From positions 1-36,182 of the IMG/VR virus record IMGVR_UViG_3300012936_000063: a stretch of DNA of 36,182 nucleotides, one strand, 5' to 3'. Made by a program: the position numbers and the translations under genes. The DNA comes from a virus. The notes beneath the pieces are model-generated. The model saw nothing but the letters and a program-made list of their open reading frames with translations. It had not been told where the DNA came from and made no database searches. Positions 1 to 36,182 of this stretch are shown here, piece by piece. How positions within the stretch are numbered: position 1 is the first letter of the stretch; each line of letters begins with the position of its first letter.

Positions 1-2251
1 AGCAGCTGCAGCAATATTAAAACCAATACAGGGTCCACTTGAATATCTTATAAACTTCTTGAAGTATACTTTCCTTACTTACATCGTAAAAAATCTATTC
101 AAGTGGTTTCAAAATCCAGATAACCAGAAGAAACTAGAATCTATTGGAAGATTCCTCAAAGACTGGTGGCCTGTACTTGTAGGTGCTTACTTACTATTTG
201 GAAATAGTATCTCAAGAGGAATATTTAAACTGGCAGGACTTTTAATAAAGGGAACTGCTAAGTTACTTAAGGTTGCGATTCCAAGTTTGATGAAACTTGT
301 AAGGCGCAATCCGAAAGCAGCTGCTGCAGCTGCACTATTTACTGCTGGTGCAACAGTTCCGATGCTGTTCCCAAATACAGTTGATGAACAGGAAAGAAAG
401 ATCACAGAAAAACCTGGATCTAATGAAGATAAGATTAAGAAACTCAAAGAACAGAAAGCAAATCTCAATCCTCTTCAGCAAATACAAGGGGTTGGCACAG
501 AAATTGATGAGCAGATTTTCAAACTTGAGACTGGTGAAACTAAGAGTTACAATGAAGGTGGTGCTGTAGAAGAAGAAGAGAAAAAGGATTCAAAAGAACT
601 TGATATGAGCAAGTTCTTACCTTTCCTTGGTCCTCTTGGACTTCCATTTTTAGTATCAAGTAAAGGGAAGGATGCGATTGAAGGTATTGTAGATAGTGTC
701 GAAAAGGATCCAAAGATGCTGCTTGCTCTGGGTCCAATGGCATTTCCTGTCATGGCAATGCTTGAGCAGAGAAAGAAGAAACAAAGCACGGCATCAAATC
801 AAGAGAAGAAAGATCCTGCTAGAGACATTACAACTGAAAGTGGAACTGATGTTACAGGTGCTGGTCCTGATACCCAACTAGTTCCAGCAAAACCTGGAGA
901 GATTGTAATAAACAAAGAGACAGTGGATGCTGTCGGATCCGAAACTTTTGATAAAATCAGTACCAACAGTGGCGAAAAGATTATGGGTGCTGGTCCAGAC
1001 ACTCAAATGATTGCGGCACGTCCTGGTGAAGTTATTATCAATAGAGAGACTGTCAATAGAGTTGGTGCTGGTCCTCTCCTAGGATTGAATAAAAAGTATG
1101 GCGGATCTAATGCCAACAAACCCAAGACTGCAAAGGTTCAAACAGCGATGGGTGGAGGATTTGTTCTTCCTACATTCCAAGGTGGTGGTATGGTTGGTGG
1201 TCCATCAATGGTAGAAGTTCCTTCTTTTGTTGATAGACCAGCGTCTGATTATGATGAAGGTGAAGAGACTCCAAACGTTAGAATACCAAGTCCTGGTGGA
1301 GAAGAGGAGAAGAAAGAACAAGAAATAGTATCTGCTGGTGGTGAAGGTGGACCTGTTGCTCCAGGTTCTACAGCACCTACTGCTGATGGATTGGAAAGTT
1401 TAAGTGTTGAACAGTTAACACAAAAGTTAGATCCCACTATCACAGGTGCATCCAATCCAGCAGTATTCAAAGCAGCAAGGGCAGCAAGAGAAGAAGCAAA
1501 AGCAGCAGGTCTGCCAAAAGAAGAGATTGAAAAGAAAGTTTTGATTGCAACCATTAGAGCAAAAACAAGTCCTCAGATTTCAGGTAATAACAAACCAACT
1601 CCTGCAGTTGTGACTTCTTCTAGTTCTCCTAAAGTTGGGGCAACTAGTTCTATGACGCCATTAGGAAACTTTAGTTTGAGTGGCAGTAGTGTGGCAGGAA
1701 GACCTCCTACTCAAGGTAAACCTCCTGCAGGACCATCAGAGAAGAAAGGTGGATTCTTCGGTATGATTAAGAGTGTGGTCAGTGCAGTAATGCCTCAAGC
1801 AGCACCTGTAGTCAATATGATTGGTGGACTTGGAAACACTATCTCTAAAGCATTTGGAGGAGGTGCAGTCAAAGAAAATAGCGGTATGGATATACCTGGT
1901 GCAACTGCAGATCGTCAACATATTGATGCTCAACCAGGTGAGTATGTGCTTCCACAACAAACTGTTGGAGCACTTGGTGGTCCATCTGCTGTAGATAAAC
2001 TGGTTGCTAAAACTGATAGTAACTCAACACCAGCAAAACTTGCTCCTGCTTCTATGAAGAAACCTGTTCCAGGACCACCAGTCCCAGAAGGAACTGCAAG
2101 TATGCAGGCACTCCCAGCAATCACAGGTGGATCTACTGGTGGTGGAGGAAGACAAGGAAGTTCAACAGAAAGACAAGTTCCTACTTTCTCTGCTACATCA
2201 CCTTACACTGGTGATCGCCAGAATAACGCAGATATCTACGGTATCCGATAA
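1..2251 (+). CDS. Tape-measure-like / tail structural protein, 5' partial
   Basis: The reading frame is open from base 2 to a TAA at 2249-2251, so the start lies outside the window and about 749 residues are visible; the TTG at 59 is not a convincing start. Two hydrophobic stretches (around nt 160-300 and 316-372, Ala-rich) are followed by a long low-complexity region rich in Gly, Pro and Glu. Three copies of a motif of the type G-x-DTQ-x3-A-x-PGE-x-V-I-N-x-E-T-V occur near nt 854-965, 983-1089 and 1886-2009. This PGE motif is common in phage tape-measure and tail proteins. The gene overlaps the next by one base (TAATG). A role in the tail tube or hub is inferred from the motif and from its position upstream of the hub genes. 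I cannot assign a T4 gene number. Confidence 0.6.
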   Translation, partial: AAAAILKPIQGPLEYLINFLKYTFLTYIVKNLFKWFQNPDNQKKLESIGRFLKDWWPVLVGAYLLFGNSISRGIFKLAGLLIKGTAKLLKVAIPSLMKLVRRNPKAAAAAALFTAGATVPMLFPNTVDEQERKITEKPGSNEDKIKKLKEQKANLNPLQQIQGVGTEIDEQIFKLETGETKSYNEGGAVEEEEKKDSKELDMSKFLPFLGPLGLPFLVSSKGKDAIEGIVDSVEKDPKMLLALGPMAFPVMAMLEQRKKKQSTASNQEKKDPARDITTESGTDVTGAGPDTQLVPAKPGEIVINKETVDAVGSETFDKISTNSGEKIMGAGPDTQMIAARPGEVIINRETVNRVGAGPLLGLNKKYGGSNANKPKTAKVQTAMGGGFVLPTFQGGGMVGGPSMVEVPSFVDRPASDYDEGEETPNVRIPSPGGEEEKKEQEIVSAGGEGGPVAPGSTAPTADGLESLSVEQLTQKLDPTITGASNPAVFKAARAAREEAKAAGLPKEEIEKKVLIATIRAKTSPQISGNNKPTPAVVTSSSSPKVGATSSMTPLGNFSLSGSSVAGRPPTQGKPPAGPSEKKGGFFGMIKSVVSAVMPQAAPVVNMIGGLGNTISKAFGGGAVKENSGMDIPGATADRQHIDAQPGEYVLPQQTVGALGGPSAVDKLVAKTDSNSTPAKLAPASMKKPVPGPPVPEGTASMQALPAITGGSTGGGGRQGSSTERQVPTFSATSPYTGDRQNNADIYGIR

Positions 2252-5200
2252 TGGCAATAGCAGGATTACTGGGAGCAGGAATGAGAGCAGCAGGCGGGGC
2301 GATGGTCAAGTCTGGTGCAAAGGGAATGACCAAAGGATTGATTGGTCGTAGAAAAAAGAAAGCACAGCAACAACAACCTGAAGTTCAGCAGGTTGATGTT
2401 AGAGTAGTTAATGAAAAACCTCAAACTGGAAATCAAATTTCTGGAATGAGTTCATTCTTGAGTCTTCCATCTGCAAAGAAAATAGGATCTAGTGGTGCGA
2501 AGGGAGTATCTGGTGTTGAAGAAAAACTGAATCTTATTAGAAGTCTCTTTGCTGAAAGATTTGCTTATGCAAAAAGCAAATCTCGTCAAGACGATATGGA
2601 AAAAGATCGTAAGAGAAAAGAGAAAAGAGAAAAGGAGTTAGAGAAAGAAGAAAAAAAATCAAAGGCAAAAGTAAAATCAAAGAATGCTCTCCCTAGAGTT
2701 GGGTTATTTGATAGCATTAGGAACTTTATTTTCTATACATTTCTAGCATTTTTAGAGAAGAGATTTAACTTCTCTCAGATGCTGGTAAAGGCATTACCAG
2801 TTATTTTGAATGTCGGTAAGTTTATTATTGATATTAGTGGTAAGATACTAAATGGTCTTGCTACTTTCATAGATTTTGGTTACGGTCTTGTAGATAAGAC
2901 CCGAGAGTTTGTAAAAAATCTTGGCGGTGAAGGTGTTTTACAGGCATTTGATAAGATGCTTGGTGCCATCAATACTGTCTTGAATGTGCTGTTCATTTAT
3001 GCAATGGCACAGTCTGCCCTTGGATTTGGTGGTGGAGGAAAAAAGGGTGGGGGACCAAGAGGATCTACTCGCCCAACTACAAGACCAGGACAAGGATTTA
3101 GACCTAAGGTAACAACGACTGGTGGTGGAGGTGTCAATAGACCAGATATCAGAAATCCTCTGAGAGATCGTCCTAGAGTCACTACAACTGGTGGTGCAAC
3201 TCCTGGAAGACCTGACATCAGAAACCCTCTGAGATCAAGACCAACAGTAACGACTGGTGTAGGTAAAGCTGCCGCTGGAGAAGCAGCAGAACAGATTACT
3301 AAGAAGACTGCTAAACAGGCACTTGGAAAGTTTGTACGTCCTTTTGTAGGAAGAATTCCAATACTTGGTGCTCTGATTGATTTTGGTATTTCAGCTGCTT
3401 TGGGAGACCCTCTTGGTAGAGCAGCAGCAAGAGCAACTGGTGCTGGAATCGGTGCTTCAGCAGGAACTGCTATTGCAGGATCACTGGGAGCCATTCTTGG
3501 ATCTGTTGTTCCAGTCGTAGGTAACTTCCTCGCAGGTGCTGCTGGAGGATTAGCTGGCGGTGCGATAGGAGGATTTATTGGAGATTGGCTTGGCGGATGG
3601 TTATATGATACCATTGCAGGAACTCCAAAAGTTGAAGCGAAGTCTAAAGGTGGAATGGTTCGTGGTTATGAAGAAGGTGGTTCTGTAGAGGAAGATGTTA
3701 AGAAGAAACTTTTGAAGAAAGATGATGTTAGAATAAAAGAACCTAAGGTTGACAAAGAAAATGGTCGTGGATTATCTAAGGTAGGTGATTCTGCTGCTTT
3801 GAGATTTGTTGAAAAGTCTGGTAAAGCATTCTCTAAGGTTCCCATCATCGGACCAGTATTAGCACTTGCTGCTGATAAACTGCTTGGCAATGAGACAGAT
3901 GCCAATGCATTCCAAGCAATATCAAACTCCTTGACTAATTTCTCTATGCTCAGTGCAGCTGGAGAAACAAAATCTTCTGGTGACTATGAAAAATTCACCA
4001 TGAAGTATAACTCTGGTGGAGAAGTAAAGGCATCTGGTCTTGGTCTGAATAATCCGATGGAAACTTCTAGATCTCTTGGAAGATTCTTGCATACTAAGTT
4101 CAATGCCATACAAGCAAATCTTCCAAATGCTCAACAATCAACAGGTGCTCAAGGTGAGGGAGAATATGACTCTGCTACTGGTGCCTTTATGGGAGGTAGT
4201 GGAAGTGATAGAGGATCTGCAACTGGTAGTGGTTCTGGAGGACCTCTTGATCTAGGAAGCACTGAGTATGGCGAGGGCCCACTAATAAAAGCAGCAACAG
4301 CAGCAGGATATAAAGATAAGGAACTGGCGGCATTCTTAGCGCAGATGGCACATGAAAGTGGAAACTTTCAGTATAGAAGAGAAATCAGTGGTGGAAGATC
4401 AGATTATGGTGGAGGAGGTCCTTATACTGCTCCAGATGGTAAAACATATCCAGCAAAATATCATGGAAGAGGTTATATTCAACTTACTCATGATTACAAC
4501 TATAAAAAATATGGAGATGAACTTGGTATAGATTTGTTGAAAAATCCAGAGTTGGCAATGCAAGGTGATGTTGCTGCAAAAATTGCTGTTTCATATTGGG
4601 AGCAAAATGTAAGACCCACTGTTAATGGTGATTGGGATAATGTATTTTTACATTCCAAAGCGATCAATTATCCCGCAGCAAAAAGTCCATCCGATGTAAA
4701 TGGAATGTCGGATAGACAAGCAAAATATGATAAGTATGTAAAACAACTTGGTAGTGGTGAACTCAGTCAAAAAATTGAGACTGCTATGACAACTCCAGTA
4801 CCAGGTCCTGGTGGAGATCCAGCAGCAGATGTTGAGAGGGGTGATCCATCACAGGCAGCTTCAAGACTCTTACAGGATTTCCCACAGATTAAATCAAGGG
4901 CAAACTCTCAGCAGATATATGCTTCTGGTTTAGGATTCTTCTTGAAGCAGAGTGGTGCTGGTGAAGGTGGTAAGGGAGACTTTGGTGATCCTCCTGGGGG
5001 TGATATGGAACACCCAGATCACGGTGGAGTTGTTGCATCTCATAGAGGTAAAGGTCATTATCAGGGTGTTGCACTTGATCTTGGAGGCAATAGTGCCGAC
5101 TCTGGTTCTTATCAGGATGACCAGAAAAAACTCTGGCCATTTGTTGTTAGGTTCTTGAAAAAGTATGGACTTGATCAAGAACCAACTGTGCCTCAAACTT

Positions 5201-5499
5201 TACATGGCACTGGAGAGAGCTTTTCTCCTAATGGTCCTGGTGGTGGTCCAGATCGTGGACACAGAGATCACCTTCATGTTGAGTTCCAAGGTGGTGGTCT
5301 GATTGGTAAGTCAACCAAACAGTATGGTGATATGTCCACTAAAGCATCTTATGAGAAGACTGGTTCCAGAGTTATGATTCAACCAGTCATCATTGAGAAG
5401 CAGGCACCTCAAGATAATTTCATGATGAACCCAATGGACAAACTAACTTTCGCTGGTCGTGGAAGGTTAAATAATACACCTGCGTTTAGTAGAGGATAA
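2251..5499 (+). CDS. Tail hub/tape-measure protein with GH19 and M15-type peptidoglycan hydrolase domains
   Basis: This 1082-residue protein has, in order: a highly charged coiled-coil-like segment (about 112-145); hydrophobic helices (158-214); a 23-residue tandem repeat (284-336); a Gly/Ala-rich glycine-zipper segment (379-457); a GH19 chitinase/lysozyme-type domain (about 674-835) with AHESG (candidate catalytic Glu702) and GRGYIQLT (739-746); and an M15-type peptidase domain (about 875-1017) with GHYQGVALDL (His936, Asp943) and HRDHLH (His1007, His1009), which fits the family's zinc-site pattern. GH19 enzymes cut glycan strands and M15 enzymes cut stem peptides. With the glycine zipper this suggests a tail protein that opens the cell wall and inner membrane during DNA entry. 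Its ATG overlaps the previous stop. The domains are recognised by motif; the placement in the tail is inferred. Confidence 0.75.
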   Translation: MAIAGLLGAGMRAAGGAMVKSGAKGMTKGLIGRRKKKAQQQQPEVQQVDVRVVNEKPQTGNQISGMSSFLSLPSAKKIGSSGAKGVSGVEEKLNLIRSLFAERFAYAKSKSRQDDMEKDRKRKEKREKELEKEEKKSKAKVKSKNALPRVGLFDSIRNFIFYTFLAFLEKRFNFSQMLVKALPVILNVGKFIIDISGKILNGLATFIDFGYGLVDKTREFVKNLGGEGVLQAFDKMLGAINTVLNVLFIYAMAQSALGFGGGGKKGGGPRGSTRPTTRPGQGFRPKVTTTGGGGVNRPDIRNPLRDRPRVTTTGGATPGRPDIRNPLRSRPTVTTGVGKAAAGEAAEQITKKTAKQALGKFVRPFVGRIPILGALIDFGISAALGDPLGRAAARATGAGIGASAGTAIAGSLGAILGSVVPVVGNFLAGAAGGLAGGAIGGFIGDWLGGWLYDTIAGTPKVEAKSKGGMVRGYEEGGSVEEDVKKKLLKKDDVRIKEPKVDKENGRGLSKVGDSAALRFVEKSGKAFSKVPIIGPVLALAADKLLGNETDANAFQAISNSLTNFSMLSAAGETKSSGDYEKFTMKYNSGGEVKASGLGLNNPMETSRSLGRFLHTKFNAIQANLPNAQQSTGAQGEGEYDSATGAFMGGSGSDRGSATGSGSGGPLDLGSTEYGEGPLIKAATAAGYKDKELAAFLAQMAHESGNFQYRREISGGRSDYGGGGPYTAPDGKTYPAKYHGRGYIQLTHDYNYKKYGDELGIDLLKNPELAMQGDVAAKIAVSYWEQNVRPTVNGDWDNVFLHSKAINYPAAKSPSDVNGMSDRQAKYDKYVKQLGSGELSQKIETAMTTPVPGPGGDPAADVERGDPSQAASRLLQDFPQIKSRANSQQIYASGLGFFLKQSGAGEGGKGDFGDPPGGDMEHPDHGGVVASHRGKGHYQGVALDLGGNSADSGSYQDDQKKLWPFVVRFLKKYGLDQEPTVPQTLHGTGESFSPNGPGGGPDRGHRDHLHVEFQGGGLIGKSTKQYGDMSTKASYEKTGSRVMIQPVIIEKQAPQDNFMMNPMDKLTFAGRGRLNNTPAFSRG
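3100..3258 (+). repeat. 23-codon tandem repeat inside the hub hydrolase gene
   Basis: Two full 69-base copies (3100-3168 and 3169-3237) and the start of a third (3238-3258) encode RP-x-VTTTGG-x4-RPDIRNPLR. The copies differ mostly by synonymous or mild changes. The segment is Pro/Arg-rich and is probably a flexible linker between the N-terminal helical part and the glycine zipper. Confidence 0.85.
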
Positions 5500-5501
5500 G
5501 G

Positions 5502-6848
5502 ATGGCGCATACTCAGGACAATCTTGGACCTAGTAGAGCGGGTCAACCTGGTAATATAGAAAAGTTTATTATCACGTCTGACTATACCGATGACCTGGAT
5601 ATTTCCATGGGTATCGTTGAACTGCATTATTATGAGTCAGTGCTAGAAACAACTGTTCGCATTACTGCACAAGTTGTTGATTCAAGTCTTAGGAAAGCAT
5701 CAACTCAAGGTAAAACTGGTTATGAAGGGTCAACTGAGAATGATGAAAATGCAGAGGCACCTGGAGACGACACTACTACAGTCTCTGGTGGAGAGAAGGT
5801 TGTTGTATCCTTCAGTGATAATCAAGGTGGGAATGTTGCACTAGAAAATCTTAGAGTTCAAGCAACCAGAAATCAGATTGACAACAGCAAAGCGAGTGTT
5901 TATATTCTTGACGTTTATTCCGATGAAGCACTCCGAAATAGTTTTGAGGCAACTCGTTTAGTAAAAAGATATCAAGGAAAGATAAGTGATAGTGTCAGAG
6001 AGATATTAGAACAGAATCTTCAAAGTAGTAATACTCTTGAAATTGATCAAACTCTGAACGAACTTACATTTAATGGCGATACACATAAACCATTTTATAA
6101 AGTAGTAACACTTGCAAAGAAATCAGTCCCTGAAGGATCTGAACTTGGAGGAACTGCTGGATATTTTTTCTTTGAAACTGCAGGAGATGGCGAAAAAACT
6201 TATAAGTTCAAAGGTGTAGACAACCTCATGAAAGCGGCACCAGCTGCTACATTGATAGCAGGAGATACTCCTGCAGCAACTATTAAACAATATGAGTTTA
6301 TCAGCAATACAAATGTTGATGAAAAGGTTCAAAATGGCGCATTTACAAGCAGTCAGATGAGAACTATGAATCTCTCTAATGAAGAATATGAATCTGATGA
6401 TAACAGCAGTAGTAATGTTGAATCAGCGAGTGAAATGGGTGGAACTGAACATCCAAAAATAGCATCAGATTTAGATCTTCCAAATCAAGTTACGAGAATA
6501 AGTTCAGTCACTCCAGACAATGGTGTTTTGCCCAAGGGATATGGCATAGAAGAGCAGTTAGAAAGAGCAAAAGAGGTTGACTTTGACGTTACTCAGATTG
6601 AGCGTCAAGCAACTCAAAGATATAATCAACTGTTTACATATAAATTAAATGTAACTATTTTGGGCAACTTTAATCTCCGTGCTGGCATGACAGTTGAGGT
6701 TGATTTCCCTCAAAGCGAATGGAAAACTGATGCTAGCAATAGTAATCTAAAAGGTGGAAAGTATTTGATTGTTGATCTTTGTCATATGTTGACAACAGAA
6801 AACACATATACGAAACTGAACCTTGTCAGAGAATCCCTCTTTAAGTAG
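5502..6848 (+). CDS. Baseplate hub subunit, gp27-like
   Basis: The 448-residue protein starts at an ATG two bases after the previous stop, with an AGGATAAGG-type ribosome site just upstream. Its N-terminal half contains beta-rich text around IEKFIITSDYTDD. A central segment (KISDSVREILEQNL ... AGYFFFETAGDG) resembles my memory of the T4-type gp27 hub protein, where a similar 'GxFFYE' strand occurs. The C-terminus has the pattern expected of a hub barrel (NLRAGMTVEVDFP). T4 gp27 is 391 residues and forms the trimeric adaptor on which gp5 sits. The gp5-like gene is next but one here, which supports the call. No lysozyme or peptidase motif is seen. The alternative is another hub or tail-tube initiator protein. 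Confidence 0.6.
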   Translation: MAHTQDNLGPSRAGQPGNIEKFIITSDYTDDLDISMGIVELHYYESVLETTVRITAQVVDSSLRKASTQGKTGYEGSTENDENAEAPGDDTTTVSGGEKVVVSFSDNQGGNVALENLRVQATRNQIDNSKASVYILDVYSDEALRNSFEATRLVKRYQGKISDSVREILEQNLQSSNTLEIDQTLNELTFNGDTHKPFYKVVTLAKKSVPEGSELGGTAGYFFFETAGDGEKTYKFKGVDNLMKAAPAATLIAGDTPAATIKQYEFISNTNVDEKVQNGAFTSSQMRTMNLSNEEYESDDNSSSNVESASEMGGTEHPKIASDLDLPNQVTRISSVTPDNGVLPKGYGIEEQLERAKEVDFDVTQIERQATQRYNQLFTYKLNVTILGNFNLRAGMTVEVDFPQSEWKTDASNSNLKGGKYLIVDLCHMLTTENTYTKLNLVRESLFK

Positions 6849-6856
6849 AATAAATA
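6849..6856 (+). promoter_or_regulatory. Late promoter (AATAAATA)
   Basis: The octamer fits the NATAAATA late-promoter pattern of T4-like cyanophages and directly follows the TAG stop of the hub gene. It lies 47 bases before the CP12 start and would serve cp12 and the downstream hub/spike genes. Confidence 0.7.
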
Positions 6857-6903
6857 TGGTATAGTTGATATACTGCAAATCTAGTAAACTCAATAAACTT
6901 TAT

Positions 6904-7119
6904 ATGGAAAAAGACATCGAGACACATATCGAAAAGGATAAAAAGATCCTTGAAGATCCAACAATCTCTCCTCAGATGCGTCGTCACACTGCGGATGAAC
7001 TAGAGCATCTTGAGCGTTATCATAAAGAGCATCCAGAAGATCATCATGATCCTACTTCATTTGAGATGTATTGTGATGAGAACCCTGAAGCAGACGAATG
7101 CAGAATCTATGAGGATTGA
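6904..7119 (+). CDS. cp12: CP12-domain protein (Calvin-cycle inhibitor, auxiliary metabolic gene)
   Basis: I chose the ATG at 6904 (71 residues) over an in-frame TTG at 6865, which would begin too close to the late promoter. The C-terminus, YCDENPEADECRIYED, matches the hallmark of CP12 proteins, with paired cysteines spaced C-x8-C (Cys57, Cys66). An upstream TADELEHLE helix resembles the AWD-VEEL core. The N-terminal cysteine pair of plant and cyanobacterial CP12 is absent. CP12 is an intrinsically disordered protein that, in its oxidised state, bridges glyceraldehyde-3-phosphate dehydrogenase and phosphoribulokinase and shuts the Calvin cycle. Cyanophage CP12 is known and is thought to steer carbon toward the pentose phosphate pathway. 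The stop overlaps the next start (TGATG), placing the gene in the hub operon. Confidence 0.82.
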   Translation: MEKDIETHIEKDKKILEDPTISPQMRRHTADELEHLERYHKEHPEDHHDPTSFEMYCDENPEADECRIYED

Positions 7120-9776
7120 TGGAAAATAACTTTAACAGTGGTGTTTTTGGCGACAATATGTCGTTTTGGGAAGGCAGAGTTGCTGATGATTCTGCCTGGC
7201 AAACTAACACTGTTGACACAAATAGACCTGATCCAGAAAAACCTGGATGGGGTCAGAGAGTAAAAGTAAGAATATTTGGTAGAGATCCTGCAGATAAAGA
7301 AATTCTGCCCGATCAACACCTTAAGATGGCAACTATCCTGAACTCTCCTAATGCGGGTAGTGGTGCTGGTGGTGCCGTAATGTCTCATCAGATTAAGCAG
7401 GGAGATCTTGTCTTTGGTTTCTACATTGATGGAGTGGAGCAACAGCAACCAGTTATTATAGGAGTTCTTGCTCATAGTTCTCAGACTCAACTAGAAGCTG
7501 GAGATCCAGTTGAAGGGTTCACTGCAAGAAGTGATTACAAAGGAGTTTCTGGTGACAAGACAGTTGCTAGAAAAGATCAGGTCAGTGGAACAGGTCAACC
7601 AAGAGAACAAAACGATGATCCTAACCAAACAGGAGCATCAAATGATGATGAGGCTTTGGATAAAGCGAAAAAGACTCCTGTAAAGAGTAAGTGTGATAAG
7701 GATAACACTGATGCTAAAACCATCAAGGTTATAATGGATAACTTGATGTTGATGACATCATATGCAAAAGCGGCACAAAAGAATTCACAAAATAACCAAG
7801 GGTTTTCTTTAGCGTCTGCCCCAGATTTTTTAAGTGCAGAGAAAGATAAGTCTGCAAAACTCATCGCTGGAGTTTTGAAGGATACATTGGCAAAGGCAAG
7901 AGGTAGTGCTATCTCAGAGTTGAATGCTCAACTAGAAAAAGCAACTCCTTTATTATTTCCAAATCAAAGAGAAGAACTGAAGAAGGCAACAGAAAAGAGC
8001 ACCGATGCACTTGCTTGTGCTTTTAATAAAATTATTGCAGGTCTTATTGATTTAGTAAGCAATCTATTAGAGGATCTCATTAATCAATATGTTATTGCAC
8101 CTATTTGTGCAATAGAAGACTTTTTAGCATCTATTATTGATAGTATTGTTGGACAAATATCTGGTGCGTTGGAAAGTATTTTTGGCGCTTTCCAAAATTT
8201 ATTCGGAGGGAATCCTCTTGGAGATGCATTAGATTTTATCAGTGGTGCTTTTGATATTATTGCGGCAGTTGTCCAGTTCTTTACTTGTGATGAGCAAGAA
8301 AACTGTCCTGGATATGACGGGTGGTCTTTTGGTTCTGGTTCTGTTGAAGGTGGTGGATTCTCTGAAGGTCTTGGTAAAAAGTTAAAAGATATTGTTGGTG
8401 AAGGTGGTCCCACTGGAGAGTGCCCAGTTCTCCCAGTTCCATGTGGTCCACCATCTATTAGTTTCTCTGGTGGTGGAGGAACTGGTGCTGCTGGAAATCC
8501 AGTTGTAAATGTAGCAGGTGCAATCTTAGGTATTGATATTACAAATCCTGGAAGTGGGTACAACAGTTCACCAACTGTTTCGATTAGTGATGCTTGTGGA
8601 TCTGGAGCGGGAGCTGTTGCAAAGGCAGTTATTGGTCCTATTGGCGATCTCATTGATCCAAATGTAGATGGAAGTTCTTCTACAGTCACTTCTGGAGCAG
8701 CAGGATATACTCCACCTCAAGGTGTAACTCAAGTCCAAATGCAAGACTTTGGATTCAACTATTTGCAATCTCCTAATGGATCTTCTGGTGGTGCAGGTGT
8801 TGAAGTCTTGAATCCAGGAGATGCTATGTACATAACACCATTGATTTTTAATGGTGGTTTTGTTCCTGGTGGTGCTACTGTAACAGGCACAGGAACTGGT
8901 ACTGGAAGTGGTACTGGAACTGGAACTGGTGGTGCTACTGGTACTGGAACTGGTACTGGCACTAATGGTAGTAGTTACACTGGACTTGGTGCAAATAGTG
9001 GAGGATCTATTGAATATTTTGATTCAGGAGAAACATTCCCTGTCCAAGAAGGTGGTCAAATCGGACTTGGTGTTGGAGTAGAGGGATCAATATATGATGA
9101 TAATGGTGATTTAGTTCAAACTTTTATTGGACAAGGTTTCTCAAATCCAGTTGAAGTTGACTTTAATCTGAGTAATCAAAACTTTGATCTGTATGAATAC
9201 ACTGGAGATAGTCCTGATGATCCAAACAGTGGCGCTGCTCCAAACATTGATCCAAACTGGATGTTGATTTCGGATGATTTTGAAGATACCAACATACCTA
9301 TATGGAATCAAACAGTAACTTATTATCCTGGTTCTGTAGTCAGGTACAATGGAAGTCCATCTACTGGTTATTTCACAGTTCCTGGTGCATTAGATTCAGG
9401 AACAACTACTGTGATTGACTCCTCATCTGAGTTAACAAGTGGAAATACATATGCAGTAGTTCTATCTCTACAAGATGTTCTGATTACTGACCCTGGATAT
9501 AGTTATCAATCAGATGATAATATTTTCATTACGCCAAATAATGGTGCAAATCTCTCTGTAGAATACGATAGGTTTGGAAAAGTTACTAGAGTGAATATTT
9601 TAAATCCTGGATTGGGATTTACAGATATCCCAGAAATAGGTATAATATCTAATACTGGTTATAATGCTAGGTTCCGTCCTGTCTTTAACATCAGAAGACT
9701 TTCTGATGAGGACTTTGAAACTCTCCCACCAGGGACTGATGTTATCAGCGTTGTAGATTGTGTAGGTAAGTTCTAA
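7119..9776 (+). CDS. gp5: gp5-like baseplate hub protein (OB-fold, no lysozyme)
   Basis: The ATG at 7119 overlaps the cp12 stop and has GAGGA upstream; it is preferred to the TTG at 7116. The protein is 885 residues. Residues about 10-125 match the T4 gp5 N-terminal OB-fold: FWEGRV, then GWGQRVKVRIFGRDP, a segment with DQHLKMATI, and an ending of the type GDLVFGFYIDG followed by PVIIGVLAH. The rest differs from T4 gp5 (575 residues): there is no lysozyme motif, but an amphipathic helical region (about 190-395), then Gly-rich beta segments with NPGSGYNSSPTVSI-type repeats and a Thr-Gly linker (588-615). Gp5 sits at the centre of the baseplate and carries the membrane-piercing spike. Here the cell-wall enzyme and the spike appear to be separate genes (2251 and 9776). 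Confidence 0.78.
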   Translation: MENNFNSGVFGDNMSFWEGRVADDSAWQTNTVDTNRPDPEKPGWGQRVKVRIFGRDPADKEILPDQHLKMATILNSPNAGSGAGGAVMSHQIKQGDLVFGFYIDGVEQQQPVIIGVLAHSSQTQLEAGDPVEGFTARSDYKGVSGDKTVARKDQVSGTGQPREQNDDPNQTGASNDDEALDKAKKTPVKSKCDKDNTDAKTIKVIMDNLMLMTSYAKAAQKNSQNNQGFSLASAPDFLSAEKDKSAKLIAGVLKDTLAKARGSAISELNAQLEKATPLLFPNQREELKKATEKSTDALACAFNKIIAGLIDLVSNLLEDLINQYVIAPICAIEDFLASIIDSIVGQISGALESIFGAFQNLFGGNPLGDALDFISGAFDIIAAVVQFFTCDEQENCPGYDGWSFGSGSVEGGGFSEGLGKKLKDIVGEGGPTGECPVLPVPCGPPSISFSGGGGTGAAGNPVVNVAGAILGIDITNPGSGYNSSPTVSISDACGSGAGAVAKAVIGPIGDLIDPNVDGSSSTVTSGAAGYTPPQGVTQVQMQDFGFNYLQSPNGSSGGAGVEVLNPGDAMYITPLIFNGGFVPGGATVTGTGTGTGSGTGTGTGGATGTGTGTGTNGSSYTGLGANSGGSIEYFDSGETFPVQEGGQIGLGVGVEGSIYDDNGDLVQTFIGQGFSNPVEVDFNLSNQNFDLYEYTGDSPDDPNSGAAPNIDPNWMLISDDFEDTNIPIWNQTVTYYPGSVVRYNGSPSTGYFTVPGALDSGTTTVIDSSSELTSGNTYAVVLSLQDVLITDPGYSYQSDDNIFITPNNGANLSVEYDRFGKVTRVNILNPGLGFTDIPEIGIISNTGYNARFRPVFNIRRLSDEDFETLPPGTDVISVVDCVGKF
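8880..8963 (+). repeat. Thr-Gly hexanucleotide microsatellite in gp5-like gene
   Basis: About fourteen repeats of an ACTGGT/ACTGGA-type hexamer encode (Thr-Gly)n with a few Ser, Ala and Gly interruptions. The tract is a flexible linker in the hub protein and a likely site of slippage; hexamer changes keep the frame. Confidence 0.85.
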
Positions 9777-10420
9777 TGGCAGAAAACGAAGAAAAGAAAT
9801 CTTATCAGACTACAGAGTATGGTAATACTCATGGTGGCGTTAAGATGGGACACCTTCATAGTCCCAATGCTAACAAACCAGGGTCTGATGTTCAATCCGC
9901 ATTTTTGTGTAGAGGATCTGATCCTCTACATTACATTACTCTAGATAAAACTGGAAAAAGAGAGGGTTGGACAACAGTTCGTGCCCCAGATGTTTTCCAA
10001 ATAAAATGTGGTGATAAAACTGATGCAGGCACTCCTGCTATTATGATTGAAGCACTCAATGGAGACATTGTTTTAAAGGCTTCTAATGGTAGTATCAGAC
10101 TTCAAGCACTTGATGTTGACATCCAAGCAATCGGTGAAGACAACAAAAGAGGTAACATAGACATTAAAGCTAATGAAACGATTACTCTTGACTCAAAAAC
10201 GGTAAATCTTGGTTCAAAAAGAACCACTGCTATGAAAATATTATCTACTGGTATTGGAGAAATGACTTTTAAAACATCACTAACAATGTATTCTGGTATT
10301 GGAAAGTGTATTAGTTCCTCTGTAGGAGAGGGTGGAAAAGACTCTAAACTTGGAGGAAAAGATTTCCTTGACAGTGCAGTGAAGGAAGGCAAATCATCTA
10401 TCTTTGGAGGAATATTCTAA
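9776..10420 (+). CDS. Beta-helical central spike/needle candidate
   Basis: The 214-residue protein starts in a TAATG overlap with the gp5-like gene. Residues about 85-150 have the short alternating-strand pattern seen in gp5 and VgrG needle domains, such as GDIVLKASNGSIRLQALDVDIQ and NIDIKANETITLDSKTVNL. The N-terminus (MGHLHSPNANKPGSDVQS) carries no known motif that I recognise. T4 gp5 has its triple beta-helix on the same polypeptide as the OB-fold; here it looks split off as a separate gene. The C-terminus is Gly/Lys-rich. The call rests on strand pattern and gene order, not on a database match. It could instead be another baseplate hub component. Confidence 0.6.
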   Translation: MAENEEKKSYQTTEYGNTHGGVKMGHLHSPNANKPGSDVQSAFLCRGSDPLHYITLDKTGKREGWTTVRAPDVFQIKCGDKTDAGTPAIMIEALNGDIVLKASNGSIRLQALDVDIQAIGEDNKRGNIDIKANETITLDSKTVNLGSKRTTAMKILSTGIGEMTFKTSLTMYSGIGKCISSSVGEGGKDSKLGGKDFLDSAVKEGKSSIFGGIF

Positions 10421-11208
10421 TGGCAATGGAGTTTGATGATCTTGCAGTAGGCAAGAGACTTTTTGTTGGAGATGGATCACCAGTTGCGCTGGGCATTGGT
10501 CCTGCAGAAATTCGTGGTTCTGGGTATGTTGAAGGTCCTCTGATTGTCGGAGACCCATCATCATTTCCTATTCCTGCAGCAAACCTCATGGTTTCTCAGT
10601 GTGAAAATGATGATTCACCAACTCCTATTATTCCTGGTGCGATCTGTGGATTCAACCACAGTCCATATTCTTTAGCAGTTGCTGGAGATGCCGCGATCTT
10701 CCAAAATCTGACTCTGAATGGGCAGATTGAAGCAGGAACTCATGTTCTTGCTCAGGGTGAAGTTATCTCTAGATTTGGTGGAGGATTCCACATTCTCTCC
10801 CTGAAGAAAAACTTTGATATCCCTCACCCATCAAAAGAAGGATGGCGGCTGAGACACACTTGTCCCGAAGCACCATATAATGATGTGTATATTAGAGGAA
10901 GAGTTACTAGTAAGAGGGAAATTGAACTCCCAGATTACTGGAAAGACTTCGTAGATATTTCTTCTATCACTGTTAACTTAACTCCGATTGGTGCTCATCA
11001 GCATGTGATCATTAAGAGGATTGATGAGGAGAAGGTTTATTTACAATCTCAGGGTAATATGCCTATTGATTGTTTCTATCACATCTATGCAGAAAGGAAA
11101 GATGGTGATAGACTTATCCCAGAGTATCGTGGTGAAACTCCACAAGATTATCCAGGTGACAACTCCCAATATTCTGTTGTTGGTTGGAACTATGACGTTC
11201 GTGAATGA
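10420..11208 (+). CDS. Spike/fibre-associated structural protein, paralogue 1 of 3
   Basis: The 262-residue protein starts in a TAATG overlap with the spike candidate. A beta-rich N-terminal half contains an LTLNGQIEAGTHVLA segment. The C-terminal half (about 130 residues) is the shared domain: FDIPHPSKEGWRLRHTCPE, then VYIRGR, IELPDYW, VNLTPIG and a closing YRGETPQDYPGDN. I recall a similar 'HP...RLRH-C-EGPE-VY-RG ... LP-Y ... LTPIG' domain in other phage fibre and giant-virus proteins, but this should be confirmed by profile search. Three tandem copies directly after the spike gene suggest a decorated spike tip or hub-attached fibres. Confidence 0.6.
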   Translation: MAMEFDDLAVGKRLFVGDGSPVALGIGPAEIRGSGYVEGPLIVGDPSSFPIPAANLMVSQCENDDSPTPIIPGAICGFNHSPYSLAVAGDAAIFQNLTLNGQIEAGTHVLAQGEVISRFGGGFHILSLKKNFDIPHPSKEGWRLRHTCPEAPYNDVYIRGRVTSKREIELPDYWKDFVDISSITVNLTPIGAHQHVIIKRIDEEKVYLQSQGNMPIDCFYHIYAERKDGDRLIPEYRGETPQDYPGDNSQYSVVGWNYDVRE

Positions 11209-11221
11209 GGAGGTAAAGTAA

Positions 11222-12025
11222 GTGCCAGAAGAATCAGCAAAAAAGGGTGCGGATAAATCATCAGCACCGTCAGGATCTGGAAATGGTCCAGAAAAGGGAT
11301 TTGAACCAAGAACTAAAGGTAAACAAGACTGCTCTGAACCAGTAATCGTAGGTAAACCTAGCACACGTTATGATTATGTTCCAAAGCATCACAATGAAGA
11401 TAATGACTTTGATGCTGACCTCAAAGAACTAGTAGGAGAACAGTGTGAACCTTGGTATTATTATAATATGAAGGTTGGTGATCTCTGGGTAGATCAGAAC
11501 ATCCTTGCTAATGGAAATATTCAAGCTGTTGGTAATGTTTCTAGTAATGGTGGCGTACATGTTCTTGCTGCCAAGAAGAATCTTCCTTTTGATATTGACC
11601 ATCCAACCAAACCTGGATGGAGATTGCGTCATGTGTGCCTAGAAGGACCAGAGATTGGTGTCTATCTGCATGGAAAGAATAAAGGTAAGGTGATTGAACT
11701 TCCAGACTACTGGAGAGGTCTTGTCAGGGAAGAAACCATCAGTGTTCATCTGACTCCTATTGGTCAACCATATGTCCTTTTCATTGAGAAGATTGAGGAT
11801 AACAAAGTGTATGTTGAAACCAACTGGGAAACCTCAGGTAGAGACATTGAGTATAACTATGTGATTCATGCATCAAGAGTTGATGACGACTTGATTGTTG
11901 AGTATGAAGGAGAGTCTCATCTTGATTATCCTGGTGGTAATGAGGGATATACCTTTAACTATGAGCATAACTATGTCGAGAATCTGATTAAAGAAACTGT
12001 CAGAGAAGAAATGAGAGGTAACTAA
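11222..12025 (+). CDS. Spike/fibre-associated structural protein, paralogue 2 of 3
   Basis: This 267-residue protein uses a GTG start at 11222, supported by a strong GAGGAGGT ribosome site at 11207-11214. The N-terminus is hydrophilic (Lys, Ser, Gly, Pro) and differs from paralogues 1 and 3. The middle has NGNIQAVGNVSSNGGVHVLA. The C-terminal domain is shared: FDIDHPTKPGWRLRHVCLEG, VYLHGK, IELPDYWRGLV, VHLTPIG and YEGESHLDYPGGN. It ends with a short Glu/Arg-rich helix-like tail. The different N-terminus over a shared C-terminal domain suggests that the three paralogues attach to different partners or sit at different places. The function is inferred from position. Confidence 0.6.
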   Translation: MPEESAKKGADKSSAPSGSGNGPEKGFEPRTKGKQDCSEPVIVGKPSTRYDYVPKHHNEDNDFDADLKELVGEQCEPWYYYNMKVGDLWVDQNILANGNIQAVGNVSSNGGVHVLAAKKNLPFDIDHPTKPGWRLRHVCLEGPEIGVYLHGKNKGKVIELPDYWRGLVREETISVHLTPIGQPYVLFIEKIEDNKVYVETNWETSGRDIEYNYVIHASRVDDDLIVEYEGESHLDYPGGNEGYTFNYEHNYVENLIKETVREEMRGN

Positions 12026-12762
12026 TGGCAATCGGAACGTTTTTTCACGCTGAACCAAACGATGGACCTAATAAATCACAGATAAGTGGTGATGGTCCTA
12101 ATTCAATCACAGATGGTACGTTTCCCGAATGTGGTGTCGCAACATCACGAGGCAATGTTCACATTGATGCTTGTGGTAGTTTTAATGGCAATCTCCTTAT
12201 GGATGGTAACCTTACTGCCAATGGAGCATCTCACACACTTGCCTCTGTAACTATTTCTGGAACTACTATTAATGGCAATCTAACTGGCAATGTAACAGGA
12301 ACTGCATCTGGCAATAAAACTATTGGAAACTTTGACATTCCTCATGTAAAACAAAAAGGAAAAAGAATTCGTCACATCATTGCTGAGGGTCCAGAACCAG
12401 GCATTTATATCAGGGGTAAACTTGAAGGCACTAACATTATTAATCTTCCAGAATATTGGGATGGTTTAGTTGATCCAGACACAATCACAGTCACGCTAAC
12501 TCAGATTGGTACATCTCAAGATCTTATTGTTCAGGAGATTTCAGGTAGTGTAGTGATACTAAAGTCTGGAACTAGTGAAAGAATCCACTGTTTCTATGAA
12601 GTGTGGGCAGCACGTTGGTTAAATCCAATGAATCATGATGAGAAACTTCATGTAGTTTATGAAGGAGAAACACCAGATGATTATCCAGGTGGAAACGAAA
12701 ACTTCCTGATTGGAGGTTGGGACTATGACAGAAGGAATCCTCAGTGGGAGACACCTGAGTAA
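12025..12762 (+). CDS. Spike/fibre-associated structural protein, paralogue 3 of 3
   Basis: The 245-residue protein starts in a TAATG overlap with paralogue 2. Its N-terminal half has fibre-like short strands (NGNLTGNVTGTASGNKTI). The C-terminal domain is shared with the two genes before it: FDIPHVKQKGKRIRHIIAEG, IYIRGK, INLPEYWDGLV, VTLTQIG and YEGETPDDYPGGN. The cysteine of the RLRH-x-C segment in paralogues 1 and 2 is replaced here. It is the last gene of the hub block; a new promoter starts 14 bases later. Confidence 0.6.
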   Translation: MAIGTFFHAEPNDGPNKSQISGDGPNSITDGTFPECGVATSRGNVHIDACGSFNGNLLMDGNLTANGASHTLASVTISGTTINGNLTGNVTGTASGNKTIGNFDIPHVKQKGKRIRHIIAEGPEPGIYIRGKLEGTNIINLPEYWDGLVDPDTITVTLTQIGTSQDLIVQEISGSVVILKSGTSERIHCFYEVWAARWLNPMNHDEKLHVVYEGETPDDYPGGNENFLIGGWDYDRRNPQWETPE

Positions 12763-12776
12763 CTGTCACAGTTTTC

Positions 12777-12805
12777 TTGACATGGAACTCTATGTACGTT
12801 ATGAT
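12777..12805 (+). promoter_or_regulatory. Sigma70-type (early) promoter
   Basis: TTGACA at 12777-12782 and TATGAT at 12800-12805 are 17 bases apart, a near-consensus bacterial sigma70 promoter. No late octamer is present in this gap. It should start transcription near 12812 and drive the 12829 gene and probably the small-gene/tRNA island, separating it from the late hub operon upstream. Confidence 0.72.
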
Positions 12806-12811
12806 ACATAG
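12790..12811. repeat. Inverted repeat over the -10 element
   Basis: CTATGTA (12790-12796) and TACATAG (12805-12811) are perfect inverted repeats separated by 8 bases. The repeat covers the -10 box of the sigma70-type promoter and its flank, the usual place for an operator. No protein is known to bind it. Confidence 0.5.
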
Positions 12812-12828
12812 ATAATCAATAAAACGCC

Positions 12829-13041
12829 ATGGATTTTGAATACGCAGGACCTGAGGATGAGTACCTGACTCGTTGTGTCATTGATCCTATGCTCCGAAAG
12901 GTCTATCTCTACTCTAGTGAGGGAGATCAAAAAACCGTGGACTGTGAAAGCGTAGACGAGTTTATGATTCTTCTTGGGTTTCTTCGTGATACTCTTGATG
13001 ATGAGTGCCTTGTCTATGCAGACCCTATGGTTGCTTCGTGA
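12829..13041 (+). CDS. Small acidic hypothetical protein
   Basis: The 70-residue protein begins at ATG 12829, about 24 bases downstream of the -10 box. It is strongly acidic (many Asp and Glu) with a mixed alpha/beta look, and has two central cysteines plus one near the end. I do not recognise a family. Early-promoter position and small acidic character fit a host-takeover or DNA-mimic type protein, but that is speculation. Confidence 0.6.
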   Translation: MDFEYAGPEDEYLTRCVIDPMLRKVYLYSSEGDQKTVDCESVDEFMILLGFLRDTLDDECLVYADPMVAS

Positions 13042-13077
13042 TCTATAAAGGGATAAGTTTTCTTACTCCCCCCTAAA

Positions 13078-13135
13078 CCAAAAACGACCTTTAGTTTCAT
13101 TTTTGGTCGGAAAAAATCTCCAAAAATTTTTGACC
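13078..13135 (+). promoter_or_regulatory. Leader with alternative hairpins before the 13151 gene
   Basis: CCAAAAA (13078-13084) can pair with TTTTTGG (13100-13106), and CGACC (13085-13089) with GGTCG (13105-13109). GGTC at 13105-13108 can also pair with GACC at 13132-13135, extended by AAAAAT/ATTTTT. The pairings compete for the same bases. The region is A/T-rich and non-coding. A regulatory role is only suggested. Confidence 0.3.
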
Positions 13136-13150
13136 CTATTACTTTTTTCA

Positions 13151-13318
13151 ATGCGTCCAGAAACACGTAAAGCGATGGAAATGCTTTGGTCAGCAAAGTG
13201 GAACTTGCCAACGGCAGCAGCACATGCTAACCTTAGCAATAAGGAAATGAAAATTACTTTTAATGAGTATTGTCATTTTCATCCTCCTACTTGGAATTTA
13301 GAACTCGAAGAGGAGTGA
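13151..13318 (+). CDS. Small conserved-looking hypothetical protein (55 aa)
   Basis: I start this gene at ATG 13151 (MRPETRKAMEMLW...), because the frame further upstream runs through the A/T-rich leader. The 55-residue product has two likely helices, a W-x4-W spacing and a C-terminal segment rich in His, Pro and Trp ending in Glu. I have seen short proteins of this flavour in marine cyanophages but know no function. It lies six bases before the tRNA. Confidence 0.6.
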   Translation: MRPETRKAMEMLWSAKWNLPTAAAHANLSNKEMKITFNEYCHFHPPTWNLELEEE

Positions 13319-13323
13319 TTTTC

Positions 13324-13408
13324 GGGAGTGTGGTGGAATCGGTAGACACACCAGACTTAAAATCTGTTGACCATTACGGTCGTGCGAGTTCAAGTCTCGC
13401 CACTCCTA
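13324..13408 (+). tRNA. trnL-UAA: tRNA-Leu (anticodon TAA)
   Basis: The acceptor stem GGGAGTG (13324-13330) pairs with CACTCCT (13401-13407) with one G-U pair. The anticodon loop CTTAAAA holds TAA at 13358-13360. The long variable arm GACC-ATTAC-GGTC is typical of leucine tRNAs, and the T arm is GCGAG-TTCAAGT-CTCGC. CCA is not encoded. A UUA-reading tRNA suits an AT-rich phage in a host with fewer UUA codons. Confidence 0.93.
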
Positions 13409-13425
13409 TACATAAAGGTAAATGA

Positions 13426-13433
13426 AATAAATA
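13426..13433 (+). promoter_or_regulatory. Late promoter candidate (AATAAATA)
   Basis: The octamer matches NATAAATA but lies only 11 bases before the ATG at 13445, which would leave almost no leader. It may act as promoter for the 13728 gene and fibre genes further on, or be a chance match in A/T-rich DNA. Confidence 0.4.
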
Positions 13434-13444
13434 TTCAAAAAAAT

Positions 13445-13726
13445 ATGTCTCATAGAATAACCAGTTCTCCTAGATGGTTAGAGGATTATGAAACAGGTGA
13501 AACTAGAATGATCCTCATGTATTTCATTGAGGGATTCTCATTTACGTTTGATGACATGAGTGAAGATCAAGAAAATGATCTTCAAAATATTAACATAGCA
13601 AACAATAATAAAACTTATACTTATACTGACTTGTATAAGGAATCTGGATATTTGGTGATGGAAGAGGCACATCCTTGTCTCTTTGAAATGGACATAGAAA
13701 ACCCTGAAATGTTACCTATTGATTAA
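13445..13726 (+). CDS. Hypothetical acidic protein (93 aa)
   Basis: The start at ATG 13445 is preferred to an upstream GTG because that one would lie inside the tRNA. The 93-residue protein is acidic, with an aromatic-rich central segment (MILMYFIEGFSFTF) and a Met/Glu-rich end. No family is recognised. The next small gene starts one base after its stop, so the two are probably translated together. Confidence 0.6.
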   Translation: MSHRITSSPRWLEDYETGETRMILMYFIEGFSFTFDDMSEDQENDLQNINIANNNKTYTYTDLYKESGYLVMEEAHPCLFEMDIENPEMLPID

Positions 13727-13727
13727 T

Positions 13728-13892
13728 ATGAAAATAAATCTCTGGTATTCAAAAGGAATGGGTCAATGGCGTTGGACCCTTCATGATGAAAAAGACGATC
13801 GCAAAATGGAAGCGGGACAGAGACCTGATTTAAGAGAAGCAATGGATGACATTGCTAATACTGTAGAATATCTCATTGATGAGAAAGACTAA
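13728..13892 (+). CDS. Small hypothetical protein (54 aa)
   Basis: ATG at 13728 to TAA at 13890-13892 encodes 54 residues: an N-terminal WYSKGMGQWRWTLHDEKD segment with three Trp, then a helix-like acidic part ending in DEKD. It starts one base after the 13445 gene, a typical coupled arrangement, and its stop lies inside a CTAAATA promoter-like box. The length and coupling support a real gene; no function is recognised. Confidence 0.6.
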   Translation: MKINLWYSKGMGQWRWTLHDEKDDRKMEAGQRPDLREAMDDIANTVEYLIDEKD

Positions 13893-13895
13893 ATA
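13888..13895 (+). promoter_or_regulatory. Late promoter variant (ACTAAATA)
   Basis: CTAAATA replaces ATAAATA, with the stop codon of the 54-aa gene inside it. It lies 20 bases before the fibre start at 13916. A similar variant occurs at 27432. Confidence 0.45.
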
Positions 13896-13915
13896 CCAAT
13901 AAAGTCTTTTTTGAG

Positions 13916-15277
13916 ATGGGTAAGGAAAGAGAATCCGCTAACTTAGTTTCTAGTCATACAGGGATTGCTGTAACTATTTCTGGCAATCCTGTTGTTCTTG
14001 GTGTAGGTAATACAGAATACTTCAGAGTAACTGGTCGTGGTAATATCGGAATTAATACAATTGGAAGTTTGTATAATTTAGATATTTGGGCAAACTCCGC
14101 AAGCAGTAATGATGCAGGTATACGTCTTCGTGCAACAAACTATGCGTATATAAATTTCACCAATAATGCTGGGAATGCTACGACATGGTTTATGGGGCAT
14201 GTTGGAAGTCAAAATGATGAGAAACTTACTATAAGATACGGCACTGGACCTGCAGATCTAACAGGACCATTGTATCTTCATAAGGGTAATATGGTCTCTG
14301 TTGGATCTGGTTCTACAACAGGGGATAGCGACACAACACTCCAAGTAATGAATGGTGGAGCTTATTTTGCTAATACTGTTGGTATTGGTAGAACTATTGC
14401 TGGATTTGGTGGTGGTAACTATAGTCTTATTACTGATGATAGGATTTATTGTGGCGCTGGTTATGACATAACTCCTGGATCAACTTATGATTCTCACATA
14501 ACGGCAAACTTTAGCGGATACACTGGTGGTATTGCAGGTGATTCCTCTACAATGTATGTGGGTCACAACTCAGCTTCTAGAGAGTTGTCATTCCAGACAA
14601 ATGAAACAACAAGAATGGTGATTGGTGGCAACAATGCTACTGTTGCAATCGGGTATACGAATACTAGTTCTTTTTCATCTACTTATAGTCTCGCCCTCTA
14701 TGGTCATCTTTACATGAGAAATGATCGACAGATTTCTTGGAATAGTGGAGATGTGAACATCAAGGGTAATCAGTCTTCTGGTGGTTATGGACTTAAGATA
14801 GAATCATATAATAGTAGCTTGGGTGCAATGGTTCCTTCCATCTATACTAGTGGTAGTAATAGGGCTGTAGGTATCAATACAGATTATACTTCAAGTTCTT
14901 GGGGAATGTATGTCCAAAAAGGGAATGGTAATACCTATGAGTCAGGATATACAGGTGCGATATATGCGAGGGGAAGCGTGTATAGTTACGCTGGACAGTA
15001 CTTAGGTGGACTTGGTTCCATGTCTACTTCTGGAACTACAAACTGGAACGACGCAACGAATGCAAGGTCAGGGAATGGGTATACGCTTCTTACTGGAAAT
15101 GCTACTAATGGTCCCACTGCTACGACCAACTATTTTCATGCCATCAGCTTTGAATATTCTTCAAAGAATGGATCTGGTAACCTGTGCCAATTTGCAATAC
15201 CTTATTATGGAGCTGGACTGGATGTTTATTATCGAACTCGATATTCTGGCACATGGTCTAGTTGGACTGCAGTATAA
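13916..15277 (+). CDS. Tail fibre with shared N-terminal adaptor and knob-like C-terminus
   Basis: The 453-residue protein opens with the adaptor ANLVSSHTGIAVTISG / PVVLGVG that also starts the genes at 34569 and 36055, and is probably the piece that docks to the tail. The middle is beta-rich with short shaft-like repeats (GNIGIN). The C-terminus (about 365-453), with LLTGNATNGP, AIPYYG and RTRYSGTWSSWTAV, resembles the pyocin-knob type tip of phage fibres, a likely receptor-binding end. The gene at 15300 follows with its own late promoter and may assist assembly. The start has only a weak ribosome site. The fibre call is strong; the receptor is unknown. Confidence 0.72.
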   Translation: MGKERESANLVSSHTGIAVTISGNPVVLGVGNTEYFRVTGRGNIGINTIGSLYNLDIWANSASSNDAGIRLRATNYAYINFTNNAGNATTWFMGHVGSQNDEKLTIRYGTGPADLTGPLYLHKGNMVSVGSGSTTGDSDTTLQVMNGGAYFANTVGIGRTIAGFGGGNYSLITDDRIYCGAGYDITPGSTYDSHITANFSGYTGGIAGDSSTMYVGHNSASRELSFQTNETTRMVIGGNNATVAIGYTNTSSFSSTYSLALYGHLYMRNDRQISWNSGDVNIKGNQSSGGYGLKIESYNSSLGAMVPSIYTSGSNRAVGINTDYTSSSWGMYVQKGNGNTYESGYTGAIYARGSVYSYAGQYLGGLGSMSTSGTTNWNDATNARSGNGYTLLTGNATNGPTATTNYFHAISFEYSSKNGSGNLCQFAIPYYGAGLDVYYRTRYSGTWSSWTAV

Positions 15278-15283
15278 TAAATA
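15276..15283 (+). promoter_or_regulatory. Late promoter (AATAAATA)
   Basis: The octamer overlaps the stop codon of the 453-aa fibre and lies 16 bases before the ATG at 15300. Confidence 0.6.
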
Positions 15284-15299
15284 TTTTATTTAAAAGATT

Positions 15300-15692
15300 A
15301 TGAAGTGGTATTATCTTAACACTGAGGAAAATCGTGTTGTATCAATAGCAAAAAAGTATATTCCAGATAATGTGGGTGCTGGAATGACTGTATACATGGT
15401 TGATGATGATTTTGATGATACCAAAGAAATCCCATCAGAAGAAAATCCAGGTACAACTGTGCGGTTATCTGGATTTTTGACTGCTGCTGAGTTTCTTGAA
15501 AGATATAATCAATCAAGTGCATATACATCTCGTAGAGCAGGTTTATATCCACAGATTGGAGAACAGTTAGATAAACTTTGGCACGATCTTGATGATGGCG
15601 TGATTTCAGGTAAAGATACCTCTGAGTTTTATTCTGCGATTAAAGTTGTAAAAGATGCAAATCCAAAACCAGTTGGTATTGCATCCACATAA
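15300..15692 (+). CDS. Small protein with tail-fibre assembly context (130 aa)
   Basis: The 130-residue protein begins MKWYYLNTEENRVVS and has an acidic centre. A later YPQIGEQLDKLWHDLDDG segment resembles a helix seen in small cyanophage proteins next to fibre genes. It ends with VGIAST, the same hexapeptide as the 1584-aa fibre. Its place directly behind the knob fibre, like the 35688 gene behind the 34569 fibre, suggests a fibre assembly chaperone or tip component. Sequence similarity to 35688 is not obvious, so the role is inferred from order alone. Confidence 0.55.
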   Translation: MKWYYLNTEENRVVSIAKKYIPDNVGAGMTVYMVDDDFDDTKEIPSEENPGTTVRLSGFLTAAEFLERYNQSSAYTSRRAGLYPQIGEQLDKLWHDLDDGVISGKDTSEFYSAIKVVKDANPKPVGIAST

Positions 15693-15695
15693 ATA
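15688..15695 (+). promoter_or_regulatory. Late promoter (CATAAATA)
   Basis: The octamer contains the TAA stop of the 130-aa gene and lies 29 bases before the ATG at 15725. Confidence 0.72.
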
Positions 15696-15724
15696 ATCCA
15701 TAACAGAAATATTGTGCGAATACA

Positions 15725-18700
15725 ATGGGTCTCAGTAGACTAGATAACTTTTTAAAGAACACCAAAGGTGAAATTCTCTATGTTGATCCAAACAACTTGG
15801 ATTCGACAGATAGCGTACAGAATCAAGGTAACTCTCTTGCTAGACCTTTTAAAACTCTACAGAGAGCACTGATCGAAGCAGCGAGATTTTCATACCAAAA
15901 AGGTGTTGACAATGATAGGTTTGGAAAAACTACCATTGTTCTCTATCCTGGTGAGCACATCGTGGACAACCGTCCTGGTTGGATCCCTATTGCATCAAAT
16001 AACTATCGTTTAAGAAGTGGTGCTACTTCAGGAGATCTTTCTCCATTTGATACCACAACTAACTTTGATTTAAGAGACGACAATAATATTCTTTATAAAC
16101 TGAACTCTATTCATGGTGGAGTTATTGTACCAAGAGGTACTTCCATCGTTGGTATGGATCTCCGTAAGACAAAGATTATACCAAGATATATTCCAGATCC
16201 AACAAATAATCAAATTGAAAGATCTGCTATCTTTAGAGTCACTGGTGCATGTTATTTTTGGCAGTTTTCCATTTTTGATGGAGATGCACAAGGAACTGTA
16301 TATAAGGACTACACAACTAACAAGTTTATTCCAAACTTCTCACACCATAAGTTAACCTGCTTTGAGTATGCAGATGGTGTTAATAATGTTGATATTGATG
16401 ATGATTTTATTTCTGGATCAAATGGTGAGTTTGAAAAAACTGATCTTGAGTTATATTACGAAAAAGTAGGTAATGTTTATGGTACATTGAGTGGTCGTGC
16501 TATTTTCCCTGAACAGGTTGGTGATCCTCTTGATATTGAAGCAAAGATTGATGAATATCGCATTGTTGGTTCTACAGGAGCTTCAGTTGGTATCAGCAGT
16601 ATTTTTTCTGGAGACAGCACAACTTCAACCACAACCGTTACTGTTGAGTTAGAGACTGCTCTTCCAGATATTGACACAGATTCTCCTATTCGTGTTTCTG
16701 GAGTTACTCCTACAGGATATGATGGTCCTCACATTGTTACTGAAGTTGTAAGTGACACTAGAGTCAAGTATCAAGTTCAGAATCCTCCAGCAAATGCTAA
16801 ACCATCTTCAGCTGATGTTGCAGGTGCGACATTAGCACTACAGGTAGATACTGTAACTTCCGCATCTCCTTACATATTCAACATTAGTTTGAGATCTGTT
16901 TATGGAATGTGTGGTCTTCATGCAGATGGTGATAAAGCTTCTGGATTCAAATCCATGGTTGTGGCTCAGTTCACTGGAATTGGACTACAAAAAGATAATA
17001 ATGCTTTCGTAAAATATAATAACACTACTGGTCTTTGGGAAGATCAATTTGCTGCAGGGAATGACAACCTTTCTGCAGATTCAAGAGCAAAATATAAACC
17101 AGAATATGAAAACTTCCATATCAAATCAAGCAACTCTGCTATTCTTCAGTTAGTTTCTATCTTTGCTATCGGTTATGCAAAGCACTTTGTTGCTGAATCA
17201 GGATCTGACCAAAGCATTACCAACTCAAACTCTAACTTCGGGCAGATTGCATTAAATGCAGATGGATTTAAAAAAGATGCATTTGCAAGAGATGATGTTG
17301 GATATATTTCCCATATTGTTCCACCAAAAGAGTTAGAAGGTGGATTAGTTACAGTTGAGTTTGATGCCATTGATATTGGGATTACAACCACAGTTGCATC
17401 TACAGCAAGTCCTGGTATTGGAACTACCAGCAGATTATATCTACTGAATCAAAATAACTCAAAAGTTCCTCCTGTCTCTGTTCTAGATGGATATAGATTT
17501 GGAGCAAACAATGAGGAAAAAATAAAAGTTAATCTCTCTTTCTCTGGACTCACCACGGCATATAGTGCTCGTGTGATTATGGATGGAACTGAAGGTACTT
17601 CTTTAGAAGAATCTGGCGAGAAGGTAACCAGAGTTGCAAGAACATCTGTTGGTATCAATAGCATATCAACCAGTATCTTTACTCTTGAGGAAGATCATAA
17701 GTTTAAAAATGGTGAAAGCATTCGTATTTTAAGTGACACTGGACATCTACCAGATGGATTGACTCCTAATACGATTTATTTTGCTGTTACATCCGAATCT
17801 GACTCTGTTTTAAACACTAAGCAAATCAAGATTGCCCAGAATAAGAATGATGCTATCAATAATAATCCATTAACTATTAACTCTAAAGGAGGAGCACTCA
17901 CTGTTGTAAGTAGAGTTTCTGATAAAAAAGCAGGAGATCTTGGACACCCCATCCAGTTTGACTCTGCTCAAGGTCAATGGTATGTAAATGTTTCTTCAGC
18001 ATCTACAGAAAATAATCTGTATCCTACTTTGGTTGGTGTAGGAACTACCGTTCTGGGAACTGCATCGCCAAGAACGTACATTGAAAGAATAAATGATCCA
18101 AGAGCTTTTGGTGATACTGTTTATAGAGCAAGATATGTCATTCCTTCGGATTCTGCAACTATTGCAAGACCTCCTGTTGAAGGATATGTCATGCAAGAGT
18201 CGAATCTGACGACTCCTACCACTACGACAGAAATAGAAAAGTATTTTAGTGCTTCAACACAAACACTGACAAACTCAACTGAACTTAGAAATCCAAGATT
18301 TATTGCTGATGCAACTTGGAGTGGAACTACAGCTACGATCAGAACTGAAATGCCACATGAACTAGTTCCTGGTAACGAGGTTGAAGTTATTAATATTGTC
18401 AGTACCGCTAATACCACAGGCAATGCCAAACTTGGATTTAATGGTACATTTACAGTTACAGCAATCAGAAGTAGAAAAGAGTTCCAATATACATTAACTG
18501 CAAATCCTGGAACATTTACAAGTGACACTATTACAAGAAACACAAGTCTCCCCTCTTATAAGAGAAAGAGATACAACGAAACATTTGTTGTTTACAGAGT
18601 AAATCAGATTCAAGAATATATTCCCAATAAGCAAAGTGGAGTATATGATCTTCTTGTAATCTCCGTTGGCAACAAACCTGTAGTGTCGCCATTTACAAAT

Positions 18701-20647
18701 CTAAGATATTCTCAACCAATCGCGAATCTCTATCCTCAACTGAATAGAGACAATCCAAAATCAGATGTTCCTGCTGGTGGTTCTTTTGCTTCATCGGATA
18801 TCATCGGAGAAGTAGTTATTAATGACCCAAGAAATTCTCTTACAAAAGCAACTCTTGCTTCTGGTCTTTTTGACTTCGGTGTTGGTATTGGTATTTCTAA
18901 CGTTGTCTCAAATGCAACTGGAACTGCTCATACTATCACAAGTAGAATCGAGCATGGATTCAATCGTGCAACGAAACTTTCTATCACTACAGCAGGAACA
19001 AAATATGGAAATGGTGGTTCTGCTAGACTGTTAAATGCAAAACTGGAACCAGCTTCCACTGGAGCTGGAAAAAATGTCACTGCTTTGATTGATGTTAACT
19101 CTTCGGGAGAAATCACAAACGCAGAGATTATGGATGGTGGCAGTGCATGTTCAGTTGGAGATAGTTTTAATGTTGTTGGTGTTGCTACAACATCAGGACA
19201 TGTTGTTGGTGTTGTCAGTGTAACACAGATTTATAATAATATTGGCGATGTTATTCGATTGAATAATGTTTCTGGTCATAAGAATGAGGATTACAATCAA
19301 CTCTATCGAATCACTAGTATTGTAGCGGGAGATGCTTATAACATTCAAGTAGCATCAGCGTCAACTGTATCTTCTCCATTAGTTGGTTCATCTGCTGGTA
19401 TTGGTATTACTCTTGCAACCCCTTCATTCTACTATGAAATTGGTCCATCTATTGATGTTCAAACATTAGATTATAACCAAGTCACTGGAGTTGGTATTGT
19501 AACTTGCAAAAATGCACATGGACTATTTGTTGATAATAAAGTTCATATCTGTGGTGCTGATCAAAAACTCTATAATGGCGACTTTATTGTCAAATCAGTA
19601 GGAACTACAACTTCATTTACTATTGACATTGGTATTGGTTCTATTTCTTATCCAGAAACTGGAACGATTAGAATCTTCCCAACAGGTTTTGTATCTCAAG
19701 GTGGAGCATCTTCTCAAGAAGATGAAAACGTTTCAGGTAGAATGTCACCTGCATATGCAGGTATTACTACTACATTGAAAGGTATTTCTGGAACGGGCAA
19801 TGCACTGTTAACAACTGATGAGATTGAGATTGACACTGATTATCTTGACATAAGAATCGGAGATTACTTACAGATTGATGAAGAAATTGTTAGAGTCAAG
19901 GAGACTGTGACAAGTGATATTATTAAAGTATTCCGTGGTGCAATGGGTACTCAAAGACAGTCTCATACTGCAGGTGAAGTTGTAAGAAGAGTAAGACCTA
20001 GACAAGTTGAACTCAGAAGAAACTCTATTCTCCGTGCATCTGGTCATACATTTGAATATCTTGGTTTCGGTCCTGGTAACTACTCTACTGGTCTTCCACA
20101 AAGACAAGATAGAATCATTAGTCCCGTTGAGGAAGTGCTTTCTCAGGCACACAAACAAGATGGTGGTGTCGTCGTTTATACGGGTATGAACAACGATGGC
20201 AGTTTCTACATTGGTAACAAGAAAGTAAGTTCTTCTACTGGTAAAGAAGCAACATTTGATGCACCAGTTCCAACAACTGTGGGTGAAGATTTGGGACCAA
20301 ATCTTAATATCGGTTTTGACGTTCTGACTCCAGTTGAAGCTACTATCACTAGATCTATTCGTGTCGAAGGTGGTGGAGATGCAACAGTATCATCTAGATT
20401 TGACGGACCTGTTATCTTTAACAATAAGATTACTTCAAACTCATTGAGAGGTATTGAAGCACAGTCTATCTTTATTCAAGGTGATGCAACTGTTTCTAGA
20501 AAGCATACGGTTGGTATTTCTACTCCTGTTGTTCCTGGCAACCCTGGAGACGTTGTTTATAATGCAAACCCAACTAATGGTGGATACATTGGATGGATTT
20601 ACACTACAAATAATGAGTGGAAGACGTTTGGTGACATCAGTAGTTGA
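15725..20647 (+). CDS. Very large virion structural protein, beta-helix-like (1640 aa)
   Basis: The N-terminus (NPNNLDSTDSVQNQG..ARPFKTLQRALIEA) and the following GGVIVPRGTSIVGMDLRKTKI segment look like a pectin-lyase type right-handed beta-helix. The middle (to about residue 1350) is long and beta-rich, with repeated short domains. Near the end, SILRASGHTFEYLGFGPGNY, VVYTGMNNDGSFYIGNKKV and a closing PGDVVYNANPTNGGYIGWIY-type segment are features I associate with large cyanophage structural proteins. No enzyme motif is evident. It is probably a baseplate-proximal or long-fibre component. Its size equals over 13 percent of the window and it has a dedicated late promoter. I cannot name a T4 counterpart; a baseplate gp10-like role is possible. 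Confidence 0.65.
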   Translation: MGLSRLDNFLKNTKGEILYVDPNNLDSTDSVQNQGNSLARPFKTLQRALIEAARFSYQKGVDNDRFGKTTIVLYPGEHIVDNRPGWIPIASNNYRLRSGATSGDLSPFDTTTNFDLRDDNNILYKLNSIHGGVIVPRGTSIVGMDLRKTKIIPRYIPDPTNNQIERSAIFRVTGACYFWQFSIFDGDAQGTVYKDYTTNKFIPNFSHHKLTCFEYADGVNNVDIDDDFISGSNGEFEKTDLELYYEKVGNVYGTLSGRAIFPEQVGDPLDIEAKIDEYRIVGSTGASVGISSIFSGDSTTSTTTVTVELETALPDIDTDSPIRVSGVTPTGYDGPHIVTEVVSDTRVKYQVQNPPANAKPSSADVAGATLALQVDTVTSASPYIFNISLRSVYGMCGLHADGDKASGFKSMVVAQFTGIGLQKDNNAFVKYNNTTGLWEDQFAAGNDNLSADSRAKYKPEYENFHIKSSNSAILQLVSIFAIGYAKHFVAESGSDQSITNSNSNFGQIALNADGFKKDAFARDDVGYISHIVPPKELEGGLVTVEFDAIDIGITTTVASTASPGIGTTSRLYLLNQNNSKVPPVSVLDGYRFGANNEEKIKVNLSFSGLTTAYSARVIMDGTEGTSLEESGEKVTRVARTSVGINSISTSIFTLEEDHKFKNGESIRILSDTGHLPDGLTPNTIYFAVTSESDSVLNTKQIKIAQNKNDAINNNPLTINSKGGALTVVSRVSDKKAGDLGHPIQFDSAQGQWYVNVSSASTENNLYPTLVGVGTTVLGTASPRTYIERINDPRAFGDTVYRARYVIPSDSATIARPPVEGYVMQESNLTTPTTTTEIEKYFSASTQTLTNSTELRNPRFIADATWSGTTATIRTEMPHELVPGNEVEVINIVSTANTTGNAKLGFNGTFTVTAIRSRKEFQYTLTANPGTFTSDTITRNTSLPSYKRKRYNETFVVYRVNQIQEYIPNKQSGVYDLLVISVGNKPVVSPFTNLRYSQPIANLYPQLNRDNPKSDVPAGGSFASSDIIGEVVINDPRNSLTKATLASGLFDFGVGIGISNVVSNATGTAHTITSRIEHGFNRATKLSITTAGTKYGNGGSARLLNAKLEPASTGAGKNVTALIDVNSSGEITNAEIMDGGSACSVGDSFNVVGVATTSGHVVGVVSVTQIYNNIGDVIRLNNVSGHKNEDYNQLYRITSIVAGDAYNIQVASASTVSSPLVGSSAGIGITLATPSFYYEIGPSIDVQTLDYNQVTGVGIVTCKNAHGLFVDNKVHICGADQKLYNGDFIVKSVGTTTSFTIDIGIGSISYPETGTIRIFPTGFVSQGGASSQEDENVSGRMSPAYAGITTTLKGISGTGNALLTTDEIEIDTDYLDIRIGDYLQIDEEIVRVKETVTSDIIKVFRGAMGTQRQSHTAGEVVRRVRPRQVELRRNSILRASGHTFEYLGFGPGNYSTGLPQRQDRIISPVEEVLSQAHKQDGGVVVYTGMNNDGSFYIGNKKVSSSTGKEATFDAPVPTTVGEDLGPNLNIGFDVLTPVEATITRSIRVEGGGDATVSSRFDGPVIFNNKITSNSLRGIEAQSIFIQGDATVSRKHTVGISTPVVPGNPGDVVYNANPTNGGYIGWIYTTNNEWKTFGDISS

Positions 20648-20669
20648 TGATTTCTTTAAACTAAATAGA

Positions 20670-20677
20670 CATAAATA
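20670..20677 (+). promoter_or_regulatory. Late promoter (CATAAATA)
   Basis: The octamer lies 40 bases before the ATG at 20718; a CTAAATA variant precedes it at 20661. This is one of the few gaps here where the promoter is clear of the previous stop. Confidence 0.72.
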
Positions 20678-20717
20678 ATCCAGAGCATAAGTTTCCCTAA
20701 GAAGGCAAAGTAGCAAA

Positions 20718-21344
20718 ATGTCAGTATTACAAGTAGATACCATCAGAGACCGTTCAGGCACTGCCGCCCCAACCCTTGATAAGGGTGTGATTGTTTCTGG
20801 TGCTTCAACCTTAGGTTATGTAAGAGTATTAGAAGGTGCTCATGGGTCGGGTGGTATCATCACCGCAACTTCTGGCATTGTTACCTTCTATGGCGATGCT
20901 CAATATATGTCAAATGTGGGTCTTGCTGTTACCTTCATTGATAATAATGTTACCATCGCAGGAACAATCACAGTCAATGAACTGATTCTGACTGGTGGTG
21001 GTGGAGTTGGTGGTGGTGCTGGTATTACGGCATCTTCAATCAATATCAGTGGCATCTCAACCATTGGTGGGGTTCAAATCAATGCTGGTGTTGTAACTGC
21101 AGCACCTGGTATTACGACAGTTTCATATTTTGGTGATGGATCAGGTCTTACAAGACTGATGGCAGAACATCTTCTTGTACATCGCAGACCAGCAACCAAC
21201 AGATGGTCTCTGGGTCAGAACATCACTCAAATCCCACTTACAAATAATCCAGATACTCAGTCAGGAACTCTTCCTGTCACTTCAAGAACTGGAATCGTAA
21301 CTGTATCTTACGGACTTTCTGGACAACCACCTCTGTCCATCTGA
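20718..21344 (+). CDS. Tail-fibre protein (208 aa), paralogue of 28889
   Basis: It starts MSVLQVDTIRDRSGTAAPTL, an N-terminal motif also seen on other phage fibres. The segment from YGDAQYMSNVGLAVTFIDN through GTITVNELILTGGG to HRRPATNRWSLGQNIT is closely related to the C-terminal two thirds of the 28889 gene, while the N-termini differ. The middle uses the GVVTA/GIxTV strand repeats found across the array. The final domain (HRRP ... GQNIT ... SRTGIVTVSYG) is probably a short tip or oligomerisation domain. The fibre assignment rests on the shared repeats and context. Confidence 0.65.
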   Translation: MSVLQVDTIRDRSGTAAPTLDKGVIVSGASTLGYVRVLEGAHGSGGIITATSGIVTFYGDAQYMSNVGLAVTFIDNNVTIAGTITVNELILTGGGGVGGGAGITASSINISGISTIGGVQINAGVVTAAPGITTVSYFGDGSGLTRLMAEHLLVHRRPATNRWSLGQNITQIPLTNNPDTQSGTLPVTSRTGIVTVSYGLSGQPPLSI

Positions 21345-21350
21345 TAAATA
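21343..21350 (+). promoter_or_regulatory. Late promoter 1 of tandem pair (GATAAATA)
   Basis: The octamer overlaps the TGA stop of the 208-aa gene. Confidence 0.65.
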
Positions 21351-21358
21351 CCCTTTGC

Positions 21359-21366
21359 CATAAATA
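21359..21366 (+). promoter_or_regulatory. Late promoter 2 of tandem pair (CATAAATA)
   Basis: A second octamer 16 bases after the first, upstream of the ATG at 21410. Tandem late boxes suggest strong expression of this fibre and the protease gene behind it. Confidence 0.65.
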
Positions 21367-21409
21367 TTTTTAACACCTTAAGAGGGGATAGTGAACCTCG
21401 GGAGTACTC

Positions 21410-24199
21410 ATGGCTGTCAATAAGAATTTTGTAGTTAAGCATGGTCTTGAAGTCAAACAAGACTTGCTTTACGCAGACGCCCAACTAGAAAAAGTTGGTA
21501 TTGGCACGACTCTCGCGTATCACAAACTCCAGGTAAATGGAGATCTTAAGGTTGATTCGGATGCTCAAATCGTTGGTGTCACTTCACTTGGCACTAACAC
21601 AAAAATTATAGACGGCACCTTAGAAGCAGGAAACACAGGTGTTGGTACATACGGTCAGTTTTTGATTGCAACTGGTGCAGGTATTGCATGGACAACTGCA
21701 CCAAAGTTAAGAAAAGTAGAAATATTTACTGCTCTTGAAGGGCAGAAGCAGTTTAACTTTGCACACACTTTAGGATTTCTTGATGTATTCCTTAATGGTG
21801 TCAAGTTATCAACTTCAGAGTATACAGAAACCGCAGCATTTGTAACCCTCTTAAATGGTGCCACTGCAGGTGACACTGTTGAACTGATTGGTTACTATCT
21901 ATTTGATAATATTGGTGCAGCAAATACCTCAGGCATTCAAGGAATCACTGTTCTTGAAGAGAACACGATTACTGGAACACCTTCACAGGTTACATCGATT
22001 AACTTTCAAGGTGCTCATGTTACTGCAGCAGGAACTGGAGCTGGTGTTACTGTTACCTTCTTAGGTGCTGGTGTTGGTATTGCATCTTCAGGAACTCAGA
22101 TTGGTTATGGATTTACCAATCTCAACTTTGTAGGTTCAGGAAATACTTTTGCTGTTAACGGACAAACTATTGATATCTCAATCAGTAGTGGTAGTGCAGC
22201 ATATTGGCGTAGAGATATTAACTATCACACTGGTATTCATACAACCAGTGATGTTGGAATCGGTTCGACTGTTCCAAAAGGTGGTCATGCATTAGATGTT
22301 GAAGGAGTTATAAACTCAAATACTTATTATTCCAATCCTAAGGTACTTGATAAAACAATCACAACCAAGGCAGATCATAACTGCTTTGCAGCAGGTCCAT
22401 ATGCCGTTGAGAGCGGAAGAACGCTAACAGTTGGGCAAGACTCTACCTTCACTCTTGTTGGAGGCAGTGGAGGTGCTTCTGTAGGCATTCAAGGGCAGTG
22501 GTTAAAGAATAGTGTAGGTGTCCATACAAGCAATAACGTTGGTATTGGAACCACAAATCCACTAACTGCCGTTGGTGCAGGAAATACTTTTGTTCTTCAT
22601 GTTGGTATTGTTACAGCAAACTACTTCTATGGCGATGGTCGTTATTTGACTAACGTTGGTGTTGCAGTATCAACTTCTGCTCCATCAAATCCTGTAGAAG
22701 GCAATCTGTGGTGGAATGAAACCTTAGGTCGCGGTTTCATCTACTATAATGCTGCAAATGCATGGGTTGACTTTGCTCCTGCTGGTGGCGGTGGCGGTGG
22801 TATCGGAATTGGCGGTGGCGGTGGAGGATCAGGAACTGGATTCTTCAGCAACCAACAAACCAACTCTGGTATTCATACCACTGCTCTCAATGTTGGTATA
22901 GGCACCACCAATCCCCGATTCCAGTTAGAAGTTGGACCTGTAGGTGCTGCAGGAACTTCACTGTGGGTCAATGGTAATGCAAGAGTCACAGGTATTCTGA
23001 CCGTTGGAACTGGTTCTATTGTTCTTGATGGCAATAAGAACGAGATTACAATCGGTGCTGGTGTCACCATTGATGCTAGTGGCACAAGAATCGGTATTCT
23101 GACTGCTAATGATGCACTGAACGTTGGATCTGCAGTAACTCTGACCTCTGGTGGTGTTGTTGCTGGTCTTGGTACGATTACCAACTTCAATGCAACTCAC
23201 ATTAATGCAACTGGAGTTGTAACAGCAAGTCAAGCAGTTGTTGGATCTGCAGTCACAATCAACTCTGGTGGTGTTGTTGCTGGTCTTGGAACAATCAACT
23301 ACATTGATGCGACTAACGTAAATGTTTCAAGTGCTCTTACAGCAGGAACAGCAACTCTAACTTCAGCAACTCTAACTTCAGCAGTTGTAGGATCTGCAGT
23401 TACTATCAATGCTAGCGGTCTTAATGTTGCTGGAGTTGTAACTGCAACGTCTGCAGTTGTTGGATCTGGTGTCACCATTAATGCTGGTGGACTGGATATT
23501 ACTGGCATTGTAAGTGCTACTACATTCATTGGAACGTTCCCTGCAAATAGTTTAGTTGGAACTCTTCCTGCACTTGATGGATCCAGTCTTACTAACTTAT
23601 CAGTATCTAATGTCTGGTCAACAAATCAAACGGGAATTCACACATTAACTAATATTGGTGTAGGGACGACTTCTGCATTCAATGCTCTTCAAGTAGTTGG
23701 GGATGCTAATATCTCTGGTGTAGTAACTGCTAACGCTTTCCATGGTGATGGTTCAAACCTTACTAATATTGGAAGTAGTCAGTGGCAAACCACTTCAGTT
23801 GGCATTAACACTCTCACTAGCGTTGGAGTTGGAACCACAAATCCAGTAAGTACCTTCCAAGTTGAAAGATTTGGAGTTCAGACTGGATTCGGAACATTTG
23901 CAGCAACTGCAGGTGTTACCACCTTCATTGATTCCTTCACTATCTCCTCTACTGACTTCAGAACCGCTGAATATACAGTACATGTAGAGAGTTCTTCAAG
24001 CATTCAGGCACAAAAGGTTCTTGTGATGCAGAATGGTTCTACTGCATACTCACAAGAATGGGCAGTGATGTCGCACCCAGACTTACTTGTTTCTATCGGA
24101 GCTACTGTTTCCTCTGGCGCTGTCAGGTTGAATGTCACTCCAGAAACAGGAGTCTCTGGCATTATAACCTACAGATTCACTAGAAACGCAATGCTCTGA
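21410..24199 (+). CDS. Large tail fibre (929 aa), mosaic repeat shaft
   Basis: The N-terminal segment MAVNKNFVVKHGLEVKQDLL is a likely attachment region. Residues about 100-170 (FTALEGQKQFNFAH ... DVFLNGVKLSTSEYT ... GDTVELIGYY) are one copy of the 'GQ-x-F ... FLNG-x-L' fibre domain that is repeated in the 29790 gene. Then come GIGTT/GVVTA shaft repeats, a glycine-rich hinge (nt about 22788-22838), and a VVGSAVTINSGGVVAG-type module shared with other fibres in the window. The C-terminal domain (from FGVQTGFGTFAAT to ITYRFTRNAML) is not shared inside the window and may be the tip. The protease gene starts one base after its stop, with no promoter between them. Confidence 0.72.
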   Translation: MAVNKNFVVKHGLEVKQDLLYADAQLEKVGIGTTLAYHKLQVNGDLKVDSDAQIVGVTSLGTNTKIIDGTLEAGNTGVGTYGQFLIATGAGIAWTTAPKLRKVEIFTALEGQKQFNFAHTLGFLDVFLNGVKLSTSEYTETAAFVTLLNGATAGDTVELIGYYLFDNIGAANTSGIQGITVLEENTITGTPSQVTSINFQGAHVTAAGTGAGVTVTFLGAGVGIASSGTQIGYGFTNLNFVGSGNTFAVNGQTIDISISSGSAAYWRRDINYHTGIHTTSDVGIGSTVPKGGHALDVEGVINSNTYYSNPKVLDKTITTKADHNCFAAGPYAVESGRTLTVGQDSTFTLVGGSGGASVGIQGQWLKNSVGVHTSNNVGIGTTNPLTAVGAGNTFVLHVGIVTANYFYGDGRYLTNVGVAVSTSAPSNPVEGNLWWNETLGRGFIYYNAANAWVDFAPAGGGGGGIGIGGGGGGSGTGFFSNQQTNSGIHTTALNVGIGTTNPRFQLEVGPVGAAGTSLWVNGNARVTGILTVGTGSIVLDGNKNEITIGAGVTIDASGTRIGILTANDALNVGSAVTLTSGGVVAGLGTITNFNATHINATGVVTASQAVVGSAVTINSGGVVAGLGTINYIDATNVNVSSALTAGTATLTSATLTSAVVGSAVTINASGLNVAGVVTATSAVVGSGVTINAGGLDITGIVSATTFIGTFPANSLVGTLPALDGSSLTNLSVSNVWSTNQTGIHTLTNIGVGTTSAFNALQVVGDANISGVVTANAFHGDGSNLTNIGSSQWQTTSVGINTLTSVGVGTTNPVSTFQVERFGVQTGFGTFAATAGVTTFIDSFTISSTDFRTAEYTVHVESSSSIQAQKVLVMQNGSTAYSQEWAVMSHPDLLVSIGATVSSGAVRLNVTPETGVSGIITYRFTRNAML

Positions 24200-24200
24200 T

Positions 24201-26126
24201 ATGAAAACTACTTTCAATCCATTTGAAAACTTACAGTCTCATACTAGCAGTTTTGCTAGTAATGAACCACAAGCATATGAAATCAGTGTAAACTCATCTG
24301 ATGACTGGCAATATGTCCATGACATCTTAATGCAAGATGGTACACTAGAGGATAACATTCCATCTAGATCTTGTGATTGTGTCTCCGATATGTGCTCCTC
24401 TCCTACAAGGAGTGTTTATCTTTTATCTGATGATGAAGTAGCACAACTTATCAATCACGAGAAAGTCAACTGGATTAGAAAGTCTCCTCTGTTTAATCAA
24501 GATGTAGTTGAGCAGAGAAAGTTAACTCAGGAGGCATTTCCAGATACTTTTACTAACAGATATAAGTTTAACATAGAATCTGTAAGAAACGATAGTGACA
24601 CTACATTATCATCAGATACTCTTGATTATACTCAATGGGGTTTATTGAGAGCACAGCAAGCATCAAATACATTTGTTGGTGTTGGAACTACTTCATTATC
24701 TTCTGACATTCAGTTTTCATTAACGGGAAAGCATGTTGATGTTGTTATCATGGACACTGGTATCCGTTGGGATCACCCAGAGTTCTTATCTACTGGATAT
24801 ACATCAGTTCCAGTTGGAGTTGCAACAACATCAGTAAGTAGAGTCAGAGATATTCTGATTCATGGAGCATTAGAGTATGGTATTGATTGGGCATCTGAAG
24901 GATTAGTTGCTCCTGGAACTGGAACTTTAGCAAATTATAACGAAGAGGGAGCACTCAACTCCACAACTTTTGGTGGTTCGTGGCACGGAAGTCATGTTGC
25001 TGGAACTGCTGCAGGAAATAATTTTGGTGCTGCATTTGAAGCAAACATCTGGAATATTGCATGTATTGATAGAGCAGACTTAGGGTTTGCAGATCCTGCA
25101 GATGGATTTGATTATATCAAGGTATGGCACAAGAACAAACCGATTAATCCAGAAACTGGTAGACGAAATCCAACTATTGTAAATGGCAGTTGGGGATTTA
25201 GAGAATTTGTTCAATGGAATGGTGCTACTTATAATGCATCCTTTAGAGGAAAAACATATAGTTCTACTGCCATAGAAGCAGACACGACTTTTTTACCAGC
25301 AGTTTACTGGATGGAGACTAACGGTAGTTTTTATGAGTTCACATCTGAGTTCTCTGGATCACAAACAACAACTAATGAAATATTTGATGATCCTGATTGT
25401 TCTGATATAGTTTTTGTCTTTGCTGCTGGAAACTCTGGTGATGGTAATGGCAAGCAAGACATTCCTGGAGGAATTGATTATGATAATACATTCTCTAATG
25501 CTACTTTTGCACTTGGAACTGGTGGCACACAAGACGCTGGAAGAGGAGTTAGCTCACTTAACTATTGTAGACCAGGAACTCCTGCTATAACTCACATAGG
25601 TCTCCCTGACGCTCCTATTGTAGTAGGAGCACTTGATGCTGATATTGATACTACTGCTGGATTCTCTTCAGAAAGAAAAGCATCATTTAGTAATAATGGA
25701 CCAAGAATAGATGCATGGTCAGCTGGACAAGCAATATTAAGTCCATGGTCTACTGGATTTGATGATCCAAGAAATACTGCTTTTCATAATCAGTATCTTC
25801 AAGGAACTAGTATGGCATCTCCAAATGTATGTGGAGTTCTTGCGCTTTATCTACAAGCAAACCCATCAGCAGACAGAACACAAGTTAGAAACTGGTTATT
25901 AACTAGAGGAACTATTGGAGTTGGAACTTATTTCAGGGACACTTATACTCATGAAGCAAATGGTCCTTCGGTAGGAGCAGGAACTTCAGTTGATTACTGG
26001 GCAAATGGATTTGAACCCAGAGATGCACCTCATAGAGTTCTCTATAATCCTTTTGCTAACAATCTCCAACCAAACATTTCAGGTGACATCAGCATTACTG
26101 GAGACATCTCCATCAAACAACTATAA
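24201..26126 (+). CDS. Subtilisin-like serine protease (S8 family) in fibre array
   Basis: The 641-residue protein has all subtilase signatures: DTGIRWDHPEF (Asp185), WHGSHVAGT (His262), FAAGNSGDG (oxyanion Asn411) and GTSMASPNVCG (Ser537), so it looks active. There is no signal peptide. Residues about 1-150 include a Cys-rich CDCVSDMC segment and a VYLLSDDEVAQLINHEKV part that could be an I9-like propeptide. A fibre-type VGVGTTSLS motif (about 154-162) precedes the catalytic domain, and the end has a short strand repeat (ISGDISITGDISI). Its ATG is one base from the stop of the 929-aa fibre, so the two are probably coupled. Likely roles are fibre maturation or digestion of host surface proteins by a virion-bound enzyme; both are inferred. 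Confidence 0.85.
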   Translation: MKTTFNPFENLQSHTSSFASNEPQAYEISVNSSDDWQYVHDILMQDGTLEDNIPSRSCDCVSDMCSSPTRSVYLLSDDEVAQLINHEKVNWIRKSPLFNQDVVEQRKLTQEAFPDTFTNRYKFNIESVRNDSDTTLSSDTLDYTQWGLLRAQQASNTFVGVGTTSLSSDIQFSLTGKHVDVVIMDTGIRWDHPEFLSTGYTSVPVGVATTSVSRVRDILIHGALEYGIDWASEGLVAPGTGTLANYNEEGALNSTTFGGSWHGSHVAGTAAGNNFGAAFEANIWNIACIDRADLGFADPADGFDYIKVWHKNKPINPETGRRNPTIVNGSWGFREFVQWNGATYNASFRGKTYSSTAIEADTTFLPAVYWMETNGSFYEFTSEFSGSQTTTNEIFDDPDCSDIVFVFAAGNSGDGNGKQDIPGGIDYDNTFSNATFALGTGGTQDAGRGVSSLNYCRPGTPAITHIGLPDAPIVVGALDADIDTTAGFSSERKASFSNNGPRIDAWSAGQAILSPWSTGFDDPRNTAFHNQYLQGTSMASPNVCGVLALYLQANPSADRTQVRNWLLTRGTIGVGTYFRDTYTHEANGPSVGAGTSVDYWANGFEPRDAPHRVLYNPFANNLQPNISGDISITGDISIKQL

Positions 26127-26129
26127 ATA
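26122..26129 (+). promoter_or_regulatory. Late promoter (TATAAATA)
   Basis: Matches the T4 late box TATAAATA exactly. The stop codon of the protease gene is inside it. The next ATG is at 26145. Confidence 0.78.
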
Positions 26130-26144
26130 CCTCTAAAAAGAAAG

Positions 26145-26960
26145 ATGGCAGACAAGAAATTTGGTGTAAGGCAGATAGATCTTATTGGTGCTTCTGGTTC
26201 CACCAATATTGAGACTCCCAATACACTTAACCTAAAATCAAACCAAGTTGCAATCAGCACTGATTTGAGTGTTGGTGGTAGTGTAGTTTCTCATGTCTTA
26301 GTTGGGTCAGGTTTTTCTGTTGGTATTGGCACATCTGTACCAAAAAGTGCTCTTGAGGTTGATGGAACTGCAAGAGCTACAAGTTTTATTGGTAATGGAT
26401 CTGGTTTAACAGGAGTTACTGGAACTGGATCTGGTATCGGTGTATCAGTTGCTGGAGTAACTGTAGGAACAGCACAGACAATCAACTTTATTGGTGCTGC
26501 AATAACAACTTCTGAAGCACAGTCTGGTATTGTTACCTGTACTATCACTTCAGGTGGAACTCTTGATAGAAATCTTACTGTCAGTTCATTCAGTGTAACT
26601 TCTGCTGGTGCTACGTTATCTCCTGGTGGTGTTGTTGCTGGTGTTGCAACAGTCAATAACTCAAATGCAACAAACTTAAATGTTACTGGTATTGTAACAG
26701 CAACTTCTACAGTTGTTGGATCTGCAGTAACTCTTAACTCTGGTGGTGTTGTAGCAGGTCTCGGAACGATCAACTACGTCGATGCAACTAATGTAAACGT
26801 CTCTGGTGTTTCTACATTTGTTGGAGTTACTACGTTTAACGCCAACGCTAATGTTGGTGTGGATACCAGTGTTGGTGTTATCATGACAGCAGCAAATGGA
26901 ACTCGTTACAGACTTTTCGTTGAGAATGATGGGTCTCTATCAACCATCGCACTCTCATAA
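26145..26960 (+). CDS. Tail-fibre protein (271 aa)
   Basis: The N-terminus is MADKKFGVRQIDLIGASGST. The middle contains FSVGIGTSVPKSALEVDG-type and GSGLTGVTGTGSGI repeats and a VVGSAVTLNSGGVVAGLG module that also occur in the 929-, 467- and 1584-aa fibres. The C-terminal 40 residues (VGVDTSVGVIMTAANGTRY and after) are nearly identical to those of the 28861-ending fibre, including a 56-base identical stretch. The protein is probably a short fibre or fibre segment. The tip is the shared C-terminus, whose fold I do not recognise. Confidence 0.65.
   Translation: MADKKFGVRQIDLIGASGSTNIETPNTLNLKSNQVAISTDLSVGGSVVSHVLVGSGFSVGIGTSVPKSALEVDGTARATSFIGNGSGLTGVTGTGSGIGVSVAGVTVGTAQTINFIGAAITTSEAQSGIVTCTITSGGTLDRNLTVSSFSVTSAGATLSPGGVVAGVATVNNSNATNLNVTGIVTATSTVVGSAVTLNSGGVVAGLGTINYVDATNVNVSGVSTFVGVTTFNANANVGVDTSVGVIMTAANGTRYRLFVENDGSLSTIALS
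26400..26439 (+). repeat. 40-base exact repeat, copy 1
   Basis: This 40-base stretch, encoding part of GSGLTGVTGTGSGI, is identical to 30990-31029 in the 1584-aa fibre gene. It is a link between two fibre genes 4.5 kb apart. Confidence 0.85.
26883..26938 (+). repeat. 56-base exact repeat, copy 1
   Basis: These 56 bases are identical to 28784-28839. They encode MTAANGTRYRLFVENDGS at the 3' end of the 271-aa fibre. Silent positions are also unchanged, so the exchange is probably recent. Confidence 0.9.
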
Positions 26961-26963
26961 ATA
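26956..26963 (+). promoter_or_regulatory. Late promoter (CATAAATA)
   Basis: The octamer contains the TAA stop of the 271-aa gene and serves the GTG-start gene at 26989. Confidence 0.7.
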
Positions 26964-26988
26964 CTAGAAGGTTTTATAGTAAAACAAA

Positions 26989-27420
26989 GTGGCAATATCC
27001 TTTCCCGCCAGTCCATCTACAGGTCAGGTTTTTACTGACTCAACCTCTGGAAATCAATACCAGTGGAATGGATCTGTATGGATTGGTAAAACTCCGATAA
27101 CTATTAGTGGAGACTTTGTAGGAATAGGGAGCACGGCACCACTATTCCCATTAACAGTTGGATTTAGTACTTTAGGTATTGATCCGATTGCTGGTGCTGC
27201 TGCAACATCTCTTTATGTTCAAGGAAGTGTTACAGTAACTGATAGATTGGCAGCAGCAAAAGTTGTTGGCGCTACTACATTTACAGGAATGCCTGCAGGA
27301 GATCTGGGCAACTTCAGTGTTGCAAGTGCAGATGCTTTTGGCATTACTCTTGCCGCAAACTATGATTTAAAAGTTGATCCTCCTGGATCTGTGCGTAATG
27401 ATGATCTCGGTGCCCTCTGA
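26989..27420 (+). CDS. Small tail-fibre-like protein (143 aa), GTG start
   Basis: The start is GTG at 26989. Its leader shares a 14-base segment (26969-26982) with the leader of the 29790 gene, which also begins with GTG GCA. The N-terminus ISFPASPSTGQVFTD / NQYQWNGSVWIG is a small beta domain common on phage fibres. A VGIGSTAPLFPLTVG shaft repeat follows. The C-terminal part (VSVASADAFGITLAANYDLK-like) has no match inside the window. The ORF is short, so it is either a small fibre or a subunit that joins a larger one. Confidence 0.6.
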   Translation: MAISFPASPSTGQVFTDSTSGNQYQWNGSVWIGKTPITISGDFVGIGSTAPLFPLTVGFSTLGIDPIAGAAATSLYVQGSVTVTDRLAAAKVVGATTFTGMPAGDLGNFSVASADAFGITLAANYDLKVDPPGSVRNDDLGAL

Positions 27421-27431
27421 TTTTGTCCACC

Positions 27432-27438
27432 CTAAATA
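27432..27438 (+). promoter_or_regulatory. Late promoter variant (CTAAATA)
   Basis: The variant heptamer lies 20 bases before the ATG at 27458, after the TGA of the 143-aa gene. Confidence 0.45.
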
Positions 27439-27457
27439 ACTAGAAAGATAAAGAAAG

Positions 27458-28861
27458 ATGCCTACCGAAGTACAGTTTAGAAGAGGCACTACAGCGCAAA
27501 ACAACAGCTTTACTGGTGCTGCTGGTGAACTCTCAGTAAATACAACAAATAACTCGCTGAGAATTCACGACGGTTCTACCGCTGGTGGTTTTGAAGTAGC
27601 GAAAGCGGACCTCTCTAACACAGTTGGAACGGGAGGCACTGTATTTGCCGAAAATATTGGTATTGGAACCACGATCGTAATCACCAGTGCGTTCCAACTA
27701 CAAAACATCGCGTCGATTGATGCCACGACCACTGCAACTATTGAAGCAGCGATTACAACTGGAAGTAACGATTTCTCAAGTCTGAACGTTAGCGGAATCG
27801 GTACAGTTGTTGGGGAGTTTAATGTAGGAACTGGAGGAACTGTTCTTACTGCACTTTCTCAGGTTGGTATTTCTTCTGTTGGTATTGCAAGTGCGATTCC
27901 AACTGCAACTCTTGATGTTCTTGGAAATGTAAAGGTTTCATCAACCCTTCTGGCAGCAAACTCTGCAGTTGAGTTGAATCCTTCTGGTATTAAGATAACA
28001 GGTATTGCAACTGCAACCAGAGCAAGAATCGGTGTTGTTACCTTTATTGATAGTGGAATCTTCACACCTAATGGCATTGTAACTGCTACATCTTTTAGCG
28101 GAGAGATTGTTGGTGCGGCAGTCACGTCAACTTCTTCTGGTCTCTTCGTAAATACTGGAATCTCTTCCATCACAAAGATCAAGGGTGATCTCGATGGTCA
28201 AGTTCTTGCTGGTATTGCTACTGTTAATGCAAAACTTGCAGTAACAGGTATTGCAACTTTCAACTCAAGTGCTGAGTTCTCTGGATTCACTACTTTCCAT
28301 GCAAACTCCAGATATCTTGATAACATCAAGTTGACTTTGGGAACTGGTAGTGACCTTGAAGTCTATCATGATGGAACTAACTCATACGTTAGAGAAAATG
28401 GTGGCGGTAATCTTAGAATCGAAGCAGATCCTCAAATCGAACTCAGACAGGGAACTGCAGGAATCGCTACAGTTGGTGCTAATGGATTAGATGTAGTTGG
28501 TGGAACAAACATCGGTCACACAGGCATTGTTACTTTCACAGAAGGTAAAGTTGGATCTGCTGTAACATTCGGCGCTTATGGTCTCAACATTTCTGGTGGA
28601 ACTCACGTCAGCACTGCTGGCATTGCAACGGTTCAACGCATTCTAGTTGGTGCAGCAGTGACTGCTGCTGATAGCGGTCTCGATACCATGAACGTCAAAG
28701 TTGGAACAGCACTTACGGTTGTTGGTGTCAGCACAATGAGCGGTCTTGTAAATGTTGGTGTTGATACTAGCGTCGGTGTTGTTATGACAGCAGCAAATGG
28801 AACTCGTTACAGACTTTTCGTTGAGAATGATGGGTCTCTGTCAACCATTGCTCTTTCCTGA
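27458..28861 (+). CDS. Tail fibre (467 aa) with Mtd-like N-terminal domain
   Basis: The N-terminus (VQFRRGTTAQNNSFTGAAGE, then LSVNTTNNSLRIHDGSTAGG) is the domain known from the major tropism determinant N-terminus and many phage fibres, which usually forms a trimeric base or collar. The centre has GIATVNAKLAVTGIATF-type shaft repeats and a LEVYHDGTNSYVRENGGGNL segment common in tail fibres. The C-terminus is almost identical to that of the 271-aa fibre (MTAANGTRYRLFVENDGS). No C-type-lectin variable domain or reverse transcriptase is visible, so I do not call a diversity-generating system. The fibre assignment is good; the receptor is unknown. Confidence 0.72.
   Translation: MPTEVQFRRGTTAQNNSFTGAAGELSVNTTNNSLRIHDGSTAGGFEVAKADLSNTVGTGGTVFAENIGIGTTIVITSAFQLQNIASIDATTTATIEAAITTGSNDFSSLNVSGIGTVVGEFNVGTGGTVLTALSQVGISSVGIASAIPTATLDVLGNVKVSSTLLAANSAVELNPSGIKITGIATATRARIGVVTFIDSGIFTPNGIVTATSFSGEIVGAAVTSTSSGLFVNTGISSITKIKGDLDGQVLAGIATVNAKLAVTGIATFNSSAEFSGFTTFHANSRYLDNIKLTLGTGSDLEVYHDGTNSYVRENGGGNLRIEADPQIELRQGTAGIATVGANGLDVVGGTNIGHTGIVTFTEGKVGSAVTFGAYGLNISGGTHVSTAGIATVQRILVGAAVTAADSGLDTMNVKVGTALTVVGVSTMSGLVNVGVDTSVGVVMTAANGTRYRLFVENDGSLSTIALS
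28784..28839 (+). repeat. 56-base exact repeat, copy 2
   Basis: Identical to 26883-26938. The bases after it differ at only a few synonymous sites before the stop codon. Confidence 0.9.
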
Positions 28862-28867
28862 TAACTA

Positions 28868-28875
28868 GTATAAAC
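28868..28875 (+). promoter_or_regulatory. Degenerate late promoter candidate (GTATAAAC)
   Basis: This is the only TATAAA-like box in the short gap before the ATG at 28889. It differs from the consensus at its last two positions, so it may be weak or the gene may rely on read-through from upstream. Confidence 0.3.
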
Positions 28876-28888
28876 GCCTCTACAGAAA

Positions 28889-29719
28889 ATGCCAAATCCT
28901 AGAGAACTATCACAATTCGGATCTTTCGTAGAGGTTGACGATTCTACAAAAAACCTTGGAATCGCAACTGACACTACTCCGTTTATTGGTATTGGAACTT
29001 TATCACCAGCAGCAAAAGTTCATGTTGTTGGTGATGTAAGGGTTGATGGATCGATTGTTGCAGCATCTGCAGACTTCAACATTAATGTTGATAATGCTGT
29101 TATTGGTGTCGCAACAATCACGACAATCCACATTGCAGGTGGAGAAGTAGATGTTACAAATCTAAGTGCTGATCACGCAGTTATTAGTACTGGGGCAACT
29201 GTTGGAACAGTACAAATCAACTCTGGTATTATCACATCAACACCTGGAGATACTGTTACCTATTATGGAGATGCACAATATCTTAATAATGTTGGTCTTG
29301 CGGTAACTTTTATTGATAATGATGTTTCTGTTGCAGGAACAATCACAGCAAATAATATTATCCTTTCTGGTGGTGGAAGTTTAGGTGCTGGACTTACCAC
29401 TAACAGTTTGGTTGTATCTGGAGTCGGAACAATTGGTGGCGTTCAACTTGGCGCTGCTGGCATTGTTACTGCAGGGACAGGAACAACTACTGTTGTTTAT
29501 TATGGAGATGGATATAATCTTCAGAATATTCAAGCCTCTGCTATCACGGGATTTCAAGTTGCTATCCATAGAAGACCTTCAAATGGTCGTTGGACATTTG
29601 GACAAAATATAACAAAAATAACTGTCGCTCATGATGATACCATCCAAGTAACGGCACGTTCTGGAATAGTAACAATATCAATCGGAGATGCTGCCACGCC
29701 ACCTCTGACAGTAAAGTAG
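28889..29719 (+). CDS. Tail-fibre protein (276 aa), paralogue of 20718
   Basis: The N-terminus (MPNPRELSQFGSFVEVDDST) differs from that of the 20718 gene. From YYGDAQYLNNVGLAVTFIDN onward the two align: GTITANNIILSGGG, IGGVQL, YYGDGYNLQ, HRRPSNGRWTFGQNIT and a closing SGIVTISIG. The pattern is consistent with a swapped N-terminal attachment segment on a shared tip. The first part has a PAAKVHVVGDVRVDGS shaft repeat. Its TAG stop is followed directly by a late octamer. Confidence 0.65.
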   Translation: MPNPRELSQFGSFVEVDDSTKNLGIATDTTPFIGIGTLSPAAKVHVVGDVRVDGSIVAASADFNINVDNAVIGVATITTIHIAGGEVDVTNLSADHAVISTGATVGTVQINSGIITSTPGDTVTYYGDAQYLNNVGLAVTFIDNDVSVAGTITANNIILSGGGSLGAGLTTNSLVVSGVGTIGGVQLGAAGIVTAGTGTTTVVYYGDGYNLQNIQASAITGFQVAIHRRPSNGRWTFGQNITKITVAHDDTIQVTARSGIVTISIGDAATPPLTVK

Positions 29720-29727
29720 GATAAATA
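29720..29727 (+). promoter_or_regulatory. Late promoter (GATAAATA)
   Basis: The octamer begins one base after the stop of the 276-aa gene. A terminator-like hairpin lies between it and the GTG start at 29790. Confidence 0.65.
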
Positions 29728-29736
29728 TCTCATAAT

Positions 29737-29760
29737 AGAGGGATATATATTCCTCTTTTT
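29737..29760 (+). terminator. Rho-independent terminator-like hairpin
   Basis: AGAGGGAT (29737-29744) pairs with ATTCCTCT (29749-29756) around a four-base loop, with one G-T pair, followed by a T run to 29760. It sits after the late octamer and before the next gene, so it could end upstream transcripts or attenuate the promoter at 29720. Confidence 0.6.
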
Positions 29761-29789
29761 GACGGTATATACCAGAGGTTTTATAGTAA

Positions 29790-32700
29790 GTGGCAGATCC
29801 TAAAGTTAAACTAAAACGGTCAGCTGTAGCTGGTCGAGTTCCTAGTCCTGAACAGGTTCCTCTAGGCGAACTTGCTCTTAACACATGGGACGGACAACTA
29901 TATGCGTCTAGAAATGTAGGCGTTGGAACATCTGTCGTTGCTATCAACCCCTGGATAGTAGGCACAGGAACAGATTCATATAACATTTATTACACTGCTG
30001 GGAATGCAGGAATCGGAACTACAATTCCCCGCAACGAACTTCATGTCAATGGTGACATTAAGATTGATAGACATCTTAATGTCACAGGTATTGTCACAGC
30101 ATCTAGTTTTGTAGGAACTTTAACAGGAACTGCCACAGGATTAAGTGGCACTCCAGGGATTGCTGTAACTAATGTAACTGGGTTTGGATTTCTACGAGCA
30201 CCTCATAGTGCAACAACCACAGTTCTTACGGTTACAGTTGATTCAAAAGATGCAACGCATAGATATAACGGAACAGGATCTGGCAATGGTTATGTGATTG
30301 ATGGAGTACAATCTCCATTCTTGACTTTAACTCCAGGAAGAACTTATAGATTCGATCAGTCAGATTCTAGTAACAGTGGTCACCCATTTAGATTTTATCT
30401 TGAAGCAGGAAAAACAACACAATATAGCACTAATGTAACTACTAATGGATCTGCTGGTAGTGCAGGTGCATATACGGAGATCACGGTAACTGATACTACC
30501 CCAACAGTATTACATTATCAGTGTTCTGCTCATGGTTTCATGGGCAACTCAATTTTTGTAAGTTCAAATACACTTATAAGTCCTCACGCATCAACAATCA
30601 AGAACTACTTGACTGTTGATTCTGGTGCAAATATTTCAGGTGTAACAACTTTAGCAACAGCAAGTGCGACTTCTTTTACTGCAACTTCTACAGTTGTTGG
30701 ATCTGCAGTCACTCTTAACTCTGGTGGCGTTGTAGCGGGTCTTGGAACCATTAACTATATTAATGCCACACATCTGAATGCTACTGGTATTGTAACGGCA
30801 AACTCTTTCGTTGGTGACGGTTCTAATCTAACTGGTATTACTGGTGGAGTTTTTGCTACAAACCAAACAGGAATCAATACATCAACTAACATTGGTATTG
30901 GCACAACTTCGGCATTTAATGCACTTCAGGTTATTGGTGATGCAAATATTTCTGGTGTTGTTACTGCAAACTCCTTTGTTGGCGATGGTTCTGGTTTAAC
31001 AGGAGTTACTGGAACTGGATCTGGTATCGCTGTAAAAGATGGTGCCTCAACTGTAGGGACTGCTGGCACTGTTGATTTTGGTACAGCTCTATCAGTAACA
31101 CCACTCTCTGTAGGTATTGTAACAGTCAACCTTGCGAATACTGCAGTCACTGCAGGTGACTATACCAATGCAGATATCACCGTTGATGCTCAAGGTCGTA
31201 TTACTGCAGCATCTAATGGAAGTGGCGGCGGAGGAGGAAGTGGTGGAGGATTGTTTGCATCAAACCAAACAGGAATCCATACATTAACCAATGTCGGTGT
31301 CGGCACAACTTCAGCATTCAATGCTCTTCAAGTTGTTGGTAATGCAAATATTTCTGGTGTTGTTACTGCAAACTCTTTTGTCGGTGATGGTTCTGGTTTA
31401 ACAGGTGTCACTGCAGAATCTTCTGGAATCGTTATCAGAGATTCTAACAGTCTAATAGGAGTTGCTGCAACAGTTAACTTCGGAACTGGGTTGAGTGTAA
31501 CCCCACTTTCTGTGGGTATTGTAACTGTAAGTAATCTTGCCAAAACTTCTGGTGTTGACAGAACTGAAACGTCATTTACTGCAACTGATGGTCAGACATC
31601 ATTTACAGTTTCTTATGATATTTTAAATCCAATTGATGTCTTCTTGAATGGTATTAGACTCAAAGATAGCACAGATTATACAGCAACTAATGGAACTTCT
31701 ATTGTATTAACGACTAGTGCAGCTGCTGGCGATAGTCTAGTAGTCATGGAGTATTTTGCTACTACTGGCACATCAAATGAGAAACATGCAGTTGATAGAA
31801 AGATTACAGAGTTCACTGCAACTGCTGGACAAACAACTTTCTCTTTGGCATATACAGCAGGTAATATTGATGTATTCTTCAATGGTGTAAGATTATTAGA
31901 TTCTGATATTACAGCATCTAATGGAACCTCTGTTGTATTAGGATCAGCGGCAGCTGCTAGTGATCAGGTAGTTGTTGTTGAATATCTTGTCAGCACTACT
32001 GGTAACGGCATTACTGGTCAGACTGTGACCACATTTAATGCAACCGATGGACAAACTTCATTTAATGTCTCATATATTATCGGCGCGATTCAAGTATACA
32101 GAAATGGTATTCGCCTTGTAGAAGATAGTGACTACACTGCAAATACTGGAACTTCAGTTGTCTTGGCAAGTGGAGCAAACATTGATGATAAGATTGTAGT
32201 TGTAGAATCTCAAGGACTATTTGGTAGTAACCAAACTGGTATTAATACAACATCAAATCTTGGTATTGGAACTACATCTGCATATAATGCTCTCACAGTT
32301 GTCGGAGATGCAAATGTTTCAGGTGTTGTTACAGCAACTGGTGGTTTCAATATCGGCATTCAATCTGGTGGTATCAATGTTGTATCAGGAGTTGTAACTG
32401 CACTTAACTTTATTGGCGTTGGTAATACATTTTTATACAATGCAGGATCAAAAACTGTCGATATTAGCATTCAAGGTGGTGGTGGAATATCTGGTATTGG
32501 TATTGCACTCTCGACATATAACGTTGGTTATGGTCAAACTACCATTGAGTTTATCGGTTCTGGAGTCACTGCTGTCTCGATTGGTAATACTACGCAAGTT
32601 ACCATTGAACCTGGTCTTGTAGGTGCTGCCAAGTCTGTTACATCATTCATTGCAACTGCTGGTCAAACTGCATTTAATGTTGATCATAGTACTGGTCAAG

Positions 32701-34544
32701 AAAACGTCTTCTTGAATGGTGTTAGACTTTCAGAGACTGAATACACTACTAATGGATCTACGATTACATTAGACTCTGCTGCAGCACTCGGAGACGTTCT
32801 TGACATTGTTGTATACCTGAGAGGTTCTGATCCCAATAGAAATATTGAGGTTAACCTTAGACCGCCATTTAATGGTACTACAACGGCATTTACAATGTAT
32901 CGTGGGGCAAGCGATACATTATTCAGTCCTGTTGATGCGCGTCAAATAATCGTATCTCTTGGCGGTGTTATTCAGCATCCAGGCATTGCATACACAGTTG
33001 GTGCAGGATCATCAATCTACTTCGCATCTGCTCCTGGTGCTGGAAATACCTGCTTTATCACAGGTCTTTTCTCCACTCAGAGTGGCATTTCAACTGATGC
33101 TACTAAGATTGAAACTCAACTCTATACTCCAACAGGCATTCAAACATCATTTACTCTCACAAGAGGATATGAGCAGAACTATCTTGATGTATATGTAAAC
33201 GGTTCTCGTCTTGTTACTGGACAAGACTACACTGCGACAGATTCTTCAACATTCTCTCTCACATCTCCTGCACAAGCAGGTGATACTGTAGAAGCAGTTG
33301 CATTTAGAACTGTTGGTATTACCTCTGCAGTGACTGCTGGAATCTCAAGTAACGTTGATGGTAACTATGTCAACACCACACATCTGCGTACTAGTGGCAT
33401 TTCTACATTTGGTGGAGTAGGTATAGGAACAACTCAAACAATAACAGCGTATAGTGGTGTTGGAGTTGGTCAAACTTATGTTGGACTTTTTATTGGCGCA
33501 TCAAAACCAGATAATACCCAACAAAATCCTGCTTTTTATGTTAAAGAATCTTCTCAAGGTGTTATTTCCATTTTTGACAGCGGTCACACCAATGGTGGGT
33601 ACATGGAGTTCAGAAAACAAGGAACTCCAATCGCTGATATAGGATCTGCTTCTAGGACATTTTCAGTCGGTGAGGCAAATCATTTTGGAATCAATGCAAG
33701 ATTGGATCGTCCATTGATTCTTGGAGCAAATAATCTAGAGAAAATGAGAATTATCTCTAGTGGCAACATTGGAATTGGCACCACAAATCCAGAGCAGAAA
33801 CTACACGTCGCTGGTAATCTAACTCTTGGAGATCCAAATGGATCTGATAATACTTATATTGATCAAAAACAAAATGGTCAACTTAATCTCATTAATAGTG
33901 GAAGACAAGCTAATAGTGGTAGTGTAAGAATAAACAGAACTAATAGTATAGGTGGAGATATCACTTACTTTAGAGATTTTGAAGTTTATGATGGTAAAAC
34001 TAATCTTGTGCTTAAGGTAGATGGAAGCACAGGAAGAGTTGGTATCAATACGACCGCACCATCACATACATCTTATGCAACACTCTTTGTTCAAGGATCT
34101 CAGAAGGGAATAAGCATCAGAGATGATAGTGGTGTATATCGTGCGATATACATAAACTCTTCTGGTAACCTTTATTTCTATAATGGAAGCAACGAAGGTT
34201 ATTTGAATAATTCTGGTGCTTGGACTAATGCTTCTGATGAAAGACTGAAGCAAAATATTAGACCTATCGGATATGGATTGACAACTGCTTTAAGTTTGAC
34301 ACCAAGACATTATGAAATGCTTGAGGGTGGAGAAACTAACATTGGTTTCATTGCTCAAGAAGTTGAAGAAATTGTTCCAGAAGTTGTTTCATCTACTGAT
34401 AGTGCAACAGGATACAAGGGTCTTGATTATGGAAGTTTAGTTGCTATTGCAATCAAGTCAATCCAAGAGTTGAAAGAGCAAAATGATGCTTACTTGGCTA
34501 GGATTCAAGCTCTTGAGGCACAAGTGGGTATCGCATCCACTTAA
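29790..34544 (+). CDS. Giant mosaic tail fibre (1584 aa) with cupredoxin-like domain and S74 C-terminus
   Basis: The start is GTG at 29790. The N-terminus (PLGELALNTWDGQLYASRNV) is a typical fibre attachment domain. Residues about 165-256 form a cupredoxin-like domain with His198, Cys245, His248 and Met251 in the order GHP ... QCSAHGFMG. Shaft repeats (GIGTTSAFNALQV, GDGSGLTGV) and a Gly-rich hinge follow. Then come several copies of a 'GQT-x-F ... FLNG-x-RL ... GD-x-V' domain (about 593-1173). The end, from ASDERLKQNIRPI to GFIAQEVEEIVPEVV, is a Peptidase_S74 intramolecular chaperone with candidate Ser1482 and Lys1487. Cleavage near Ser1482 would release about 103 residues after trimerisation. 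This is probably a main receptor-binding fibre. Confidence 0.8.
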   Translation: MADPKVKLKRSAVAGRVPSPEQVPLGELALNTWDGQLYASRNVGVGTSVVAINPWIVGTGTDSYNIYYTAGNAGIGTTIPRNELHVNGDIKIDRHLNVTGIVTASSFVGTLTGTATGLSGTPGIAVTNVTGFGFLRAPHSATTTVLTVTVDSKDATHRYNGTGSGNGYVIDGVQSPFLTLTPGRTYRFDQSDSSNSGHPFRFYLEAGKTTQYSTNVTTNGSAGSAGAYTEITVTDTTPTVLHYQCSAHGFMGNSIFVSSNTLISPHASTIKNYLTVDSGANISGVTTLATASATSFTATSTVVGSAVTLNSGGVVAGLGTINYINATHLNATGIVTANSFVGDGSNLTGITGGVFATNQTGINTSTNIGIGTTSAFNALQVIGDANISGVVTANSFVGDGSGLTGVTGTGSGIAVKDGASTVGTAGTVDFGTALSVTPLSVGIVTVNLANTAVTAGDYTNADITVDAQGRITAASNGSGGGGGSGGGLFASNQTGIHTLTNVGVGTTSAFNALQVVGNANISGVVTANSFVGDGSGLTGVTAESSGIVIRDSNSLIGVAATVNFGTGLSVTPLSVGIVTVSNLAKTSGVDRTETSFTATDGQTSFTVSYDILNPIDVFLNGIRLKDSTDYTATNGTSIVLTTSAAAGDSLVVMEYFATTGTSNEKHAVDRKITEFTATAGQTTFSLAYTAGNIDVFFNGVRLLDSDITASNGTSVVLGSAAAASDQVVVVEYLVSTTGNGITGQTVTTFNATDGQTSFNVSYIIGAIQVYRNGIRLVEDSDYTANTGTSVVLASGANIDDKIVVVESQGLFGSNQTGINTTSNLGIGTTSAYNALTVVGDANVSGVVTATGGFNIGIQSGGINVVSGVVTALNFIGVGNTFLYNAGSKTVDISIQGGGGISGIGIALSTYNVGYGQTTIEFIGSGVTAVSIGNTTQVTIEPGLVGAAKSVTSFIATAGQTAFNVDHSTGQENVFLNGVRLSETEYTTNGSTITLDSAAALGDVLDIVVYLRGSDPNRNIEVNLRPPFNGTTTAFTMYRGASDTLFSPVDARQIIVSLGGVIQHPGIAYTVGAGSSIYFASAPGAGNTCFITGLFSTQSGISTDATKIETQLYTPTGIQTSFTLTRGYEQNYLDVYVNGSRLVTGQDYTATDSSTFSLTSPAQAGDTVEAVAFRTVGITSAVTAGISSNVDGNYVNTTHLRTSGISTFGGVGIGTTQTITAYSGVGVGQTYVGLFIGASKPDNTQQNPAFYVKESSQGVISIFDSGHTNGGYMEFRKQGTPIADIGSASRTFSVGEANHFGINARLDRPLILGANNLEKMRIISSGNIGIGTTNPEQKLHVAGNLTLGDPNGSDNTYIDQKQNGQLNLINSGRQANSGSVRINRTNSIGGDITYFRDFEVYDGKTNLVLKVDGSTGRVGINTTAPSHTSYATLFVQGSQKGISIRDDSGVYRAIYINSSGNLYFYNGSNEGYLNNSGAWTNASDERLKQNIRPIGYGLTTALSLTPRHYEMLEGGETNIGFIAQEVEEIVPEVVSSTDSATGYKGLDYGSLVAIAIKSIQELKEQNDAYLARIQALEAQVGIAST
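30853..31530 (+). repeat. Internal tandem duplication in the 1584-aa fibre
   Basis: Two related blocks (about 30853-31140 and 31258-31530) each encode NQTGI-x-T ... GTTSAFNALQV ... GDGSGLTGV ... LSVTPLSVGIVTV. They are separated by a Gly-rich hinge (about 31222-31254). A partial third copy lies at about 32221-32355 and a related copy in the 929-aa fibre at about 23610-23772. Confidence 0.75.
30990..31029 (+). repeat. 40-base exact repeat, copy 2
   Basis: Identical to 26400-26439 in the 271-aa fibre gene. Confidence 0.85.
31567..33305 (+). repeat. Array of about six fibre domains in the 1584-aa protein
   Basis: Copies start near 31567, 31806, 32025, 32635, 32870 and 33110. The pattern is T-x-F-x-A-x-x-GQT-x-F, then (D/N)VF-x-NG-x-RL, then GD-x-V-x-V. 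The fifth copy is the most diverged, and a shaft segment (about 32215-32630) separates copies three and four. One further copy occurs in the 929-aa fibre (about 21720-21905). Confidence 0.72.
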
Positions 34545-34550
34545 TAAATA
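34543..34550 (+). promoter_or_regulatory. Late promoter (AATAAATA)
   Basis: The octamer overlaps the stop of the 1584-aa gene and lies 18 bases before the ATG at 34569. Confidence 0.68.
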
Positions 34551-34568
34551 CCATTAAAGTCTATTGAC

Positions 34569-35663
34569 ATGGCAAGTAAAGGTAGAGAACTAGGAAATAT
34601 AGTATCACCACAGACAGGGATCGCTGTTACGGTCTCTGGCGACCCTGTTGTTATTGATGTAGGCAATATTGGCATCGGAACTACAAACGCAACAGCTAAG
34701 ATTACATCTGCTACCACCAGTGATGATAATATTGAGTTATATCGTTATAATGCGGGTAGTAATGGTCCTGTTATCAGAATGTCCCACTCTTATTCTGACA
34801 CAATTGGAGGAAATGAACTTATTCCTGGAACTGGTGGTGGTTATGCTCTTGGCAGAATTGATTTTAGAGGATCACTGGGAAATGGCAACTGGGGAGTTGG
34901 TGGAAGACTAAAGTTTTTAGCAAAAGGATCCACGAGTGCATCTTCATTGCCAACTGATTGTTCGCTTCTTTTGACTCCATCAGGAAGCACTACTCCATCT
35001 GAAGTTGTCCGCGTAAGTGCTGGTGGATCGGTCGGCATCGGAACGGATGATCCAATGGCAGATTTACATTGTGATGGATCTCTAAAACTTGGAGGTACTT
35101 GGTCAGATGCTCCCGTTGGAACCCCCATTAAAATGGGAGCATATAATACTGGTTATGGAGTTGGTGCAAGAACTACTATAACTACAGCAACTTGGACAGT
35201 CTTGAATATAAATGGTAGTTATCAGTCAGCAATCAATATAGAAAGGGATCATGGTGATGATGTTATTGTATTTGATAAAGTAAGTCCTAATAGCCATCTG
35301 GCAATAACATTATCTATGCCATATTATCAATCTGCTAGTGGTACTGGTGGTGGATTTGGTATTAAATTTTGGGGATCCTATAATGATGGATCTAGTTTTG
35401 TTCAAATGAGTAATCTGTCTAATGGTGTAGTTGATTATTGGGGTGGTGGTGGATACGGCGGTAATTCTACTGGAGTATTTACTTATACTTGGCATACAGC
35501 GCAGGCATCAAATGATTCTGACTGGTTAGCACGCACAGGAGATTGTAGATTTTACTGGGAAGTTCGATGTGGCGATGCCAATGACACATGCTATTTTATT
35601 GATTATGGTAGTGGTTATCCTAAAGAAGGAACAATTACTATAACTGAATTTATTGCTCAGTGA
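34569..35663 (+). CDS. Tail fibre (364 aa) with shared N-terminal adaptor
   Basis: Its N-terminus (RELGNIVSPQTGIAVTVSG, then DPVVIDVG) is the same adaptor as in the genes at 13916 and 36055, but it passes directly into NIGIGTT without the EYFRVTG-type insert. One shaft repeat (VGIGTDDPMADLHCDG) follows. The C-terminal 165 residues (SINIERDHGDDVIVFDK-like start, aromatic-rich middle, Cys pairs near the end, closing EGTITITEF) do not match the knob of the 13916 fibre. This suggests a shared base with exchanged tips. The assembly-chaperone-like gene at 35688 follows. Confidence 0.7.
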   Translation: MASKGRELGNIVSPQTGIAVTVSGDPVVIDVGNIGIGTTNATAKITSATTSDDNIELYRYNAGSNGPVIRMSHSYSDTIGGNELIPGTGGGYALGRIDFRGSLGNGNWGVGGRLKFLAKGSTSASSLPTDCSLLLTPSGSTTPSEVVRVSAGGSVGIGTDDPMADLHCDGSLKLGGTWSDAPVGTPIKMGAYNTGYGVGARTTITTATWTVLNINGSYQSAINIERDHGDDVIVFDKVSPNSHLAITLSMPYYQSASGTGGGFGIKFWGSYNDGSSFVQMSNLSNGVVDYWGGGGYGGNSTGVFTYTWHTAQASNDSDWLARTGDCRFYWEVRCGDANDTCYFIDYGSGYPKEGTITITEFIAQ

Positions 35664-35669
35664 TAAATA
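35662..35669 (+). promoter_or_regulatory. Late promoter (GATAAATA)
   Basis: The octamer overlaps the TGA stop of the 364-aa fibre; the next ATG is 35688. Confidence 0.68.
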
Positions 35670-35687
35670 TATAAAAATATTATTATT

Positions 35688-36053
35688 ATGCTACACGATA
35701 TCAACACAGCATTAAAATCTTTAGCACCTGGAGCAGAATGGGCGATCAGGGGTGAAGAAATTCTGTGGCATAATGGTAATGGTTATGAACAGCCAACTGA
35801 TGCTGAAATAACTGCAAAAATTGATGAGTTAAACTCAGGAGAAGCAATGAGACTTCTTCGTATTGAAAGGGATAAAAGACTTGCAAAAGATGACTGGAAA
35901 GTTGTAAAAGCAAAAGAAACTGGTACAAATCTTACTAGTGCTTTTAAGACCTATCGTCAAGCACTTAGAGATCTTCCTTCAACCGCGACTCCAACACTAG
36001 ATAGTAACTATCAGTTAAATATGTCGTCTGTTACCTGGCCTACGGAACCTTAA
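35688..36053 (+). CDS. Tail-fibre assembly chaperone-like protein (121 aa)
   Basis: The central part, RIERDKRLAKDDWKV, followed by FKTYRQALRDLPSTA, matches the hallmark of small phage tail assembly chaperones (R-x-x-RD-x-L-L-x-x-DW ... YRQALRDLP). The N-terminus has a WAIRGEEILWHNG segment like other fibre-assembly proteins. In known phages such proteins lie just behind the fibre they help to fold, as here behind the 364-aa fibre. The next fibre gene starts one base after its stop, so chaperone and fibre are probably coupled. The family assignment is from memory of the motif. Confidence 0.72.
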   Translation: MLHDINTALKSLAPGAEWAIRGEEILWHNGNGYEQPTDAEITAKIDELNSGEAMRLLRIERDKRLAKDDWKVVKAKETGTNLTSAFKTYRQALRDLPSTATPTLDSNYQLNMSSVTWPTEP

Positions 36054-36054
36054 A

Positions 36055-36182
36055 ATGACTAAAGCAAGAGATACTTCAAATTTAGTTTCTTCTATAACAG
36101 GAATCGCCGTTACTATATCGGGTGATCCTGTTGTTCTTGGTGTAGGTAGCACAGAACTTGTTAGAGTAACTGGTGATGGTAA
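36055..36182 (+). CDS. Tail fibre with shared N-terminal adaptor, 3' partial
   Basis: ATG at 36055 opens a frame that runs to the window edge (42 codons). It reads TSNLVSSITGIAVTISG, DPVVLGVG, then ELVRVTGDG, and is closest to the start of the 13916 fibre. The start is one base after the stop of the chaperone-like gene. It is the third copy of the adaptor and shows that the fibre array continues beyond the window. Confidence 0.72.
   Translation, partial: MTKARDTSNLVSSITGIAVTISGDPVVLGVGSTELVRVTGDG

Follow-up and report, generated by a model that had tools for sequence, protein, structure and literature searches.

A blue-copper-type domain with a candidate type-1 ligand set in a tail fibre of a marine T4-like phage

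A tail fibre encoded in the viral DNA that we analysed (an IMG/VR virus record of 36,182 bases, referred to here as the window) contains a domain that sequence comparisons, with a fold taken from a structural model, support as a member of the cupredoxin superfamily and as kin to plastocyanin and amicyanin, both blue copper proteins. We consider it likely that fibre residues 143-258 form a cupredoxin with a complete type-1 ligand set, belonging to a mobile extracellular module that would take up copper after lysis and have a stabilising or adhesive role. Copies of the module occur both in the virion proteins of marine tailed phages and, among marine Bacteroidetes, in proteins that are secreted or exposed at the surface.

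The gene content of the window is that of the tail region of a T4-like marine phage, with a baseplate hub, a tail protein, several tail fibres and fibre assembly among the PHROG assignments. Among named phages, the tail protein is closest to those of Synechococcus and Prochlorococcus phages (only 30-39% identity), and the fibre domain to that of Synechococcus phage Bellamy (68%); judged from these relatives, the window phage is likely a cyanophage. The positions of the fibre gene, of the domain and its candidate ligands, and of the neighbouring features are given in Table 1. An HMM scan of the window detected no second copy of the domain and no cupredoxin domain at the C-terminus of the subtilisin-like protein encoded in the same gene cluster. 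A nucleotide match to the domain at 8770-8799 was rejected, its 30 bases coding for a Gly/Ser-rich stretch of a gp5-like protein. Elsewhere in the window we observed three tandem paralogous genes (10420-12762; 262, 267 and 245 aa), each with a match to phrog_17490/phrog_28536, families to which no function is assigned, and a 1082-aa structural protein (2251-5499) of which residues 687-859 resemble an endolysin (phrog_181, 2.5e-27).

Table 1. Features of the fibre gene, its cupredoxin-like domain and the surrounding cluster, in window coordinates
Feature	Position	Strand	Basis
Subtilisin-like structural protein, same fibre gene cluster	24201..26126	+	Pfam PF00082 4.1e-25; phrog_9158
Tail fibre gene carrying the domain, 1584 aa, GTG start	29790..34544	+	ORF; PHROG tail fibre families phrog_30742 (5.6e-68), phrog_1980
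Cupredoxin-like (blue-copper-type) domain, fibre residues 143-258	30216..30563	+	AlphaFold2, Foldseek, bridging-family HMM
H157, His conserved throughout the window's subfamily	30258..30260	+	46/46 in A1 (46-sequence alignment)
H198, N-terminal His candidate ligand (SGHPF)	30381..30383	+	287/292 in family
C245, Cys thiolate candidate ligand, end of penultimate strand	30522..30524	+	286/292 in family
H248, C-terminal His candidate ligand	30531..30533	+	286/292 in family
M251, Met candidate ligand, just before last strand	30540..30542	+	286/291 in family
S74 intramolecular chaperone, fibre C-terminus (residues 1482-1533)	34233..34388	+	Pfam PF13884, 1e-12

The original prediction had named H198, C245, H248 and M251 as candidate copper ligands, and all four were found at exactly those positions, H198 within SNSGHPFRF and the other three within LHYQCSAHGFMGNS. 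The span that it had proposed, 30279-30558, falls on the domain, but its ends had to be revised because the first strand was cut off (the AlphaFold2 strands cover residues 143-257, window about 30216-30563). The whole fibre contains two Cys residues (C245 and C1088) and six Met residues, and the domain has no conserved Cys besides C245. When the fibre sequence was shuffled 100,000 times, the motif C-x2-H-x2-M appeared in 9 of the shuffled sequences, a frequency of about 1e-4 that applies to this one motif in this protein. The loop motif alone is therefore unlikely to occur by chance, and a chance motif was ruled out by the shuffles together with the conservation described below.

Direct searches yielded no cupredoxin match for the domain. 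The window's subfamily was not recognised by the Pfam cupredoxin families, by NCBIfam or in PDB sequence searches; the window domain had no match to Pfam PF00127 Copper-bind even at E 10 and did not reach its curated cut-off. A phmmer search of the PDB with the single domain sequence returned nothing, and the profile of the window's subfamily (A1) retrieved only antibodies and pseudoazurin at E 0.2-0.7. The homology link therefore had to be drawn through a bridging family. A Bacteroidetes genome with a window-type domain also encodes a protein with a C-terminal domain (L101) that scored 32.9 bits against Pfam Copper-bind, for which the cut-off is 21.2, and the relatives of L101, which form the bridge family (A2), were abundant in viral contigs. 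PF00127 was matched by 35 of the 42 aligned bridge members (best 3.9e-9) and Cupredoxin_1 by 18 of the 42, while the bridge profile detected plastocyanin (2plt, 9e-5), amicyanin (1sfd, 1.9e-4), pseudoazurin (3tu6, 2.8e-4) and also copper nitrite reductase in the PDB. The window's family and the bridge family were connected by hhalign (A1 against A2, 97.5%, E 7.5e-12) and by reciprocal HMM matches down to about 1e-17, and the bridge HMM matched the window fibre itself at residues 174-257 (E 4.6e-9). The profile search suggested in the original prediction thus reached the cupredoxin families by way of the bridge and not by a direct match to PF00127. The prediction had also compared the loop with the C-x2-H-x4-M of plastocyanin; the alignment of the bridge profile with solved structures corrected this, since amicyanin has C-x2-H-x2-M, the same spacing as the phage domain.

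Kinship with three other families was considered. CBM_4_9 (PF02018) was rejected, with a score of 17 bits below the cut-off of 25.9 and no support from the fold search. The window domain did not match Pfam PF25489 (At5g54830-like domain), which was matched weakly by 9 of the 46 A1 members. A Bacteroidetes member, L370 (1501-1842), reached the PF25489 cut-off with 27.0 bits, and the plant-named family may therefore also be a cupredoxin relative; its kinship with the fibre domain is tentative. Kinship with Knickkopf/DOMON was dropped as well, no paper on it being found in the open-access literature searched.

The AlphaFold2 model of the domain, built with the A1 alignment, had a pLDDT of 94.2 and was almost all-beta, with nine strands over residues 143-257. 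In this model C245 lies at the end of the penultimate strand and M251 just ahead of the last one, and the strand positions are compatible with the candidate ligands forming one type-1 site. Comparison with the PDB using Foldseek returned blue-copper or laccase cupredoxins for 50 of the best 50 matches, including rusticyanin (E 8.6e-4), two-domain laccases and McoA, in agreement with the Greek-key beta-barrel of cupredoxin type that had been anticipated. The TM-scores were modest, 0.40-0.53 for the window domain with an rmsd of 5-8 Å (0.40-0.58 with the bridge family included), and thus show the type of fold and not a close superposition. The model of the bridge family was found by Foldseek to fold like plastocyanin and amicyanin. 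With Foldseek, the model of the phage domain also matched four BFVD entries (A0A481YY19, A0A481YWX9, A0A481Z7Q7 and A0A481Z6J5; E 3e-8 to 2e-7), all of them beta-sandwich proteins from metagenome viruses named after Marseillevirus and Pithovirus (LCMAC/LCPAC).

The four candidate ligands were strongly conserved. Among 81 aligned relatives, H198 and M251 were present in all 81 and C245 and H248 in 77 each; the complete set was found in 281 of 294 copies of the window's family, and in a wider set of the bridge family it was kept in 93 of 97 complete copies, all of these being upper bounds since some of the peptide patterns used in the collection scans contained ligand residues. In the 42 bridge members all four ligands were among the eight invariant columns. 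Cultured phages P-SSM2, P-HM1, S-H9-1 and ACG-2014e kept all four as well. The His-Cys-His-Met set that the prediction had described is therefore present in the order of type-1 sites, with its C-x2-H-x2-M spacing fixed in 289 of 290 copies, and it is conserved in marine phage fibres, Cys and His being lost only in blocks.

These blocks consisted of Ser/Asp in place of Cys/His, Asp/Leu in place of His/Met, or replacements of the whole set (Tyr/Asp/Tyr/Arg and Tyr/Asp/Phe/Gly), with similar blocks in the bridge family. The coupled loss was tested on clustered representatives, 143 from the window's family and 58 from the bridge (201 together). All 26 ligand changes (12 + 14) were confined to 8 of the 201 representatives (4 + 4), and no single-ligand loss was observed, while independence would predict 11.3 single-loss sequences in the window's family and 11.6 in the bridge, about 23 in total. 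None of 20,000 permutations in each family was as low as the observed value, and control columns of equal conservation showed single changes in about 86% of cases. The loss of ligands only as a group is the signature of a metal site, and the comparison of sequences supports the view that the four residues behave as one functional site. H157 is probably not a copper ligand, since it is kept in a group of sequences that has lost both Cys and His.

The same data bear on a reading in which the domain would be a metal-free Ig-like decoration of cupredoxin ancestry, its conserved residues being needed for folding or for recognition of the host surface. Ig-like beta-sandwiches are common decorations of phage surfaces, and giant baseplate proteins still contain degenerate copies that have no ligands. 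Four domain copies in giant structural proteins of single phages had lost most or all ligands, and the persistence of such copies in very large structural proteins implies that the scaffold can work without metal. However, folding alone explains neither a lone conserved Cys without a partner nor the all-or-none loss of exactly four ligands from copies that keep 10-15 of 15 scaffold positions, and we regard a metal-free decoration as very improbable.

We infer copper in a type-1 site as the bound metal because the fold and the order and spacing of the ligands match those of amicyanin. The same four residues could instead form a site of another type, holding zinc or another soft metal in a purely structural role. 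The coupled loss points to a site without saying which metal it holds, and assembly in the cytoplasm would make zinc available before copper. Phage fibres with iron on HxH motifs are also known (T4 gp37, cited in PMC11705849). Against this, a His-Cys-His-Met set with this order and spacing, in such a fold, is that of the blue copper proteins, and a conserved axial Met, here kept at 98%, is unusual for structural zinc. On balance we consider a site for zinc or another metal unlikely, and copper remains the preferred assignment.

The domain type of the window was found in 65 phage records, mostly of Synechococcus and Prochlorococcus phages but also of phages of Methylophilales (Melnitz) and Pelagibacter, and the bridge type in 266 phage records, 261 of which are named Synechococcus, Prochlorococcus or cyanophage. 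The proposed link to photosynthetic hosts therefore holds as a concentration in cyanophages, most clearly for the bridge type, but it is not exclusive, given the Pelagibacter and Methylophilales phages and the Bacteroidetes. The phage carriers of the module are tail fibres, baseplate wedge and connector proteins and a subtilisin-like structural protein. A single phage can have several copies: in Bellamy an 851-aa fibre, a 483-aa tail fibre and the baseplate wedge initiator all gave matches, and in one 200-kb viral contig four large proteins did, some of the copies lacking ligands. Within other phage proteins the domain occupied residues 286-384 of 851, 77-175 of 520 and 294-394 of 486. In S-H9-1 a protein annotated as a subtilisin-like protease ends in a cupredoxin domain with intact ligands, as does a hypothetical protein of neighbouring type in ACG-2014e, and the subtilase homologue of P-SSM2 is encoded close to the domain-bearing fibre. 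The Bacteroidetes carriers are huge repeat proteins and secreted-looking proteins; in four of them the cupredoxin domain has all four ligands and is joined to repeats that by sequence appearance resemble CHRD domains. None of the annotated records that we inspected names copper or cupredoxin for the domain.

Another reading is a module for redox reactions or electron transfer, which would exchange electrons at the host surface or in the periplasm, or scavenge copper or superoxide near the adsorbing virion. Soluble cupredoxins with the amicyanin loop, amicyanin itself among them, are electron carriers; the concentration in cyanophages and the Bacteroidetes fusions to CHRD-resembling repeats would suit such a function. 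Yet Pfam and PHROG searches of the window revealed no adjoining redox enzyme or partner, the 1584-aa fibre has a single module without a conserved acceptor, and the module also occurs in phages of heterotrophs, which together make a redox function quite unlikely. The mix of proteins in which the domain is found is explained best by a module with a stiffening or protective function that is also adhesive.

For such a stabilising module we propose the following course of events. The fibre would be made in the cytoplasm without copper, and after lysis the exposed domain would bind one copper ion from seawater or cell debris. The bound copper would lock the loop and the domain; the fibre would thereby gain stiffness and better resist unfolding and proteolysis, and an adhesive surface would be held in shape. 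Free copper is very scarce in the cytoplasm, the site of fibre assembly, which favours loading after lysis, and extracellular uptake of copper is what we infer. The domain lies in the N-terminal sixth of the window fibre, at the end that is probably directed towards the virion, and it is therefore less likely to be the receptor-binding tip; the presumed role of copper would be to stabilise the fibre or to support adhesion.

The sequences and models suggest that phage particles in the ocean may carry copper. With several domain-bearing structural proteins per phage and the copy number of the fibres, there would be many domains per virion. It is conceivable, though rather doubtful, that marine tailed phages, especially T4-like cyanophages, have many copper-loaded domains per virion, that their virions act as a pool that binds copper in seawater and that the copper aids survival or adsorption. 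If copper is bound, marine virions would be copper-bearing particles, in parallel to the proposal of iron in tail fibres, and the influence of copper on phage adsorption and decay could be put to the test. The copies that lost their ligands as a block offer a built-in natural control, a natural metal-free form. A cupredoxin lineage with an intact candidate copper site occurs in tail fibres, baseplates and a tail-associated subtilisin across hundreds of marine phage records.

Known cupredoxins serve as electron carriers or form domains of copper enzymes. The fibre domain has in common with PF00127 Copper-bind (amicyanin, pseudoazurin) the cupredoxin fold, the His...Cys-His-Met order and the strand positions of Cys and Met, and with amicyanin in particular the C-x2-H-x2-M loop. 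It differs in that PF00127 does not detect the sequence of the window domain itself and in that it lies within a giant fibre and has an N-terminal HRYNGxGS element instead of being a small free electron carrier. Plastocyanin, with C-x2-H-x4-M, is likewise a small soluble electron carrier and not a domain inside a 1584-aa fibre. The profiles of phrog_30742, phrog_693, phrog_677 and phrog_708 (tail fibre, connector, baseplate) match the same domain and are annotated as tail or baseplate only, without a metal or cupredoxin label. The open-access literature that we searched yielded no account of cupredoxin domains as parts of phage virions: in the cyanophage papers checked, 'plastocyanin' is the auxiliary gene petE, and the nearest copper paper concerns viral NirK. 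The domain would represent a copper fold of known type that turns up in a new context, metal in phage fibres being already known for iron. Among phage fibres and spikes, HxH motifs that bind iron are described for T4 gp37 and Alteromonas phage R22Y (PMC11705849, which also cites the Ferrojan horse hypothesis). The likeness to these iron fibres would be the presence of a metal in a marine phage tail fibre. The sites themselves differ, those of the HxH fibres being octahedral and made of His pairs, while that of the fibre domain would be a His2-Cys-Met set within a single-chain cupredoxin.
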